This document shows, in pieces, positions 1 to 64,000 of a DNA stretch of 64,000 bases. How positions within the stretch are numbered: the stretch's first letter is position 1; the number at the start of each line of letters is the position of its first letter. The DNA is taken from positions 124,001 through 188,000 of the forward strand of contig NZ_QZWD01000002.1 in the NCBI RefSeq assembly GCF_003602005.1, in the 5' to 3' direction. The translations under genes and the position numbers were made by a program. A model generated the notes under the pieces. That model worked only from the letters and a program-made list of their open reading frames with translations, did no database searches and had not been told where the DNA came from. Source of the DNA: Salinisphaera sp. Q1T1-3. GTDB taxonomy: Bacteria; Pseudomonadota; Gammaproteobacteria; Nevskiales; Salinisphaeraceae.

Positions 1-1
1 C

Positions 2-841
2 GCGGATCTGTTTCCGGGCTTGTCGGCGGCCGATCTGGGCCGTGACCGCGACCGGACCCAGCATTTCGACACGGCGACCGTACAGCTCGGATACAACCTC
101 TCGCCGCGGCTGCAGCTCACGGTGCTGGGCGGCGTCGAGGACAAGTATCGCGACAACGGCGACAACGATCGCTGGTCGGCGCCGCGCTACCAGGCCGGAT
201 TGCGTTATACGACGGCCACCAACACGCTGGCCTTCAACGTCGGCCATCGCTTCTACGGCGAGAGCTATCAGCTTCTGGTCGCGCACCAGACCCGTAACAT
301 CGATTTCAATCTGTCCTATCGCGAGGACCCGTCCACCTCGGGCCTCGACTCGCTCGACGGCGGCAACGGGGGGGCGATGTTCGGCTCGATCGGCAGTCAG
401 ATCGGGCTGGGTGGCACCGGTTATCGTAACGATTTCGGCAACGGCAACTCGCTCTTGAACCGCGAGGTCTACGTCAACAAGCGCTGGAACGCGAACATGC
501 GGGTGCATACGCCGCTGACGGATACCGATCTGCGCGCGTTCTTCGAAGAACAGGAAAGCCAGGACGACGAGGGGCCGGATACGCGCTATCACGGCATCGA
601 ACTCGATACACGCTATGCGTTTCGTCCGCGCATGAGTGCCGTACCGTCGTTTCGTTGGACGCACTACGAACAGGGCCTGTTGTCCACCGGTTCCAGCGAT
701 GAATACGAGGCCAATCTGAGTGTGGTGCGGGCGCTCACGCCGAGCCTGGACGCATCGGTCGGTTACGGGCGAACGTGGCGAGACGGTGCCTTCGACTACA
801 CCGAGAACCGCGCGACGCTGCAACTGCGTCAGCGCTTCTGA
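2..841 (+). CDS. XrtA-associated outer-membrane beta-barrel protein (5' partial)
   Basis: The reading frame is open from the first bases of the window and has no internal start that looks real, so the N-terminus and any signal peptide lie upstream. About 280 residues are visible. They show alternating aromatic/polar beta-strand patterns and end in ...LQLRQRF with a terminal Phe, typical of outer-membrane barrels. Position directly before the ExeA-like ATPase and the rest of the exosortase A core matches the XrtA/PEP-CTERM-associated outer-membrane protein family (TIGR03016 type). Its likely role is in outer-membrane passage or anchoring of the exopolysaccharide; this is inferred from context, not from a catalytic motif. 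The stop TGA is 6 bases before the next start, so co-transcription is likely. Confidence 0.75.
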   Translation, partial: ADLFPGLSAADLGRDRDRTQHFDTATVQLGYNLSPRLQLTVLGGVEDKYRDNGDNDRWSAPRYQAGLRYTTATNTLAFNVGHRFYGESYQLLVAHQTRNIDFNLSYREDPSTSGLDSLDGGNGGAMFGSIGSQIGLGGTGYRNDFGNGNSLLNREVYVNKRWNANMRVHTPLTDTDLRAFFEEQESQDDEGPDTRYHGIELDTRYAFRPRMSAVPSFRWTHYEQGLLSTGSSDEYEANLSVVRALTPSLDASVGYGRTWRDGAFDYTENRATLQLRQRF

Positions 842-847
842 GCGACC

Positions 848-2032
848 ATGTACGAGCGTTTCTACAATCTGCGTGCACGTCCGTTCCAGCTGATGCCGGA
901 CCCGCGACGGCTGTATCAGACCGGCAGCCACGAGCGGGGACTGTCGTATCTGCTCTATGGCCTGGAACGCGGCGAAGGCGTGGTGGTGGTGACCGGCGAT
1001 GTCGGGACCGGCAAGACGCTGCTCATCCAGGTGCTGCTCGGCCAGATCGCCACCCGGGGACTGTCGATCGCGCGGGTGGCGATGGCCAATGCGAGCGCGG
1101 AAACGGTCGTGGCCAGCGTGGCCGCGGCGTTCGGCGTGACGGTCCGTGGGCTGTCGAAGGTCGAGCTGCTCGATGCGCTTGCGACGCGCCTGTCGGCCGG
1201 TCGCAATCGACGTGGACTGCTGATCGTCGATGAAGCCCAGGCGTGCAGCGATGCCGCGCTCGAGGAGCTGCGGCTGTTGTCGAATCTGCAGGCACGCGGC
1301 CAGGCTCTGTTGCAGGTGGTGCTCATCGGCCAGACCGAACTCGCCGACCGGCTGCGCCAGCCCGGCATGAGTCATCTGCGCCAACGCATCGTCGCCTCTT
1401 TTCATCTCGAGCCGCTGACGGCCGGCGATGTCGCGCCCTATATCGAACATCGACTGACCACGGCCGGTTGGCGGGCCGAGCGGCTGACTTTCGGCCCGGG
1501 CGTCTACGCACGGGTCCATGAGTGGTCGCGCGGTATTCCGCGCCGGATCAATCAGGTCATGGATCGACTGCTGCTGCTGGGTTATCTCGAGGAAAAACGG
1601 GAATTGACGCGCACGGATCTGGACACGGTGATCGAGGAATTCGAGACCGAGTTCGGCGCCGATGGGCTGATTTACGACGCCGCCGGCCCGGCGGAGGCGG
1701 GCCCATCGCATGTCTCCGAAGCTCCCCAGGCGCCCGAGCACGCCGCGGAAAGCGCGTTGCTGAAGCGTATCGCTGCACTTGAGGACCGCGTGGCGAGCGC
1801 GCTCGGCGAAGCTCGGTTGCAGCAGGCACGTGACAACACCCAGGCACGCGAACTGGCCGAGGCCTGGGCACGTGTGGCGCATCTGGAAACGATCCTGCAG
1901 GGCGACTCGGCGTCGGCGGATGAACCCGAAGTCGACGAGTCGAGCCCGGCACGGGGCGCGTCGTCGGCCTCTCGCGAAGACATGAGCGCCATGTTTCGTC
2001 GACTGTTCAGCACCCGGGGACATGACGAATGA
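848..2032 (+). CDS. XrtA-associated ExeA-like AAA ATPase
   Basis: 394-residue cytoplasmic ATPase. It starts MYERFYNLRARPFQL, the usual opening of ExeA/GspA-like ATPases (SPFxxxPDP). Walker A is GDVGTGKT near residues 50-57 and Walker B is LLIVDEAQ near residue 125, followed by a sensor region LLSNLQ. After about residue 280 the sequence becomes charged, with a heptad-like helix (residues ~290-350), then an acidic Ser-rich tail. The family (TIGR03015 type) is confined to XrtA exopolysaccharide loci and probably energises or organises export; the exact role is not established. Its TGA overlaps the ATG of the deacetylase gene (ATGA), indicating translational coupling. Confidence 0.9.
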   Translation: MYERFYNLRARPFQLMPDPRRLYQTGSHERGLSYLLYGLERGEGVVVVTGDVGTGKTLLIQVLLGQIATRGLSIARVAMANASAETVVASVAAAFGVTVRGLSKVELLDALATRLSAGRNRRGLLIVDEAQACSDAALEELRLLSNLQARGQALLQVVLIGQTELADRLRQPGMSHLRQRIVASFHLEPLTAGDVAPYIEHRLTTAGWRAERLTFGPGVYARVHEWSRGIPRRINQVMDRLLLLGYLEEKRELTRTDLDTVIEEFETEFGADGLIYDAAGPAEAGPSHVSEAPQAPEHAAESALLKRIAALEDRVASALGEARLQQARDNTQARELAEAWARVAHLETILQGDSASADEPEVDESSPARGASSASREDMSAMFRRLFSTRGHDE

Positions 2033-2928
2033 ACGAACCCGACTTCGACCCGCAGCCGCTCGCGCTGGACTCCGGCCGGGGTAATGCCATGACAGTCGAT
2101 GTGGAAGAGTATTTCCACGTTTCGGCTTTTGAAGACCATATCGATCCTCGCGAATGGGCGACGATGCCGTCGCGGGTCGAGGCCAGCACCGACCGGATCC
2201 TGTCACTGTTCGAGGCGGCCGGGGTGAAGGCGACGTTCTTTACGCTGGGATGGGTGGCCGAACGCCAGCCGGCGCTGGTGCGGCGGATCGTCGATGCCGG
2301 CCATGAGCTGGCCAGCCACGGTCAGAACCATGCCCGTGCGTTTCAGCAGGAACCCGCGGCATTCGTTGCCGATATCACACGCGCCAAGGACGTGCTCGAG
2401 CAGGCCGGCGGCGTGGCGGTACGCGGTTATCGCGCGCCGAGTTTTTCGATCGATCGACGCAATCTCTGGGCCTTCGATGCGTTGGCCGAGGCCGGCTACA
2501 CCTACAGCTCGAGCGTGTTTCCCGGCCACCACACCGCCTATGGCATGCCGGATGCGCCGCGGTTCGCGTTTCGGCATCGGCCGGGCGGACTGCTCGAGAT
2601 TCCGATCACCACGGCCGATCTTGGCCTGCGCCGTCTGCCCTGTGCCGGAGGCGGCTTCTTCCGGCTCTATCCCTACGCATTGACACGCCGCCTGCTCGAA
2701 CGCGTGACGCGTGCGGAGGGGCAGGCCGCGATCTTTTATTTCCACCCCTGGGAGATCGATCCCGATCAGCCGCGGATCTCCGGGCTGGCCCTGCGCACGC
2801 GTGTACGACAGTATCTGAATCTGTCGCGCGTCGAATCCCGGCTCGAACGACTGCTGCGTGCGTTCACCTGGGACCGCATGGATCGCATCTTTCCCGTCGA
2901 CGCGCCTCCGGAGACTGCCTCGGCATGA
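2029..2928 (+). CDS. XrtA-associated polysaccharide deacetylase (NodB-like, DUF3473 C-terminus)
   Basis: 299-residue carbohydrate esterase family 4-like enzyme. The NodB motif 1 is TVDVEEYFHV near residues 22-31 (metal/catalytic Asp-Glu) and the metal-binding SHGQNH His pair follows near residue 97. The arginine motif RGYRAPSFS lies near residue 134 and the terminal FHPWEID near residue 240. These are the features of the XrtA-linked deacetylases (TIGR03006 type), which remove N-acetyl groups from the nascent or exported glycan. No signal peptide is visible, so a cytoplasmic or otherwise atypical location is possible. Start and stop overlap the neighbouring genes by 4 bases. Confidence 0.92.
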   Translation: MNEPDFDPQPLALDSGRGNAMTVDVEEYFHVSAFEDHIDPREWATMPSRVEASTDRILSLFEAAGVKATFFTLGWVAERQPALVRRIVDAGHELASHGQNHARAFQQEPAAFVADITRAKDVLEQAGGVAVRGYRAPSFSIDRRNLWAFDALAEAGYTYSSSVFPGHHTAYGMPDAPRFAFRHRPGGLLEIPITTADLGLRRLPCAGGGFFRLYPYALTRRLLERVTRAEGQAAIFYFHPWEIDPDQPRISGLALRTRVRQYLNLSRVESRLERLLRAFTWDRMDRIFPVDAPPETASA

Positions 2929-3959
2929 CCGATTCGCCCATTCTCGTGCGTACACTGGCTGATCGGCATGCCGAATGGGATGCTTACGTCATGGCCACGC
3001 CGGCTGCCACCTTCTTTCATCGCGTGGGATGGAAACGCGTGATCGAGCGCGCGTTCGGCCATGCTTGTCACTATCTCTATGCTGAGCGCGGCGGTCGCAT
3101 TGTCGGCATCCTGCCGGCTGTGCACATCAACAGCCGGCTGTTTTCCAACGCGCTGATCTCCACGCCGTTCTGTGTCTACGGCGGGGCGGTGGCCGATGAC
3201 GACGCCGTGGCCGATGCCCTGTACCAGGCCGCCTGTCGGCGCGCCGATGAACTCGGCGTGTCCTATTTCGAGACACGCGAGTCCGCGCCCCGACACGAGG
3301 ACTGGCCGCGCAAGGATCTGTACTACACGTTTCGGCGCGAGCTGGCCGAGACCGACGAGGCGAATCTGGCCGCCATTCCGCGCAAGCAGCGCGCCGTGGT
3401 GCGCAAGAGCATCGCCAACGGGCTGGACTGGGCGATCGATCATGATATCGACCGGCTCTATCCATTGTTCGCCTACAACATGCGCGAGCTGGGCACGCCG
3501 GTGTTTCCGGCACGTTATCTCGCGGCATTGATGGATGAATTCCGTCAGGACTGTGACGTGCTCACCGTCACCCACGACGGCCAGCCGGTCGCCGCAGTGC
3601 TCAATTTCTATTTTCGCGACGAGGTCCTGCCCTACTACAGCGGTGCCGGCCCGCAGGCCCGCGCTCTCAAGGCCAACGATTACCTGTACTACGCCTTGAT
3701 GTGCCATGCCGTGGCACGCGGGGCGCGCGTGTTCGACTTCGGGCGCAGCAAGTACGATACCGGCCCCTATCATTTCAAGCGCCACTGGGGATTCGAGCCG
3801 CGGCCGCTGCCTTATGAATACTATCTGTCCGGCATCGATACGATGCCGGACGTCAGCCCGAACAATCCGAAGTACGCACGCTTCATCCGGATGTGGCAAC
3901 GGCTGCCGCTGCCGGTGACGCGGATCGTCGGGCCGTGGCTGTCGCGGGATCTCGGTTAG
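2925..3959 (+). CDS. XrtA-associated FemAB/GNAT-like protein
   Basis: 344 residues of the FemAB family found in exosortase A loci (TIGR03019 type). FemAB proteins are double-GNAT acyltransferases that classically transfer aminoacyl groups from tRNA to peptidoglycan precursors. Visible signatures are an N-terminal region with FFHRVGWKRVIERAFGH and a C-terminal GNAT half with FDFGRSKYDTGPYHFKRHWGFEP, where the KRHWG segment is typical of FemAB/FmhB-like folds. Substrate is unknown; the context suggests amino-acid or amide decoration of the exopolysaccharide or its lipid carrier. Start overlaps the deacetylase stop (ATGA). Confidence 0.88.
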   Translation: MTDSPILVRTLADRHAEWDAYVMATPAATFFHRVGWKRVIERAFGHACHYLYAERGGRIVGILPAVHINSRLFSNALISTPFCVYGGAVADDDAVADALYQAACRRADELGVSYFETRESAPRHEDWPRKDLYYTFRRELAETDEANLAAIPRKQRAVVRKSIANGLDWAIDHDIDRLYPLFAYNMRELGTPVFPARYLAALMDEFRQDCDVLTVTHDGQPVAAVLNFYFRDEVLPYYSGAGPQARALKANDYLYYALMCHAVARGARVFDFGRSKYDTGPYHFKRHWGFEPRPLPYEYYLSGIDTMPDVSPNNPKYARFIRMWQRLPLPVTRIVGPWLSRDLG

Positions 3960-3966
3960 ACCGTCC

Positions 3967-5178
3967 ATGGCCGAGCTTTTGTTCCTGTCGCACCGGATAC
4001 CGTATCCGCCGAACAAGGGCGACAAGATCCGCTCTTACCACTGGCTTCGCGAGCTGGCCGCGCATCACACGGTGCATCTGGGCACGTTCATCGACGAGGC
4101 CGCCGACTGGGCACATCGCGACACGCTCGATGCCCTGTGCCAAACCACCTGTTATCGCGCGCTGCCGCGCCGTCGCGCCCGGCTGCGCAGCCTCCGGGGA
4201 CTGGCCGCCGGCCAGCCGCTGGGATTCGCTTATTACCATGACCGGGCGTTCGCGCGTTACGTCGCAAACGTCCTGGAAACCCGGCCGATCGACGCGGTTC
4301 TGGTCTTTTCCTCGACCGTTGCCCCCTATGTCGAGTCGTGTGTCGATGTGCGACGCGTGCTCGATTTCGTCGATGTGGATTCGGACAAGTGGGCCCAGTA
4401 CGCTCGAAACGGTGCACGCGGGCCGATGCGCTGGGTGTATGCCCGCGAGGCCCGCACGCTGGCGCGGGCCGAACGCGCGCTGGCAGCCGCCTTCGATGCC
4501 AGCGTTTTCGTCTCGCCGGCCGAGGCCGCGTTTTTCGCCCGCGGTGCGCCGTCCATCGCGACAAGCGTTCATGCCATCGGCAACGGCGTGGATACCGATT
4601 ACTTCGATGCGGTCCGGTTTGCCGGGCCGGCAGTCGAGGGCCCAGCGCAGGTGGTGTTTACCGGGGCCATGGACTACGGCGCCAACGTCGATGCCGTGCG
4701 CTGGTTCGTCGAGAATGTCTGGCCGACGGTCCGAGGCCATTTGCCCGAGGCCACGTTCACGATCGTTGGCGCGCGGCCCACGCCGGAGGTCAGTGCGTTG
4801 GCACGCACACCGGGGGTGATCGTCACCGGGACAGTGGATGATGTCCGGCCGTATCTGGCGGCCGCGCATGTCGCGGTGGCTCCGATGCGTATCGCGCGCG
4901 GCATTCAGAACAAGGTGCTGGAAGCACTGGCCATGGCGCGTCCGGTGGTTCTCACGCCGCAGGCCGCGGCCGGACTCGACGAACTCGCGCCGGATTTCGC
5001 GACCGAGGCCGAATCGGCCGAGGCCTTTGCCCGGGCCGTGTGCGACCGGGTACGCGCCGGCGCCTCTTGCGCCGGCGTGCCGGCGGCGCGCGATTATGTG
5101 TCGCGCCACTACGCGTGGCCGGCGAAACGCGCCGCGCTCGAGGCCTTGTTGCTGCCGGCCGAATCCACCGTTCGATGA
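3967..5178 (+). CDS. XrtA-associated GT4 glycosyltransferase (Stp1 type)
   Basis: 403-residue retaining glycosyltransferase of the GT-B fold. The N-terminal Rossmann half starts MAELLFLSHRIPYPPNKGDKIR, a hallmark of the TIGR03087-type XrtA glycosyltransferases. The C-terminal nucleotide-sugar half contains VVFTGAMDYGANVDAVRWF and the conserved acidic region RGIQNKVLEALAMARPVV. Predicted to add a sugar to the lipid-linked exopolysaccharide repeat unit on the cytoplasmic face. Starts 7 bases after the FemAB gene; its TGA lies just before the exosortase start. Confidence 0.9.
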   Translation: MAELLFLSHRIPYPPNKGDKIRSYHWLRELAAHHTVHLGTFIDEAADWAHRDTLDALCQTTCYRALPRRRARLRSLRGLAAGQPLGFAYYHDRAFARYVANVLETRPIDAVLVFSSTVAPYVESCVDVRRVLDFVDVDSDKWAQYARNGARGPMRWVYAREARTLARAERALAAAFDASVFVSPAEAAFFARGAPSIATSVHAIGNGVDTDYFDAVRFAGPAVEGPAQVVFTGAMDYGANVDAVRWFVENVWPTVRGHLPEATFTIVGARPTPEVSALARTPGVIVTGTVDDVRPYLAAAHVAVAPMRIARGIQNKVLEALAMARPVVLTPQAAAGLDELAPDFATEAESAEAFARAVCDRVRAGASCAGVPAARDYVSRHYAWPAKRAALEALLLPAESTVR

Positions 5179-5186
5179 GGACATCG

Positions 5187-6692
5187 ATGGAATCCAGCTC
5201 CGCGACCGAGGTCCCATATGCCGATACGCCGTGGCAGCGCACGCTGCATATCGGGTTCGGCCTGTGTGCGCTGGCGATGGTCGGGCTCTACGCGGGCAGC
5301 TATATCGGGCTCGCCGAGATCTGGGCGCATACCGGCACGTTTCAGTACGCGTTTCTGATCTTTCCGATCTGTCTCGTGCTGGCCTGGTCACGCCGAGCCT
5401 GGCTTGCGCGTGTCGCGGCACGGCCGCGGCCGGTCGGCCTCGTGGCGCTCTTCGGGCTACTGGGGCTCTGGCTGGCCGGTGCCGTTGCCCAGATCAATAT
5501 CGCCCAGCACATCGCGCTGGTGCTCGTATGGCCGGCGCTCGTCTATACGTTCTACGGCCCGCGTGTGGCTGGCGTGCTCGCCTTCGCGCTGGGCTATCTG
5601 CTGTTTGCCATTCCGTTCGGCAATTTCATGGTGGGCCCGCTGCAGACGGTCACGGCGCATTTTGCGGTCGCCGTACTCAAGATCTCCGGCGTGCCCGTGC
5701 TCATGGACGGGCACTATATCGATACGCCGGCCTCGGCCTGGCACGTCGCCGAGGCCTGCAGCGGGATCAAGTTCTTTGTCGCGTTGACCGCATTCGGCGT
5801 GCTGTACGCGCATCTGTTCTACACGCGCTGGCGTCGGCGTCTGGCGTTCGTGGTCATCGCGATGATCGTGCCGATCGTTGCCAACGGGCTGCGTGTCTAT
5901 TTCACGATCCTGATCGGCGAGACGTTCGGCATGCACTATGCCACCGGCACCGATCACATGATCTTCGGCTGGCAATTCTTCGGGGCCGTTCTGATTCTGC
6001 TGTTTCTTGCCGGCTGGCCGTGGCATGAAGCGCCGCCGAGTCCGCCGACGCCCGATCGCGGTGTCGCGCCCGCCACGAAAGGCCGGGCGCTGACAGTCGG
6101 CGGTGCAGCGTTGGCAATCATCGTTGTGCCGGCGGCCTGGTTCGCGGCCAGCGGTCTGCTGGCGCAGCGAGCGGTGGCCGAACAGGCCGCGCCGCCACTG
6201 CCGGCCCGGGTTGCCGGGCTGGCACGACAGGCTGATTCCGGATCGACCACCACGCAGCTGGCCGGCGCGGCATCGCATCAGACAGCCCGCTACGGCGACC
6301 CGAGCGCGGCCCTGCGCATCGATTACGTCACCGGTGGGGTGGATGCCGATATCACGAGTCTGCTGCAGCGGCTGTTCGATCCGGCGCAATGGCAGCAGGT
6401 CGGGGCAGGGCGCGCGATGTCCGGGCCCGACGCTCGTATCCCGTTCACGGTGCTTTCGTTGCGTGATCGCCAGACCGGCGCGGTGCGGCGGTTACTCTAT
6501 GTATTCCGCGTTGGCGACGAATGGACCGCGTCGCCGGAACATCTGAAACGTCGACAGGCGCTTGCGCGGCTCGGCGGACGGGCGGTGCCGACCGGACTGC
6601 TGGTGATCAGCGGGCCGGATTCGTTTTCGTCCGCGGCACTGGCCGCAGCGGGGGCACAGAGCGCGGGCGTCATTCGTGACGGTTCGCGGTGA
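5187..6692 (+). CDS. xrtA: Exosortase A with C-terminal EpsI-like domain
   Basis: 501-residue polytopic membrane protein. The exosortase catalytic residues are all present: Cys191 in AEACSGIKFF, Arg236 in ANGLRVYF and His257 in GTDHMIFGWQFF. Eight or so hydrophobic segments precede residue 285. After a linker, residues ~310-500 form a soluble periplasmic domain of EpsI (DUF3485) type with GRAMSGPDARIPFTVLSL and a C-terminal LLVISGP stretch. Exosortases process proteins with a PEP-CTERM tail at the inner membrane. ATG 5187 is chosen because a GAGGA Shine-Dalgarno lies 6 bases before it; ATG 5175, overlapping the previous TGA, is an alternative. Confidence 0.93.
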   Translation: MESSSATEVPYADTPWQRTLHIGFGLCALAMVGLYAGSYIGLAEIWAHTGTFQYAFLIFPICLVLAWSRRAWLARVAARPRPVGLVALFGLLGLWLAGAVAQINIAQHIALVLVWPALVYTFYGPRVAGVLAFALGYLLFAIPFGNFMVGPLQTVTAHFAVAVLKISGVPVLMDGHYIDTPASAWHVAEACSGIKFFVALTAFGVLYAHLFYTRWRRRLAFVVIAMIVPIVANGLRVYFTILIGETFGMHYATGTDHMIFGWQFFGAVLILLFLAGWPWHEAPPSPPTPDRGVAPATKGRALTVGGAALAIIVVPAAWFAASGLLAQRAVAEQAAPPLPARVAGLARQADSGSTTTQLAGAASHQTARYGDPSAALRIDYVTGGVDADITSLLQRLFDPAQWQQVGAGRAMSGPDARIPFTVLSLRDRQTGAVRRLLYVFRVGDEWTASPEHLKRRQALARLGGRAVPTGLLVISGPDSFSSAALAAAGAQSAGVIRDGSR

Positions 6693-7816
6693 GTCATCGG
6701 CGTCCGCGAATCGTCCATGTGATCGATCGGTTGGCGCTCGGCGGTATGGAATCCGTGGCGCTGACGCTCATCGAACGCACGGCCGAGGTCTATGATCATC
6801 ATATCGTGTGCCTGCGGGATGCCGGCCCGCAGGCCGAGCGTGCCGAGGCGGCCGGTGTATCGGTGACCGCGCTCGACAAGCAGCCCGGCAAGGATCCACG
6901 CGCTTATCTGCGCCTGCGGTCGATGCTGCGCTCGCTCGCGCCGGCGGTGGTGCATACCTACAATATCGGCACGCTTGATGTGGCGATCTGGGCGCGGTCG
7001 GCCGGCGTGCGTCGCATTGTCCACGCCGAGCACGGTCGCGACGCCGCGGATCCGGACGGACGCAACCGCAAGTATCGATGGCTGCGGCGACTGATGGCGC
7101 CGTTCATCAGTGCCTTTGTGCCGGTCTCCGGTGACCTGGCCCAATGGATGCGCGCTGATCTGGGTCTGCCCGCGGACAAGATCCATCTGATCCGCAATGG
7201 GATCGATACGACACGTTTCAAGGCAGGGCCCGCGCTGCGGGAATCGGGTTCATTCGCGCCGTGGCCGGCCGAGGCCCGGGTCATCGGGACGATTGGACGG
7301 CTCGATCCGGTCAAGGGCTTCGATACGCTGATCTCGGCCTTTGCCCAGCTGCACGCGCGCAGTGCCGTACCGCTGCGTCTGGTGATCATCGGCGACGGAC
7401 CGGAACGCGATGCACTGGCCGCCCAGGTCCGATCACTGGGGCTGGAGGAGGCCGTCTGGCTGGCCGGTGCGCGCGACGATACGCCGACGCTGCTCAACGG
7501 CATGGCGGTCTATGTCTGTGCCTCGATCGCCGAGGGCATTGCGCTCACGATGCTGGAGGCCATGGCCTGCGAACGACCGATCGTGGCGACCCGGGTCGGG
7601 GGCAACCCGGAGCTTGTCGATGACGGGACGCACGGGCTGCTGGTGCCATCCGGCGCACCGGCGGCGATGGCCGAGGCGATCGAGACACTACTGGCCGAGC
7701 CGGATCGCGCGGCGGCTCTCGGCGCCGCCGCGCGAACGCGTATCGTCGCTGATTTCAGCGTCGCGGCCATGGTCGCCGGGTATCGTAGGCTCTACGATGA
7801 TCTGTTGTTGAACTAG
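6689..7816 (+). CDS. XrtA-associated GT4 glycosyltransferase (Stp2 type)
   Basis: 375-residue GT-B glycosyltransferase. The N-terminus contains IVHVIDRLALGGMESV, the glycine-rich acceptor-side loop shared by TIGR03088-type XrtA glycosyltransferases. The C-terminal half has GTIGRLDPVKGFDTLI, the UDP/GDP-sugar site EGIALTMLEAMACERPIVATRVGG and a PSGAPAAMAEAI tail. Predicted to extend the lipid-linked repeat unit. The GTG start overlaps the exosortase stop (GTGA). A 10-base gap separates it from the amidotransferase. Confidence 0.92.
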   Translation: MSHRRPRIVHVIDRLALGGMESVALTLIERTAEVYDHHIVCLRDAGPQAERAEAAGVSVTALDKQPGKDPRAYLRLRSMLRSLAPAVVHTYNIGTLDVAIWARSAGVRRIVHAEHGRDAADPDGRNRKYRWLRRLMAPFISAFVPVSGDLAQWMRADLGLPADKIHLIRNGIDTTRFKAGPALRESGSFAPWPAEARVIGTIGRLDPVKGFDTLISAFAQLHARSAVPLRLVIIGDGPERDALAAQVRSLGLEEAVWLAGARDDTPTLLNGMAVYVCASIAEGIALTMLEAMACERPIVATRVGGNPELVDDGTHGLLVPSGAPAAMAEAIETLLAEPDRAAALGAAARTRIVADFSVAAMVAGYRRLYDDLLLN

Positions 7817-7826
7817 AGGTTCGAGC

Positions 7827-9755
7827 ATGTGTGGGGTAACCGGCATCATCACCGCCGACGGTCGCATCCCGGATGCCGATCGCCTGCGCGCGATGAACGA
7901 CAGACAATCGCATCGCGGCCCCGACGATCACGCCCGCATCGTTGTGCCGGGGGCGGGGCTGGGACATCGTCGGCTGACCATTCTGGACCCGACCAGTGGC
8001 GCCCAGCCCATGACCAGCGCCGACGGGCGCTACACGCTGGTCTACAACGGCGAGATCTACAACTACCGCACGCTCAACCGGACGCTCGAGGCCGCCGGCT
8101 ATCAGTTCTCCGGTCACTGCGACACGGACACGTTGCTCGCAGCCTGGCAACACTGGGGCCCGGACTGCGTCCAGCATCTGCGCGGCATGTTCGCCTTCGC
8201 CGTCTGGGACGCGGTGACCGGGCGTCTGTTCGCCGCGCGTGACCGCCTGGGCATCAAGCCGCTGTATTACGCGGTCACCCCGGCGGGCGATCTATTGTTC
8301 GCCTCGGAGCTGAAATCCCTGCGTGCCCATCCGGATCTCGATCGGCGGCTCGATCCGCGGGCGATCGAATCCTACCTGGCACTGGGCTATGTCCCCGAGC
8401 CGTTGTCGATCTACACGGACGCCCGCAAGCTGGCCGCCGGCCATACCCTGACCTGGCGCGCGGGCATGCGGGCGCCGACGACGGTCTGCTATTGGGACGT
8501 GGATTTCTCCGCGGTCGAGGCGGATGCCGACATGGGCACCGCGGCCCAGGATCTCCGCGCACGGCTCGACGAGGCCGTGCGCATGCGACTGGTTGCCGAT
8601 GTGCCACTGGGCGCATTTCTTTCCGGCGGGCTGGATTCCTCGGCTATCGTCTCGCTCATGGCCGGTGCGACCGCGGATCCGGTCAATACCTGTGCGATCG
8701 GCTTCAAGGAAGCGGCCTACGATGAATCGGCGCATGCACGCCGGGTGGCCGAGACGTTCGGCACTGCGCATCGCGCGCATCAGATTTCCGCTCACGATTT
8801 CGATCTCATCGACCGGTTGATCGATGTCTATGACGAGCCGTTTGCCGATGCCTCGGCGTTGCCGACCTACCGCGTCTGCGAGCTCGCAAGGCGCCAGGTC
8901 ACGGTCGCCCTGTCCGGCGACGGCGGCGACGAGGATTTCGCCGGTTATCGTCGGTATCGTCTGCACGCTAATGAATCACGTGTGCGCGATCGCGTGCCGC
9001 TTGCGCTGCGTCGCCCGGTCTTCGGCACGCTGGGCCGGCTCTATCCCAAGCTTGATCGGGCCCCCCGGTTCCTGCGCGCACGCACCACGTTCCAGTCGCT
9101 GGCACGCGATACGGCCACGGCTTATTGTCACAGTGTCTCGATCATGCCGGTCGAGCTGCGTGAGGCGTTGTACAGCCCGGCGTTCACACAACAGCTCGAC
9201 GGGTATCGGGTCGAATCGCTGTTCGCGCAGACGGCCGAGAACGCGGCCACCGATGATCCGTTGTCGATCGCGCAATATCTGGATTACAAGACCTGGCTGC
9301 CGGGCGATATTCTGACCAAGGTCGATCGCGCGAGCATGGCCCACGGGCTGGAAGTCCGCGTGCCGTTGCTCGATCATGACTTTGTCAACTGGGCGGCGCG
9401 CCTGCCCAGCGATTTCAAATTGCGCGGTGGCCAGGGCAAGTACGTCTTCAAGCAGGCGTTTGCCGATGTGTTGGACACCAACGTGCGCGATCGGCGCAAG
9501 CAGGGCTTTTCGGTGCCGCTGGCCGACTGGTTCCGTGGCCCCCTGCGACAGACCGGCGAACACGCCCTGACACAGGGGCCGTTGGTCACGTCCGGCCTGT
9601 TCGAGCCGGAGGCGCTCGCCCGTCTCTGGCAGCGTCACACAAGCGGTGCGGCAGACCATGGTGCAAGTCTCTGGTCACTGCTCATGCTGTCGAATTTCCT
9701 GGCCCGCGAGGCCGGCGAGACAGACTGGGGCACGCCGGTGGCTTCTGCGTCATGA
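7827..9755 (+). CDS. XrtA-associated asparagine-synthase-like amidotransferase
   Basis: 642 residues with the full AsnB architecture. An N-terminal class II glutamine amidotransferase domain has the processed catalytic Cys2 (MCGVTGI), RGPDDH and YNGEIYNYR. A C-terminal ATP-pyrophosphatase synthetase domain has LSGGLDSSAI (residues ~267-276), ALSGDGGDEDFAGY and a KVDRASMAHGLEVRVPLLDHD segment. Belongs to the TIGR03108-type subgroup tied to exosortase A. Likely amidates a carboxylate on a sugar or carrier-linked intermediate rather than free Asp; that is inference from context. Close spacing to both neighbours suggests one operon. Confidence 0.92.
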   Translation: MCGVTGIITADGRIPDADRLRAMNDRQSHRGPDDHARIVVPGAGLGHRRLTILDPTSGAQPMTSADGRYTLVYNGEIYNYRTLNRTLEAAGYQFSGHCDTDTLLAAWQHWGPDCVQHLRGMFAFAVWDAVTGRLFAARDRLGIKPLYYAVTPAGDLLFASELKSLRAHPDLDRRLDPRAIESYLALGYVPEPLSIYTDARKLAAGHTLTWRAGMRAPTTVCYWDVDFSAVEADADMGTAAQDLRARLDEAVRMRLVADVPLGAFLSGGLDSSAIVSLMAGATADPVNTCAIGFKEAAYDESAHARRVAETFGTAHRAHQISAHDFDLIDRLIDVYDEPFADASALPTYRVCELARRQVTVALSGDGGDEDFAGYRRYRLHANESRVRDRVPLALRRPVFGTLGRLYPKLDRAPRFLRARTTFQSLARDTATAYCHSVSIMPVELREALYSPAFTQQLDGYRVESLFAQTAENAATDDPLSIAQYLDYKTWLPGDILTKVDRASMAHGLEVRVPLLDHDFVNWAARLPSDFKLRGGQGKYVFKQAFADVLDTNVRDRRKQGFSVPLADWFRGPLRQTGEHALTQGPLVTSGLFEPEALARLWQRHTSGAADHGASLWSLLMLSNFLAREAGETDWGTPVASAS

Positions 9756-9765
9756 GGCGATCGCC

Positions 9766-10998
9766 ATGACAACGCGCCCGATTCGTATTGCGGTGGTGGC
9801 CAGTCTTTATCCGAATCGAGAACAGCCGCGCCACGGTATTTTCGTCGAGGAGCGGCTGCGTGCGCTGGTGGCCAGCGGCGCGGTGGAGGCCCGTGTGATC
9901 GCCCCGGTGCCGTGGTTCTTCTCGCGCCATCCGCGTTTCGGGCGCTATGCGCGCATGGCCGCCGTACCCCGGCAGGAGACACGACACGGCCTGACGATCG
10001 CGCATCCGCGCTATGTGGTGCTGCCGCGCATCGGTATGACCTGGACGCCGGCCAGCTATGCCCGGGCCGTCGCGCCCGCCCTGGCGTCGCTGCGTCGTGA
10101 CGGCTTCGATTTCGATCTGATCGATGCGCACTATCTGTATCCGGACGGGGTCGCGGCCGCACGACTGGCCCGTCGTTTCAATCGTCCGTTGACCTTGACC
10201 GCACGCGGTGCCGACATCAACCAGATCGCCCGGATGCCGGTGCCCGGTCGCCAGATCCGGGAGGCGGCCGCTTGGGCCGGCGGTCTGATCGGTGTTTCGG
10301 CCGCGCTGTCCGAGGCGATGGCGTGTCTGGGCGTGGACCCGCGGCGCCTCGTCACGTTGCGCAACGGCGTCGATCTGTCGCGTTTTACGGCGATGCCGCG
10401 TGCGCAAGCACGGGCCGCGTTGGGCTGGTCGATGCCGACATGGCTCTGTGTCGGACATCTCATCGAGCGCAAGGGCATGCACATTGCGATCGAAGCACTG
10501 GCCGGACAGCCCGGCGTCCAACTCGTGCTGGTCGGCGACGGCCCGGAGGAAAGTGCACTCCGGACGTTGGCGGCACAACATGGCGTGGCCGATCGGGTGC
10601 ATTTTGTCGGCGCCGTCGCGCACGACGACCTGCCGGTCTATTTCTCGGCGGCCGATGTTCTGATGCATGCCGCCGGTTCGGAAGGCATGCCCAATGTGGT
10701 GCTCGAGGCGATGGCCTGTGGATGTCCGGTCATTGCCACGCCGGTCGGCGGTATTCCCGAAGTGCTTTCGGCGCTGCCCGCCGGCGTGCTCATGACCGAG
10801 CGCAGCGCGGTGGCCATGCAGGATGCATGGCATGCGTTGCTGGCCGCCGAAGACGACGATGCCATGCGCGCCGCACGGCGTCGGCATGCCGAATCCTTCG
10901 ACTGGGCGCCGACCACGGCCGGCCAGATCGCTCTGTTCTCGCGCCTGACCGGCATCACGCCGCCGGATGGCACCCCGACGACGGCGGCTGTGTCATGA
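9766..10998 (+). CDS. GT4 glycosyltransferase
   Basis: 410-residue GT-B enzyme. The N-terminal half has RIAVVASLYPNREQPRHGIFVEERLRAL, resembling teichuronic/exopolysaccharide GT4 proteins that act on lipid-linked acceptors. The C-terminal half has CVGHLIERKGMHIAIEAL, LVGDGPEESAL and the EGMPNVVLEAMACGCPVIATPVGG donor site. ATG 9766 is chosen because a GAGGCGA stretch precedes it and everything upstream overlaps the amidotransferase. Specificity cannot be read from the sequence. The TGA overlaps the next ATG by 4 bases. Confidence 0.85.
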   Translation: MTTRPIRIAVVASLYPNREQPRHGIFVEERLRALVASGAVEARVIAPVPWFFSRHPRFGRYARMAAVPRQETRHGLTIAHPRYVVLPRIGMTWTPASYARAVAPALASLRRDGFDFDLIDAHYLYPDGVAAARLARRFNRPLTLTARGADINQIARMPVPGRQIREAAAWAGGLIGVSAALSEAMACLGVDPRRLVTLRNGVDLSRFTAMPRAQARAALGWSMPTWLCVGHLIERKGMHIAIEALAGQPGVQLVLVGDGPEESALRTLAAQHGVADRVHFVGAVAHDDLPVYFSAADVLMHAAGSEGMPNVVLEAMACGCPVIATPVGGIPEVLSALPAGVLMTERSAVAMQDAWHALLAAEDDDAMRAARRRHAESFDWAPTTAGQIALFSRLTGITPPDGTPTTAAVS

Positions 10999-12152
10999 AG
11001 ATTCTCTATCATCACCGTATCGGTTCCAAGGACGGCCAGTACGTCCATATCGAGGAAATGGTCGCGGCGTTGCGCCGTGCCGGCCATATCGTCGAAGTCG
11101 TCGGGCCCGAGGGGTTCGAGGCGCAGGATTTCGGCGGCGAGTCGGGCCTGGTGGCTGCGCTCAAGGCACGAATTCCCGGCGCGGCGTACGAGTTGCTCGA
11201 ATTGGGTTACAACAGCCTCGACTATCGCCGGCTGGCTCGGGCCATCGTGCGATTCCAGCCCGATGTGATCTACGAGCGCTATAACCTGTCGCTGCTGTCC
11301 GGGGTTCTGGCGCGCCAACGTTTCGGCATACCGTTGCTGCTGGAGGTGAATGCGCCGTTATATGCCGAACGCTCGGCCTACGGGGGCCTGGCGTTGCCCC
11401 GGCTGGCGCGCTGGGCCGAGTCTCGCGCCTGGCAGGGGGCCGATCATGTCTTTGCCGTGACCGAGGTCCTGGCGGCGCGAATCGTGGCCGCCGGTGTGCC
11501 GCGTGCACGGCTGAGCGTCACGCCCAACGGCATCGACGCACAGCGTTTCCACCGCGTGACCGATGAAGCACCGTACAAGCAGGCGCTGGGGCTGGCCGGG
11601 CGCACGGTGCTCGGTTTCGTCGGTTTCGCACGCGAATGGCACGGCCTCGACGGGGTGGTCGAGATGTTGGCCGCCGATGCGGGCGTGCATGATCTGCATT
11701 GCCTGATTGTGGGCGACGGCCCGGCCTGCGAGGGCCTGCGGGCGCAGGCTGCCACCCGCGGTGTCGCCGACCGGCTGACGATCACCGGTATCGTCGGGCG
11801 AAACGACATCATGCAATACATCGGCGCATTCGATATCGCGCTCGTGCCGGCGGTTGTGGCCTATGCCTCGCCGCTCAAACTATTCGAATACATGGCCTGT
11901 GGTCGTGCGATCGTCGCCCCGGATCAGCCGAACATCACCGAGATCCTGACGGACGGACAGGACGCCCTGTTGTTTGCGCCCGGCTCGCGCACCGGTTTCA
12001 CCGATGCCGTGCGTCGATTGATCACGGACCACGCGTTGCGCGCCCGGTTGGCCGAGGCGGCGCATGCGAGCTGTGTCGCGCGTGATCTGAGCTGGTCGGC
12101 CAACGCCCGACAGGTAGGGAGCGTGGCCGAAAGACTGTGCGCCGACCGGTGA
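10995..12152 (+). CDS. GT4 glycosyltransferase
   Basis: 385-residue GT-B glycosyltransferase starting MKILYHHRIGSKDGQYVHIEEM. The C-terminal domain contains GFVGFAREWHGLDGVVEML, LIVGDGPACEGLR and the donor-binding stretch PLKLFEYMACGRAIVAPD. It is distinct from the preceding GT4, so the two probably add different sugars. Start overlaps the previous stop (ATGA) and its own stop TGA overlaps the GTG start of the ATP-grasp gene. The much longer open frame upstream (from 10272) is only a shadow of the preceding gene. Confidence 0.85.
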   Translation: MKILYHHRIGSKDGQYVHIEEMVAALRRAGHIVEVVGPEGFEAQDFGGESGLVAALKARIPGAAYELLELGYNSLDYRRLARAIVRFQPDVIYERYNLSLLSGVLARQRFGIPLLLEVNAPLYAERSAYGGLALPRLARWAESRAWQGADHVFAVTEVLAARIVAAGVPRARLSVTPNGIDAQRFHRVTDEAPYKQALGLAGRTVLGFVGFAREWHGLDGVVEMLAADAGVHDLHCLIVGDGPACEGLRAQAATRGVADRLTITGIVGRNDIMQYIGAFDIALVPAVVAYASPLKLFEYMACGRAIVAPDQPNITEILTDGQDALLFAPGSRTGFTDAVRRLITDHALRARLAEAAHASCVARDLSWSANARQVGSVAERLCADR

Positions 12153-13309
12153 CGACGCGGCGAGCGACCGTTGTCGGCGGCGGCCTGAATGCGCTCGGCG
12201 TGGTGCGTAGTCTCGCGGCGGATGGCATCGGCGTGGATCTGCTGGTCGGTGAGGGCGAGGCCGGGCCGGCCGTGCATACGCGGCTGGCCCGGGTTCGGCG
12301 ATACGCCGACACGACGCGCGATGGTGTGGTCAACGCGCTGATCCATCAGGCCAGGCGCCACCGACGACCGGCCCGGCCGCTCGTGTTGACCCGGGAAGAG
12401 GATGTAGCGGCCGTGTCGTGCGCGCGTCGGCGACTGGCCGACGATTATGTATTGATGTTGCCGCCGGCCGATGTCGTCACGCGACTCCAGGATAAGACCG
12501 GTTTCGCCGAGGCGGTGGCGGCACAGAACGAGATCGCGCCGCGCAGTCTGGCGATTCGAACGCCGGCTGATATCGACGGCATCGGGGCGCTGGCCCCGCC
12601 GTTCATACTGAAACCGGCGGGGCGACAGCCGGCCTATCTCGCTCATTATCCGCGTGCCGAACGCTTCGAGGATGCCGCGACGCTGGCTGCGGCGCTCGCC
12701 GAACGCTTGTCGGTTTCGCCGGCGATGATCGTGCAGGAATGGGTGGACGGACCGGATGAGGGCGTGCATTTCTGTCTGCAGTTCGTGCCGCCTGATGGTG
12801 CTGCCGCCTTGTCCTTCGTCGGGCACAAGCTGCGATCCTGGCCGCGCGCCACCGGCGGGACGGCGCGTTGTACGCGGGCATCGTCCGCGGCTGATGGCCT
12901 GGCTGCCCGTACCACGGCGTTTTTCCGCGGCGCGGGGGTTGTCGGTCTGGCGAGCATGGAATACAAATGGCACGCATCCTGTGCGGATTACGTCATGATC
13001 GAGCCGACCATCGGCCGTACCGATCATCAGGAGGAAATCGCCACGCTCTGCGGCGTCAATCTCCCGGCAGCAGCCTGTCGCTGGGCGCTTGGCGAGGCAT
13101 TGCCACATCCGGCGGCGGGCGAACGGTCGTCCGTGATCTGGCGAGATCCGATGGCCGATGCCAAGGCGGCGGACGTCGACCCGGCCGGTGCCGGGGCTTT
13201 CGATATGCCGATCGTCGATGCGCTCTGGCGCTTGCGGGACCCCGGCCCGCAGCTCGCCGATTGGCGCCAGCGCGCAGTCCGTCGTCTGCGTCGAGGGCTG
13301 TCGCGATGA
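12149..13309 (+). CDS. ATP-grasp family protein in EPS locus
   Basis: 386 residues of the ATP-grasp superfamily (carboxylate-amine/thiol ligases). The N-terminal pre-ATP-grasp domain starts RATVVGGGLNALGVVRSL. ATP-grasp elements follow: QDKTGFAEAVAAQ near residue 115, the FILKPAG lysine strand near residue 152, and IVQEWVDGPDEGVHFCLQF near residue 195. A magnesium-site-like EYKWH/VMIEPTIGR region is near residues 270-290. It could ligate an amino acid to a sugar carboxylate; the substrate is unknown. GTG 12149 is chosen for its GTGA overlap with the preceding stop; GTG 12137 is an alternative. Confidence 0.7.
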   Translation: MTTRRATVVGGGLNALGVVRSLAADGIGVDLLVGEGEAGPAVHTRLARVRRYADTTRDGVVNALIHQARRHRRPARPLVLTREEDVAAVSCARRRLADDYVLMLPPADVVTRLQDKTGFAEAVAAQNEIAPRSLAIRTPADIDGIGALAPPFILKPAGRQPAYLAHYPRAERFEDAATLAAALAERLSVSPAMIVQEWVDGPDEGVHFCLQFVPPDGAAALSFVGHKLRSWPRATGGTARCTRASSAADGLAARTTAFFRGAGVVGLASMEYKWHASCADYVMIEPTIGRTDHQEEIATLCGVNLPAAACRWALGEALPHPAAGERSSVIWRDPMADAKAADVDPAGAGAFDMPIVDALWRLRDPGPQLADWRQRAVRRLRRGLSR

Positions 13310-14457
13310 AACGTCTGCTCAAGCCGTTATTGCCGCGCGCCATGCGCCAGCGCTGGTATCACTGGCGGCGCGGGGCGCCGGTGCCCGTCGAGGCGCTCGA
13401 GCCACATCTGGATGCGGCCGCGGACTGGATCGCCCGCGCTCAGGATGCGGGTATCGCCGGTGGCGTACCGGCTTATTACGATCGGCGGCGGCGGCGATGG
13501 GCGGCGTCGTATCCGGAAACCACCGGCTATATCATCCCGACCTGTTATGCCTATGCCCGGCGCAGTCGCCGCGATGATTTCTTCGATCGCGCGACCCGCA
13601 TGGCGCATTGGGAATCCGATGTTCAGCTGGATTCGGGGGCGGTCTCGGCCGGCACGATGGATGCCAAGCGTCGGGTGCCGACCGTCTTCAATACCGGTCA
13701 GGTCCTGTTCGGCTGGACGGCTGCCTGGCAGGAGACGCGTGAACCGCGGTTCGCCGCCTCACTGCGGCACGCCTGCGACTGGCTCGTCTCCGTCCAGGAC
13801 GACGACGGCGCCTGGCGGCGTTACGGCTCGCCGCTGACGACACATCCGCTGAACACGTACAACACGCGGACCGCACTCGGCCTCGCGGAAGCCGGCCGCG
13901 CGCTCGACGAGCCCCGTTATCTCGAGGCGGCGCGTGCCAACGGTCGCTGGGCACTGACGCAGCTGCACGACAACGGCTGGCTCGAGAACAACGATCTGGA
14001 AGACAATGCGCGTCCGTTGACCCATACGCTGGGCTATGCGTTGCACGGTCTGGTCGGACTCGGGTTGCGGCTGGGGGACCGGACCTATGTGGAGGCCGCG
14101 GTTCCGGCACTGGCCGCGCTCGTCGACCGCCAGCGTCGCAACGGCAGTCTGGCGGGTCGTTACGATGCCGACTGGCGTGAAGCCGCGCCGTGGAGCTGTC
14201 TGACCGGTGAAGCCCAGCTGGCCGAGGCCTGGCTGGCGTTGATCGGTGTCGACGACACGCGCAACTGGCGAAGGGCGGCCGAACGGGCTGTCGGGTTCGT
14301 GGCCGGTACCCAGTCGCTGACGGCCACGGATTCGGCCGTGCGCGGCGGCATCGCCGGTTCCGCGCCGATCTTCGGTGACTACATGACCGATCGTTATCCC
14401 AACTGGGCACCCAAGTTCTTCATGGATGCCGTCATGCAACTCACACCGGTCGTCTGA
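13306..14457 (+). CDS. Alpha/alpha-toroid protein of EPS locus (glycan-processing candidate)
   Basis: 383 residues with no signal peptide. Repeated helix-pair motifs are visible: FNTGQVLFGWTAAWQETR, CDWLVSVQDDDGAWRRYGS, NTRTALGLAEAGRAL, ALHGLVGLGLRLGDRTYVEAA and EAQLAEAWLAL. Spacing of about 55 residues suggests an (alpha/alpha)6 barrel as in unsaturated glucuronyl hydrolases, epimerase C-terminal domains and terpene-cyclase-like folds. Conserved-looking acidic and aromatic residues (WxxxYPETTGYIIPT, WLENNDLED) could line a sugar pocket. A role in processing or epimerising the glycan is plausible but not proven. Coupled to both neighbours. Confidence 0.7.
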   Translation: MKRLLKPLLPRAMRQRWYHWRRGAPVPVEALEPHLDAAADWIARAQDAGIAGGVPAYYDRRRRRWAASYPETTGYIIPTCYAYARRSRRDDFFDRATRMAHWESDVQLDSGAVSAGTMDAKRRVPTVFNTGQVLFGWTAAWQETREPRFAASLRHACDWLVSVQDDDGAWRRYGSPLTTHPLNTYNTRTALGLAEAGRALDEPRYLEAARANGRWALTQLHDNGWLENNDLEDNARPLTHTLGYALHGLVGLGLRLGDRTYVEAAVPALAALVDRQRRNGSLAGRYDADWREAAPWSCLTGEAQLAEAWLALIGVDDTRNWRRAAERAVGFVAGTQSLTATDSAVRGGIAGSAPIFGDYMTDRYPNWAPKFFMDAVMQLTPVV

Positions 14458-14459
14458 TC

Positions 14460-15854
14460 GTGCGCTCTCTCGTCCTACTGCTGTTCGTGACGGGTACGCT
14501 GCCCATGGCCTTCATGCGGCCGATCATCGGGTTGTTGTTGTGGATGATGTTCAGTTATCTGAACCCGCACCGCGAAACCTGGGGCTTCGCCGTCGATTTT
14601 CCGTGGGTCGTGCTGGTCGCCGTGGCGACGCTACTGGCCCTGCTGGCCCAGCCGAACCAGCGGCGTGCGCCCCCCATGAAGCCGGTCGTCGTGCTGATGC
14701 TGGCATTTCTGGGCTGGATCACACTGTCCACGTTCCAGGCTGCCGAGCCGGCCGGGGCCGTGGCGCGCTACGAGCAGTTCCTCAAGATGATGGTGATGAC
14801 ACTCGTCACGCTCATGCTGGTCATCGATCGACAGCGGCTGGAGTGGGTGATCTGGACCATCGTGGCGTCGTTCGGATTCTGGGGATTCAAGGGCGGGCTG
14901 TTCACGCTGGCCACGGGCGGCAACTACCACGTGATGGGACCGGAAAGCAGTTTCTTCACGGACAACAACATCTTCGCGCTGATCATGTGCATGACCCTGC
15001 CGCTCATGCGCTATGTTCAGCTGCATGCCGAGCGGCGCTGGGTGCGTCTCGGGATGTGGGTGCTCATGGCGCTGACCGCGGTCAGCGTGATCGGCACCTA
15101 CTCACGCGGCGGGTTGCTGGCTCTGGCGATCACCGCGACGATGCTGATCTGGAAGAGTCGGCGCCGGGCGATGCTGATCCTCGTTGCGCCGATCGGGGCG
15201 CTCGCGCTGGCTTCCTTCATGCCGCCGCAATATTTCGCGCGGATGGACACCATCGATCAGTATCAGCAGGACGAGTCGGCGCAGGGGCGTATCCAATCCT
15301 GGAAGTTCGCCACCAACGTCGCGTTGGCGCACCCCGTGCTCGGCGGTGGCATGGAAGTCTGGTCCAGCCATTCGATGTGGGAACAGTACGGGCCCGAAGG
15401 TGCCGTGCCGGGACGGGCCATCCACAGTATCTTCTTCGAGGTGCTGGGAGAGCAGGGATTCGTCGGCCTCGGCCTGTTCGTCGCGCTGCTGCTGGCTGGG
15501 TATCTGAGCCTCGGGCATATCCGACGCCGTGCCCGGGCCGGCCCGGTGCAGGCGCAGTGGCTGGCTGATCTCGCGAGCATGATGCAGGCCAGCCTGGTGG
15601 GATACGGCGCGGCCGGTGCATTGTTGCCCACCCCCTATATCGATCTGTTGTATCAGATGCTGGCGCTGGTGGCGGTGATGCAGGTGCTGCTCTCGACGTA
15701 TGCTCATCACAGCGACACCGTCGTTGCCGAACCGTCGACCGGGAAAAGGCCGGAGCGTACCCGTTCGAGGCGGCGTTCCCGCACGCCGGAGGGGACTTCG
15801 CCACGCCCGGCGCGACCTGCACGATCAGGCGGCTCCCGTCTGCCGGACTGGTGA
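14460..15854 (+). CDS. O-antigen ligase/polymerase-like membrane protein, XrtA system
   Basis: 464-residue polytopic inner-membrane protein with about ten hydrophobic helices. It begins with MRSLVLLLFVTGTLPMAFMRPIIGLLLW, the typical opening of the XrtA-linked putative O-glycosylation ligases (TIGR03097 type). The periplasmic region has TYSRGGLLAL and a GGGMEVWSSHSMWEQYGPEG loop, as in Wzy_C/O-antigen ligase proteins. Probable role: polymerisation of the repeat unit or transfer of glycan to a protein acceptor. The C-terminal tail after residue 425 is Arg/Pro-rich. GTG start 3 bases after the previous stop. Confidence 0.88.
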   Translation: MRSLVLLLFVTGTLPMAFMRPIIGLLLWMMFSYLNPHRETWGFAVDFPWVVLVAVATLLALLAQPNQRRAPPMKPVVVLMLAFLGWITLSTFQAAEPAGAVARYEQFLKMMVMTLVTLMLVIDRQRLEWVIWTIVASFGFWGFKGGLFTLATGGNYHVMGPESSFFTDNNIFALIMCMTLPLMRYVQLHAERRWVRLGMWVLMALTAVSVIGTYSRGGLLALAITATMLIWKSRRRAMLILVAPIGALALASFMPPQYFARMDTIDQYQQDESAQGRIQSWKFATNVALAHPVLGGGMEVWSSHSMWEQYGPEGAVPGRAIHSIFFEVLGEQGFVGLGLFVALLLAGYLSLGHIRRRARAGPVQAQWLADLASMMQASLVGYGAAGALLPTPYIDLLYQMLALVAVMQVLLSTYAHHSDTVVAEPSTGKRPERTRSRRRSRTPEGTSPRPARPARSGGSRLPDW

Positions 15855-17131
15855 TGGTCGACGACGCGGCGCAGTGGCAACACCGGGCCTTGCTCGTGGC
15901 GTTTCATTACCCGCCGCTGGCGGCCTCGCCTGGTGCGCTCAGAGCGCGGGCGTTCGCGGCCTATCTGCCGACATTCGGCTGGCAGCCGCATGTTCTGGCG
16001 CCGGACATGCGCGCCTACGATCCCGACAGCTGCGAGTCTGATGGCGTGGTGCCCGGAATCGTGCATCGCAGCCGGGCGCTCGATGCACGTCGCCATTTCG
16101 GCTGGCGTCATCGCTACATGGCCTGGACAGCGGCCCCCGATCGCTGGGTCAGCTGGGCGCCCGGTGCGATTCTGACCGGTCTGCGCGTCATCCGGCGTCA
16201 CGATATTCAGGTCATCTGGTCGACATATCCCATCGCGACAGCGCATCTCGTGGCCGGCACGCTGGCGCGTCTGAGCGGGCGTCCCTGGATTGCTGAATTT
16301 CGTGATCCGATGACTGTCGACGGCTCGCCGATCCAGCGTCGCGCGCTGGGCGTGCTCGAGCGTTTCGTCATGCGTCACGCGGATCATCTGATCTTCGCCA
16401 CACCGGGAGCGGCGCGTGACTGTTGTCGCCGGTTTCCCGAGATCGCGGGGCGGTGCTCGGTCATTCCGAACGGCTATGACCCGGCGCTGCAAACGATGAC
16501 GCAGCCTCGTGCGAGGCGAGGCGATGGCCCGTTGCGGGTCGTGCATTCAGGGCAGCTGTATCCGACCGATCGTGACCCGACGGTCTTTTTCGAGACGCTG
16601 GCCGCGATGCGCCGCGCTGGCCGGATCGACGCCGAACGGGTGCACATCGTGTTTCGCAACACGCAGCAGGAGGCCGAATGCCACCGGCACCTCACGCGGC
16701 TTGGGCTGTCGGACATGGTCGAGATCGCGCCGCGTATCGGGCACGCGCAAGCCCTGGCGGAACAGGCCGCCGCCGATGCGCTGCTCGTGCTGCAGGGGCG
16801 GGGCTTCAATCGCCAGGTGCCCGCGAAGCTGTTCGAGTATCTGCGGGCGGGGCGACCGATATTCGCATTGGTCGATCCGGACGGCGACACCCAGGCATTG
16901 CTCGATGAACTCGACGTCGGGGTCTGTGGTGCACCGGATGACCCAGCGGCCATCGAAAACGCATTGGCCACGCTCTGTTCACGGCTCGAGGTCGAAGGTA
17001 GCGACAGTGCGGTCTGGCAGGCCGACGACGACCGGTTGTCGCGTTATTCGCGTCGGCATGCCACACGGACGCTGGCAGCACATCTGGACAGGCTGACCGA
17101 ACGAAAATCTCCGGCGGCGTCGTTCGACTGA
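15854..17131 (+). CDS. GT4-like glycosyltransferase
   Basis: About 425 residues. N-terminal half: ALLVAFHYPPLAASPGALRARAFAAYLP, the GT4 pattern with the acceptor-side loop. The middle has WIAEFRDPMTVDGSP and ADHLIFATPGAARDCCRRFP. C-terminal donor domain: VVHSGQLYPTDRDPTVFFETL and VPAKLFEYLRAGRPIFALVDPDGD. ATG 15854 overlaps the TGA of the ligase gene (TGATG), a common coupling arrangement; GTG 15851 is an equal alternative. This is the last plus-strand gene of the coupled run; a convergent GT2 gene ends 153 bases downstream. Confidence 0.85.
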   Translation: MVDDAAQWQHRALLVAFHYPPLAASPGALRARAFAAYLPTFGWQPHVLAPDMRAYDPDSCESDGVVPGIVHRSRALDARRHFGWRHRYMAWTAAPDRWVSWAPGAILTGLRVIRRHDIQVIWSTYPIATAHLVAGTLARLSGRPWIAEFRDPMTVDGSPIQRRALGVLERFVMRHADHLIFATPGAARDCCRRFPEIAGRCSVIPNGYDPALQTMTQPRARRGDGPLRVVHSGQLYPTDRDPTVFFETLAAMRRAGRIDAERVHIVFRNTQQEAECHRHLTRLGLSDMVEIAPRIGHAQALAEQAAADALLVLQGRGFNRQVPAKLFEYLRAGRPIFALVDPDGDTQALLDELDVGVCGAPDDPAAIENALATLCSRLEVEGSDSAVWQADDDRLSRYSRRHATRTLAAHLDRLTERKSPAASFD

Positions 17132-17284
17132 GCTCGACGCCGGAATACCGCGGGCCGATCAGCGATCGTGCCACGCCGTGTGGGCCCCATGCCGCCGGGC
17201 CCGGTACAGGTCGGTGGCGCCCGGCTTTGCCAGACGATCGGTGCGTGCAGCGACCCGGGACGTCATGAAACCCGGCGTAAGAGC

Positions 17285-18313
17285 CTATCGGCGTCGCACA
17301 CCGAGCAGATGTGTCATCCGGTCTCGAGCCCGGCGCAGGTCGTAGAGCAGGACCTCGGCGGCGCGATCGGCACCGCGCTTGTAGAGCAGGCTCGCCAGCG
17401 CGATCTTGGCGCCGAATTGACGACGGACCACGGCGATATCCGGCACCCCCGGTGGCAGCGTCGGTTTCATGCGTGCGATGAAACGTCGACGCGTTGGCAT
17501 GTCCGGCATATGGCGTGGCCGCTGGATGATGCCACGAACGAAGACCTCGACGGTATAGAAGCGGCGTTGCCAGTCGGGCCCGAGTCGCGCGTGCAGCGTG
17601 TCCGGTGGCACGTCGCTGGCCTCGATGCGCTGAATACAGCGTTCGGCGGCGATCGGCAGGTGCATCAGCCGTTCGTCCTCGAGTGCGTTCATGATCGATC
17701 CCTGACGGGCGTTGCGATAGTAGTACAGCGCGGCATCGATATGCTCGATGTGCTGACAGCAGGCCAGCCAGGCCCGGACACGCGCGAGATCCTCGTACCA
17801 GAGACCGCAGTCGAAACGCGTGTCGCCGATCAGATCGCGTCGATAGAGTTTGTTCCATGCCGCATTGTGCGCCCCCCAGAAGTCGGGCGAGCAGCGCCGG
17901 CGTGTCTGTCCGGTTTCGGTGACATCGAAATAATCGAACACGAACATCTCGACGTCCGGGGCGGCCTGTATCGCGTCGAGACAGGCTGGCACGAGGGCGG
18001 GATCGGTCCAGTCGTCGCCATCGACGAAGAGTAGGTATGCGCCGTTCGCCGCGGTGATACCGGTATTGCGCGCAGCCCCGAGTCCGGCGTTTGCCTGGCG
18101 CAGGACACGCAGGCGCGGATCCGCATAGCCCGACAGGAGACGTGCGGTGGCATCGGTCGATCCGTCATCGACCACGATGATCTCGCACTCGTCGGCTTCA
18201 GGGATCAGTAAGGCATCCAGACAGCCGACGATGTAGTCGGCGATGTTGTACGCGGCGACGATGATGGAGATCGTCGGGCGTCTGGCATCATCCGTATAGC
18301 GGGGCACGGGCAA
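17285..18313 (-). CDS. GT2 glycosyltransferase
   Basis: 342-residue inverting GT-A glycosyltransferase on the minus strand. The N-terminus has SIIVAAYNIADYIVGCLDALL, then EIIVVDDGSTDAT, ARNTGITAANGAYLLFVDGDDW (DxD-type metal site) and a C-terminal helical region. Family 2 enzymes transfer a sugar from a nucleotide donor. It resembles the GT2 at 26784-27824 over its full length, including the C-terminal helix, so the two appear to be diverged duplicates. Orientation opposite to the main operon implies a separate promoter. Confidence 0.87.
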   Translation of the reverse strand: MPVPRYTDDARRPTISIIVAAYNIADYIVGCLDALLIPEADECEIIVVDDGSTDATARLLSGYADPRLRVLRQANAGLGAARNTGITAANGAYLLFVDGDDWTDPALVPACLDAIQAAPDVEMFVFDYFDVTETGQTRRRCSPDFWGAHNAAWNKLYRRDLIGDTRFDCGLWYEDLARVRAWLACCQHIEHIDAALYYYRNARQGSIMNALEDERLMHLPIAAERCIQRIEASDVPPDTLHARLGPDWQRRFYTVEVFVRGIIQRPRHMPDMPTRRRFIARMKPTLPPGVPDIAVVRRQFGAKIALASLLYKRGADRAAEVLLYDLRRARDRMTHLLGVRRR

Positions 18314-18375
18314 GGGCGCGGATATCGAAATCGGTCGGCATCAGTATAACGGCTCGTCGCGACGGGGCACGCGGC

Positions 18376-19164
18376 TCACGATGCACGATAATTGCCGTGA
18401 TCCGGATGATCGAGCTGGGGCGGCGGCAGGCCGCGATCGATATGGCCGGCGTATTTCAGCGCCAGCGGATGCAGGATGTGGCCCAGGAGATAGGTCCACG
18501 GCACGGGGTAGTGCGAGGGTTTGCCATCGACCATCTCGCCGGCCCGTTCACGCGGAGTCCGGGCAGGCGATGTCGACAGCGCGGGGGCGAGCCGGTCCAG
18601 CCGTCGATTCAGTTCGGCCCACCAGGCGGTGGTCAATGGTGTCGCGGGCTTGCATATGAAAGCGCAGGTGCCGATGAGGCGTCGATAATGACGCTGCAGA
18701 TAGCGACGCTGGAGGCGGCCGGCCAGCACACGCGCGCGACGCCACGCGATATCGGACGGCTGATGGTCGAGATTGGCGATATAGGTCGGGCTGTCTTCGG
18801 CATAGCCTGCGGCGAGCAGGTTCGAATCGGCGTTGAGTCGCGCCAGACTGGGGCGCCAGCTCTGGGTGGCCCATTTGATGTCGGCATACCCGCCGCCGAC
18901 GTGATGCATGAAATAACAACGCAGGTAATCGGCCCGGTGCGCCAGATTCAAATGCGGATAGGCCGGATGCCGAATCTCGGGCGGGACGAAGCGATCGAGA
19001 TTGTCCGGCGTAATCAGTATGATCTCGAACCCGGTCCGCGCCAGTGAATCGAGTGCCGAGCGTCGTGCCGGCGGCATGGTGTTGTCGCCGAGCCAGAAGC
19101 AGTAGAGTCGATTGCTCGCGTCCAATCCGGTCGTGCCTCGTATGTCGTTCCAGGGTCGACGCAC
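18376..19164 (-). CDS. GT32-like capsular polysaccharide glycosyltransferase
   Basis: 262 residues. The GT32/Och1-type DXD-like sugar-binding motif is in HRADYLRCYFMHHVGGGYADIKW (residues ~75-98). The opening NRLYCFWLGDNTMPPARRSALDSL matches the start of capsular-polysaccharide-synthesis/GT32 proteins, and the end has VPWTYLLGHILHPLALKYA. Probably adds a hexose to the growing repeat or to a lipid. It is upstream of the GT2 on the same strand, 62 bases apart, and divergent from the secreted RIFT-barrel gene at 19219. Confidence 0.78.
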   Translation of the reverse strand: MRRPWNDIRGTTGLDASNRLYCFWLGDNTMPPARRSALDSLARTGFEIILITPDNLDRFVPPEIRHPAYPHLNLAHRADYLRCYFMHHVGGGYADIKWATQSWRPSLARLNADSNLLAAGYAEDSPTYIANLDHQPSDIAWRRARVLAGRLQRRYLQRHYRRLIGTCAFICKPATPLTTAWWAELNRRLDRLAPALSTSPARTPRERAGEMVDGKPSHYPVPWTYLLGHILHPLALKYAGHIDRGLPPPQLDHPDHGNYRAS

Positions 19165-19218
19165 TCGACGGGGATTGCGTCATCGATACAGCCTGTCCAA
19201 CTGGGAGCGTTCGGTAAA

Positions 19219-21420
19219 GTGCGAGTTCATTTCAAACGGCAGGAAGCGCGCTCGTTCACGGCGTGGCATCGTATCGGGTTGTGTCTGTGCGCGTTGCTTG
19301 CGGCAAGCGTGAGCGTATCCGCGCCGGCGGCGACCTCGGCCACCGATGGCGTCGTTGATCTGCGACTGGCCTCGCTTGTCGATCAATGCGAGGGCACGGC
19401 ACCCGTGACCTTTGGCCAGGCGTTTCGCCCGGGCGACGTACCGCGCAGCGCGTCGCTGGCACTGATGGCCGGCGACACGGCGTTGCCCACCCAGGTCGAT
19501 GCCAAGGCACGCAACGCCGATGGCTCGTTGCGCCATGCCGTCATCACGGTGGATGTGCCGTGTTCACAGCGTGCCAACCAGTCGCTGGTACTCGCCCGTC
19601 GCCATGCCGCCTCGGCTGCCGGCGGCCGCGCCCTGACGATCGACGACGTGCTGGCCACCGATTACGACAGCGGCATCATCTTCGACGCGGGTAATCAGAC
19701 CTGGCAGAGCAGCGCGCGCGCCGTCTTGTCCCGCATCCGTCGCGAGGGCGGATGTGCCGCCACGACGCTTTACTGTCGTCATTGGCTGGACGGGCCGCTC
19801 GCCGGTGAATGGGTGGTCGGTGCACCGCCGACCGACAGCAACGGACGTGCGCATCCGCGGCTGATGGTCTTTTTCGCCGTGCGCGCCTACGGTCCGGCAC
19901 CGGTGACCAGCGTGCGCACCGACACGGTGGTCGAAAACGACTGGGCGTACGACGTCGAGCCGTCGAACGTGTCCTACAACGCGCAGCTGATCACGCCGGG
20001 CCAGGCACCGTTCACGGTCGATCGACTGACACACTATCGCCAGGCGCGCTGGCATCACGTGGCGTGGTGGGGCCGCTACGATCGCGCGCCCTGGTTCGCG
20101 GCTCTGAACGGCCGCTACCTGCAGGCGACGCCGGCCGTGCCGCGCTACGAGCAGGTGACACTGGACAAGACGATGATGGCCAACGTGCGCCGCGACTGCG
20201 CGCCGATGGACCATTGCGATGTCAATCCGCGCATGGAATCCACCGGGGCCCAGAGCCAGATCGGGCCGTTGCCGACCTGGAGCGCCGCTTATGTCATCCA
20301 TCCGCAGGACTATCGCGCCTATCGCTGGATGCTCGCCAACAGCGATGCTCTCGGGGCCTATCACGTGCATTATCGCCAGCGGGATACCGGTGACGTTCTG
20401 TCCGTGGATGCCCATCCCTGCGCTACGCTGATCGGCCCGGCCGAGCGCGCCAAATGCGATGTGCCGCCGCACGGCGATGACCGCCTGCCGGCGTGCCAGG
20501 GCGATTGCGACAGCCCGCTCAATCCGGAACTCGCGCACGCCGGGGCGCCGGCCTATGTCGCCTACCTCGTGACCGGCGACTGGTACTACGCACAGGAGTT
20601 GTCATTCTGGGCGGACTGGACGGTCTTTCAGTCGAATCCCGGGTATCGCAACTACCGCGCGGGCCTGTTCAAGGGCGAACAGCTGCGTGGGCAGGCCTGG
20701 GCCCTGCGCACGCTCGGCGATGCGGCTTATCTGCTGGCCGACGACGATCCGCAGAAAGCGTTCTTTACGCATGTCGTCGACGAGAACATCAAGTGGTACA
20801 ACGCCAGTTACTCGGATAATCCCGCGGCCAACGCACTGGGCGTGATCACCAACGGCTATGCGATGTCCTATTCCGGACCGGACGGTACCGAGCATGTCGG
20901 TATCGCGCCCTGGCAGGCTTCGTTCTTCACCTGGGCAGCCGGCAATCTCGCCGATCAGGGGTTTCCCGGTGCCGAGCATCTGCGGCGCTATGTAGCCCGG
21001 TTGCAGATCGGGACACTGACCGCGCCCGGTTTCTGTCCGGAGATGGCCAGTGCCTATTCGCTCAAGGTGCGGCCTGAAAGACAGGCGCCACTCTACAAGC
21101 GTTTTGCCGATGTCTATCGCGCCAGCTTCCCCGAAATGGCCGGTGCCGGCTGTGATGCACGTACCGTCAATGCTGCGCTGCGACAACGACCCGATCAGGA
21201 CGGTTTTTCGTTTCCGCCCGGCACCATGGCCGGCTATCCGGATTCGGATACCGGCTTCGTCGCGAACCTGCAGATCGGGGCCGCGTCGGCGGCGAGTACC
21301 GGCGAGCCCGCCGCGGCCGAAGGTTGGCGATGGTTCATGGCCCGGCCGGTGCGACCGGACTACAGTCGGGCGCCACAGTTCGCGATTCTGCCGAGCCGTC
21401 CGGTTGCCGGTGATCGCTGA
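19219..21420 (+). CDS. Secreted RIFT-barrel protein (YetA/PcRGLX-like N-domain)
   Basis: 733 residues with a signal peptide: RIGLCLCALLAASVSVSAPAA, cleavage likely around residue 38. After it, residues ~45-110 (VTFGQAFRPGDVP..., LPTQVDAKARNADGSLRHAVI) resemble the RIFT-barrel N-domain of the YetA/exo-rhamnogalacturonan-lyase-like proteins. The large C-terminal part (residues ~400-650) has helix/aromatic patterns of an alpha/alpha barrel such as GEQLRGQAWALRTLGDAAYL. Cys pairs suggest periplasmic or extracellular folding. A polysaccharide lyase or hydrolase acting on the locus product is the best guess. GTG start with GGGAG about 10 bases upstream. Confidence 0.65.
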   Translation: MRVHFKRQEARSFTAWHRIGLCLCALLAASVSVSAPAATSATDGVVDLRLASLVDQCEGTAPVTFGQAFRPGDVPRSASLALMAGDTALPTQVDAKARNADGSLRHAVITVDVPCSQRANQSLVLARRHAASAAGGRALTIDDVLATDYDSGIIFDAGNQTWQSSARAVLSRIRREGGCAATTLYCRHWLDGPLAGEWVVGAPPTDSNGRAHPRLMVFFAVRAYGPAPVTSVRTDTVVENDWAYDVEPSNVSYNAQLITPGQAPFTVDRLTHYRQARWHHVAWWGRYDRAPWFAALNGRYLQATPAVPRYEQVTLDKTMMANVRRDCAPMDHCDVNPRMESTGAQSQIGPLPTWSAAYVIHPQDYRAYRWMLANSDALGAYHVHYRQRDTGDVLSVDAHPCATLIGPAERAKCDVPPHGDDRLPACQGDCDSPLNPELAHAGAPAYVAYLVTGDWYYAQELSFWADWTVFQSNPGYRNYRAGLFKGEQLRGQAWALRTLGDAAYLLADDDPQKAFFTHVVDENIKWYNASYSDNPAANALGVITNGYAMSYSGPDGTEHVGIAPWQASFFTWAAGNLADQGFPGAEHLRRYVARLQIGTLTAPGFCPEMASAYSLKVRPERQAPLYKRFADVYRASFPEMAGAGCDARTVNAALRQRPDQDGFSFPPGTMAGYPDSDTGFVANLQIGAASAASTGEPAAAEGWRWFMARPVRPDYSRAPQFAILPSRPVAGDR

Positions 21421-21453
21421 CATGGTGGACGGTTTGAAGGGCTGCAAGCGCTG

Positions 21454-22965
21454 ATGTGGCGTCGCAGGAAAAGTCCGGCGACCGGGGTGCCTGCACAGCC
21501 CACGACGTTGCGCATGGCCGTCGTGCTGTCCAGCCTTCAGCAGTATACGGATCTGATGATCACGTTCCCGTCGATCATGATTCTGAGCCGACTGCTGACG
21601 CCGGCCCAGATCGGTGTGTATTCGGTCGCGGTTACGTTCGTCAATCTAGTGCACATGCTGCGTGATTTCGGCACGAGCGAGTACATCGTCCAGGCCGATC
21701 GACTGGATACCGGCAAACCGCAGACGGCGTTCACGATCACGTGGATCGTCGCCTGGGCACTGGCCGCGCTCCTGTTTCTGACCAGCCCGCTGATCGCGGC
21801 GTTCTTTCGCGAACCGGATCTGACCGATGTGCTGCGCATTCTGTCGATCACGTATCTGCTGCTGCCGATCGGCTCGACGACGAGTTCGATGCTGGTACGC
21901 GAGCTGCAGTTCGGCATTCGCTACAAGATCAATACCACGCAGTTACTGGTCCAGAATGGATTGACGATCGTGCTGGCCTGGTACGGATTCGGTTATTTCA
22001 GCCCGGCGTGGGGCGCGGTCGCCGGCATGCTGACCACCGTGGCCGGATGTCTTTACTGGGGGCGTCATCACCGGATTCGTGGCATCGGGCTTAAGCACTG
22101 GCGCGAGGTCGGCAACTTCGGCCTCAAGAAGACGCTCGGCAGCGTGATGAGTCGCCTGGGCGACAGCGCGCCGGACTTCGTGATCGGGCGCATGATCGGT
22201 TTCACGGCCGTGGGCATGTTCAGTCGCGGATTCGGGCTGGTGCGCCTGTTTCGCGACAACGTGTCGGCCGCCGTGGGTACCGTGGCGTATTCGGCCTTGG
22301 CGCAGCGTCATCGTGATGGTGGTATCGCTGGTGACCTGTATCTGCGCTCGATCACGTTCATCACCGGGCTGGGTTGGCCATTTCTGGGATTCTCATCGCT
22401 CATGGCGTTTCCGATCATTCGGATCTTTTTCGGCGATCAATGGGATATGGCGGTGCCGATCCTGCGCCTACTCGCCATCCAGGTCGCGATCTCGCTCATC
22501 GTGATGCATTATCAGGATCTGCTGACCGCGATCGGTCGGGTAGGCACGGCCACGCTGTGGGTCACAGTGTGGCAGATCGCCACCGTCGTGACCCTGGTGA
22601 TTGCCGCCAGCGCGGGATTGGTCGCCATTGCGGCCGCGCTGATTCCAACGACTGCGATACTGGTGGTGCTCGTGGCGATCGGTCTGGCACGCGAGTCCGG
22701 CGTTGGCGCTGCCGCTTACGCACGGGCACTGATGCCCAGTGCATGGCTTGCCGTGGCCACACTTGTGCCGGCAGCCGTGAGCCGTTGGTGCTATCCGCCC
22801 AGCGCCGAGGCCCTATGGGGGCCGATTCTGTGTGCCGGCGCTTGTGCCCTGGCGGGCGCCATCGTGGGCGGCATGGCAACGCGCCATCCGCTGTGGCTCG
22901 AAATGACGCTGGTCTACCGACGGCGTCGGGGCCATGATGGCGAGAGGGTCTCGTCCAGCCGTTGA
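21454..22965 (+). CDS. Wzx-like polysaccharide flippase (MOP superfamily)
   Basis: 503-residue membrane protein with 12-14 hydrophobic segments. The beginning has ITFPSIMILSRLLTPAQIGVYSVAVTFV, typical of WzxC-like polysaccharide transporters, followed by LRDFGTSEYIVQ and a KKTLGSVMSRLGDSAPDFVIGRMIGFTAVGMFSRGFG core. Function: flipping the undecaprenyl-linked repeat unit from the cytoplasmic to the periplasmic leaflet, which supplies the ligase/polymerase encoded at 14460. It lies 33 bases after the RIFT-barrel gene on the same strand. Confidence 0.88.
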   Translation: MWRRRKSPATGVPAQPTTLRMAVVLSSLQQYTDLMITFPSIMILSRLLTPAQIGVYSVAVTFVNLVHMLRDFGTSEYIVQADRLDTGKPQTAFTITWIVAWALAALLFLTSPLIAAFFREPDLTDVLRILSITYLLLPIGSTTSSMLVRELQFGIRYKINTTQLLVQNGLTIVLAWYGFGYFSPAWGAVAGMLTTVAGCLYWGRHHRIRGIGLKHWREVGNFGLKKTLGSVMSRLGDSAPDFVIGRMIGFTAVGMFSRGFGLVRLFRDNVSAAVGTVAYSALAQRHRDGGIAGDLYLRSITFITGLGWPFLGFSSLMAFPIIRIFFGDQWDMAVPILRLLAIQVAISLIVMHYQDLLTAIGRVGTATLWVTVWQIATVVTLVIAASAGLVAIAAALIPTTAILVVLVAIGLARESGVGAAAYARALMPSAWLAVATLVPAAVSRWCYPPSAEALWGPILCAGACALAGAIVGGMATRHPLWLEMTLVYRRRRGHDGERVSSSR

Positions 22966-23072
22966 AAGGCAGACGTGGGCCATGGAAGTCGGTCCGGTAC
23001 CGAGCCGGGCTGCGTATCGCTAGACGGTTGATCGTTATAAAAGGCGCCTGCTATCCGGCCCCGGACATGGGG

Positions 23073-23753
23073 TCAGAGGTTCGGTGTCGTCTTGTAGATA
23101 TCAATCTCGTTGCCGAGACGATGCGCGTGATACCGATCGAAGAGCTGGCGCGAAGCCGGGTCGTACCAATCGCCGATCTTGAACGACCAGTTCAATTCGA
23201 GATGTAGTCGCCCGCCCTCCGTGAGCTGGTTGTCCAGAACGTCGTTGATGAAGAAAGCCCATTCCTCCGGCCCCCAGGCGATATGTAGATCGGGCCGATT
23301 GAAGGCGACCTGATAGGCCGTGACGTAATCGTAGCGGCGCGTGGGCACCGGCAGGGGCTGGAATGGCATGATCCGGTGCTGGCCGCGCTTGATGCCCAGC
23401 GTATCGATGATCCGGTCGTAGAGGCTGTGGCCCGGGATGTCCAGTGCCTCGGCCTCGTGCTCCATGAATTCGCAGACATAGGGGAAATAGCCGAAGCCAG
23501 TGCCGAGATCGAGAAGCCGCGCGCCGCGCGATTCATCCAGGCCCAGGCGCAGCGCTCGCTTGATGTTTTCGACGATCCACGGGCGGACGTTGAAATACTT
23601 GAAGTCCACCAACCGCCGGTCGTCCTTGAGCACTTCCTCGTCGCGAATGGCCAGCAACTGTTCGCGGTTGAGGGTGGCCATGACATGATCGGCTGTGCGG
23701 TGTGCGCTATAGGCGAATCCTATTTCCTTGAGGGTCAGTCGGTGGCGTTGCAT
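23073..23753 (-). CDS. SAM-dependent class I methyltransferase
   Basis: 226 residues. SAM-binding motif I is LLDLGTGFGYFPYVCEF (residues ~81-97), followed by EAEALDIPG and a region RRYDYVTAYQVAFNR consistent with motifs II-III. Family: Methyltransf_23-like. Within a polysaccharide locus it may O-methylate a sugar, but the substrate cannot be inferred. It is alone on the minus strand between the flippase and an unknown plus-strand gene. Confidence 0.72.
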   Translation of the reverse strand: MQRHRLTLKEIGFAYSAHRTADHVMATLNREQLLAIRDEEVLKDDRRLVDFKYFNVRPWIVENIKRALRLGLDESRGARLLDLGTGFGYFPYVCEFMEHEAEALDIPGHSLYDRIIDTLGIKRGQHRIMPFQPLPVPTRRYDYVTAYQVAFNRPDLHIAWGPEEWAFFINDVLDNQLTEGGRLHLELNWSFKIGDWYDPASRQLFDRYHAHRLGNEIDIYKTTPNL

Positions 23754-23949
23754 GGCGTGTGAATGGGGCGGAATGCGGAAACCGCGATATCGCGAGTATG
23801 GCCTATTTTTCGATGCGAGGGATGTGATGAACCCCGTTTCATGTAATCCTGCTTGCCAGCCGAGGATGTGGCCGGAGCGGGCGTCCGCGCCATGACATGA
23901 CTAAGCGATGACCTCGCCGTCGGTGACGACGGCGGGGCCAGGGTGGGTA

Positions 23950-24735
23950 ATGCAGATTCGTAAGTGGCTTTATCAGCGGTTCTGGGGCGGACGTTCGGCC
24001 AAGGAAACGCCCGTGGTGTTGTTCGTCGCTGGTGACGTGGCGCTCGAGCAGGGCCGGGTGCCGTCGATACTCGAGGCCAGTTTCGAAACGGATGTCTATC
24101 GCTCCGACGATTCGCGTCTGGCCGAGAATGGGCAGTTGCACGCCGATCCGGCGATCGGGCAACTCGTGGCGCGCTCGCGGGCGCCGGTGATGGTCTTCGT
24201 GGTGCCAGACGAACTGCGGGCCGAGGATCTCGGTGGCCTGATCGAGCGTTTTCAGCCGGCGCGTGCCTTGTGGTGGTACGAGGACTATCGATGCCACCTG
24301 CGCGAGATGGCGACGCGACCGAATGCGCGCCTGTCCCGCACGCGACTGCGACATCTGCTGGCCGATGACAACGTACCGGTTGCCGGCCGGCTGCCCGAGT
24401 CGCTGCACGCACTTGCCCGGAACGAATCAACGCTCGACGAGTCCGCCGTGCACGCGCTGTTGTGGTATGCGCGCCACGTCGGTTTTCGCGAGGCCGGACT
24501 GGCCGGCAATCGCGCGATTCATCTATATTCGGGGGCGCAATTGCGTCTGACGCCGAAGGAAACGCTGACGGCCATGCTCGAGTCGGCCGGCATCGGCACC
24601 GCCGTTCTGGACAAGACCCGGTTCGACACCAGTGGGCAACGCGTCGAGCCGGTCGAGCGGGATACCTTGCCCGAGGCCCTCGAAGAAGCCTGTCGCGAAC
24701 TCCAGGACTGGCTCGATCGACATGCCAGTCACTGA
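23950..24735 (+). CDS. Conserved-looking hypothetical protein
   Basis: 261 residues from ATG 23950, chosen because GGGTGGG lies just upstream; ATG 23908 would add 14 poorly folded residues. The N-terminus MQIRKWLYQRFWGG is amphipathic. The rest looks like an alpha/beta protein with strands VVLFVAGDVAL, PVMVFVVPDEL and RAIHLYSGAQL. No known catalytic motif is recognised and there is no signal peptide. It is 35 bases upstream of a phosphatidylserine decarboxylase gene, so it may be co-transcribed with it. Function unknown. Confidence 0.6.
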   Translation: MQIRKWLYQRFWGGRSAKETPVVLFVAGDVALEQGRVPSILEASFETDVYRSDDSRLAENGQLHADPAIGQLVARSRAPVMVFVVPDELRAEDLGGLIERFQPARALWWYEDYRCHLREMATRPNARLSRTRLRHLLADDNVPVAGRLPESLHALARNESTLDESAVHALLWYARHVGFREAGLAGNRAIHLYSGAQLRLTPKETLTAMLESAGIGTAVLDKTRFDTSGQRVEPVERDTLPEALEEACRELQDWLDRHASH

Positions 24736-24770
24736 CTGACTAGTCACCGGATGCCACACGTTGCGCCCCC

Positions 24771-25472
24771 GTGTATACGCTGATCTGTCAGCTGGTCGTG
24801 TTGACGGGTCTGGCCTGCCTGGTGGTCGCCTGGGTACGAGCCTGGCCTTATCCGTCGCCGGTCATCCGCCGATTCCTGCCGCCGCGACTGCGCTGGCCGG
24901 AGGCCCAGATCCGCGCCATGCTGGACACGGGGCGTCTGCACCCGGGATATCTGGCGTTCTTCAACCGCGATCCGGTGCGCGATGTGTCGGCCGGCGAGGA
25001 TCTGCTCGCACCGGCCGACGGGCTGCTTCTGAGTGCGGAGACTGCGGGCGCCGTCCGCTATATCGTCATCGCGCTGTCGTTCTGGGATGTCCATGTCCAG
25101 CGTAGCCCGCTGGCTGGCCGCGTGCGCACGATTGAAACACTGGGCGATGCGTTTCGTGACGGCGAGGGGCGTGATTTCGCGTTTCTCGCGGCCAAGCACT
25201 GCCCCGTGCAGAAACGCATTGTCATCGATGCCGGTGCCGACGAAATCGCTATCCGTCTGGTGACGAGCATCGCCGCGCGTCGCATCGAGGTATGGCCGTC
25301 CCCGGGCGATTCACTGGCACGCGGCGAGCGGCTGGGTCGTATCCTGCTGGGCAGCACCGTGGTGCTGGAAGTGCCGATGCACATGCGATGTGCGCTATCG
25401 CCGGGCGTACGTGTGCGGGCCGGTGAAACAGTGCTCGTTACCCGTGACCGTGCCACGAGCCCGGCGAGATGA
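24771..25472 (+). CDS. Short phosphatidylserine decarboxylase family protein
   Basis: 233 residues of the short, membrane-anchored Psd type. An N-terminal hydrophobic anchor (residues 3-22) is followed by FFNRDP, ADGLLL, the SFWDVHVQRSPLAG block and GRILLGSTVVLEVP. The Gly-Ser-Thr of the last motif is the expected self-cleavage site that produces the pyruvoyl group. The enzyme would make phosphatidylethanolamine or decarboxylate a related serine-linked lipid. The GTG start and the ATGA overlap with the following small gene suggest coupling. Presence inside an EPS locus is unusual; the substrate may be a modified lipid. Confidence 0.78.
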   Translation: MYTLICQLVVLTGLACLVVAWVRAWPYPSPVIRRFLPPRLRWPEAQIRAMLDTGRLHPGYLAFFNRDPVRDVSAGEDLLAPADGLLLSAETAGAVRYIVIALSFWDVHVQRSPLAGRVRTIETLGDAFRDGEGRDFAFLAAKHCPVQKRIVIDAGADEIAIRLVTSIAARRIEVWPSPGDSLARGERLGRILLGSTVVLEVPMHMRCALSPGVRVRAGETVLVTRDRATSPAR

Positions 25473-25651
25473 CGTTATTCGAGCATGGTCACATTGCCTG
25501 GCCGCTCTTTGCGGCGCTGGTCTACAGTGCACTGGTCTTTCTCGGGGCCGATCTGGCGTGGCGTTGCATCCGGCTGCCGGTGCAACGGCTCGCTGTCTGC
25601 GTGCTGCTCGTCTGGTTGGGCGGTTTGCTGGTCATCGGCCTCGTGTCATGA
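25469..25651 (+). CDS. Small two-helix membrane protein
   Basis: 60 residues with two predicted transmembrane helices: WPLFAALVYSALVFLGADLAW and LAVCVLLVWLGGLLVIGLV. The ATG overlaps the stop of the Psd-like gene (ATGA), which supports a real coupled gene. No family is recognised. It may assist the Psd-like protein at the membrane. Confidence 0.5.
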   Translation: MTLFEHGHIAWPLFAALVYSALVFLGADLAWRCIRLPVQRLAVCVLLVWLGGLLVIGLVS

Positions 25652-25693
25652 TTCGTGCCGTTTCCATCGATTCCTTCATCTTCCAGGTCCGGC

Positions 25694-26710
25694 ATGAGTA
25701 TTCTTCTGACAGGCGGCGCGGGATTCATCGGCTCCCATACGGCGCTGGTTCTCCTCGAGGCCGGTTACGATGTCGTGATTCTCGACAATCTCTGCAACGC
25801 CTCGCGCGAATCGCTGTCGCGGGTCGAGGAGATCACCGGACGTGATCTGTCGTTCATCGAGGGCGATATCCGTGATGGCGACGCCCTCGACGCCCTGTTT
25901 GCCCGGCATGCCATCGAGGCCGTCGTGCATTTCGCGGGCCTCAAGGCCGTGGGGGAGAGCACGGCGCGGCCGCTGGCCTACTACGACAACAACGTGACGG
26001 GAACGCTGTCGCTCTGCGAGGCCATGCAGCGTGCAGGTGTCTTTACGCTGGTCTTCAGTTCGTCGGCAACCGTCTATACGGAGTCCTCGACGATGCCGTT
26101 GGCCGAGGACGCGCCGACCGGGCGGCCGAGCAATCCCTACGGGAGCTCGAAACTGATGATCGAGTGGCTCCTGCGGGATCTCCAGGCCGCCGATCCGCGC
26201 TGGTCCATCGCACTGCTGCGATACTTCAACCCGGTGGGCGCCCACGACAGTGGTCGCATCGGTGAGGATCCAAATGGCATGCCGAACAATCTGTTGCCGT
26301 TCATCGCCCAGGTGGCGGTTGGCCGACGCGAGCGTGTGTCGGTTTTCGGTAGTGATTATTCGACACCGGACGGCACCGGGGTGCGCGACTATATCCATGT
26401 CATGGACCTCGCCGAGGGCCATCGCGCGGCACTCGACGTGATTCGACAGGACACCGGTTGTCGGACATGGAATCTCGGGACTGGCCGGGGGTATTCGGTA
26501 CTCGAGATGATTACCGCATTCGAACGGGCTTCGGGGCGACCTGTGCCGTTCGACAAGGTCGGACGCCGGCAGGGCGACGTAGCGCAGTGCTGGGCCGACG
26601 TGACGCGTGCCGGGCAGGAACTGGGGTGGCGCGCCGAGCGCGGGCTCGACGACATCATGGCCGATGCGTGGCGCTGGCAGTCGGCGAATCCCTACGGCTA
26701 TCGCGGCTGA
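25694..26710 (+). CDS. galE: UDP-glucose 4-epimerase
   Basis: 338-residue extended short-chain dehydrogenase. The NAD-binding motif is TGGAGFIGSH at residues 6-15. The catalytic Ser/Thr is in FSSSATVY and the catalytic Tyr-Lys pair is in NPYGSSKLM. Other conserved parts are ALLRYFNPVGAH, GVRDYIHVMDLAEGH and NLGTGRGYSVLEM. Interconverts UDP-glucose and UDP-galactose and supplies UDP-Gal to the locus glycosyltransferases. ATG 25694 is chosen because homologues begin directly at the MSILLTGG-type strand; the open frame extends 13 codons upstream without support. Confidence 0.93.
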   Translation: MSILLTGGAGFIGSHTALVLLEAGYDVVILDNLCNASRESLSRVEEITGRDLSFIEGDIRDGDALDALFARHAIEAVVHFAGLKAVGESTARPLAYYDNNVTGTLSLCEAMQRAGVFTLVFSSSATVYTESSTMPLAEDAPTGRPSNPYGSSKLMIEWLLRDLQAADPRWSIALLRYFNPVGAHDSGRIGEDPNGMPNNLLPFIAQVAVGRRERVSVFGSDYSTPDGTGVRDYIHVMDLAEGHRAALDVIRQDTGCRTWNLGTGRGYSVLEMITAFERASGRPVPFDKVGRRQGDVAQCWADVTRAGQELGWRAERGLDDIMADAWRWQSANPYGYRG

Positions 26711-26783
26711 CGGCCGCGGGCCGCACGGCGTGGCGGTATCCGCGATCGTGCGTTATCCAATGCTGGCACGAGCCGCGGTTTGC

Positions 26784-27824
26784 TCAACCATCAAGGCCGA
26801 GCATGGCCGCGCATCGTCGCTTGATCGCCCCCGTGTCGTGAAGAACGAAATGAGCGATCTCGTCCCAGCCGTACCGATAGAACAGGCTGCCAAGCGCCAT
26901 CTTGCGCCCATAGCGTTGCTGCACGACATCGATACGAATCTCGTGCCGGTCGGGGATCAGGGCCATCATCCGGGCGATATAGTGACGGCGCTCGGCGCGG
27001 TCGGCGATATCCCGGCTGCGGTGCAGCACGCCCACGATGAAGATTTCGATGGTCAGAAAACGGCGTTGCCAATCGCTGCCGAAGCGCGGCGTCGTCGGGT
27101 CGATGCGACCATTCGCCTCATCTTGTTCGATGCGTTCCAGACACAGGCGAGCCGCGTACGGTAGATCGAAGGCGCGAGCGTAGTCGATCGTGTTCATGAT
27201 CGAGGCCTGGCGATCACGCCGATAATTGTAGAGCGCGCGCTCGACGGTCACCGGATGGCGGGCACGGGCGAACAGGCAGGGGACAACGGCCAGATCCTCG
27301 TACCAGATCGTTGGATCGAAGCGCAGACCATCGAGCAGATCGGCGCGAAACAGCTTGTTGCAGGGGGAATTGGTGATGCGCCAGAAATCGGCGATCGATT
27401 GACGCGGCCATTTCGTCGTGCCGTAGACCTCGTTGAAACCGAAAACGAGCAGATCGCTGTCCGGCTCGGCGCCCAGTGTCTGTCGGAGCACCGGCAGCGT
27501 GTCCGGCTCGATCCAGTCGTCGCCGTCCACGAACATCAGAAATCGGCCGCGCGCGCGTTCGATGCCGGTATTGCGCGCCGCGCCGGGGCCGGCGTTGGGC
27601 TGATCAATCACCGTCAGCCGCACGTCCTGCTCGTGGCTATGGGCCACGCGCCCGGTATCGTCTGATGAACCATCGTTGACGACAATGACCTCGCAGTCGT
27701 GCGTCGTTTCGTTCAGCAATGAACCCAGACACTGTTCGATATACGCTGCGACGTTGTAGGCCGGTATGATGAAACTGACCAACGGCCGTTCCGGTGTGTC
27801 GTGCGGGTGATGCGTCGACGTCAT
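26784..27824 (-). CDS. GT2 glycosyltransferase
   Basis: 346-residue GT-A glycosyltransferase on the minus strand. Motifs are VSFIIPAYNVAAYIEQCL, CEVIVVNDGSSDDT, ARNTGIERARGRFLMFVDGDDWIEP and a C-terminal domain matching that of the GT2 at 17285-18313 (RRFLTIEIF, YIARMMALIP, GRKMALGSLFYR). ATG 27824 gives the usual short N-terminus before the first strand; the frame is open to 27947. Convergent with galE. Confidence 0.86.
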   Translation of the reverse strand: MTSTHHPHDTPERPLVSFIIPAYNVAAYIEQCLGSLLNETTHDCEVIVVNDGSSDDTGRVAHSHEQDVRLTVIDQPNAGPGAARNTGIERARGRFLMFVDGDDWIEPDTLPVLRQTLGAEPDSDLLVFGFNEVYGTTKWPRQSIADFWRITNSPCNKLFRADLLDGLRFDPTIWYEDLAVVPCLFARARHPVTVERALYNYRRDRQASIMNTIDYARAFDLPYAARLCLERIEQDEANGRIDPTTPRFGSDWQRRFLTIEIFIVGVLHRSRDIADRAERRHYIARMMALIPDRHEIRIDVVQQRYGRKMALGSLFYRYGWDEIAHFVLHDTGAIKRRCAAMLGLDG

Positions 27825-28006
27825 GCTCGTTTCGGCTACGCGAGGCCAGGTATCAAGCTTAATACGCGCGATGGCTCTTGTGCTGCATCGAGCGAGAAAT
27901 CGGCGCCGATGCGCGTTAGGCGAACGCTGGCCGAGTCGGGCCAGCAAAGCGGGTTTCGCGCTTTGGCCAGAAACTGACGCGGCCCAGCGCAGTGGCAGGA
28001 GAAGAT

Positions 28007-28888
28007 GTGAACAGCGATCCGCAGGACCGACAACGTCTGCAATACCGAACCGGCATCGGCGATTGGGAAGCCTTCCGAGCAGCCGGATACGATCTGACAG
28101 CGATCTATACCGCGGCCGAGGACTGGCGGCAGGCGTTAGCCGGTATCACGCATCCCTGGCTGTGCTGGAACGTCGACAACGATTGGTGTCTGGTTCAGCA
28201 GCAACTGGTGCGGTCGATCGGGTGGACGCCGGTGATCGGGTTCGACCCGCGAGTCGGGCCGCCGCGCGACGTGACAGACGATGCCGTCGTGATCGACTTC
28301 AATGCCCGATTCGGGTTTCCGAATCTGTTCTTCCATTTTCCCCTGGAGTTCGCCTTTCTTTTCTGTCGGCGTCTGGCCTTCTGGCACTCAGACCTGCTCG
28401 TGCGACCGCCGAAGATGGAAACCCTGGGCACGCAGTTCTCGAGCCTGCAGGACGGCGAGATTGCCGTTACCGGGGCTTGGTATCGGCCACGCGATCTGTT
28501 GAAGCCCCACGAGGCACGCTTCTGGGAACTGATCGGCTGCACGACGGAACAGGCGAGTCGTGCGCAGTTCGAAGCCGGCTGTGGTTGGTGGATGAATTTC
28601 TATGCGCATCCCAACTGCCCGAGCGAGAAGGAAAGACATAAACGACGCAAACACTACTGGGACCACGGCACTGGGATCCGCTACTGGGCCAAGCGTTACC
28701 GGAAGCCGGTCCAGCTTATTTCAGAGCGATTCGTCGAAGAAGGCCACTGCAGCCAGATCAAGAACGCCAACTACCAGCGTGTATCGCCGAACAACGAGCG
28801 ACGGCATCTCGCGCAGGATATTCGTCAGAACTTCGAACTCGACGCTGTCTGCGCTCGTCTGGGGATTGATGAAGCACGCGGAGACTGA
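28007..28888 (+). CDS. Unknown protein at the EPS locus edge
   Basis: 293 residues from GTG 28007, supported by a strong AGGAGAAG Shine-Dalgarno 6-7 bases upstream. The protein is rich in Trp, Phe, His and Arg. It contains PWLCWNVDNDWCLVQQQLV, FPNLFFHFPLEFAFLFCRRLAFW and CGWWMNFYAHPNCPSEKERHKRRKHYWDHG, a Cys/His/Trp-dense stretch. No signal peptide. No family is recognised; a nucleotide-sugar or glycan-handling enzyme is possible from context only. Confidence 0.6.
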   Translation: MNSDPQDRQRLQYRTGIGDWEAFRAAGYDLTAIYTAAEDWRQALAGITHPWLCWNVDNDWCLVQQQLVRSIGWTPVIGFDPRVGPPRDVTDDAVVIDFNARFGFPNLFFHFPLEFAFLFCRRLAFWHSDLLVRPPKMETLGTQFSSLQDGEIAVTGAWYRPRDLLKPHEARFWELIGCTTEQASRAQFEAGCGWWMNFYAHPNCPSEKERHKRRKHYWDHGTGIRYWAKRYRKPVQLISERFVEEGHCSQIKNANYQRVSPNNERRHLAQDIRQNFELDAVCARLGIDEARGD

Positions 28889-29616
28889 CGTCGGCCGGCG
28901 CCGCGCTCACGGACGCGTTCGACTTCGCCAGTGTGGATGCCCAGGGCGCCCGGCTGAGGCAGCCGAAAGCGGTGGTCGCATGAGCCAATACACCCGGCTA
29001 GCCGAGCCGTACGCCAGCAACGCCAAGAAGCTCGTCGATGCGGCCGATCTGACCCCGAAGGTGCTACAGCTTTCCGGCCTGACCCAGAAGGAGGCGGCCT
29101 GCTGTGCACCGCGTCCGGCGCCCAACGGCCGGGCGAATCAGGAGCGCGGGTTGGCTGCCTTTTCTTTGGGAAAGCGCCCGCGTGTAACTCAACGACCGTT
29201 TTTTCATATGAGACCGCCTCGTTGACCTGTCTCATTCGTCGATCTGCCGGGGCGGCCGTTGCGTATTCATGAACCCGGCAGTGGGTAGTCGACCGCGTGA
29301 GCCGTTCTTAAGCGCCGTATGGCCAACAAAGCCCGTCGCATGTTCGTGCTCCGTTACGCAGGCCTCCTGGAGTCCAAAGCACAGGGTGCATCTCATGCCA
29401 AATGTGCTTTGACGCGACAGGATCTGCTATTCAGCACGGAGCTGACCACGCTGGTGCGTCAACATCAACGCGATGGCGGAGTCGAAGGCGCGGGCGATAC
29501 AACAGATGGTCACACGCCGGTAAGTTCACCGCCGGGTTGTCATTGCTACAGCGAGAAGGTACGCACGTCCTCGATCTCGGAATCGAGGGGAAGCGCTAGG
29601 CTTGAAACGGGAAATC
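28889..29616. other. Gene-poor segment between EPS locus and tRNA-Val
   Basis: About 730 bases without a convincing gene. Open frames exist at 28980-29225 (81 codons, MSQYTRLAEPYASNAKKL...) and 29319-29660, but neither has a good ribosome site or a recognisable motif, and the second runs into the tRNA. The first begins like a normal soluble protein and then degenerates into Arg/Pro-rich sequence, so it may be a gene remnant. Base composition appears more mixed than in the flanks. Confidence 0.4.
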
Positions 29617-29691
29617 TGGTGGGCGGTACTAGATTCGAACTAGTGACCCCTGCCGTGTGAAGACAGTGCTCTACCGCTGAGCTAACCGCCC
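29617..29691 (-). tRNA. tRNA-Val(CAC)
   Basis: Read on the minus strand. Acceptor arms GGGCGGT/ACCGCCC pair fully, the D arm is GCTC/GAGC and the anticodon stem is CTGTC/GGCAG with loop TTCACAC, giving anticodon CAC. The T arm is ACTAG-TTCGAAT-CTAGT. Discriminator A and an encoded CCA follow. Its 3' end faces the gene-poor edge of the EPS locus. Confidence 0.95.
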
Positions 29692-29701
29692 GAGCGGCAG
29701 G

Positions 29702-29730
29702 ATTCTATCCGCAGTCGCGAACACGGTCAA
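29702..29730 (-). promoter_or_regulatory. Sigma70 promoter of tRNA-Val
   Basis: On the minus strand, TTGACC (29725-29730) and TAGAAT (29702-29707) are separated by 17 bases, and the -10 ends about 10 bases before the tRNA 5' end. Confidence 0.75.
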
Positions 29731-29814
29731 CGTGTTCAGGGCGGCGTTATCAGTGGCAGTGTTAATATTCCGGTGATTCTTCCTGTCACGCGAATACCAA
29801 GGTAAAGGGCGGCC

Positions 29815-30897
29815 ATGCAGTTGATCGATCTTCAGGCGCAGTATCGGCGCATCAAGAGCGATGTCGACGCCGGCATCCAGCGAGTGCTCGAACACGGTCG
29901 TTATGTCATGGGCCCGGAAGTGGAGACCCTGGAGACGCGTCTGGCCGATTATGCCGGCGCGCCGCACTGCGTGGCGCTGGCAAGCGGTACCGATGCGCTG
30001 CTGGTCGCGATGATGGCGCTGGACATCGGGCCGGGCGATGAAGTTTTGACCACGCCGTTCACTTTCATCGCCACCGGCGAGATGATCGGGCTACTTGGGG
30101 CCACGCCGGTCTTCGTCGATATTGATCCTGATACATACAATATCGATGCGACGAAAATCGAGGCCGCGATCACTTCGCGGACCAAGGCGATCGTGCCGGT
30201 GAGTCTGTTCGGACAGATGGCGGATATGGCACGTATCAACGCCATCGGTGAAGCACATGGTATCCCGGTGATCGAAGATGCGGCACAGAGTTTCGGTGCG
30301 ACGTTCGAAGGCAAGCGATCCTGCGGCGCATCGTCGATTGCGGCGACGTCTTTCTTCCCGGCCAAGCCGCTGGGCTGTTACGGCGATGGCGGGGCCGCAT
30401 TCACGACCGACGCGGCGCTCGCCGAGAAGATGCGACAGCTGCGCAATCATGGCCAGACGGCCCCGTATCATCATCCGATGCTGGGCATTAACGGCCGACT
30501 GGATACGATCCAGGCGGCCGTGCTTTTGAGCAAGCTGGATATCTTCGATGACGAGATCGAGCGGCGTGAAGCGGTGGCCGCCCGTTACGACGAGGCACTG
30601 TCGCCGTATGTGAAGACGCCGCATATCGACGCTCGCTGTACCAGCGTCTATGCCCAGTACACGGTACAGGTCGCCGATCGCGATCGGGTGCGCGAGCGGT
30701 TGAACGAGGCCGGCATCCCGAACGCGGTCTATTATCCGGTGCCGCTCAATCGTCAACCGGCCTTATATTCGGAGGTGCCGATCCCGGAATCCGATGCGGC
30801 CGCGACCCGTGTTCTGAGCATCCCGATGCATCCTTATCTGGCCGAATCGGATCAGGATCGGGTCATCGAGACCCTCATCGGAGCCGTCGAAAAATAA
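29815..30897 (+). CDS. DegT/DnrJ/EryC1/StrS aminotransferase (WbpE-like)
   Basis: 360-residue PLP-dependent sugar aminotransferase. Motifs in order: MQLIDLQAQYRRIK, GRYVMGPEVETLE, CVALASGTDALLVAMMALDIGPGDEV, TPFTFIATGE, VIEDAAQSFGA, and the PLP-lysine in FFPAKPLGCYGDGGA. These match the WbpE/WlbC type that aminates a 3-keto-UDP-GlcNAcA, although other UDP-keto-sugars are possible. It is separated from the main EPS locus by tRNA-Val and sits upstream of the tRNA-Ala/Glu pair. No dehydrogenase or acetyltransferase partner for that pathway lies next to it. Confidence 0.88.
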   Translation: MQLIDLQAQYRRIKSDVDAGIQRVLEHGRYVMGPEVETLETRLADYAGAPHCVALASGTDALLVAMMALDIGPGDEVLTTPFTFIATGEMIGLLGATPVFVDIDPDTYNIDATKIEAAITSRTKAIVPVSLFGQMADMARINAIGEAHGIPVIEDAAQSFGATFEGKRSCGASSIAATSFFPAKPLGCYGDGGAAFTTDAALAEKMRQLRNHGQTAPYHHPMLGINGRLDTIQAAVLLSKLDIFDDEIERREAVAARYDEALSPYVKTPHIDARCTSVYAQYTVQVADRDRVRERLNEAGIPNAVYYPVPLNRQPALYSEVPIPESDAAATRVLSIPMHPYLAESDQDRVIETLIGAVEK

Positions 30898-30911
30898 TTT
30901 GCGATCGACGG

Positions 30912-30940
30912 TTGGCAAACGAAAATCGCATGTCTATAAT
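30912..30940 (+). promoter_or_regulatory. Consensus sigma70 promoter for tRNA-Ala/tRNA-Glu
   Basis: TTGGCA (30912-30917) and TATAAT (30935-30940) are separated by 17 bases. A GC-rich stretch GCGCGC follows the -10, resembling a stringent discriminator. The tRNA-Ala begins 20 bases downstream of the -10. Confidence 0.85.
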
Positions 30941-30960
30941 GCGCGCTTCGCAAGGACAAC

Positions 30961-31036
30961 GGGGCCATAGCTCAGCTGGGAGAGCGCAACACTGGCAGTG
31001 TTGAGGTCGGCGGTTCGATCCCGCCTGGCTCCACCA
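30961..31036 (+). tRNA. tRNA-Ala(GGC)
   Basis: Acceptor GGGGCCA/TGGCTCC, D arm GCTC/GAGC, anticodon stem CAACA/TGTTG with loop CTGGCAG (anticodon GGC), T arm GGCGG-TTCGATC-CCGCC, discriminator A and an encoded CCA. Confidence 0.95.
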
Positions 31037-31040
31037 ATAA

Positions 31041-31116
31041 GTCCCCATCGTCTAGAGGCCTAGGACACTGCCCTTTCACGGCAGCGACAGGGGTTCGAAT
31101 CCCCTTGGGGACGCCA
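31041..31116 (+). tRNA. tRNA-Glu(TTC)
   Basis: Acceptor GTCCCCA/TGGGGAC, anticodon stem CTGCC/GGCAG with loop CTTTCAC (anticodon TTC), T arm AGGGG-TTCGAAT-CCCCT, encoded GCCA end. Four bases separate it from tRNA-Ala, so both come from one transcript. Confidence 0.95.
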
Positions 31117-31122
31117 TCATGA

Positions 31123-31154
31123 AGCCGCGAATCAATGATTCGCGGCTTTTTTTT
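31123..31154 (+). terminator. Rho-independent terminator of tRNA-Ala/Glu
   Basis: A 12-bp perfect stem AGCCGCGAATCA/TGATTCGCGGCT is followed by a run of eight T, beginning 7 bases after tRNA-Glu. Confidence 0.92.
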
Positions 31155-31264
31155 GTCTTTCTGCTGGCCACGGTCGCAATCATCGTGATGCCATCGCATA
31201 ATCCGGCCGGAAGCCGGTTCCCGCCATGACTCGGGCGGGGCGAACTTGAATAGGGAATGAGACA

Positions 31265-32614
31265 ATGCGCATCACGATTTTCGGCACGGGTTATGTCGGC
31301 CTCGTCACGGGCGCCTGCCTGGCACACAGCGGTAACCACGTCGTATGTGTGGATGTCGACGCCGCCAAGATCGAGCGGCTGCGTCAGGGCGATATCCCGA
31401 TCTACGAGCCCGGGCTCGAAACGCTTGTCGAGGAGAATGTCGCCGCAGGACGTCTGGCATTCACGACCGACGCCGCCGAAGGCGTGGCGCACGGCACGCT
31501 GCAATTCATCGCGGTCGGAACCCCGCCGGATGAGGATGGCAGCGCCGATCTGAAATACGTGCTCAAAGTGGCCGAGACGATCGGTGAGCACATGAGCGAA
31601 TACCGTCTCGTGATCACGAAATCGACGGTGCCGGTCGGTACGTCGGACCGCGTGCGTGAGGCATTGGCCGGCACGCTGGCCGCACGGCAGGCCGATCTGC
31701 CGTTCGATGTGGCGTCCAACCCCGAGTTCCTGAAGGAAGGGGCGGCGATCGACGACTTCATGAAGCCCGATCGGGTGGTTGTCGGTGTGGACAACGAGCG
31801 CGCTGCGGATCATTTGCGTGCGCTCTATGCGCCGTTCAACCGTCAGCACGATCGCACGATGGTCATGGATATCCGTTCCGCGGAACTGACCAAGTACGCG
31901 GCGAATATCATGCTGGCGACCAAGATCAGTCTGATGAACGAGCTGTCCCAAGTCGCCGATCGGCTCGATGCCGACATCGAGCAGGTGCGCAAGGCGATCG
32001 GGGCCGACCATCGCATCGGCTATCATTTCATCTACCCCGGTTGCGGTTTCGGCGGCTCCTGCTTCCCCAAGGATGTCCGCGCGCTCGCACACACGGCTGC
32101 GAAGATCGGTTATGAAACCGAGATCATCAACGCGGTCGAGCGGGTCAACGATCGGCAGAAGACGGTCCTGTTCGACAAGCTGTCACGTCATTTCGACGGC
32201 GATCTGGCCGGTCGCACCGTCGCGCTGTGGGGGCTGGCGTTCAAGCCCAATACGGATGACATGCGCGAAGCACCGTCGCTTACCCTCATGGAGGCATTAT
32301 GGGCTGCGGGCGCACGCGTGCGGGCCTACGATCCGGAGGCGATGAACGAAACCCGTCGCATCGTCGGCGATCGCGACGATCTCGTGTTCTGCGACGACGC
32401 CGAGCAGGCGGCCACGGGCGCCGACGCGCTGGTGTTGGTAACCGAATGGCATATTTTCCGGACCCCGGATTTCGGCGCGTTGGCACGGATCATGGCGCAG
32501 CCGGTGCTCGTCGATGGGCGTAATATCTACAAGCCGTCGTATGTGGCCGCGGCTGGCTTTTCCTACTACGGCATTGGACGGTCCGCGGCCGCCGGGGCGA
32601 CGTCACACTCTTGA
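31265..32614 (+). CDS. ugd: UDP-glucose 6-dehydrogenase
   Basis: 449 residues. The NAD-binding start is [20 protein letters not shown], then [49 protein letters not shown] and the catalytic Cys in [14 protein letters not shown] (residues ~258-271). The C-terminal UDP-binding domain has [17 protein letters not shown] and LVLVTEW. Oxidises UDP-glucose to UDP-glucuronate, a precursor for acidic exopolysaccharide and for the amidotransferase/aminotransferase chemistry suggested by the locus. A GAATAG/GAGA-type leader precedes the ATG. Confidence 0.96.
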
Positions 32615-32687
32615 AAACACGTCGCAGAGCCCCGATAGCGCGATGCTGAAACACCGCGTGAATGCGGGATGCTGACGGGAGCAAGCA

Positions 32688-33035
32688 ATGCCGATCTATG
32701 AGTACGTGTGCCAGCAGTGCGGTGAGAACGTCGAGAAACTGCAGAAGCTCTCGGATGCGCCGTTGAGCGATTGTCCGGCCTGTGGCGAAAGCGCTCTCAA
32801 GCGCAAGATGTCCGCGGCCGGATTCCGGCTCTCCGGCGGTGGCTGGTATGAGACGGACTTCAAGTCGGACGGTCGGCGGAACCTGACCTCCGGCGGTGAT
32901 GATTCCGGGCAGGGCAAGTCGAATGCGAAGACGGGCGCATCGAACGAGAGCGGGGCGTCCGCGACCGGCCAGTCGAGCGTCAAGGAAACCAAGGCCGCCA
33001 AGACCGGCAGCGGCACCGGCAACAGCGGCGATTGA
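32688..33035 (+). CDS. FmdB-family zinc ribbon protein
   Basis: 115 residues. The zinc ribbon is MPIYEYVCQQCGENVEKLQKLSDAPLSDCPACGE with two CxxC pairs at residues 9-12 and 30-33, as in FmdB/CxxC_CXXC_SSSS regulatory proteins. A GWYETDFK motif follows and then a low-complexity Ser/Gly/Lys tail (residues ~70-115). Commonly found directly upstream of aspS in proteobacteria, as here. Function is not established; a regulatory role is assumed from the family name. Confidence 0.88.
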   Translation: MPIYEYVCQQCGENVEKLQKLSDAPLSDCPACGESALKRKMSAAGFRLSGGGWYETDFKSDGRRNLTSGGDDSGQGKSNAKTGASNESGASATGQSSVKETKAAKTGSGTGNSGD

Positions 33036-33315
33036 ACGTCGGCGTGGCCGGGCGGTGGCTGGCCTGAGCCGGCCCGGCCAGGCGGTATGTCGTCACGTGC
33101 ATCACGCGCAATGCGGCTTGCTGCCGGTATAGCCAGCCCGGAGACGCAACCGTTTAGCGACTTTCATCGCCGGTCGATGGGGCGCCAGGGGCGCGTGATG
33201 ACGTTGCCGATACACCCCGAGAACGTCGATGCCGGCAGCAGGGAGCAAGGCCCGGACTACCGGCAAACCCGCTGCTCTTGCTAGACTCGCGCTCTTTTGC
33301 GAGACACCACGCGTC

Positions 33316-35106
33316 ATGATGCGATCCCATTACAGCGGCGACGTCGACGCCGCGGCCATCGATAGCGAAATCACCGTCTGCGGCTGGGTACACCGGCGAC
33401 GTGATCATGGCGGCGTGATATTCATCGATCTGCGGGATCGCTCCGGGTTGATTCAGGTCGTCTTCGATCCGGACGAGGCCGAGACCTTCGCCGTGGCCGA
33501 ACGTCTGCGCAGCGAATACGTGATCAAGGCCACCGGTCGCGTTCGTCGGCGTCCGGAAGGCACGATCAACCGCAATCTGGCGTCTGGCGAGATCGAGGTC
33601 TATGTCACGTCGCTCGAGGTGCTCAACGCATCCGAGACGCCGCCGCTGCAGCTCGACGAGACCGAAACCGTGGGGGATGCCGCGCGGCTGCGTTATCGCT
33701 ATATCGAGCTGCGCAAGCCGCGCATGCAGCGCCACATGCAGCTGCGTGCTCAGGTCACGCGCGCGGTGCGCGCCGGCCTTGATGAACTCGGCTTTCTCGA
33801 TATCGAGACGCCGATTCTCACGCGGGCGACGCCGGAAGGTGCGCGTGATTATCTGGTGCCGAGCCGCACCCAGCCCGGGCATTTCTTTGCCTTGCCGCAG
33901 TCGCCGCAGCTGTTCAAGCAGCTGCTGATGATTTCGGGCATGGATCGGTACTACCAGATTGCGCGGTGTTTCCGCGACGAGGATCTGCGGGCCGATCGCC
34001 AGCCCGAGTTCACGCAGATCGATATCGAAGCCTCGTTCGTCGATGCCGACGACATCATGGCGCTCAACGAGCGGATGATCCGGACGTTGTTCGCCGACGT
34101 GCTCGGGGTGTCGCTGCCGGATCCGTTCCCGCGCATGCCGTATGAAGAGGCCATGCGTCGCTTCGGTTCGGACAAGCCGGACCTGCGGATCGATCTCGAG
34201 CTGGTCGATATCGCCGATCTGGTCGCGGACGCCGAGTTCAAGGTCTTTTCCGGGCCGGCCAACAGCGACACGGGCCGCGTCGCGGTGTTGCGTGTGCCGG
34301 GCGGGGCGAGTCTGACCCGCAAGCAGATCGACGATTACACCGACTTCGTCGGTCGTTATGGCGCCAAGGGTCTGGCTTACGTCAAGGTGTCGGATGTGGG
34401 CGCCGGCCGTGACGGCATGAGCTCGCCGATTCTCAAGTTCCTCTCGGATGAGGCGGTCGCCGGTATTGTCGAACGCACGGGTGTGGCCGACGGCGATCTG
34501 CTGTTCTTCGGGGCGGACAAGACCGGCGTGGTCAATGATGCGCTCGGCGCACTGCGTGTGCGTCTGGGGCATGATCTGGGCCGGGTATCCGACGACTGGG
34601 CGCCGCTGTGGGTGGTCGACTGGCCGATGTTCGAATACGACGAGGCGACCAAGCGTTGGTATGCTGCGCATCACCCGTTCACCGCCCCGGCTCTGGACGA
34701 TCCGGACAGCCTGCGCCGTGCACCGCATGAAGCCAAGGCACAGGCCTACGACATGGTGCTCAACGGCTCCGAGATCGGCGGCGGGTCCGTGCGTATCCAT
34801 TCGCCGGAAATGCAACAGGCCGCGTTCGATGTGCTGGGCATCAGCCGGGCAGAGGCCGAAGAGAAATTCGGTTTCCTGCTGGAAGCGCTCAAGTTCGGGG
34901 CGCCGCCACATGCGGGCATCGCCTTCGGTCTCGATCGGCTGGTGATGCTCATGGCCGGCGCCGACTCGATTCGCGAAGTCATCGCCTTTCCCAAGACCCA
35001 GACGGCAACGGATCTGCTCACCGGCGCGCCCGGCGAGGCCGAGTCGGCACAGCTGCGCGAGCTGGGGATTCGGTTGCGTAACATCACGACAGCGACGGGC
35101 GAGTAG
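33316..35106 (+). CDS. aspS: Aspartyl-tRNA synthetase
   Basis: 596-residue class II synthetase of bacterial type. The N-terminal OB-fold has [24 protein letters not shown]. Catalytic motif 1/2 areas are RARV-type helices, [56 protein letters not shown]. The GAD insertion domain (residues ~285-420) has [18 protein letters not shown]. Motif 3 is [15 protein letters not shown]. It charges tRNA-Asp with aspartate. ATG 33316 is chosen from the OB-fold spacing; ATG 33319 is adjacent. Confidence 0.97.
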
Positions 35107-35244
35107 ACATTTGCGCCGCGCCGCTTGACCGGGACCGGGTCAGGCGGCAGCTTCAGCTACGGTATACTCGCCACCGATTCAGAACGATCGCTCTGGCCGG
35201 CCGGTGTCGGCCGGCATCTTTGTTATCCCGCATGGAGTTCGCTC

Positions 35245-36534
35245 ATGTTCGACGCCTCCCAGCGCATCGCTGATTTCGACCCGGAACTGGCCGCCGCGAT
35301 GGCGGACGAGGACCAGCGTCAGGAAGACCACATCGAGCTGATCGCGTCCGAAAACTACACCAGTCCGCGCGTCATGCAGGCTCAAGGCAGCCAGCTGACG
35401 AACAAGTACGCCGAAGGCTATCCCGGCAAGCGTTTCTATGGCGGCTGCGAATACGTGGACGTGGCCGAGCAACTGGCCATCGATCGCGCGTGCCAGTTGT
35501 TCCATTGCGACTTCGCCAACGTTCAGCCGCATTCCGGCGCCCAGGCCAACGCGGCAGTGTTTCTGGCCCTGGTCAAGCCGGGTGACACGGTGCTGGGCAT
35601 GAGCCTGGATGCCGGCGGCCATCTGACCCACGGTGCCGCGCCCAACTTCTCGGGCAAGAATTACAACGCCGTGCAGTACGGGCTCGATGAGGCGACGGGT
35701 GAGCTGGACTACGACGAAATCCAGCGCCTGGCCGACGAGCACCAGCCGAAGCTGGTCATCGGCGGTTTCTCCGCTTATTCGCGCAAGATCGACTGGGCAC
35801 GGATGCGCGCGATCGCCGACTCGGTCGGCGCCTGGCTGCTCGTCGACATGGCCCACGTGGCCGGTCTGGTCGCAACCGGCCAGTACCCGAGTCCGCTACC
35901 GCACGCGCATGTGGTGACCACGACCACGCACAAGACGTTGCGCGGGCCGCGCGGCGGTCTGATCCTGTCGGCGGTCGGCGACGAGAAACTCTACAAGAAA
36001 CTCAACTCCGCCGTGTTCCCCGGGACGCAGGGCGGGCCGCTCATGCATGTCATCGCCGGCAAGGCGGTGGCGTTCAAGGAAGCGCTCGAGCTGGATTTCA
36101 CCGATTATGCCAAGCGCATCGTGGCCAATGCGCAGGCCATGGCCGATGTGTTCGTCGAGCGCGGTCTCGATGTCGTGTCCGGCGGCACGGACAATCATCT
36201 GATGCTGGTCAGCCTGGTCAAGCAGGATGTGACGGGCAAGGATGTAGAAGCCTGGCTCGGCAAGGCACACATCACGGCCAACAAGAACGCCGTACCGGGC
36301 GATCCGCGCTCGCCCTTCGTCACGTCGGGCCTGCGCATCGGCACACCGGCTGCCACTACGCGTGGCTTTGGTGTCGAGGACATGCGTCAGGTCGCTCACT
36401 GGATCTGTGATGTTGTGGATGCAGTGGCCGCCGACAACGATATCGAAGCCGAAGTGGCCCGGGTGCGTGATGCGGTCTCCGAACTGTGCACGCGTCATCC
36501 GGTCTATCGTGGCCTGGTTCGTGGCGCGGCCTGA
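35245..36534 (+). CDS. glyA: Serine hydroxymethyltransferase
   Basis: 429 residues. Motifs: [55 protein letters not shown] and the PLP-lysine in [16 protein letters not shown]-terminal [20 protein letters not shown] binds folate/PLP. Interconverts serine and glycine with transfer of a one-carbon unit to tetrahydrofolate. A GGAG ribosome site at 35234 supports ATG 35245. A -10-like TATACT at 35163-35168 may drive it, but no good -35 is spaced properly. Confidence 0.97.
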
Positions 36535-36558
36535 AGCCCGTCCGGAGCGGGTTGGGTC

Positions 36559-37074
36559 GTGAACTGTCCGTTCTGTGGCGAACGGGCCACACGCGTGGTC
36601 GATTCGCGTCTGGCTGCCGAGGGCAGCCAGGTGCGGCGCCGACGCGAATGTCCCGGTTGCGAGACGCGTTTCACGACTTTCGAGACGGCCGAACTGTTAT
36701 TGCCGCGGATCGTCAAGAACGACGGCACACCGGAACCGTTCGATGTCGAAAAGCTGCGTCGGGGCATCACGCGGGCGCTGTACAAGCGTCCGGTCGGCCC
36801 CGAGGCGGTGGATACTGCGATCAGCCACATTCAGCAGCGCCTGCGTAGCGACCCGGAGCGAGATGTCCCGTCTCGACGCCTCGGTGACTGGGTGATGGAA
36901 GAACTGCGCGATCTGGATCAGGTCGCCTTCGTGCGTTTTGCCTCGGTGTATCGTCGGTTCGAGGATGTACAGGCGTTTCGCGAGGAGATCGAGCGCCTGG
37001 AATCCGCGCCCCAGCGTGATAGCGGGCAGCTGTCCCTGATTGATGTCGGCAAGGAAAATCCTGATGAGCGGTGA
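36559..37074 (+). CDS. nrdR: Transcriptional repressor NrdR
   Basis: 171 residues. The N-terminal zinc ribbon [18 protein letters not shown]...CPGCETRF carries two CxxC pairs, followed by [24 protein letters not shown] and the ATP-cone (residues ~50-140). NrdR senses (d)ATP and represses ribonucleotide reductase genes. The family length is about 150; the extra C-terminal 20 residues are charged. GTG start. Its end overlaps the ribD start by 11 bases. Confidence 0.96.
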
Positions 37075-38188
37075 CGACGTCCGCGTCCGTGTCCATGAAA
37101 TGTTCATGCAGCGCGCCATCGAGCTCGCACGTCGAGGTTGGTACACCACACGTCCGAATCCGCGCGTCGGCTGCGTGATCGTGAGCGGGAATCGGGTCGT
37201 TCGTGGCGAGGGATGGCACGAACGGGCCGGAGAAGCGCACGCCGAACGTCGCGCGTTGGACGACCTGGCCACGCGTGGCCATAGCGCCAAGGGCACGACG
37301 GCTTACGTCACACTCGAGCCGTGCAGCCATTCGGGGCGCACGGGGCCGTGCACGCGCGCGCTGATCGAGTCCGGTGTGGCCCGCGTGGTCGTCGGCGCCC
37401 AGGACCCCAATCCCGTGGTCGACGGTCGTGGCATCGCCGCGCTTCGCGAGGCCGGTATCGAAGTGGTCACCGGCGTTCTCGCCGAACGCTGTGCCGCATT
37501 GAACCGTGGGTTCAATCAACGCATGGCACACGGGCGACCGCGCGTACGCGTCAAGCTCGCCATGAGTCTCGATGGGCGCACCGCCGCGGCCGATGGCAGC
37601 AGCCAGTGGATCAGCGGCACGGCCGCGCGCGAGGATGTCCACCGTCTGCGGGCGGAATCGGGCGCGGTGATGATCGGCCGCGGCACGCTCGCCGCGGATG
37701 ATCCGTCGCTGACGGTCCGGCTGGACGGCGACTGGATGCAGCCGCTTCGCGTGGTGCTCGACACGCGGCTGTCCATGTCGCCCCAGGCGCGCATGCTCGA
37801 GCAGAGTGGCGAAACGCTGGTTGTGACCGCGGCCGATGAATGCGAAGCAGCGGACGCGCTGGAAGCGGCGGGCGCACGCGTGCTGCACGCCGCCGGGCAT
37901 GACGACGGCCTGGATCTGGCGCGTATCCTGTCGGTGCTCGCCGAGCGCGAGATCAACGACGTGCTGGTCGAGGCCGGCCCCACACTGGCCGGCGCGCTGG
38001 CGCGCGCCGGCCTGGTCGACGAATTCGTCATTTATGTCGCGCCAATGCTCATTGGCGATGCCGGTCGCGGGCTCATGGCACTCTCCGGTGCCGTGGGGCT
38101 CGACGATGCAATGCATCTGGTCTTCGACCAGGTCGAGCCGGTCGGCCCGGATCTGCGCATCACGGCGCGTCCGGCATCTAGGAACTAG
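37064..38188 (+). CDS. ribD: Riboflavin biosynthesis deaminase/reductase
   Basis: 374-residue bifunctional enzyme. The N-terminal deaminase domain has [12 protein letters not shown], the zinc ligands [10 protein letters not shown] and [11 protein letters not shown]. The C-terminal NADPH reductase domain has [25 protein letters not shown] and [22 protein letters not shown]. Catalyses the second and third steps from GTP towards riboflavin. ATG 37064 is preferred: an AAGGA lies about 10 bases upstream and it overlaps nrdR. ATG 37040 and 37043 are alternatives. Confidence 0.96.
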
Positions 38189-38193
38189 AAGAC

Positions 38194-38787
38194 ATGTTCA
38201 CAGGCATTATCAAGGGTTTGGGCGAGATCGTCGCCCGCGAGGAAACCGAAGGCGACACACGGCTGGTCGTCGATGCTGGCGATACCGATCTCGGGACGCT
38301 GGCCATCGGCGATAGTGTGGCGGTGTCGGGCGTATGTCTGACGGCTACCGAAATCGACGGGTCTCGTTTCGCCGCGGATGTATCCAAGGAAACGCTCAAG
38401 CTCACCACTCTTGGTGATCGGGGCGTGGGGGCGCAAGTCAATCTGGAATCGCCGCTGCGCGCCGGCGATCCGCTGGGCGGGCACATGGTGGCCGGTCATG
38501 TCGATGGTCTGGGCGTGCTCGAGCAACTGCACGCCGATGCCCGGTCCTGGCGGCTCGGATTCTCCGTGCCGCGCGCGCTGGCGCATTATCTGGCCTCGAA
38601 GGGTTCGATCGCGGTGGATGGCATCAGTCTGACGATCAATGAAGTGGACGACCGTCGCTTCGGGGTGAATATCATCCCGCATACCATGGCCCACACCACG
38701 CTCGGCGAGCGTCGGATCGGCGACCGGGTGAATATCGAGGTGGATCTGGTCGCCCGGTATCTGGCGCGCATCGCTGGGCACGAGTGA
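38194..38787 (+). CDS. ribE: Riboflavin synthase alpha chain
   Basis: 197 residues with the classic MFTGII start and two internally repeated lumazine-binding barrels (residues 1-90 and 98-190), each with the CLT/LTIN-type motif: DSVAVSGVCLTATEI and GSIAVDGISLTINEV. Dismutates two 6,7-dimethyl-8-ribityllumazines to riboflavin. Five bases after ribD. Confidence 0.97.
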   Translation: MFTGIIKGLGEIVAREETEGDTRLVVDAGDTDLGTLAIGDSVAVSGVCLTATEIDGSRFAADVSKETLKLTTLGDRGVGAQVNLESPLRAGDPLGGHMVAGHVDGLGVLEQLHADARSWRLGFSVPRALAHYLASKGSIAVDGISLTINEVDDRRFGVNIIPHTMAHTTLGERRIGDRVNIEVDLVARYLARIAGHE

Positions 38788-38861
38788 GCCGGGTGCGGCG
38801 CGGGCTTCGTCCCGTGCCTGTCGCCGTGCGATAATAAGCCGCCGCCCAACCGGAACTTACG

Positions 38862-39341
38862 ATGCAGACCATTCAAGGAGAATTCGACGGCCAGGGCCTT
38901 CGAATGGCCGTTGTCGCCACGCGCTGGAACGACGAAATCGTCGATCGTCTCGTCGAGGGCGCTGTGGATGTGCTCACCGATTGTGGCGTCGACGACGACG
39001 ATGTTGTTGTGGTCAAGGTGCCGGGCGCCTTCGAGATTCCGTTGGTCGTCGATCGTCTGGCCGAATCGGGCGACTACGACGGTATTGTCGCAGTGGGCTG
39101 CGTCATCCGCGGGGATACGCCGCACTTCGATTATGTCGCCGGGGAATGCGCCAAGGGCTTGACGGCCGCCATGCTCGAATACGGCCTGCCGGTCGGCTTC
39201 GGTGTGATCACGGCCGATACGGCCGAGCAGGCCGATGCGCGTGCCCAGCCGGACGAGGATCACAACAAGGGTGCGGAAGCCGCGAGCGCGACGGTCGAGA
39301 TGATCAATCTCCTGCGCCAGATCGACGCCGAGGACGCATAA
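38862..39341 (+). CDS. ribH: 6,7-dimethyl-8-ribityllumazine synthase
   Basis: 159 residues. Active-site signatures are VVATRWNDEIVDRLVEGA, VPGAFEIPLVVDRLA, GCVIRGDTPHFDYVAGECAKGL and PVGFGVITADTAEQADARA. Forms the icosahedral or pentameric synthase that condenses the RibD product with dihydroxybutanone phosphate. In many gammaproteobacteria ribBA or ribA lies between ribE and ribH; here the 74-base gap holds no gene. Confidence 0.97.
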   Translation: MQTIQGEFDGQGLRMAVVATRWNDEIVDRLVEGAVDVLTDCGVDDDDVVVVKVPGAFEIPLVVDRLAESGDYDGIVAVGCVIRGDTPHFDYVAGECAKGLTAAMLEYGLPVGFGVITADTAEQADARAQPDEDHNKGAEAASATVEMINLLRQIDAEDA

Positions 39342-39347
39342 CCCGCC

Positions 39348-39977
39348 ATGCCGATTCGCAATCGTTCGCTCGGCGAAGCCGCCGACGAGGAAGCCGCGGG
39401 CGAAAGCTCGGATGAGTCAGTCTCGCCAGTCGAAGACACGGCCGCGCCCGCGGTCGATGAAAGCGCCGGTCTGCCGGACAAGCCGGCGCCGGACGAGGGC
39501 GGAGATGATGATCGGCTGCCCGAGTTGCCGCCCAAGATGCCGGGGGGTGGACGTATTCGGGCGCGCATGGCCGCCGTACAGGCCATCTATCAGTGGCGGA
39601 TGAACGGCAGCGACATCGCCGAACTGATCACACAGTTCGCCCATGCCGGGCGGCTTCGCGATCTGGATCGCGATTATTTCGAAATGCTGTTGCGCGGCGT
39701 GGTTCATGATGTCTCCGGGCTGGAGTCCGCCTTCGACCGGCACTTGTCGCGTCCGGCCGTACAACTCGACCCGGTCGAATACGCCATCCTGCTGCTGGCG
39801 ACTTATGAACTGCGGGAATGCCCGGAGATACCATTCGCGGCCGTGATCAACGAAGCCACGAATCTGGCCAAGATCTTTGGCGCGACCGACGGTCATCGTT
39901 TCGTCAACGGCGTGCTGGATGCGGCAGCCCGCGATCTGCGACCACTGGAAGCAGGACGCAAGCGACCCGGTCGCTAG
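39348..39977 (+). CDS. nusB: Transcription antitermination factor NusB with N-terminal extension
   Basis: 209 residues, against about 140 for typical NusB. The NusB fold begins near residue 64 (GGRIRARMAAVQAIYQWRMNG) and includes DRDYFEMLLRGVVHD, LDPVEYAILLLATYEL and AVINEATNLAKIFGATDGHRFVNGVLDAAAR. The first ~60 residues are acidic, Ser/Pro-rich and probably disordered. ATG 39348 gives the extension; an internal ATG at 39567 would start inside the fold and is unlikely. The stop TAG is the CTAG at the left end of the 300-bp repeat. NusB forms the antitermination complex with NusE on boxA. Confidence 0.94.
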   Translation: MPIRNRSLGEAADEEAAGESSDESVSPVEDTAAPAVDESAGLPDKPAPDEGGDDDRLPELPPKMPGGGRIRARMAAVQAIYQWRMNGSDIAELITQFAHAGRLRDLDRDYFEMLLRGVVHDVSGLESAFDRHLSRPAVQLDPVEYAILLLATYELRECPEIPFAAVINEATNLAKIFGATDGHRFVNGVLDAAARDLRPLEAGRKRPGR

Positions 39978-40272
39978 AGCCTGTTGATGTTTCGTGCGAG
40001 TCCGCGCCAAGCGCGCCCTGAAATTGATGATGGGCGGCAAGACGAGGCGTACACGCGCCGTGCAGCCATTCTGCACCCGTGTGCTGGAACGCTGTATTAC
40101 CGTCTTGTTTTTGATTTCGGGGCGCTTGTCCCTTCGGGTTGGGCCACAACTCACGTCGGGCGGCGTTGCGAGTCTGGATCGTGGCAGGCCACGATCGGCG
40201 ACTCGCGCCTTGCCGGACACGCTGTGGTCTCTCGACGAAAAGTCGCTCGAACGAGACCTCAACAGGCCCTAG
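39974..40272 (-). mobile_element. 300-bp inverted-repeat element, copy A (MITE-like)
   Basis: Non-coding element bounded by CTAG at both ends (39974-39977 and 40269-40272). The left end reads AGCCTGTTGATGTTTCG and the right end is its inverted partner (CTCAACAGGCC). The centre contains the palindrome ATCGTGGC-AG-GCCACGAT and the shared blocks GACGAGGC, GGGACAAG and ATCAAAAAC (read on the minus strand). Orientation is opposite to copies B, C, D and E. The left CTAG contains the nusB TAG stop. No long open frame is present. Confidence 0.82.
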
Positions 40273-40496
40273 AGCGTGTCGTCACGAGATAGGCAGCCGC
40301 ATTGCCCCTGCGGGTCGCCTCAAGCAAGGCGCGGACTGCCGAGCGTGGCTCGCGCCGCGGTCAAGACTGGCAAAGCGGCGTGGCGCAGGCGGCATGGGCA
40401 ACCCGAAAAGCCGGCGGCCCAGCCAGGCTCACGGTGCCTTGTCTCGGTCGCCGCTTGGCCGCGGGGGCGATAGTTTCTCTCGTGACGACACGCCCT
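40271..40496. mobile_element. 226-bp element with 20-bp terminal inverted repeats (second type)
   Basis: Left end AGAGCGTGTCGTCACGAGA (40271-40289) and right end TCTCGTGACGACACGCCCT (40478-40496) are inverted repeats with one mismatch. The interior is unlike the 300-bp family and non-coding. It abuts the right CTAG of copy A, and its right end overlaps the GTG start assigned to thiL. No other copy is seen in the window. Confidence 0.7.
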
Positions 40497-41483
40497 GGAC
40501 CGGTCTTGCGTGAATTCGAGCTGGTCGACCTGCTGCGTGCACGTCTGGCGGCACGGCGGGACGACACACGCATCGGTATCGGCGACGACGCGGCCGTTCT
40601 GAGGCCGTGCCCCGGTCACGATCTCGTGGCCACCACCGACACACTCATCAGCGGTCGACATTTCCCGGACGATACGTCCGCGTTCGATGTCGGGTACAAG
40701 GCGCTGGCCGTGAACCTCAGCGACGTCGCGGCGATGGGCGCCGAGCCGGCGTGGTTGACCGTCTCGCTCTCCGCGCCGTCTTTATCGCGTGACTGGTGCG
40801 AACGTTTCATCGATGGCATGCAGGCGGCCTGTCGTGCGTGTCCGACCGGGACGCCGATCGATATCGTCGGCGGTGATACGACACGTACCGACACACTGAC
40901 GATATCCGTTACCGCGCTGGGCCAGGTAGCCGCAGGGGCTGCCATGCATCGCGCCGGCGCACAGGCCGGCCAGGCCATTGCCGTGACCGGCACTCTGGGC
41001 GATGCGGCCGCCGGTCTGCGGTGTTGGCCACAGCGAGCCACGGCCAGCACGGCACAGACTGATCTGATCAAACGCCTGACCCGGCCTGATCTGCGACGCG
41101 GCAGTGCCCTGATCGGGCAGGCGACGTCGGCCATCGATATCTCCGATGGATTGCTGGCGGATCTGGGCCATATCCTTGCGGCCAGCGGCGTTGGTGCGAC
41201 GATTCGACTCGATGCCTTGCCGTATTCGACTGCGCTGGCTTCTGTCGTCCCGGAGGCGGCGGATAGACAGCGCCTGCAGGCCACCGGCGGCGACGATTAC
41301 GAACTCTGCGTGACGATGCCGCTCGATGCCCGGCCGGCACTCGAAACGGCGCTCGGCTGTCCGCTGACCGTCATCGGCCAGGTGGAAACACGGACCGGGC
41401 TGCGCTGTCTCGACGGCGCCGGCAACGTGGTCGCACCGGACACGTTGGGCGCCCCTGGCTGGGATCACTTCGGCATGGATTGA
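40482..41483 (+). CDS. thiL: Thiamine-monophosphate kinase
   Basis: 333 residues. Key motifs: FELVDLLRARL, GIGDDAAVLRP (metal/ATP), TTDTLISGRHFP, YKALAVNLSDVAAMGAEPAWLTVSL, GGDTTRTDTLTISVTALG, AIDISDGLLADLGHIL and TGGDDYELCVTMP. Phosphorylates thiamine monophosphate to the pyrophosphate. GTG 40482 lies inside the terminal repeat of the 226-bp element; TTG 40506 (LREFELVDLL), closer to where the family starts, may be the native start. In many gammaproteobacteria thiL follows nusB directly, as here apart from the inserted repeats. Confidence 0.94.
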   Translation: MTTRPGPVLREFELVDLLRARLAARRDDTRIGIGDDAAVLRPCPGHDLVATTDTLISGRHFPDDTSAFDVGYKALAVNLSDVAAMGAEPAWLTVSLSAPSLSRDWCERFIDGMQAACRACPTGTPIDIVGGDTTRTDTLTISVTALGQVAAGAAMHRAGAQAGQAIAVTGTLGDAAAGLRCWPQRATASTAQTDLIKRLTRPDLRRGSALIGQATSAIDISDGLLADLGHILAASGVGATIRLDALPYSTALASVVPEAADRQRLQATGGDDYELCVTMPLDARPALETALGCPLTVIGQVETRTGLRCLDGAGNVVAPDTLGAPGWDHFGMD

Positions 41484-41571
41484 CGCAAGACCGGTGGCTC
41501 AGCCGTTGTGCCCGTTGCAGCGTATTTCAGTCGCGATAAACTAGCCGGCCGTTCGTTCCCACGACTGCGTC

Positions 41572-42960
41572 ATGCTGCATCTGTACAACAGTCTCACGCG
41601 TCAGCGCGAAGCGTTGAAGACAATCGAGCCCGGTTTCGTGCGGCTCTACGTCTGCGGCATCACGGTCTACGATTATTGTCATCTCGGGCACGCACGTTTT
41701 TTGGTCGTCTTCGACATGTTTACGCGTTATCTGCGCTCGCGTGGGTGGCAGGTGCGCTATGTGCGCAACATCACGGACGTCGACGACAAGATCATCAATC
41801 GGGCGGCGGAAACCGGTGAGACGCCGGCCGATGTGGCCGAGCGGTTCACGGCCGCCATGCACGCGGACGAGGCCGCGCTTGGCCTGCTGGCGCCGGACGC
41901 GGAGCCACGTGCCACCCAGCACATCGATGACATCATCGCCATGATCGGTCGGCTCATCGAGAACGGGGCCGCCTACGTCGGCGATAACAGCGATGTCTAT
42001 TACGACGTATCGAGTTTCCCGTCCTACGGTGCCTTGTCCGGGCGCCGGCCGGCCGATTTGCGTGCCGGGGCGCGTATCGCGGTGAACGAGGCCAAGGACG
42101 ATCCGTTGGACTTCGTTCTGTGGAAAGCGGCCAAGCCCGACGAGCCGTCCTGGCCGTCGCCCTGGGGGCCGGGCCGGCCGGGCTGGCATATCGAATGCTC
42201 GGCGATGTCGACATGCTGTCTGGGTGACTCGTTCGATATTCATGGTGGCGGCCTCGATCTGCAGTTTCCGCACCACGAGAACGAGATTGCGCAGAGTGAG
42301 GCCGCGACCGGCCAGCGCTATGTCGGCCTCTGGATGCACAACGGCTTCGTCACCGTCGATGACGAAAAGATGTCCAAGTCGCTGGGCAACTTCCTCACGC
42401 TGCGTGATGTGCTGGCCGACTACAACGCAGAAGTCGTGCGCTATTTCGTGCTGGCGACACACTATCGCAGCCCGCTGGCCTACAACGGGCCGGCCATGGA
42501 CAGTGCCGAGGCTGCGCTTGGGCGCCTCTATACCACGTTGCGCGATGCGCCAGGGGACGGAGACGCGGCAGCGGCGGCGCTGTCGGCCGACCGACAACGT
42601 TTCCATGACGCCATGGACGATGACTTGAACACCCCGGCTGCCATCGCGGTGCTGTTCGATCTGGCACGACGCGCCAATCGGGCCGAGGCGCCCGAATCGC
42701 AGGCTGATATCGCTGCATTACTGCGCGAACTGGGCGAGTGCATCGGATTGTTACGGCAGTCGCCCGAGGGTTTTTTGCAGAGCGGCGGCGCGCGAGCCGA
42801 TGCGCTGTCGGGCGAGCGTATCGAAACGATGCTGGCTGAACGGCGGCAGGCGCGGCGCGACAAGGATTTCGCCACGGCCGACCGTATCCGCGACGAACTC
42901 ACGGCAGCGGGCATCGTGCTCGAGGATACCGCCGACGGCACGAAATGGCGTCGGGGCTGA
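41572..42960 (+). CDS. cysS: Cysteinyl-tRNA synthetase
   Basis: 462-residue class I synthetase. Zinc/HIGH region: [40 protein letters not shown]; zinc ligands in HIECSAMS and [25 protein letters not shown] in [17 protein letters not shown]. The C-terminal helical anticodon domain ends in DGTKWRRG. Charges tRNA-Cys. ATG 41572 gives the standard N-terminus [13 protein letters not shown]. Confidence 0.97.
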
Positions 42961-43048
42961 GTCTCGTCCGAGACCGGCGCACGAGGTGTTTTCCGCGCGC
43001 TATTGCCTCGGTCGGGCGGCCCTGTGTCTCGATCGAATGATTAACGGG

Positions 43049-43912
43049 TCAGGCGGTTTCTGCGTCCCGCAGCTGGGCAGCGCGTAGCGTATTGCTCATC
43101 AGCATGGCGACGGTCATCGGCCCGACGCCACCCGGCACCGGCGTGATCCAGGCGGCGCGTTCGGCAGCACCTGCAAAATCCACATCGCCGACCAGTTTGC
43201 CGGAGTCGAGCCGGTTCATGCCGACGTCGATGACCGTTGCGCCCGTCCGGATCCAGTCGCCGTGAATAAGGCCAGGCTTGCCGACGCCAACGACGACAAT
43301 ATCGGCCTGGCCAACCTCGCGCGCCAGATCGGTCGTGAATCGATGGCAGACCGTCGTGGTCGCGCCCTTGAGAAGGAACTCGAGCGCCATCGGTCGGCCG
43401 ACGATATTGGATGCGCCAACGACGACGGCCTGGCGGCCCCGGAAGGGCTCATCGATCGATTCGAGCATGCGGATGATGCCGAGCGGCGTACAGGCGCGCA
43501 GCAGCGGCACGCGCTGGGCAAGCCGGCCGACGTTGTACGGGTGAAAGCCGTCGACATCCTTGTCCGGACGGATCCGCTCGATGACGGCGCTCGCATTGAT
43601 ATGCGCCGGCAAGGGCAGCTGCACAAGAATACCGTCGGTCGCCGGATCCTCGTTGTATCGATCGATCAGGGCCAAAAGCTCGGCCTGCGATATATCGGCA
43701 CCTGGATACTCGGCCTGCGAGACCAGGCCGACGTTCTCGCAGGCCTGGATCTTCTTGCCGACATAGACCTGCGAGGCCGGATCATCGCCCACAAGGATCA
43801 CGGCCAGTCCGGGTGCGCGTTTACCCGCCGCCCGGCGCGCGGCGATCGCCTGTTTAACGGATTGCCGGTGATCGGATGCGATCCGTTTGCCATCGATAAG
43901 CCGGGCGGACAT
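43049..43912 (-). CDS. folD: Bifunctional methylenetetrahydrofolate dehydrogenase/cyclohydrolase
   Basis: 287 residues on the minus strand. Motifs: [21 protein letters not shown] (catalytic Lys), [29 protein letters not shown], the Rossmann segment [28 protein letters not shown] and [15 protein letters not shown]. Oxidises methylene-THF to methenyl-THF and hydrolyses it to formyl-THF, a partner pathway to glyA. Convergent with cysS. Confidence 0.97.
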
Positions 43913-44221
43913 AGGCGGTCATGATTGGTACGAGCGAGCGCGCGGATTCTCGCATGCCCACGCGCAACCGACAATTTGACGCGGCAGCGACACGACGTGA
44001 CGCGCAGGCGACGCCCGGCGGCGATATTTGTCGAGCACGGCCGCGTTAAAATCGGTAGACTGCGAGTCGTGCGGTGCGCAGATGCGTGGGCGATGCCGGT
44101 TGCCGTTTCAACACCAACGGCAAGGCTCGTTGAGCCGGTAAACCAACATGGGTCGACGATGCTGGATCAGCGTCGAAGCTCACCCACTGGCCGCGTTATC
44201 GCACAGCGGCAGATCGATGAA
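43913..44221. other. Intergenic region folD to tRNA-Pro
   Basis: About 310 bases between the divergent folD start and tRNA-Pro. It should carry the folD promoter (minus strand) and the tRNA promoter (plus strand). I could not place -35/-10 pairs with proper spacing. No gene or repeat was recognised. Confidence 0.5.
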
Positions 44222-44298
44222 CGGGGCATAGCGCAGGCTGGTAGCGCGTCTGCTTTGGGAGCAGAAGGTCGCAGGTTCGAATCCTGCTGTCCCGACCA
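44222..44298 (+). tRNA. tRNA-Pro(TGG)
   Basis: Acceptor CGGGGCA/TGTCCCG, D arm GCGC/GCGC, anticodon stem TCTGC/GCAGA with loop TTTGGGA (anticodon TGG), T arm GCAGG-TTCGAAT-CCTGC, discriminator A and an encoded CCA. Confidence 0.95.
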
Positions 44299-44863
44299 TC
44301 GAAGATAGTTGATGCCGATAGCCGCCACGGCATTTATTCGCCATGACGCGGCCGACGATCCCGGCCGGCACGCCATTCAGGCGTTGGCCTCGCACCGACT
44401 CAGCTAGCGCCGTTTCATTATCGACGCCCTCAAGACAGTACGCTGGACGATGTGGCCTTCATCTTATCGACCCCGCCGCAGGGGGGCCGCGTTCAATGCC
44501 ATAGTGCTCGTGCCGGTATGTCATATCTCGGTTGCTGGGCAATTCACGCCGAAACTTGCGGCTCGGCGTGGCTCGGATTGCGATTCGCCAACAGAAGCGC
44601 GGTAGCGCACCGTCGCGGTGCAATCAAGTCAGTGAGCAAAGACGCGATCCGCGCATCGTCGACTGGAACGTTTCGGGCGATGCGAGATGAGCGATGGTTC
44701 TGGCCTGCCAACGCGGCATGCGCGAACGCGACGAGTCACGTCGTCATGATGGCGTCACAATATCCAATAAAATAACGGACAGACGTCGCGGTTTTGATGT
44801 CCAGCGCGAGCGGCCGCGATTACTCGGCAGGGCGGTCGATATCGGTTGGACGAAATCTGTCGA

Positions 44864-44892
44864 TTGCAATACTAGCCGGTTCTGAATAATAA
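44864..44892 (+). promoter_or_regulatory. Candidate promoter upstream of tonB-exbB-exbD
   Basis: TTGCAA (44864-44869) and TAATAA (44887-44892) are 17 bases apart and point towards tonB. The -10 is overlapped by the Fur-box-like sequence at 44884-44902. Confidence 0.45.
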
Positions 44893-44902
44893 TCATTTGC
44901 AA
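44884..44902. promoter_or_regulatory. Fur-box-like operator
   Basis: The core AATAATAATCATT matches the middle of the Fur consensus (AATGATAATCATT) at 12 of 13 positions. The outer bases match less well. It covers the candidate -10, so iron-dependent repression of the tonB operon is plausible. Confidence 0.55.
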
Positions 44903-45325
44903 CTGTAAGCGCTGGTCGACGTGCTTCCGTGTATCGCCGGTGTGTTGTCATCGCCGAGAACCCGGCGCGCTAAAGCTCAAGAGAGAATCGAGAAAGGCCG
45001 CTCAACTTATTGATATTCGAGGTAGCGTAATCCCGATTAGCGAGCTGCGATACGTAGGCCCGGTTGCACGGCGCCGCGTGCATCTTTCGGTGAATACCGA
45101 GGGTGCACTGCAATGTGGCATGCTCGCCGCACTCGTTCGCCGGTCGAAAGCGTCGACGATTCTTTCGTCGTGCTCCCGGAATGCATTCGATATGCCTGAA
45201 CAGGCCTCGATTACCCGAGGTTGTTGGCGGGGTGGCATGTTGTTTGCTAGCCGGCGTATGCCAATCGCGGGCGCTGCTTTGTGCCTTACGCCCATATTCA
45301 ATTGACTCAGATATGACATACACGC

Positions 45326-46048
45326 ATGACGGATGATTCCGACAACGGGAGCCGCTCGCCGCTCAAGCCGAGCCGGCGTGGGCTGACCAAGCTCGAGATC
45401 GGCGGCATTGTCGTGCTGTCCGCGCTGGTCCACTACAGTCTATGGTGGCTCTATCAGCAGGCGCCGATTCAACAGCCGAAGCCGATGAAGGTGGCGAGTC
45501 CGCCGCCGGTTCAGGTGACTCTGACCAAGCCGCAGCCGCCGCAACCCAAGGTGCCGACGATTGATCAGCACGCGGTGATGCCGCCGAAGAAAGAGGAGCC
45601 GAAGCCGGAGCCTAAACCGAAGCCAAAGCCGAAGCCCAAACCGAAACCGAAGCCGGAACCCAAGCCCAAGCCGAAGCCGGAACCCAAGCCCGAGCCGAAG
45701 CCCGCGCCGGAACCGAGCCCGAAGCCGGCGCCGAAGCAGAGCTCCAACAGCAATTCGAACAAGATCACGCCGGCAGTATCCGGTCTGCAAAGCCTCGGGA
45801 ATCCGTCGCCGCAGTATCCGTCGCGAGCGCTGCGTCGCCGCGAAGAGGGGACCGTCAAGCTCAAGATTCTCGTCAAGCCGGATGGCACGGCGGGCCAGGT
45901 CACGGTCGTCAGTTCGAGCGGCTACAGCGATCTTGATCAACGTGCCGTGGAGACGGTGAAGAAATGGCATTTCAAGCCGGCCAAGCGGGGCAATACACCG
46001 ATTTCCGGCTACGCGCTTCAGAACATCAATTTCCGACTCCCGGACTGA
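45326..46048 (+). CDS. tonB: TonB energy transducer
   Basis: 240 residues. A cytoplasmic N-terminus is followed by one transmembrane helix GGIVVLSALVHYSLWWLY (residues ~30-48). A long Pro/Lys/Glu spacer of KPKP/EPKP repeats (residues ~88-140) would reach across the periplasm. The C-terminal TonB domain has PQYPSRALRRREEGTVKLKILVKPDG, VVSSSGYSDLDQRAVETVKKWHFKPA and a terminal beta strand. Transfers proton-motive energy from ExbBD to outer-membrane receptors, such as the three encoded downstream. Confidence 0.94.
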   Translation: MTDDSDNGSRSPLKPSRRGLTKLEIGGIVVLSALVHYSLWWLYQQAPIQQPKPMKVASPPPVQVTLTKPQPPQPKVPTIDQHAVMPPKKEEPKPEPKPKPKPKPKPKPKPEPKPKPKPEPKPEPKPAPEPSPKPAPKQSSNSNSNKITPAVSGLQSLGNPSPQYPSRALRRREEGTVKLKILVKPDGTAGQVTVVSSSGYSDLDQRAVETVKKWHFKPAKRGNTPISGYALQNINFRLPD

Positions 46049-46084
46049 CCCGGGCGCCAGACAGTTTTTTAGGAGAGACCGACC

Positions 46085-46822
46085 ATGTTGGACACGCAAC
46101 TCACGCCGATCGTCGTTCCGGGCGTCTTGTGGGGATTGATCATTCTTTCGGTGATCACCTGGGCCCTGCTGGTGATGAAACTGATTCAGTTCGGCCGTGC
46201 ACGCACGCTGGACAAGCGATTTCAGAAGCACTTCTGGGCCGCTGATAGCCTCGAGCAGGGCGAGTCGGTTACCGACAACGCTTCGGGCCCGATGGCACAG
46301 ATCGCGAAATCCGGCTTCGCCGTCGTCACCGGGCGCGATATCGCACCGGGCAACCGCGATCTGGCACATCAGATCGACAAGGGCGAGCGTCTCGAGCGCG
46401 CGCTCAAGCAGCAGATCGAACGTGAGCGTCGCTCGCTGGAAGGCGGGCTTGCCATTCTGGCGAGCTTTGGTAGTACCGCGCCGTTCATCGGTCTGTTCGG
46501 TACCGTCTGGGGCATCATGGAAGCGCTGGTGAGCATCGGTGATTCGGGCGCGACTGGTCTGCAGGCCGTGGCCGGGCCGGTGGGCCATGCGTTGATCGCG
46601 ACCGGTCTGGGTATCGGCGTGGCGGTGCCGGCGGTTCTGATCTACAACTTCCTCGTGCGGCGCATGAAGGCCGGTGTTCACTCGATGAACGACTTCGCAC
46701 AGGACTTCTATGCGCTCTGCCAGCAGAGCGGCTTTCAGATCAAGGGTGCACAGCTGTCGCGCGGTGAAAGTGATCTGAAATCGAATGCCACCGTGGGTCA
46801 GAAGACCCATGCCACAGCCTAA
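46085..46822 (+). CDS. exbB: Biopolymer transport protein ExbB (MotA/TolQ/ExbB)
   Basis: 245 residues with three transmembrane helices: VPGVLWGLIILSVITWALLVMKL (residues ~12-34), LAILASFGSTAPFIGLFGTVWGIMEAL (~122-148) and a third near GHALIATGLGIGVAVPAVLIYNF (~171-193). The GLFGTVWGIM motif is the family proton-channel signature. AGGAGA precedes the ATG by 7 bases. Forms the inner-membrane motor with ExbD. Confidence 0.95.
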   Translation: MLDTQLTPIVVPGVLWGLIILSVITWALLVMKLIQFGRARTLDKRFQKHFWAADSLEQGESVTDNASGPMAQIAKSGFAVVTGRDIAPGNRDLAHQIDKGERLERALKQQIERERRSLEGGLAILASFGSTAPFIGLFGTVWGIMEALVSIGDSGATGLQAVAGPVGHALIATGLGIGVAVPAVLIYNFLVRRMKAGVHSMNDFAQDFYALCQQSGFQIKGAQLSRGESDLKSNATVGQKTHATA

Positions 46823-46864
46823 CGCTGTGCCGATCGTTCATTCTTCCATTCAGGAGAAATAACC

Positions 46865-47275
46865 ATGGCAATGTCAGGTGGTGGTGGCGAAGACGACGAA
46901 GTCCTGAGCGAAATGAACGTGACGCCGCTCGTCGACGTCATGCTCGTCTTGCTCGTGATGTTCATCGTGACGGCCTCGGCCGTGACCACGGCGGTTCATG
47001 TGAATCTGCCCAAGACCGATTCCGTGGCCCCGCCGGATACGAAGAAGCCCTTGGTCGTGAGCGTCGACCAGTCGGGTAATTACTTCATCGACAAGGATCA
47101 AGTCTCGCTGGACGTCCTCAAGCAGCGTCTGGCCGCGGCACACGAGAAGAACCCGGAAGTGGCCGCGCAGCTTCAGGCCGATGAAGGCGTGCCGTACGGC
47201 AAGGTCGGCAAGGTGATGGCTGCGCTGCAGGCCAATGGCATTCAGAAAATAGCAGTGCTGTCGAATCCGCAATAG
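46865..47275 (+). CDS. exbD: Biopolymer transport protein ExbD
   Basis: 136 residues. The single transmembrane helix near residues 20-42 contains the essential Asp: MNVTPLVDVMLVLLVMFIVTA. The periplasmic domain has VNLPKTDSVAPP, PLVVSVDQSGNYFIDKDQV and a C-terminal YGKVGKVMAALQANGIQKIAVLS. AGGAGA ribosome site upstream. Last gene of the operon before a strong terminator. Confidence 0.95.
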   Translation: MAMSGGGGEDDEVLSEMNVTPLVDVMLVLLVMFIVTASAVTTAVHVNLPKTDSVAPPDTKKPLVVSVDQSGNYFIDKDQVSLDVLKQRLAAAHEKNPEVAAQLQADEGVPYGKVGKVMAALQANGIQKIAVLSNPQ

Positions 47276-47301
47276 GCGGGCGGGTATCGATATCGTAGAG
47301 A

Positions 47302-47328
47302 AAGCGGCCCTCGGGCCGCTTTTTTTTT
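47302..47328 (+). terminator. Rho-independent terminator of tonB-exbB-exbD
   Basis: AAGCGGCCC-TC-GGGCCGCTT stem followed by a run of nine or so T, 26 bases after the exbD stop. Confidence 0.93.
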
Positions 47329-47707
47329 GCGCTGCATTCGAGCGCTCATCTCGATACAAAGTGAAGGATAGGGCGCTATACTCATGCCCTCGGGATGAGC
47401 GTTTTGCTGCACCGAAACAGGGCGGCAGCGCTAAACCATTGGTCTAAATGACACACTCCTGCCTTGCGATCGGGCCGCGAGTGGTCTAAAAAGACCGGTC
47501 ATACAAGTGTCGACGGCGTATTTGGGAGAAACGTTCGCTGTCGTTTTACTTGGCACGCTATGTGCCTAGCGCATAGCTCTCGGCTCGAGGCGGCTCCTCG
47601 TTTCGACCGATGCAGGGGACCAGCTCGGAAAGGCAAGTTGTGGTCGGTGTCCGCAAAGACCGCGCGCGTCCGTGTTTGGTGATCACACCGTTTTGGGGAT
47701 TACATCG
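47329..47707. other. Upstream region of TonB-dependent receptor 1
   Basis: About 380 bases without a gene. It contains two copies of TGGTCTAAA (described separately) and a TATACT at about 47373-47380. No Fur-box-like sequence was found here, unlike upstream of tonB. Confidence 0.5.
47440..47496. promoter_or_regulatory. Paired TGGTCTAAA sites (candidate operator)
   Basis: TGGTCTAAA occurs at 47440-47448 and 47482-47490, 42 bases apart, or about four helical turns. The second copy is part of a perfect inverted repeat GGTCT-AAAA-AGACC (47483-47496). This resembles a regulator operator, possibly of GntR type, but no regulator is identified. Confidence 0.35.
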
Positions 47708-50629
47708 ATGACAAACTCTTCGACTCCGGCAACGGGGTCCGAGCGGACGCCGTTGGTGGCGGCGTTCAACTGGAAAGGTGCATCCAAGGCTTCCATCTGT
47801 GCCTTCATGCTCGCTTTCGCGCCGTTGACCGCGTCCTGGGCGCAGACGACTGATAGCGCCGATGACGCCGACTACGTTGCGCCGGCCGCCCCGGCCGCGG
47901 ACGACAGCGACGGAGATATCGCGCCGGCCGCGCCGGCAGCAGCTGAACCGGCTGCGCCTGCCGCACCGGCTGCCGCGGCCGCTGCGCCGGCCGCCGCGGC
48001 ATCGACAGGGGCAGCGGCTGCGGTGCCGTCTTCCAGTCAGACGACACAGCTTGGTGATATTGCCGTCACCGGTTCCGCGCTTTCGGGCGCGGACAAGGCC
48101 GATGCGTTGCCGGTCACGAGTTACAGCGCCGACGAACTGCGCGAACAGGGCATCACTTCGACGCCGCAGATTCTGAACCAGATTTCGTCGAGCAGCAGTA
48201 GCTCTGGTCCGGGTCTGAGTACGGGCAGTCAGGTCACCGGCGGCGCGTCCTTTGCCGATCTCCGTGGGCTGGGCCCGAACAAGACGCTGATCCTTCTGAA
48301 CGGTCGCCGACTGGCGACAAACTCGCTGGAAGGTAATGGTGCAGCGACCGACCTGAACACGATTCCGTTCGCGGCCATCGACCATATCGAAGTGCTTCGT
48401 GACAGCGCCTCGGCCCTGTATGGCACGGACGCGATTGGCGGTGTAATCAACTTCATCACCAAGAAGAATCTGCAGGGCGGCGGTGTCGATCTGCAGTACA
48501 CGGCGCCTACCCGCGCCGGCGGCGGTGATAGCCAGACCCTGAGTGCCACCTTCGGCAAGGGCGACCTGAACAAGGATGGCTGGAACGTGCTCGGCACGAT
48601 CAGCTATCAGCGCGCCAGTGCGATTGATGCCAATACCCGTGATTTCGTGACCCCGCTGAACCCCCGAATTCGGTCGACGTCTTCCAACACGTTCCCGGGG
48701 AACTACGCACAGGGCGGCATATTTGCGAATCCGCAGCCGGGTTGCGATACGCCCGGCGCCTTGCCGGATACCATCTTTGGCGGCAGCGGTTCCGGTTCGT
48801 GTCGCGAGAACTACACCGCCCTCGGGGCTCAGGTCCAGCAGCGCTATGATCAACCGTCGTTTTTCGGTGACGCCCAGTACAAGATCAACGATAACAACAA
48901 GGTTGATCTGAGCTATCTGTATTCGAAGAAAACCACATACAGCGTCTCGGCGCCGGCGCCGACGTCCGGTCAGATCTCGGTGCAACCCGGGACGCCCTTT
49001 TACCCGGGCAACGGCATCGTGCCTGCACCGACCGCTGCACAAGGTGGAGCGGATTTCGATCCCAACGACCCCGTGTCGCTCTATTATCGATCCAACCCGC
49101 TCGGTCAGCGCGTCAATCGTAGCGAGAACGAAAACCATCGCGTGGTGCTCAACTTCACCGGTCGTTTCTTGAAGGATTACCACTACGACACGGCGTTCTC
49201 CTATAACCAGAGCTCGACCGATTATTATCTGCAGTCAGGCGAATTCAACCAGTACATCGGCGACGATTCGCTCGAGGACGCGATCAATAACGGGCAATTC
49301 AACCCGTTCGACCCGAATCTGTCGCAGAGCGAACGCGCCGCACTGGCGTCGACCGAGACCACGGGTGATCTCGAGTCCGGGAAAACACGTGCCTATGTGT
49401 GGGATGGCAAGGTGGATCGTGATATTGGCGACTGGTTCGGTGCCGGGCAGTCGGCGCTCGCTTTGGGTGCCCAATATCGACATGAAACGCTCGATGTTTC
49501 GGTTGACTCCTATCTGGCGCCGCGTGCCCCGAGCTCAGGTCTGAGCGCGAATAAGATTTCCGAAGATCGAGACGTTGAAAGCGTGTTCGGTGAGTTGAAC
49601 GTGCCGCTGCCGTTCAACGTCGAACTCGATGCTCAGGGCCGTTACGACAACTACAGCGACGTCGGGGATACACTGAACCCGAAGGTTTCGCTGCGCTGGC
49701 AGCCGATCGACCAGCTCACGCTGCGTGCGTCGTATGCCGAGGGCTTCCATGCGCCGACGTTGTTCGACCTGTATCAGCCGCTTGCGAATACCTACTCCGA
49801 AGGCGGATTGGACGATCCGATTCTATGCCCGGGTGGTACGGCCGACTCCGCCGCCGGCGGCTCGCAGACACGGGACTGTGATACCCAGTTCCAGGAGGCT
49901 CAGGGCGGTAACCAGAATCTGAAGCCGGAGAAATCCAAGAGCTGGAGCGCCGGTTTCGTTCTGACGCCGATCAAGTACGTGACGTTGACGGCCGATTTCT
50001 GGGCCGTCGAATTGTCGCAGCAGATCGGCGTGGCCAGCGGCTCCTACGCGTTGGCGCGCCCGGATCAGTTCCCGGTGACGCGTAACGACGACGGGGCAAT
50101 CGACTATTTCGTCAACCAGAATCAGAATCTGGGCAAGACGCAGACCAACGGCGAGGATATTCAGCTTCAGGCTTATTATCCGAGCGATCTCGGCACGTTC
50201 ACGCTGCAGATGCAGGGCACGTACACCAACAAGTACGACTTCCAGAACGTGAAGGGCGGTCAGTACTACAACAACGTGAGCGAGTTCAGCAGCGCCAGCA
50301 ACCAGGTGATCTTCCGCTGGAAGCACACCGTGACGCTCGGTTGGAACAAGGGCCCGTATGCGTTGGGTGTCGTGAACCATTATTCGAGCGGTTATCGTGA
50401 CTCGACGGTCTATCCGGGCCACTACGGCGTGCACGACTACGTCACCTGGGACACCTACGGCTCGTATCGTTTCGACAACGGCCTGCAGTTCACGGTCGGC
50501 GCTAACAACGTGTTTGACGTCGATCCGGTCTACTCGACGCAGACCTATGCCGGCCAGGCCGGTTATGACGCGCGTTACGCCGACGGCGTCGGTCGGACGG
50601 TCTACGGTCGCCTGAGCTATAAGTTCTAG
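47708..50629 (+). CDS. TonB-dependent receptor 1
   Basis: 973 residues. A long N-terminal region ends in a signal peptide ASICAFMLAFAPLTASWAQ. An Ala/Pro-rich linker of about 75 residues follows, then the TonB-box-like DIAVTGSAL. The plug has ADLRGLGPNKTLILLNGRRL and IEVLRDSASALYGTDAIGGVINFITKK. The 22-strand barrel has FGAGQSALALGAQYRHETL, GRYDNYSDVGDTLNPKVSLRW and FHAPTLFDLY, and the end is GRLSYKF with a terminal Phe. Imports an unknown ligand across the outer membrane. ATG 47708 follows a GGGG site by about 8 bases. Confidence 0.93.
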   Translation: MTNSSTPATGSERTPLVAAFNWKGASKASICAFMLAFAPLTASWAQTTDSADDADYVAPAAPAADDSDGDIAPAAPAAAEPAAPAAPAAAAAAPAAAASTGAAAAVPSSSQTTQLGDIAVTGSALSGADKADALPVTSYSADELREQGITSTPQILNQISSSSSSSGPGLSTGSQVTGGASFADLRGLGPNKTLILLNGRRLATNSLEGNGAATDLNTIPFAAIDHIEVLRDSASALYGTDAIGGVINFITKKNLQGGGVDLQYTAPTRAGGGDSQTLSATFGKGDLNKDGWNVLGTISYQRASAIDANTRDFVTPLNPRIRSTSSNTFPGNYAQGGIFANPQPGCDTPGALPDTIFGGSGSGSCRENYTALGAQVQQRYDQPSFFGDAQYKINDNNKVDLSYLYSKKTTYSVSAPAPTSGQISVQPGTPFYPGNGIVPAPTAAQGGADFDPNDPVSLYYRSNPLGQRVNRSENENHRVVLNFTGRFLKDYHYDTAFSYNQSSTDYYLQSGEFNQYIGDDSLEDAINNGQFNPFDPNLSQSERAALASTETTGDLESGKTRAYVWDGKVDRDIGDWFGAGQSALALGAQYRHETLDVSVDSYLAPRAPSSGLSANKISEDRDVESVFGELNVPLPFNVELDAQGRYDNYSDVGDTLNPKVSLRWQPIDQLTLRASYAEGFHAPTLFDLYQPLANTYSEGGLDDPILCPGGTADSAAGGSQTRDCDTQFQEAQGGNQNLKPEKSKSWSAGFVLTPIKYVTLTADFWAVELSQQIGVASGSYALARPDQFPVTRNDDGAIDYFVNQNQNLGKTQTNGEDIQLQAYYPSDLGTFTLQMQGTYTNKYDFQNVKGGQYYNNVSEFSSASNQVIFRWKHTVTLGWNKGPYALGVVNHYSSGYRDSTVYPGHYGVHDYVTWDTYGSYRFDNGLQFTVGANNVFDVDPVYSTQTYAGQAGYDARYADGVGRTVYGRLSYKF

Positions 50630-50654
50630 TCGACAAGCCTGTCTCCGACCTGAG

Positions 50655-50690
50655 AAAAGCCATCCCCATCCGGGGATGGCTTTTTTTTGG
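50655..50690 (+). terminator. Terminator of receptor 1
   Basis: AAAGCCATCCCC-AT-CGGGGATGGCTTT hairpin (50655-50684) followed by a T run, 25 bases after the stop. Confidence 0.92.
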
Positions 50691-50972
50691 TTCACCGCAA
50701 AGCATCGCGATTATGCCGCTGGATGCAGTCTGGACGTGATTCAGCCGCTTGATCGGGCCGATATTCCTCGGTACTGCGGCACGCCATTCAAGAGTTCGAC
50801 CGGCCCCGCCTGCAATCGTCGGTGTCGTCATTCTTGACGGGGCGCAGTGAGCGCGGCGGTTGCGACCGATCATCGCCCGAGACAAAACCTGTGGTCGGTG
50901 ATATTGCAACGCATACACGGTCTTCGCCTAAAGTTCGATGCCGGATGCGACGCGAGATTTATAAGCTGTTCA
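50691..50972. other. Intergenic region between receptor 1 terminator and copy B
   Basis: About 280 bases. Nothing recognisable beyond short chance frames. The remaining bases to receptor 2 after copy B (51271-51441) should carry its promoter; I cannot place one with confidence. Confidence 0.4.
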
Positions 50973-51270
50973 CTAGGGCGTGTTGAGGTTTCGTTCGAGC
51001 GCCTTTTCGTCGAGAGACCGCCGTGTGTCCGGCAAGGCGCGAGTTGCCGATCGTGGCGTGCCACGATCCAGACTCGCAACGCCGCCGGGCGGGATTTGTG
51101 GCCTAACCTGAAGGGACAAGCGCCCCAAAATCAAGAACACGACGGTAATCCAGCGTTGTAGCCTGCGGGTGCAGCATGGCGGCACGGCGCGCACGACGCC
51201 TCGTCTTGCCGCCCATCGTCAATTTCAGGGCGCGCTTGGCGCGGACTCGCACGAAACCTCAACACGCCCT
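50973..51270 (+). mobile_element. 300-bp inverted-repeat element, copy B
   Basis: Ends are AGGGCGTGTTGAGGTTTCGT (left) and its exact inverse at 51251-51270, so the 20-bp terminal repeats are perfect. The left flank is CTAG, the right is CCTGG, a likely mutated CTAG. The internal palindrome ATCGTGGC-G-TGCCACGAT and blocks GAAGGGACAAG, ATCAAGAACACGACGG and GCCTCGTCTTGCCGCCCATC are shared with the other copies. No coding potential. It lies between receptors 1 and 2. Confidence 0.85.
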
Positions 51271-51441
51271 GGCAAGGCATGCGTTCGCCCAAGCGTTGGG
51301 AGCGATTGGCACGGAACGTGCCTTGTTTTCTATCAGGCGGGCACGTCAGTGTCTGCTTATGGCAGGGGGATGCGCCTGTAGGGGGATCGCGCTCGGCGAT
51401 CGACAGGGCATCTAGACGATTCGCAACGTTTGGGGGAACCA

Positions 51442-54303
51442 TTGACTCATCATGAAACGGGCACGCGTGCAGTGTCCAAGCAACGTCATGCACATTTTGC
51501 GCTGAGATGGGCGAGAACGCCGCAGCTTTCGGCCTGCGCCGCCTTGCTACTGGCTTCTCCTTTCACGATGGCGCTGGCGCAGGATGACGGCGCGAATAGC
51601 CAGGATGATTACGTCGCGCCAGCGGAAGCCGACAGCAGTAACGAGGCTGTGCCGGCGGAACCAGCTGCAGCGGCAGCAGCGCCCGCGGCGGCTTCGGCAC
51701 CGGCTGCTGCTGCATCGACAGGGAGCGCCGCAGCGGCTGTTTCGGCGCCGTCGGGCCAGACAACACAGCTCGGTGATATCGCCGTTACCGGTACTGCAAT
51801 CGCGCGAACGGATGCCGCGACGTCACTGCCGGTGACGGTGGTCACAAAAGAGCAGCTTGACGCCCAGGGGATTACATCCGCCTCCGAAGCGCTTCAGCAA
51901 ATACCGGCCAACAACTCGAGTGCGGGGGAAGGGCTCGGGACCGGATCGCAGATCACAGGCGGTGCAAATTTCGCCGATCTGCGTGGTCTGGGCTCCAAAT
52001 ACACGCTCGTTCTACTCAATGGACGTCGGTTGTCGAATGATGCGTTCAACGGGGGATCCGTTGACGTCAATACAATTCCATTCGCCGCGATCAAGCGTAT
52101 CGAAGTGCTACGCGACGGTGCATCGGCGCTTTACGGTACCGATGCTGTCGCGGGCGTTATCAACTTCATTACTGAGAAGGATCTGCAGGGCGGAAACCTT
52201 ACACTGCAATACGACCAGCCGACGAACAGTGGTGGCGGCACGAAACGCACGCTGGAGGCAACATTCGGTCATGGCGATCTGGACAAGGATGGCTACAACC
52301 TGATGGTGACGGGGAGTTATCGTCGGCAAGACGCGGTCAATGCTCTGGACCGCGATTTCGTTGTCATTCAGGACGAATCAAGAGGCGTCGATGCCACGTC
52401 GAGTTTTCCGGCGCCTGCCAACTATTTCCAAAACGAAACGCCACTATTGAATCCGGCCGGTCCCGATTGCGATCAGCCATTGTTGTATCCGAGTGGGGGA
52501 TCGTCCTGCCGATTCAACTACTCATCTTACGGTAACGTAGTAACGCCGAGCGACCGTGCCTCGATCTACGCGCGAGGCGCATACAAGATCAATGACAATA
52601 ATCAGGTTACATTGTCCTACCTCTTTGCTCATAACGAGAGTCGGAATTTTGCAGCACCAGGTTTGAGCAGCGGACCTTTCTTGGAAATGAGTCCGGACTC
52701 GCCGTATTTTCCTGGCAACGGCATCACACCGGCACCTGGCGCCGATTCGGGCTTTGACCCGACCCAGCCGATTTCGCTGTTCTATCGAAACGTTGCCGGC
52801 GGGGGACGTATTACCAAGAACACGAACGAAGCGCACCGGGCCATGCTCAACTTCACCGGTAGCTTCGAAAAGGTCCATTACGATACGGCCTTCAGTTTTA
52901 ACCAGGGAACGACCGATATTGCTTACGATCACGGCTATTACAATTACGAGGAGTTGGAAAACCTTGTAAATAGCACGGTCAATCCGTTCGTATCGAATGA
53001 CGAGCTGACACAGGCACAGCGTAATGCGGTTCTCGGCACAACCAATAGCGGTGTCGCCGACAGTACCAAGGCACAGGAATATGTCTGGGATGGGAAGCTG
53101 ACGCGGGAGCTAGGGGACTGGTTCGGCGCAGGGCAGCTTGCGATGGCGATCGGCGCCCAATACCGTCATCAGCGCTTGCAGGATACACGGAATAACAGTT
53201 TCCTCACGGATGTGCAGAATTCCGGTGGCGGTCTGAGTCCCCAGGATCCCGTTGACGAAGATCGGGATATCGAAAGTCTGTACAGCGAGGTCAATATCCC
53301 GGTCCTCGACAGCCTCGAACTCAACGGATCATTCCGGTACGACAATTATAGCGACGTCGGTGACACGGTGAACCCGAAGGTTTCGCTGCGCTATCAGCCG
53401 ATCCAGAAAGTCGTATTTCGCGGTTCTTACAGCGAGGGTTTCCGGGCACCGTCGCTCTACGAGCTGTACAACCCGCAATCGACGACATTCACCGGTCCAC
53501 TCGACGATCCGGCATATGATTGCAGCGCGGACAATCCGCCGGTTGGCACCTGTAACTATCAGTTCAACCGTTTGCTCGGTGGCAACCCGGATCTCGACTC
53601 TGAAACGTCGAAAAGCTGGACGGCGGGCCTGATCGTCTCGCCCATTGAACGGCTGTCTGTGGGCGCATCTTTCTGGTGGATCGAGATCGACAACCAGGTC
53701 GGCACGCTGGCGCCCAGTACGATCCTTGATGACCTGGGACAGTTCGGGGATCTGATTACCCGTAATGAGAACGGTCGTATCACTCAGATTTCGACGATCA
53801 ATGAAAACCTTGGCAAGGTTCGCACCAACGGTGTTGATTTCTCGATCAACTATTCGATTCCGACCGATTTCGGTACTTTCGGTTTCGACTTTCAGGGAAC
53901 GCTAACGCACAAATACGCGTTCCAGCCGCGACCAGGCGTGGACTATTCGGAAGCCGTGAATCGTTACGCCGGCAGCGAGGTGATTCCCAAGTGGAAACAC
54001 GAAATACAGTTGACTTGGGTGAAAGAGAACTGGAGCGCGCAGGTCGTCAACAACTTCTCGAGTGGGTATGAGGACGCCGACCCTGACACCAATCCAGAAG
54101 TCAGTGACTACATGACATTTGATGCCTCGGTCGCCTACAAGTTTGATAGCGGTATCGGTCTGAGCGTCGGCTCGAAGAATATCTTCGATCGGGATCCGCC
54201 CTTCAGTAACCAGGCCGATTATGGTTCTGGTGGTGGCTACGATCCCCGTTACGCGGAAGCGATTGGGCGGACGGTCTTTGGCAGGATGACCTATGACTTC
54301 TAA
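51442..54303 (+). CDS. TonB-dependent receptor 2
   Basis: 953 residues, paralogous to receptors 1 and 3. A signal peptide is LSACAALLLASPFTMALAQ. The Ala/Pro linker runs to about residue 100, then DIAVTGTAI, plug motifs ADLRGLGSKYTLVLLNGRRL and IEVLRDGASALYGTDAVAGVINFITEK. The barrel has GSFRYDNYSDVGDTVNPKVSL, FRGSYSEGFRAPSLYELYNPQ and ends GRMTYDF. The start is TTG 51442, 4-5 bases after GGGGGAA; the same layout occurs in receptor 3. Ligand unknown. Confidence 0.92.
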   Translation: MTHHETGTRAVSKQRHAHFALRWARTPQLSACAALLLASPFTMALAQDDGANSQDDYVAPAEADSSNEAVPAEPAAAAAAPAAASAPAAAASTGSAAAAVSAPSGQTTQLGDIAVTGTAIARTDAATSLPVTVVTKEQLDAQGITSASEALQQIPANNSSAGEGLGTGSQITGGANFADLRGLGSKYTLVLLNGRRLSNDAFNGGSVDVNTIPFAAIKRIEVLRDGASALYGTDAVAGVINFITEKDLQGGNLTLQYDQPTNSGGGTKRTLEATFGHGDLDKDGYNLMVTGSYRRQDAVNALDRDFVVIQDESRGVDATSSFPAPANYFQNETPLLNPAGPDCDQPLLYPSGGSSCRFNYSSYGNVVTPSDRASIYARGAYKINDNNQVTLSYLFAHNESRNFAAPGLSSGPFLEMSPDSPYFPGNGITPAPGADSGFDPTQPISLFYRNVAGGGRITKNTNEAHRAMLNFTGSFEKVHYDTAFSFNQGTTDIAYDHGYYNYEELENLVNSTVNPFVSNDELTQAQRNAVLGTTNSGVADSTKAQEYVWDGKLTRELGDWFGAGQLAMAIGAQYRHQRLQDTRNNSFLTDVQNSGGGLSPQDPVDEDRDIESLYSEVNIPVLDSLELNGSFRYDNYSDVGDTVNPKVSLRYQPIQKVVFRGSYSEGFRAPSLYELYNPQSTTFTGPLDDPAYDCSADNPPVGTCNYQFNRLLGGNPDLDSETSKSWTAGLIVSPIERLSVGASFWWIEIDNQVGTLAPSTILDDLGQFGDLITRNENGRITQISTINENLGKVRTNGVDFSINYSIPTDFGTFGFDFQGTLTHKYAFQPRPGVDYSEAVNRYAGSEVIPKWKHEIQLTWVKENWSAQVVNNFSSGYEDADPDTNPEVSDYMTFDASVAYKFDSGIGLSVGSKNIFDRDPPFSNQADYGSGGGYDPRYAEAIGRTVFGRMTYDF

Positions 54304-54325
54304 TCGGCGCTGATTTCGCGTTATC

Positions 54326-54356
54326 AAAGCCACCGGCGCGTCCGGTGGCTTTTTTA
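54326..54356 (+). terminator. Terminator of receptor 2
   Basis: AAGCCACCGG-CGCGT-CCGGTGGCTT stem followed by a T run, about 22 bases after the stop. Confidence 0.9.
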
Positions 54357-54381
54357 TAAATCGACGTTCTTCGCGCTTCGT

Positions 54382-54540
54382 ATTCGATGTCGGCTATGAC
54401 TTAAAAAAACGGCAGCGGTCTGACGTCGGGTTCGAAGAATTTCATTGAGACCGATACGCCCCTGTCGAACCAGACAGTCCGTACGATTCAGCACGATGCC
54501 GATGTCATCGTGGAGTCTCGTTCCTATATCGAACTCTAAC
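54382..54540 (+). pseudogene. 3' remnant of a fourth TonB-dependent receptor
   Basis: The DNA follows the last ~160 bases of receptor 3: TTCGATGTCGGCTATGACTT, then a frameshifting run of seven A, then a stretch encoding LTSGSKNF, ETDTPLSNQT, and a scrambled end EL* in place of KLEYRF*. The 5' part of the gene is absent, so this is a relic of a duplicated receptor. Confidence 0.75.
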
Positions 54541-54548
54541 GAGTCTTT

Positions 54549-54586
54549 CAAAAGCCGCCGGGCATCTTTCCCTGCGGCTTTTTTCG
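54549..54586 (+). terminator. Terminator copy behind the receptor remnant
   Basis: GTCTTTCAAAAGCCGCCGGG...GCGGCTTTTTTCGTTA matches the terminator at 58463-58510 base for base over most of its length, indicating a shared duplicated block. Confidence 0.75.
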
Positions 54587-54589
54587 TTA

Positions 54590-54720
54590 TGGCTCGGTGC
54601 GGCGCCAGGCGGCGGCGAAAAGGGGGCGAGCCCGGACGGGGAGCCGCCAGAACCGAGAGGGCGTGTCGGGAAATCCAAGCGGGCTGAGCCGAGTAAGCCG
54701 ACGGCAAGCCCGCCGCCCTG
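54590..54720 (-). pseudogene. 3' remnant of a PHP phosphoesterase copy
   Basis: GGCTCGGTGCGG near 54593-54604 and CGAGAGGGCGTG..GGAAATCC with CCGAGTAAGCCG parallel 58833-58965, the 3' end of the intact PHP gene. The minus-strand translation includes GLLGSARLDF, cf. GLLGSAGSDF in the intact protein. It completes the duplicated block receptor end - terminator - PHP end. Confidence 0.65.
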
Positions 54721-54837
54721 TGAAAGTCGTTGCTCGATATTGGTGGCTCGACGGAGAGGCTCGGCAACGGCCACGCCAGGCGGTTCATGGGTGAGATAAA
54801 CCACCCCAGGCCGACGACTTACAGCGTGTTCTTCTGA

Positions 54838-54987
54838 CAGATAACCGACATCTCCAAGTTCCTCGACGAACGCCATGCCGAGCACATCGCCGCATCTGGT
54901 GGCAAGGCTTCGATCGATGACCGAGGCCGCCAGACATGGGAGCAGGTACGCCGGAAGGAAGGGTGGTTAATTCAATGTGATCGCTGA
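54838..54987 (+). pseudogene. Protein-like fragment of unknown origin
   Basis: An in-frame stretch following a stop at 54835 reads QITDISKFLDERHAEHI and ends ...RRKEGWLIQCDR*. The composition looks like a natural protein C-terminus, but there is no start codon and no recognised family. Confidence 0.3.
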
Positions 54988-55244
54988 TGTGCGGCACACT
55001 CGCGATGCCTTGATCTTGTCTTGCTTATGGCTCAGCCGCTAGTGAGACACCTCTGGCGCCATTGTCATATCACAGACCTGATAAGGGTGACTTGACAGAT
55101 GTGGCACGAGATGTGCTGGAGATTGTGAGGGCGAAGCCTTGGGGTTAGTGCCCGCCTGTCAAGGGCACGAGGGCTCGCCTGGGGAATCACGAAATGTGAT
55201 CGGCGAGCACGTTCTTGGCGACACGTAATATTGGGGGAAAACCA
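54988..55244. other. Upstream region of receptor 3
   Basis: About 257 bases. TTGACA occurs at 55092-55097 but no matching -10 lies 16-18 bases on. No Fur-like box is visible. The TTG start of receptor 3 is preceded by GGGGGA. Confidence 0.4.
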
Positions 55245-58151
55245 TTGATTGGATATCAGGGGGGAGGGCGTCTCACGCCCCACACGTATGGCGTATATCC
55301 GGATGTGAGTCGTGGATGCTCGTCGTGGAGATATACTTGTATCGCGCTTCTGGCTTTTGCACCGTTCACGATGGCGCTGGCTCAGGATGATACGACCAGC
55401 GACGAGGGTTATGTCGCGCCAGCGGATGCGAGCCGTGACGACGCGCCGATTGCTGCAGCGCCGGCAGAACCCGCCGCCGCTGCGGCACCGGCGGCGGCTA
55501 CTGCGGCGCCCGCGACGGCTGCCGCAGCGAGCACCTCGGGAGGTACGACGGAACTCGATCAGGTGACGGTGACGGGGTCGGCCATCCCGCGCGCCGATGC
55601 AGCGACGGCGTTGCCCGTGACCACCTACAGTGCGGATGAGCTGCGCCAGCAGGGTGTGACGTCCGTGGCGGGCATCATGCAACAAGTCGCAGCGAACTCC
55701 ACTGCTTCAGGGCCGGGGGCCGGTTACGGCTTGTCGATTAACGGCGGGGCGTCCTACGCGGATCTGCGTGGCCTCGGGCCGAACTCGACGTTGATTCTGG
55801 TCAACGGCCGTCGTCTGGCGAACAACGCATTCAATGGCGGGGCGGTATCGCTGGAGAGTATCCCGTTTGCCGCGATTGAGCGCGTTGAGGTGCTGCGCGA
55901 CGGGGCGTCGGCAATTTATGGGACGGATGCTGTGGGTGGTGTAGTCAACTACATCACCAAGAAGAACTTCGACGGGGGCGATTTCGGCCTGACCTATACA
56001 CAGCCGACCCGCAGTGGCGGCGGTACCGACCGGCTGCTCGAAGCGACGTTCGGCAAGGGCAATCTGAACAAGGACGGCTGGAACGTCATGGGCAGTCTGT
56101 CCTATCACAAGCAGGAGCCGATCTCCGCCGGTTCGCGTCAAGGGATCATCAATCCGTACCAGCCGGACGTCGGCATCGATTCGACGGGTCTGTTCACCGT
56201 GCCGTCGAACTATTATCAGAACGTGCTCGATGATGATGGCACGACGATCGGCCGCACGTGGGGGAATCGCGATTATGCAGCGGGTTGCCCCGGCCAATAC
56301 CAGATTCCGTATCCGGGGGAAACCTACTGTGCGTCGAATACGACGCCGTTCTACCAAATACAGCAGGATACGGACGATCTGGGCTTTTTCGGTAACGCGA
56401 GCTACAAGATCACCAACAATCATCTATTGTCGGCAAGCTATATTTATAGCCATAGCGTGGTTTATAGCCAGATCAACCCCTATGGCATCACGGGACTTTT
56501 GCAGCCGGGTACGCCGTTCTATCCGAGCGATAATCCGAATATCGATCCCACGCGACCAGTGCGCGTCGCCTATTTGAACGCCAGTACCGGGCCCCGGGAA
56601 ACACGGAACCTGAACACGGCAAATCGGGTGGTCTTGAACCTGAAAGGTCATTTTGGCAAGACGCATTACGATACCGCTCTGACGTTCAACCAGCAGACCA
56701 CAGCGCTGTCCTATACGCGTGGTTATTTGAACGATCAGGCACTGGACGCCGGGGATCCAGACGATAATACGTACGGGTCCAGCCGTTTCAGTGATGCCAT
56801 GAACTCAGGTCTGATCGATCCGTTTGCACGGGAGCCGAGTCCGGCTGGCCAGCAATACCTGAATGATTTCATCGCGAGCGGGCAGGCCGAAAAGGATCGC
56901 GGCCGCGTTTATATGTGGGATGGCAAGGTGAACCGGACGGTCGGTAACTGGTTCGGCGCCGGCCCGGTCGCGTTCGCGCTGGGTAGCCAGGTCCGACATG
57001 AAGAACTGGCGGTTGAATCGGGGCCAGTGAAGAACGAGGTTGCAGGCGGCGGCCTCAGTCCGACGTCCTTATCGAAGGATAGGACGGTCGAGGGTGTCTT
57101 CGCGGAAGTTAATGTGCCGCTTCTGGATTCTCTGGAGTTCGACGCGGCTGCCCGTTACGACAACTACAGTGACTTCGGGGACACGCTCAATCCCAAGTTT
57201 TCACTGCGGTATCAGCCGTTCAAGCAACTGGTGATCCGAGGGTCCTATAGCGAAGGCTATCAGGCGCCGACGCTCTACAATCTGTATAACCCCGAGCAGA
57301 TCACCTACACGCAGGACGGTCTCAACGACCCACAACTCTGCCCGGGTGGGCAGCCGGCTCCCGGTGCTCTTGAACGAGATGTCTGCAGTACCCAGTTCGA
57401 ACGCCACTACGGCGGCAACGAAGACTTGAAGCCCGCGACATCCGAACAATACAACTTTGGCGTCGTCATTCAGCCGATCGAACAGATTCTGGCGGAAGTC
57501 ACCTACTGGCACATCGTTCTCGACAAGCAGGCGTCGCTGTTGCCGGTCGAGTATCTATTCGATAACTACGGTCAGTACCCGGGCAACATCACCCGCTATG
57601 GCCCGGATTCGGACCAGGCCGGCCAGATCGACTACATCACGACGCCGACGAGCAACCTCGGAACGACCCGCACTGACGGCCTGGATACGCGTCTGCAAGC
57701 AACGCTGAAGACGGCAGCCTACGGTACGTTCGGCGTGCGCTTCGAAGGAACGTATGTGCTGCACCACAAGTACCAGAACGTGCCAGGCGGCGAATTTCAG
57801 GACGATGCCGGGGTGTTCGTCGACAGCGGTCCGACGATCCAGTGGAAGCACAACATCACGGCGTCCTGGCGACGAAACGGGTTTCGGGCCGAGCTGATCA
57901 ATCACTATGTCGGCGGTTACAAGGATCAGTATCCCGACGATCATAAAGACGTGGACGCGTTCATCACGTTCGATGCAGACGTCGGTTATGACTTCAACAA
58001 CGGTGTCAGTCTGACGTTGGGTTCGAAGAACTTCATGGACGCCGATCCGCCCCTGTCGAACCAGACGGATCAGGGCATTCCGGGCTACGACCCGCGTTAT
58101 GCAGATGCCATCGGCCGTACGGTCTACGGCAAGCTGGAGTATCGGTTCTAG
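55245..58151 (+). CDS. TonB-dependent receptor 3
   Basis: 968 residues. The signal peptide is CIALLAFAPFTMALAQ near residues 25-45, followed by an Ala/Pro/Glu-rich linker and QVTVTGSAIPRADAATAL. The plug has ADLRGLGPNSTLILVNGRRL and VEVLRDGASAIYGTDAVGGVVNYITKK. The barrel has ARYDNYSDFGDTLNPKFSL, GSYSEGYQAPTLYNLYNP and ends GKLEYRF. The start TTG 55245 lies 6 bases after GGGGGAAAA, as in receptor 2. The stop TAG forms the CTAG left end of element copy C. Confidence 0.92.
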   Translation: MIGYQGGGRLTPHTYGVYPDVSRGCSSWRYTCIALLAFAPFTMALAQDDTTSDEGYVAPADASRDDAPIAAAPAEPAAAAAPAAATAAPATAAAASTSGGTTELDQVTVTGSAIPRADAATALPVTTYSADELRQQGVTSVAGIMQQVAANSTASGPGAGYGLSINGGASYADLRGLGPNSTLILVNGRRLANNAFNGGAVSLESIPFAAIERVEVLRDGASAIYGTDAVGGVVNYITKKNFDGGDFGLTYTQPTRSGGGTDRLLEATFGKGNLNKDGWNVMGSLSYHKQEPISAGSRQGIINPYQPDVGIDSTGLFTVPSNYYQNVLDDDGTTIGRTWGNRDYAAGCPGQYQIPYPGETYCASNTTPFYQIQQDTDDLGFFGNASYKITNNHLLSASYIYSHSVVYSQINPYGITGLLQPGTPFYPSDNPNIDPTRPVRVAYLNASTGPRETRNLNTANRVVLNLKGHFGKTHYDTALTFNQQTTALSYTRGYLNDQALDAGDPDDNTYGSSRFSDAMNSGLIDPFAREPSPAGQQYLNDFIASGQAEKDRGRVYMWDGKVNRTVGNWFGAGPVAFALGSQVRHEELAVESGPVKNEVAGGGLSPTSLSKDRTVEGVFAEVNVPLLDSLEFDAAARYDNYSDFGDTLNPKFSLRYQPFKQLVIRGSYSEGYQAPTLYNLYNPEQITYTQDGLNDPQLCPGGQPAPGALERDVCSTQFERHYGGNEDLKPATSEQYNFGVVIQPIEQILAEVTYWHIVLDKQASLLPVEYLFDNYGQYPGNITRYGPDSDQAGQIDYITTPTSNLGTTRTDGLDTRLQATLKTAAYGTFGVRFEGTYVLHHKYQNVPGGEFQDDAGVFVDSGPTIQWKHNITASWRRNGFRAELINHYVGGYKDQYPDDHKDVDAFITFDADVGYDFNNGVSLTLGSKNFMDADPPLSNQTDQGIPGYDPRYADAIGRTVYGKLEYRF

Positions 58152-58447
58152 GGCGTGTTGAGGTTTTGTTCGAGCGCCGTTTCGTCGAGAGGCCGCCGTG
58201 TGTCCGGCAAGGCGCGAGTCGCCGTATCGTGGCCTGCCACGATCAAGACTCGCAACGCTGCCGGGCGTGATTTGCGGCCCAACCCGAAGGGACAAGCACC
58301 TCAAAATCAAAAACACGACGGCAATACAGCGTTGTAGCACGCTGGCGCAGAACGACACGCTATGCGTGCTATGCCTCGTCTTGCCGCCCATCGTCAATTT
58401 CAGGGCGCACTTGGCGCGGACTCGCACGACACATCAACAGGCCCTAG
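58148..58447 (+). mobile_element. 300-bp inverted-repeat element, copy C
   Basis: Bounded by CTAG at 58148-58151 and 58444-58447. The left end is GGCGTGTTGAGGTTTTGT and the right end CATCAACAGGCC. The internal palindrome is ATCGTGGC-C-TGCCACGAT. It separates the receptor 3 stop from the terminator at 58463; the uninserted counterpart is at 54537-54549. Confidence 0.87.
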
Positions 58448-58462
58448 GCCGGGACCGTAACG

Positions 58463-58510
58463 GGTCTTTCAAAAGCCGCCGGACATGCGTCCCGGCGGCT
58501 TTTTTCGTTA
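58463..58510 (+). terminator. Terminator of receptor 3, displaced by copy C
   Basis: AAAAGCCGCCGG-GACATGCGT-CCCGGCGGCTTTTTT hairpin with T run. It is about 310 bases from the stop because copy C lies between. Copy D follows at once. Confidence 0.88.
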
Positions 58511-58830
58511 GGGCCTGTTGATGTTTCGTTCGAATGCCGCGTTGGTGTCTGTAAATCGCGCCCTGCGAGAGGCCGATCGCGGCGTGCTCCGATCCAGACA
58601 GAGTGGCAACGCGTCAGGGGGGATTACCAGGGCAGCCATGGTCGATTATCCATGGGCGGCTGTGGCCCAACCGTTCGAGACAAGCGCCCCAAAATCAAAA
58701 ATACGACGGCAAACCAGCGTTCCAGCACGCTTGCCCCAATGACACGCTATGCGCGCTGCGCCTCGTTTGGCCGCCCATCGTCAACTTCGGGGCGCACTTG
58801 GCGCGGACTCGCGCGAAACGTCAACAGACC
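58511..58830 (+). mobile_element. 320-bp inverted-repeat element, copy D (diverged)
   Basis: Left end GGGCCTGTTGATGTTTCGTTCG after TTA, right end CGTCAACAGACC before TCA. Internal blocks GACAAGCGCCCCAAAATCAAAAA and GCCGCCCATCGTCAACTTC are shared, but the palindrome is degraded (GATCGCGGCG-TGCTCCGATC) and about 20 extra bases are present. The PHP gene's TGA stop lies at the right boundary. Confidence 0.8.
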
Positions 58831-59664
58831 TCAAGGCTCGGTGCGGAACCAGGCGACAGGTGAAACGGCGGTCGGCAGCGCGCGAAGCCGGCCGGGTACC
58901 AGCCAGAACTGAGAGGGCGCGTGGAAATCCGATCCGGCCGAACCGAGCAGGCCGGTGGCACGTGCATCCTGAGCGGCCTGGCGTTCCTGTTGCGTGTCCG
59001 TCACCCCGGTCACGATTTCCAGCGCGTCGCCGCGGCCTGCGGCAAAGGCATGGATGGCGCGGCGGCGCCAAGCATGTGTGAAGCCGTAGCCAAAGGGGTG
59101 GGCGAGTACAGCCTGGCCGCCGGCGGCATGGATGGCGTCGATGGCATCCTGCATGGCGAGCCAGTTGGCACGGACGTGGCCGGGGCGTCCCATGCGCAGA
59201 TAGCGCTTAAAGGCATCGCCCATATTGCGTGCCAGACCGGCTTCGACGAGCAATCGCGCGAAATGGGCGCGCGTGATCTGCCCGCCGTCGGCAAGCTGTT
59301 CGGCCCGTTCGGTCGCCTCCGCAAGCCCGGCCCGTGCGAGCCGTTGCCCGATTTCGGTGGCGCGACGGGTACGCTCGACGCCGAGTTCGGCAATGGCTGC
59401 GCCGAGCTGTGTATGGGTGGGATCGACCCCGAGTCCGACGATATGCAGCGTGCGTCCCTGCCAGGCGACCGACATTTCCAGCCCATCGACGAAGGCCATG
59501 CCGTGCGCTTCGGCGGCTCGGCGTGCCTCGGGCAAACCCTGCACGGTGTCGTGGTCCGTGAGCGCAACGCGCTCGACGCCGCGCGCGGCGACGTAGGCCA
59601 TCAAATCCGCGGGTGAGAGGGCACCGTCGGAGGCCGTGGAATGCATGTGCAGATCGACGATCAT
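58831..59664 (-). CDS. PHP-domain phosphoesterase (YciV/RNase AM type)
   Basis: 277 residues on the minus strand. Metal-binding PHP motifs are DLHMHSTASDG (residues 4-14), VALTDHDTVQGL (~35-46), DGLEMSV, HIVGLGVDP and the C-terminal SAGSDFHAPSQFWLVPG. Related proteins are 3',5'-nucleoside bisphosphate phosphatases and 5'-3' exonucleases that trim rRNA. Its last codons and stop touch element copy D. A decayed copy of its 3' end is found near 54590-54720. Confidence 0.9.
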   Translation of the reverse strand: MIVDLHMHSTASDGALSPADLMAYVAARGVERVALTDHDTVQGLPEARRAAEAHGMAFVDGLEMSVAWQGRTLHIVGLGVDPTHTQLGAAIAELGVERTRRATEIGQRLARAGLAEATERAEQLADGGQITRAHFARLLVEAGLARNMGDAFKRYLRMGRPGHVRANWLAMQDAIDAIHAAGGQAVLAHPFGYGFTHAWRRRAIHAFAAGRGDALEIVTGVTDTQQERQAAQDARATGLLGSAGSDFHAPSQFWLVPGRLRALPTAVSPVAWFRTEP

Positions 59665-59736
59665 GAGCTTGTTGCTCGGGCTGGGGGCCGCTGTATGGTA
59701 GCGACTTGATGATCATCAGCGAGCGACGGGTCGTTC

Positions 59737-61173
59737 ATGTCGAATCTCGGTTTTCTCCCGGCGTGGGCGGCAGCGTTGCATCTTGCCATCGAGCTGGTGT
59801 TGATCGTGCGGGTCCTGCTTCGTCCGTATCGTGATCCGGCCGCTCGCATCGCCTGGCTCGTTGTGCTGGTGTCATTGCCGCTCGTCGGTATCCTGCTGTA
59901 TCTGTTGCTCGGTGAAACAAGTATCGGTCGACGCTATACGAGTCGCATGCGCGCCGTGCTCGCAGCACTGCCTGAGCCGGCCGCGGTCGCGACGGCCACA
60001 GCGCCAGCGGATCGGGTCGCTCATCTGTTCAAGATGGGGGCGTCGATCAACGGCTTCGGGCCCGTGGCCGGTAACGATTTCGAATTCCCCGACGGTGCCG
60101 ATGCCGTGATCGATTCGCTCGTCGCCGACATCGATGCGGCGCACGATCACGTGCATGTCCTCTTCTATATCTGGCTCGTCGATCGCAACGGTCGCCGCGT
60201 GGCAGAAGCGATCATGCGGGCGGCAGCCCGCGGGGTGACCTGCCGTGTGATGGTCGATGCGGTCGGCTCGCGCGGATTGCTGAAATCTGCATTGTGGCAA
60301 GACATGGGGGCGGCCGGCGCGCGCCTGGGTGTCGCGCTACCGGTGGGCAACCCGGCCTTGCATGTGTTCGTCGGACGCGTGGATCTGCGCAATCATCGCA
60401 AGATCGTGGTCATCGACAATCGAACCACGTATGCCGGCAGCCAGAACTGTGCCGATGCCGCCTTTGCGATCAAGCCGAAATATGCGCCGTGGGTCGATAC
60501 GATGCTTCGATTTCGTGGCCCGGTGGCGCGCCAAAATCAACACCTGTTCATCAGTGACTGGATGACTTATGGCGGCGATGACTGCAGCGCGCTGCTGGAC
60601 GAAGCCATCCCGGCGGCCAGTGGCGAGGTCGTTGCGCAGGCGATCGGTACCGGGCCTACCGGGCGATATTCCGCGGCCCCGGAACTGATCTGTTCGCTGC
60701 TGCACGCGGCGCGTGACAATCTGACGATCACGACGCCTTATTTCGTGCCTGACGATGCCCTGTGCCTGGCGTTGTGTTCGGCTGCATATCGCGGCGTGAA
60801 AACACGCATCGTGTTCCCGGCGCGTAACGATTCGAAGATCGTGGCGGCCGTCAGCCGCAGTTATTACGCCGAGTTAATGGCGGCCGGCGTCGAGATCCAC
60901 GAATTCAGGCCGGGGCTGCTGCACGCCAAGACGTTGACTGTCGATGACGACATCACGCTGCTCGGCTCGACGAATCTCGATCGACGCAGTTTCGACTTGA
61001 ACTATGAGAACAACCTGCTGTTGCATTCGCGCCCTTTGAATGCAGCCGTGCGCGCACGACAGGCGCGTTTCATTGCCGATTCCGACGTTGTCACAGCGGA
61101 AGCCGTGCGCGCCGTAACGCGGCCGCGGCGTGCATGGCGCAACGCCCTTGCCATGCTGGGCCCGGTACTCTGA
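59737..61173 (+). CDS. cls: Cardiolipin synthase
   Basis: 478 residues. Two N-terminal transmembrane segments: LGFLPAWAAALHLAIELVLIVRVLL and IAWLVVLVSLPLVGILLYLLLG. Two HKD phospholipase-D motifs: HNHRKIVVIDN (residues ~218-228) and HAKTLTVDDDITLLGSTNLD (~395-414). Joins two phosphatidylglycerols into cardiolipin at the inner membrane. ATG 59737 gives a normal N-terminus. Divergent from the PHP gene. Confidence 0.94.
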   Translation: MSNLGFLPAWAAALHLAIELVLIVRVLLRPYRDPAARIAWLVVLVSLPLVGILLYLLLGETSIGRRYTSRMRAVLAALPEPAAVATATAPADRVAHLFKMGASINGFGPVAGNDFEFPDGADAVIDSLVADIDAAHDHVHVLFYIWLVDRNGRRVAEAIMRAAARGVTCRVMVDAVGSRGLLKSALWQDMGAAGARLGVALPVGNPALHVFVGRVDLRNHRKIVVIDNRTTYAGSQNCADAAFAIKPKYAPWVDTMLRFRGPVARQNQHLFISDWMTYGGDDCSALLDEAIPAASGEVVAQAIGTGPTGRYSAAPELICSLLHAARDNLTITTPYFVPDDALCLALCSAAYRGVKTRIVFPARNDSKIVAAVSRSYYAELMAAGVEIHEFRPGLLHAKTLTVDDDITLLGSTNLDRRSFDLNYENNLLLHSRPLNAAVRARQARFIADSDVVTAEAVRAVTRPRRAWRNALAMLGPVL

Positions 61174-61217
61174 ACGGTCGGCGAGCGCGGTCACGAATGT
61201 TGCCTCGCGTTCGGCGC

Positions 61218-61380
61218 CTAGTGTTTCGTGCGAGCGCTTTCGTCGAGCGTCGGCCTTGCGTCCGACGAGGTGCCATTCTGCGTCGTGGCGCGCCACGATC
61301 CAGACGCGGCAACGCCGTAGAGAACCCACTGTCCATTTCAGGAAGCCTCTGGCGCGCACGCGTATGAAACATCAAGGGCG
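61218..61380 (+). mobile_element. Shortened inverted-repeat element, copy E
   Basis: Begins CTAGTGTTTCGTGCGAGCGC, lacking the GGGCCTGTTGA end, and finishes GTATGAAACATCAAGGGCG. The palindrome GTCGTGGCG-CGCCACGAT and CAGACGCGGCAACGCC block are retained, but the GGGACAAG-to-GCCTCGTC middle part is missing. About 160 bases; an internal deletion derivative. Confidence 0.6.
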
Positions 61381-61484
61381 CTGTCGGCGCACGCCGTTGT
61401 GACGGTGAACTTTCGTGGTCTCGTTAGACCGTATGGTTGAATTACTCAGCCGCGACTCATTCGACGGGAGATGTGACGGGCGTC

Positions 61485-61521
61485 GGCGTTCGGCCCGAGC
61501 TGATGACTCGGGCCGAACGCC
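61485..61521. other. Strong 15-bp hairpin downstream of the aldo/keto reductase
   Basis: GGCGTTCGGCCCGAG and CTCGGGCCGAACGCC form a perfect stem around a 7-base loop, 20 bases beyond the aldo/keto reductase stop. There is no T run on either side, so it is either a weak terminator or an mRNA 3'-end stabiliser. Confidence 0.6.
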
Positions 61522-61541
61522 GGGCAGGCACGCTGGCCCGA

Positions 61542-62597
61542 TCAGTCCGTCATATGGGAGGCGTGGAGTACCCGGTCGGCCGGGCCAAAGCGTTCGCTGG
61601 CCGTTCGGTTCTGGTGCCAGTACGGATAGAGCAGTTCCGGCCGGCTGACTTTCTCGATCGCCGCGATCTCGTCGGGCGCCAGCACGAGATTCGCCGCCGC
61701 GAGATTGTCTTCCAGCTGATGGGTCTTGCGCGCGCCGATGACGGCTGTGCTCACGCCCGACCGGCCGAGGATCCAGGCGACGGCGACCTGCGCGGCGGAA
61801 ACGCCGTGCGCGTCGCCGATTTCCACCATGGTTTCGATGATGTCGAACAGGCGCGGTTCGTCACTGATCGGCGGCTCGTGCCAGCCCTCGGCGAAGCGCG
61901 TGCCTTCGGGCTGGTCGGCGTTGCGTCGATACTTGCCGGACAACAGGCCACCGGCCAGCGGCGACCAGATCATCGTTCCCATGCCGGAATCCACGGCAGC
62001 CGGCATCAGCTCGTATTCGGCCTCTCGGGCCTGCGCGGTGTAATGGATCTGCTGGCTGACCGGTTTGATGAAGCCTTCACGCTCACACACGGCCATGACT
62101 TTCATCAGATGCCAGGCCGAAAAATTGGAAATGCCCCAGTAGCGGATCTTGCCGTGGCGTACGAGGGTATCCATGGTTTCAATCGTCTCTTCCAGCGGTG
62201 TGGTGCCATCCCACTGATGGAGCTGGTAGAGGTCGATGTAGTCGCTGCCCAGACGCTTGAGACTGGCGTCGATCTGCTGACGAATATGCAGTCGCGACAG
62301 GCCCGCGTCGTTGGGGCCGTCGCCCATCGGGAACCGCACCTTGGTCGCAACCAGCACGTCCTGACGCTTGTCGCCGAGCGCCTTGCCGAGGATCTCTTCG
62401 GACAGGCCGCCGGAATACATGTTCGCGGTATCGAAGATATTGACACCGGCGTCGATGGCCTTGTCGAGCTGCGTACGGGCTTCATCGACGCCCGTGTTGC
62501 CGATCTTGGCCATGTTGCCTTCGCCGCCGAAGGTCATGGTCCCGAGCGTAAGCGCCGAGACCTTCAGGCCGGATCGGCCGAGTTGACGATATTCCAT
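61542..62597 (-). CDS. Aldo/keto reductase
   Basis: 351 residues on the minus strand. The AKR fold is visible: MEYRQLGRSGLKVSALTLGTMTFGG, GVNIFDTANMYSGGLSEEILGKAL (catalytic Asp and Tyr), VATKVRFPMG (Lys), DYIDLYQLHQWDG (His), YWGISNFSAWHL and TAVIGARKTHQLEDNL. NADPH-dependent; similar to YajO/Tas-type enzymes. Substrate unknown. No link to neighbours is evident. Confidence 0.93.
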   Translation of the reverse strand: MEYRQLGRSGLKVSALTLGTMTFGGEGNMAKIGNTGVDEARTQLDKAIDAGVNIFDTANMYSGGLSEEILGKALGDKRQDVLVATKVRFPMGDGPNDAGLSRLHIRQQIDASLKRLGSDYIDLYQLHQWDGTTPLEETIETMDTLVRHGKIRYWGISNFSAWHLMKVMAVCEREGFIKPVSQQIHYTAQAREAEYELMPAAVDSGMGTMIWSPLAGGLLSGKYRRNADQPEGTRFAEGWHEPPISDEPRLFDIIETMVEIGDAHGVSAAQVAVAWILGRSGVSTAVIGARKTHQLEDNLAAANLVLAPDEIAAIEKVSRPELLYPYWHQNRTASERFGPADRVLHASHMTD

Positions 62598-62734
62598 GAC
62601 TGGCTCGTTGATTGAGAAACCGTGTCAATGTGCCGGCTTTATCGGTTCGGGTTCAACGGCGAGTTCTTATGCGATGCCTCGAAGCCGTGGCATGTGACGT
62701 ATCATAGCGACCAGACACCGTGCATTTTCGACCC

Positions 62735-63850
62735 ATGCCGTTGCTCTTTCGTGCCACAACGACCGCGCGTCGGCTTGCCGAGCGCGCCCCGCGATTGCTG
62801 CGTGAGCCGCCGGAATGGCAGACCGGTCTGATTCCGATGGACGAGGCCGCGCCGTTCGACGTGATTCACCGGCGTGCCGGGGCGACGTTGCGTCATTACC
62901 CCAAACCGAGCGACATGCCGCAGCCGGCGGCCGCGCCGCGTACGCCGGTGGTGCTCGTGCCCCCGTTGTCAGTGCATGTCGGGGTCTACGATCTGTCGCG
63001 CGAGCGCAGCATGGTCAGTTATCTGCAGGCGCGCGGCTTCGATGTCTATCTCGTCGACTGGGGACGGGCGAGTCGAGCCGACGACCGACGCCGCCTGGCC
63101 GACTATTTCGCCGGGTTGTTGCCGGAGATGCTCAATCGTGTTCGCGTGCACAGCGGGCGCAAGCGCTTGAGCCTGCACGGCTGGGGCGGCGGCGGCCACT
63201 TCGCGCTGTGTCATGCGGCGATGAGCGCGCCGGATGCGATCGCCAACCTCGTGCTGGTCGCGACCCCGATCGACTATCACCACAGCGGCGCGCTGGGCGC
63301 CCGGGTAAGGCGCATGGCCGCGCGTGGTCGTCGTCTGCGCGAGGCCACCGGGCTCGTGTTCGGGCGCATGCCCCCGGTGCTCCTGCATGCCCCGGGCTGG
63401 ATGAGCGAGCTGGCGTTGCGCTGGGGCCCGCGCGACGGACCGGCCGACGGCGATGATGCGGCATACGCCGAAGAAACCGCTCTGCGATTGCGCGCGACCG
63501 GCGTTCAGAGTCACGACGGTGCGGCGGCTTATCCGGGCGGCTTTGTCGCCGATGTCATCGATCATCTCTGGATCGACAACGCGCTGGCTGCCGGCCGCTT
63601 GCCCCTACGCGGCAGCCGGGTAGGGCTGGAAAACGTCCGGGTGCCGATTCTCGTGGTGACCGGTCAGCGGGATCAGCAGGCCACCCCGGCGGCCACACGG
63701 GCCCTGGCCGATGTCGTGTCCAGCCGCGATCTCAGCTTCCTCGATATCGATGCCGGCCACGTCGGCGCGTTGACCGGCGAAGCCGCTGCGCGCGAGAGCT
63801 GGCCGCGCATCGCGGACTGGCTGTGCGCACATGATCGGCCGAGGCGCTAG
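62735..63850 (+). CDS. PHA-synthase-like alpha/beta hydrolase lacking the nucleophile
   Basis: 371 residues with PhaC-like features: VVLVPPLSVHVGVYDL, MVSYLQARGFDVYLVDWG, then LHGWGGGGHFALCHAAM, NLVLVATPIDYH and a C-terminal PILVVTGQRDQQ (Asp) and DAGHVGALTG (His). In PHA synthases the segment is G-x-C-x-G; here the middle residue is Gly (codon 63185-63187). No polymer synthase activity is therefore expected by the usual mechanism. ATG 62735 is chosen; GTG 62720 is an alternative. The stop TAG forms the CTAG of the isolated element end. Confidence 0.8.
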   Translation: MPLLFRATTTARRLAERAPRLLREPPEWQTGLIPMDEAAPFDVIHRRAGATLRHYPKPSDMPQPAAAPRTPVVLVPPLSVHVGVYDLSRERSMVSYLQARGFDVYLVDWGRASRADDRRRLADYFAGLLPEMLNRVRVHSGRKRLSLHGWGGGGHFALCHAAMSAPDAIANLVLVATPIDYHHSGALGARVRRMAARGRRLREATGLVFGRMPPVLLHAPGWMSELALRWGPRDGPADGDDAAYAEETALRLRATGVQSHDGAAAYPGGFVADVIDHLWIDNALAAGRLPLRGSRVGLENVRVPILVVTGQRDQQATPAATRALADVVSSRDLSFLDIDAGHVGALTGEAAARESWPRIADWLCAHDRPRR

Positions 63851-63863
63851 GGCCTGTTGATGT
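63847..63863 (+). repeat. Isolated end of the inverted-repeat family, copy F
   Basis: CTAGGGCCTGTTGATG at 63847-63862 matches the left end of the 300-bp family, but the sequence after it is unrelated. It again starts at a TAG stop codon. Confidence 0.6.
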
Positions 63864-63867
63864 CTCC

Positions 63868-63888
63868 TGCGCGTTCGCGCGCATTTTT
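63868..63888 (+). terminator. UUCG-loop terminator after the hydrolase gene
   Basis: TGCGCG-TTCG-CGCGCA stem-loop followed by five T, 18 bases after the stop codon. Confidence 0.75.
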
Positions 63889-64000
63889 GAGGCAGCCGGC
63901 CGGCAGTGCCGCTATATTGCCCCGGCTGCGTTCGGGGGCCGGCTTGACGCTGGCCGGACTCGCCTAAAGTCGAGGGCTGTGCCGGGTGACGCGGCGGGGT

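Follow-up and report, generated by a model that had tools for sequence, protein, structure and literature searches.

A MITE family often placed on stop codons in Salinisphaera and a decayed, element-free duplicate of one of its insertion loci

The receptor-PHP locus and its decayed duplicate

Analysis of the window, by which we mean the whole 64-kb stretch of Salinisphaera sp. Q1T1-3 DNA, revealed three tandem TonB-dependent receptor genes at 47672-58151, which are 41-47% identical to each other. The last of them (55215-58151, plus strand), an intact ORF with Pfam Plug and barrel domains, is followed by a 294-bp repeat, copy C (58151-58444, plus strand), which lies between TA 58149-58150 and TA 58445-58446. 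A terminator-like inverted repeat (AAAAGCCGCCGG...GGCGGCTTTTTT, 58458-58508) separates C from a 321-bp repeat, copy D (58511-58831, plus strand), which lies between TA 58509-58510 and CA 58832-58833; this CA is taken as a mutated TA. The inverted repeat was read from the sequence and the repeat listing, and the hairpin at 58458-58508 was absent from the list of an automatic terminator scan. On the minus strand, a PHP phosphoesterase gene (58831-59664, ORF, PF02811) completes the block; its product reached 286.4 bits against NF047791 RNase RNM, under the cut-off of 375.

C and D had been predicted to sit exactly at the two junctions of this block, between receptor stop and terminator and between terminator and PHP gene, and the junction letters confirmed both positions. 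They coincide with the junctions because both insertions lie on stop codons, C on that of the receptor gene and D on that of the PHP gene, a point that had escaped the original prediction. The TAG stop of the receptor gene (58149-58151) consists of the TA target and the first G of C, and the TGA stop of the PHP gene (TCA on the plus strand, 58831-58833) of the last base of D and two flanking bases. Although the right TA of D has changed to CA, the PHP codon is still a stop.

Further members of the same repeat family were observed elsewhere in the window. A minus-strand copy at 39977-40269 forms with its end the TAG stop (39975-39977) of the gene 39369-39977, and a plus-strand end at 63848-63880, whose partner end was not recognised, forms the TAG stop of an alpha/beta-hydrolase gene (62720-63850). 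Copy A (50976-51269, 294 bp, plus strand) is intergenic and off stop codons; it had no match in a plasmid collection. At 61223-61317 lies a decayed piece of the family, 76-80% identical to its first 110 bases. A search with Rfam at the gathering threshold found only four tRNAs within the window.

Upstream of the intact receptor gene, a second copy of the receptor 3' end, terminator and PHP gene, decayed and free of elements, occupies 54365-54954 and is collinear with 57958-59613. The block had been predicted to occur twice, with its decayed version at 54382-54720. Pairwise alignment of 54350-54800 with 57930-59700 gave collinear matches, with homology outside the terminator as well, while the decayed copy proved to extend beyond the predicted limits. 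The receptor 3' ends of the two blocks are 81% identical over 112 columns (BLAST, E 3e-22), the terminators 88% over 57 bp (E 4e-14) and the PHP 3' ends 73% over 128 columns (E 3e-16); in addition, 54704-54797 matches the inner part of the PHP gene (68% over 106 columns, E 2e-9).

The decayed TonB-dependent receptor 3' end (54365-54536, plus strand; 54365-54475 from BLAST, the remainder from a pairwise alignment with element-free flanks) has no intact frame and is a paralogue of the receptor 55215-58151, which it matches best (63% over 27 residues, residues 929-955, tblastn). It is followed by the terminator-like inverted repeat of the decayed block (54537-54593), uninserted on both sides and 88% identical to 58458-58514. 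Of the decayed PHP gene (54590-54954, minus strand, from alignment and tblastn), the 3' end and pieces of the 5' half are left and the middle is missing. The tblastn pieces correspond to PHP residues 250-277, 61-97 and 18-111, and those of residues 18-111 reach as far as 54954 (E about 1e-4). No element copy was found in the decayed block. Homology and the absence of elements bear out the prediction that this is a segmental duplication in decay which offers natural uninserted sites for both elements, and the block provides a natural comparison with and without elements.

The locus was also inspected in a related genome, which we take to be that of S. hydrothermalis. Its receptor-PHP junction is a second element-free site, to be read with the caution that the sole receptor there is orthologous to the first receptor of the window (75%), compared with 46% to the receptor beside C. 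In S. hydrothermalis a single receptor gene precedes those for PHP, a phospholipase-D-like protein and an aldo/keto reductase. The window has this order too, with three receptors instead of one and the decayed block in addition; the array therefore either grew here or shrank there. An insertion upstream of the S. hydrothermalis receptor was compared with window sequence free of elements, and this alignment was too diverged for a reading of the target.

The MITE family, its target and a related insertion sequence

The 300-bp repeats constitute a MITE family with a high copy number. They are short, carry no transposase, have terminal inverted repeats (consensus of the inverted ends TA-GGGCCTGTTGATGTTTCG) and occur in many dispersed copies. 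TA flanks, degenerate at many ends, are accompanied by empty sites in the paralogous block and at the element-free junction of the relative, and the ends match those of an autonomous element, as described below. A one-end pattern search of the 3.87-Mb genome (59 contigs) yielded 279 MITE ends (135 forward and 144 reverse), and the reversed control pattern yielded 0 sites in the same genome. The fetched stretches contained 84 copies with paired, inverted ends, 100-321 bp long, lengths of 308-310 bp (28 copies) and 293-295 bp (18 copies) being commonest; 37 single ends, among them genuine copies in which one end has diverged, were excluded from the counts. The own-genome copies are a non-random draw, consisting of 40 scored matches and most of the first 100 of the 279 ends, and the S. 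hydrothermalis sample covers 40 regions around the first-listed of 178 ends. A search of 41 genomes with a 299-bp copy gave matches in 17: 14 of 14 in the genus (own genome included), one of the three further genomes of the family and two of the 24 further genomes of the order.

In the copies from relatives, the variable letters of one end mostly agreed with those of the other (columns 13-14). This fits matched recognition by one transposase, although folding would also give it. In an alignment of 27 copies from relatives and 12 own copies (alignment A1), a small hairpin at columns ~185-200 comes in two forms with the loop flipped, CCCGAAGGG and CCCTTCGGG, depending on the copy, and a longer stem at columns ~200-330 has been exchanged, in some copies on both sides at once and in others on a single side. 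Two MITEs in the own genome (G000:C2, L197 903-1481) lie end to end with apparently one common TA, an arrangement that insertion of one into the TA duplicated by the other would produce. A 622-bp element of a relative (G009:C61, L070 1079-1700) shares the ends and resembles the MITE in its outer parts, with an extra interior.

The target is read as TA within CTAG/YTAR, with duplication of the 2-bp TA. A 3-base TNA duplication, proposed originally from the flanks of D, was rejected, as left and right flanks have only TA in common: the left is mostly CTA followed by GGG, and the right is CCC followed by mostly TAG. C is flanked by CTA and TAG; D has TTA on its left and the changed TA on its right, and across copies the flank variants TTA, ATA, CCA, TAA, TAT, TGG and CAG were observed. 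The G after the left TA and the C before the right TA persist in the majority of copies, also in those with a changed outer letter, and because these neighbours of the TA are conserved while the outer letters vary, TA would be the duplicated unit. This agrees with published values for the IS427 group, in which 2-bp repeats are given for 10 of 11 listed elements (PMC3281130) and ISPsp10 is reported with TA duplicated at a TAA (PMC4133298). CTAG occurs 29 times in the window, compared with 74 expected from dinucleotides and 39 expected from trinucleotides.

An 860-bp element with the same ends as the MITE lies in the same genome (C58:85631-86490) and contains one 267-aa frame. Its transposase matches NF033580 (248.6 bits, cut-off 110), PF13340 and PF01609, and it shares 91-93% identity with three S. 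hydrothermalis C41B8 loci. The similarity between MITE and IS is confined to terminal repeats of about 20 bp at both ends. In its IS5-family transposase with a DDE domain, terminal repeats of about 20 bp and 2-bp TA duplication (CTA...TAG flanks), the element resembles the IS427 group of IS5 (IS1248, ISPsp10; PMC3281130, PMC4133298); its 860 bp compare with 832-865 bp in these sources and fall in the group's range of about 830-870 bp. It differs in that two overlapping frames with a frameshift are usual in the group (PMC3281130), whereas a single frame is found here. For this reason we call it IS427-like and do not file it as a settled IS427 member; ISPha1 is reported as the same single-frame exception (PMC3281130). 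Judging from the ends, this IS5-family, IS427-like element is the likely driver of the MITEs, and it would differ from the IS427 group in driving a high-copy MITE. Relatives of the transposase, full-length or partial, were detected in eight of the 14 genus genomes, while the same search found none in the other six and the MITE is present in all 14. The stop of murI carries the 860-bp IS here (G000:C58:84807-86490) and a MITE in S. hydrothermalis (G005:C5), so the same site was struck twice.

Docking on stop codons

Among the 79 own-genome copies counted, 33 bear a neighbouring gene's stop at one end or, in two cases, at both, and 46 are off stop codons. No called gene enters an element in another frame in this count, for which genes were called with a codon model trained on 31 frames of the window and five of the 84 copies were left out for short flanks. 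With a looser end pattern (five of 85 own copies and two of 34 S. hydrothermalis copies left out), 31 of 80 copies are on stops and two called genes enter elements in another frame. Frames that are open and coding-like over 60 codons up to the junction were then sorted by register: in the own genome 34 are in register with the stop and 2 and 4 are not (binomial p 2e-11). Of the S. hydrothermalis copies, 13 of 32 are on a stop and two genes enter elements in another frame; the frames at the junction are 13 in register vs 3 and 1 (binomial p 3e-4). IS copies found via the transposase, mostly from other genera, showed no register effect (4, 4, and 2 frames; 61 ends, with one short-flank end and two duplicates dropped), and docking therefore stands, for the present, as a trait of Salinisphaera MITEs that two species show.

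Unoccupied non-coding sites outside elements, in the window and the fetched flanks, gave the background. Stops make up 14 of 44 CTAG sites, 8 of 89 other YTAR sites (8 stop, 81 not) and 17 of 715 other TA sites (17 stop, 698 not). Docking exceeds the background of all YTAR sites, CTAG included (33/79 vs 22/133, p 8e-5), and its excess over the CTAG background alone is not significant (33/79 vs 14/44, p 0.33). We conclude that CTAG/YTAR targeting, together with the TAG rebuilt from TA and G, accounts for most of the docking.

For five docked genes, all 49 orthologues end -5 to +8 residues from the docked stop, counted without gaps. They comprise 12 relatives for the hydrolase, 12 for the 39369 gene, 11 for murI (two loci from one genome), 13 for PHP and one for the receptor; one of the 14 genomes (G004) yielded no locus and was left out. 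These relatives mostly have TGA or TAA stops with no element there, and an element at the stop was found in one of the 49, the murI of S. hydrothermalis with its MITE. As all orthologues end within 8 residues, the docked stops are native.

Proposed explanation, alternatives and known systems

Tandem duplication and decay, combined with MITEs at CTAG/YTAR stops that rebuild TAG, is the best explanation of these data, and we consider it very probable. The receptor-PHP unit would have been duplicated in tandem and its upstream copy would have decayed, while two MITEs would have entered the other copy, one at the receptor stop and one at the PHP stop. The IS427-like transposase most likely moves the MITEs, inserting them at the TA within CTAG/YTAR and duplicating this TA. 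Since each terminal repeat starts with G, the duplicated TA plus G gives TAG, and insertion into a TAG or TAA stop would rebuild a stop at the same codon on either gene strand. Such insertions would leave the protein unchanged and survive selection, and with CTAG scarce inside genes, stop codons would fill with copies. Mobilisation by the 860-bp IS, the order of events and the role of selection are the parts of this explanation that we infer. A target and ends that preserve the stop codon entered would be a simple, testable reason for the high abundance of the family in a compact genome, and annotated stop codons in such genomes would partly be made of mobile DNA.

Docking might go further and represent a safe-harbour strategy, in which G-starting ends, TA duplication and the CTAG/YTAR target are joined by a preference for stops beyond the CTAG background, via the transposase or via a factor coupled to translation termination; this idea we regard as doubtful. 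If it is true, a pyrimidine followed by TAA or TAG would be a neutral landing site, and the MITE could reach hundreds of ends with the genes unharmed. As an explanation of the docking counts, active stop-codon preference beyond the CTAG preference, exerted by the transposase or a translation-linked host factor, is slightly less credible still. Of the copies with intact CTA...TAG flanks, 15 of 28 are on stops compared with the 14 of 44 unoccupied CTAG sites, but p is 0.09 and the related IS copies are without the effect.

A role of the repeats in the 3' UTR, as functional RNA elements (stabilisers, attenuators or processing sites) that selection for the RNA maintains behind stop codons, is also unlikely. 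Folding speaks for such a role: C has fold z-scores of -4.0 and -3.9 on its two strands, and the inner helices covary, with 34 double-change cells vs a shuffle mean of 13.9 and 0 of 500 shuffles reaching 34, kinship being ignored; the MITE ends gave 53 double changes vs 18.6 in shuffles, likewise with kinship ignored. However, these shuffles are uncorrected for relatedness, more than half of the 79 copies are off stops, and the family shows the hallmarks of a mobile element in its terminal repeats, TA flanks and empty sites. With 17 copies facing one way relative to the docked gene, 18 the other way and one unoriented, orientation is random, which argues against a strand-specific mRNA role and weakens the 3'-UTR reading.

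While a paralogue cannot separate never-inserted from precisely excised sites, a decayed block that once carried elements and lost both by precise excision is very improbable, as two precise losses would be required and the S. hydrothermalis receptor-PHP junction is likewise element-free. That elements strike genes anywhere, their end TAG just truncating the genes entered in one frame, would be in line with the TAG that each intact end offers in one frame and with the few genes running into elements in other frames, but it is extremely improbable and was rejected, being contradicted by the orthologue ends of the five genes tested and by junction frames of 34 in register vs 6.

As a MITE, the family is new but of a known type, and the novel aspect is its habitual placement on stop codons; such a habit was not found in a limited check of 5.39 million open-licence papers. 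MITEPsy1 of Pseudomonas syringae is likewise a MITE with IS5-like ends and a target of CTAG or YTAA, but it has 100 nt, a 4-nt duplication and six copies, and the available text of its description mentions no stop-codon docking (PMC3189936). RUP of pneumococcus and Correia/NEMIS of Neisseria are also short, with terminal inverted repeats and TA ends, mainly intergenic and with folded transcripts; RUP differs in being tied to an IS630 element, and for neither is stop-codon docking described in the available text (PMC2229807). In Pseudomonas oleovorans (L106 1018-1281), a 264-bp stretch with similar inverted ends was observed near a related IS and is possibly a sister MITE.
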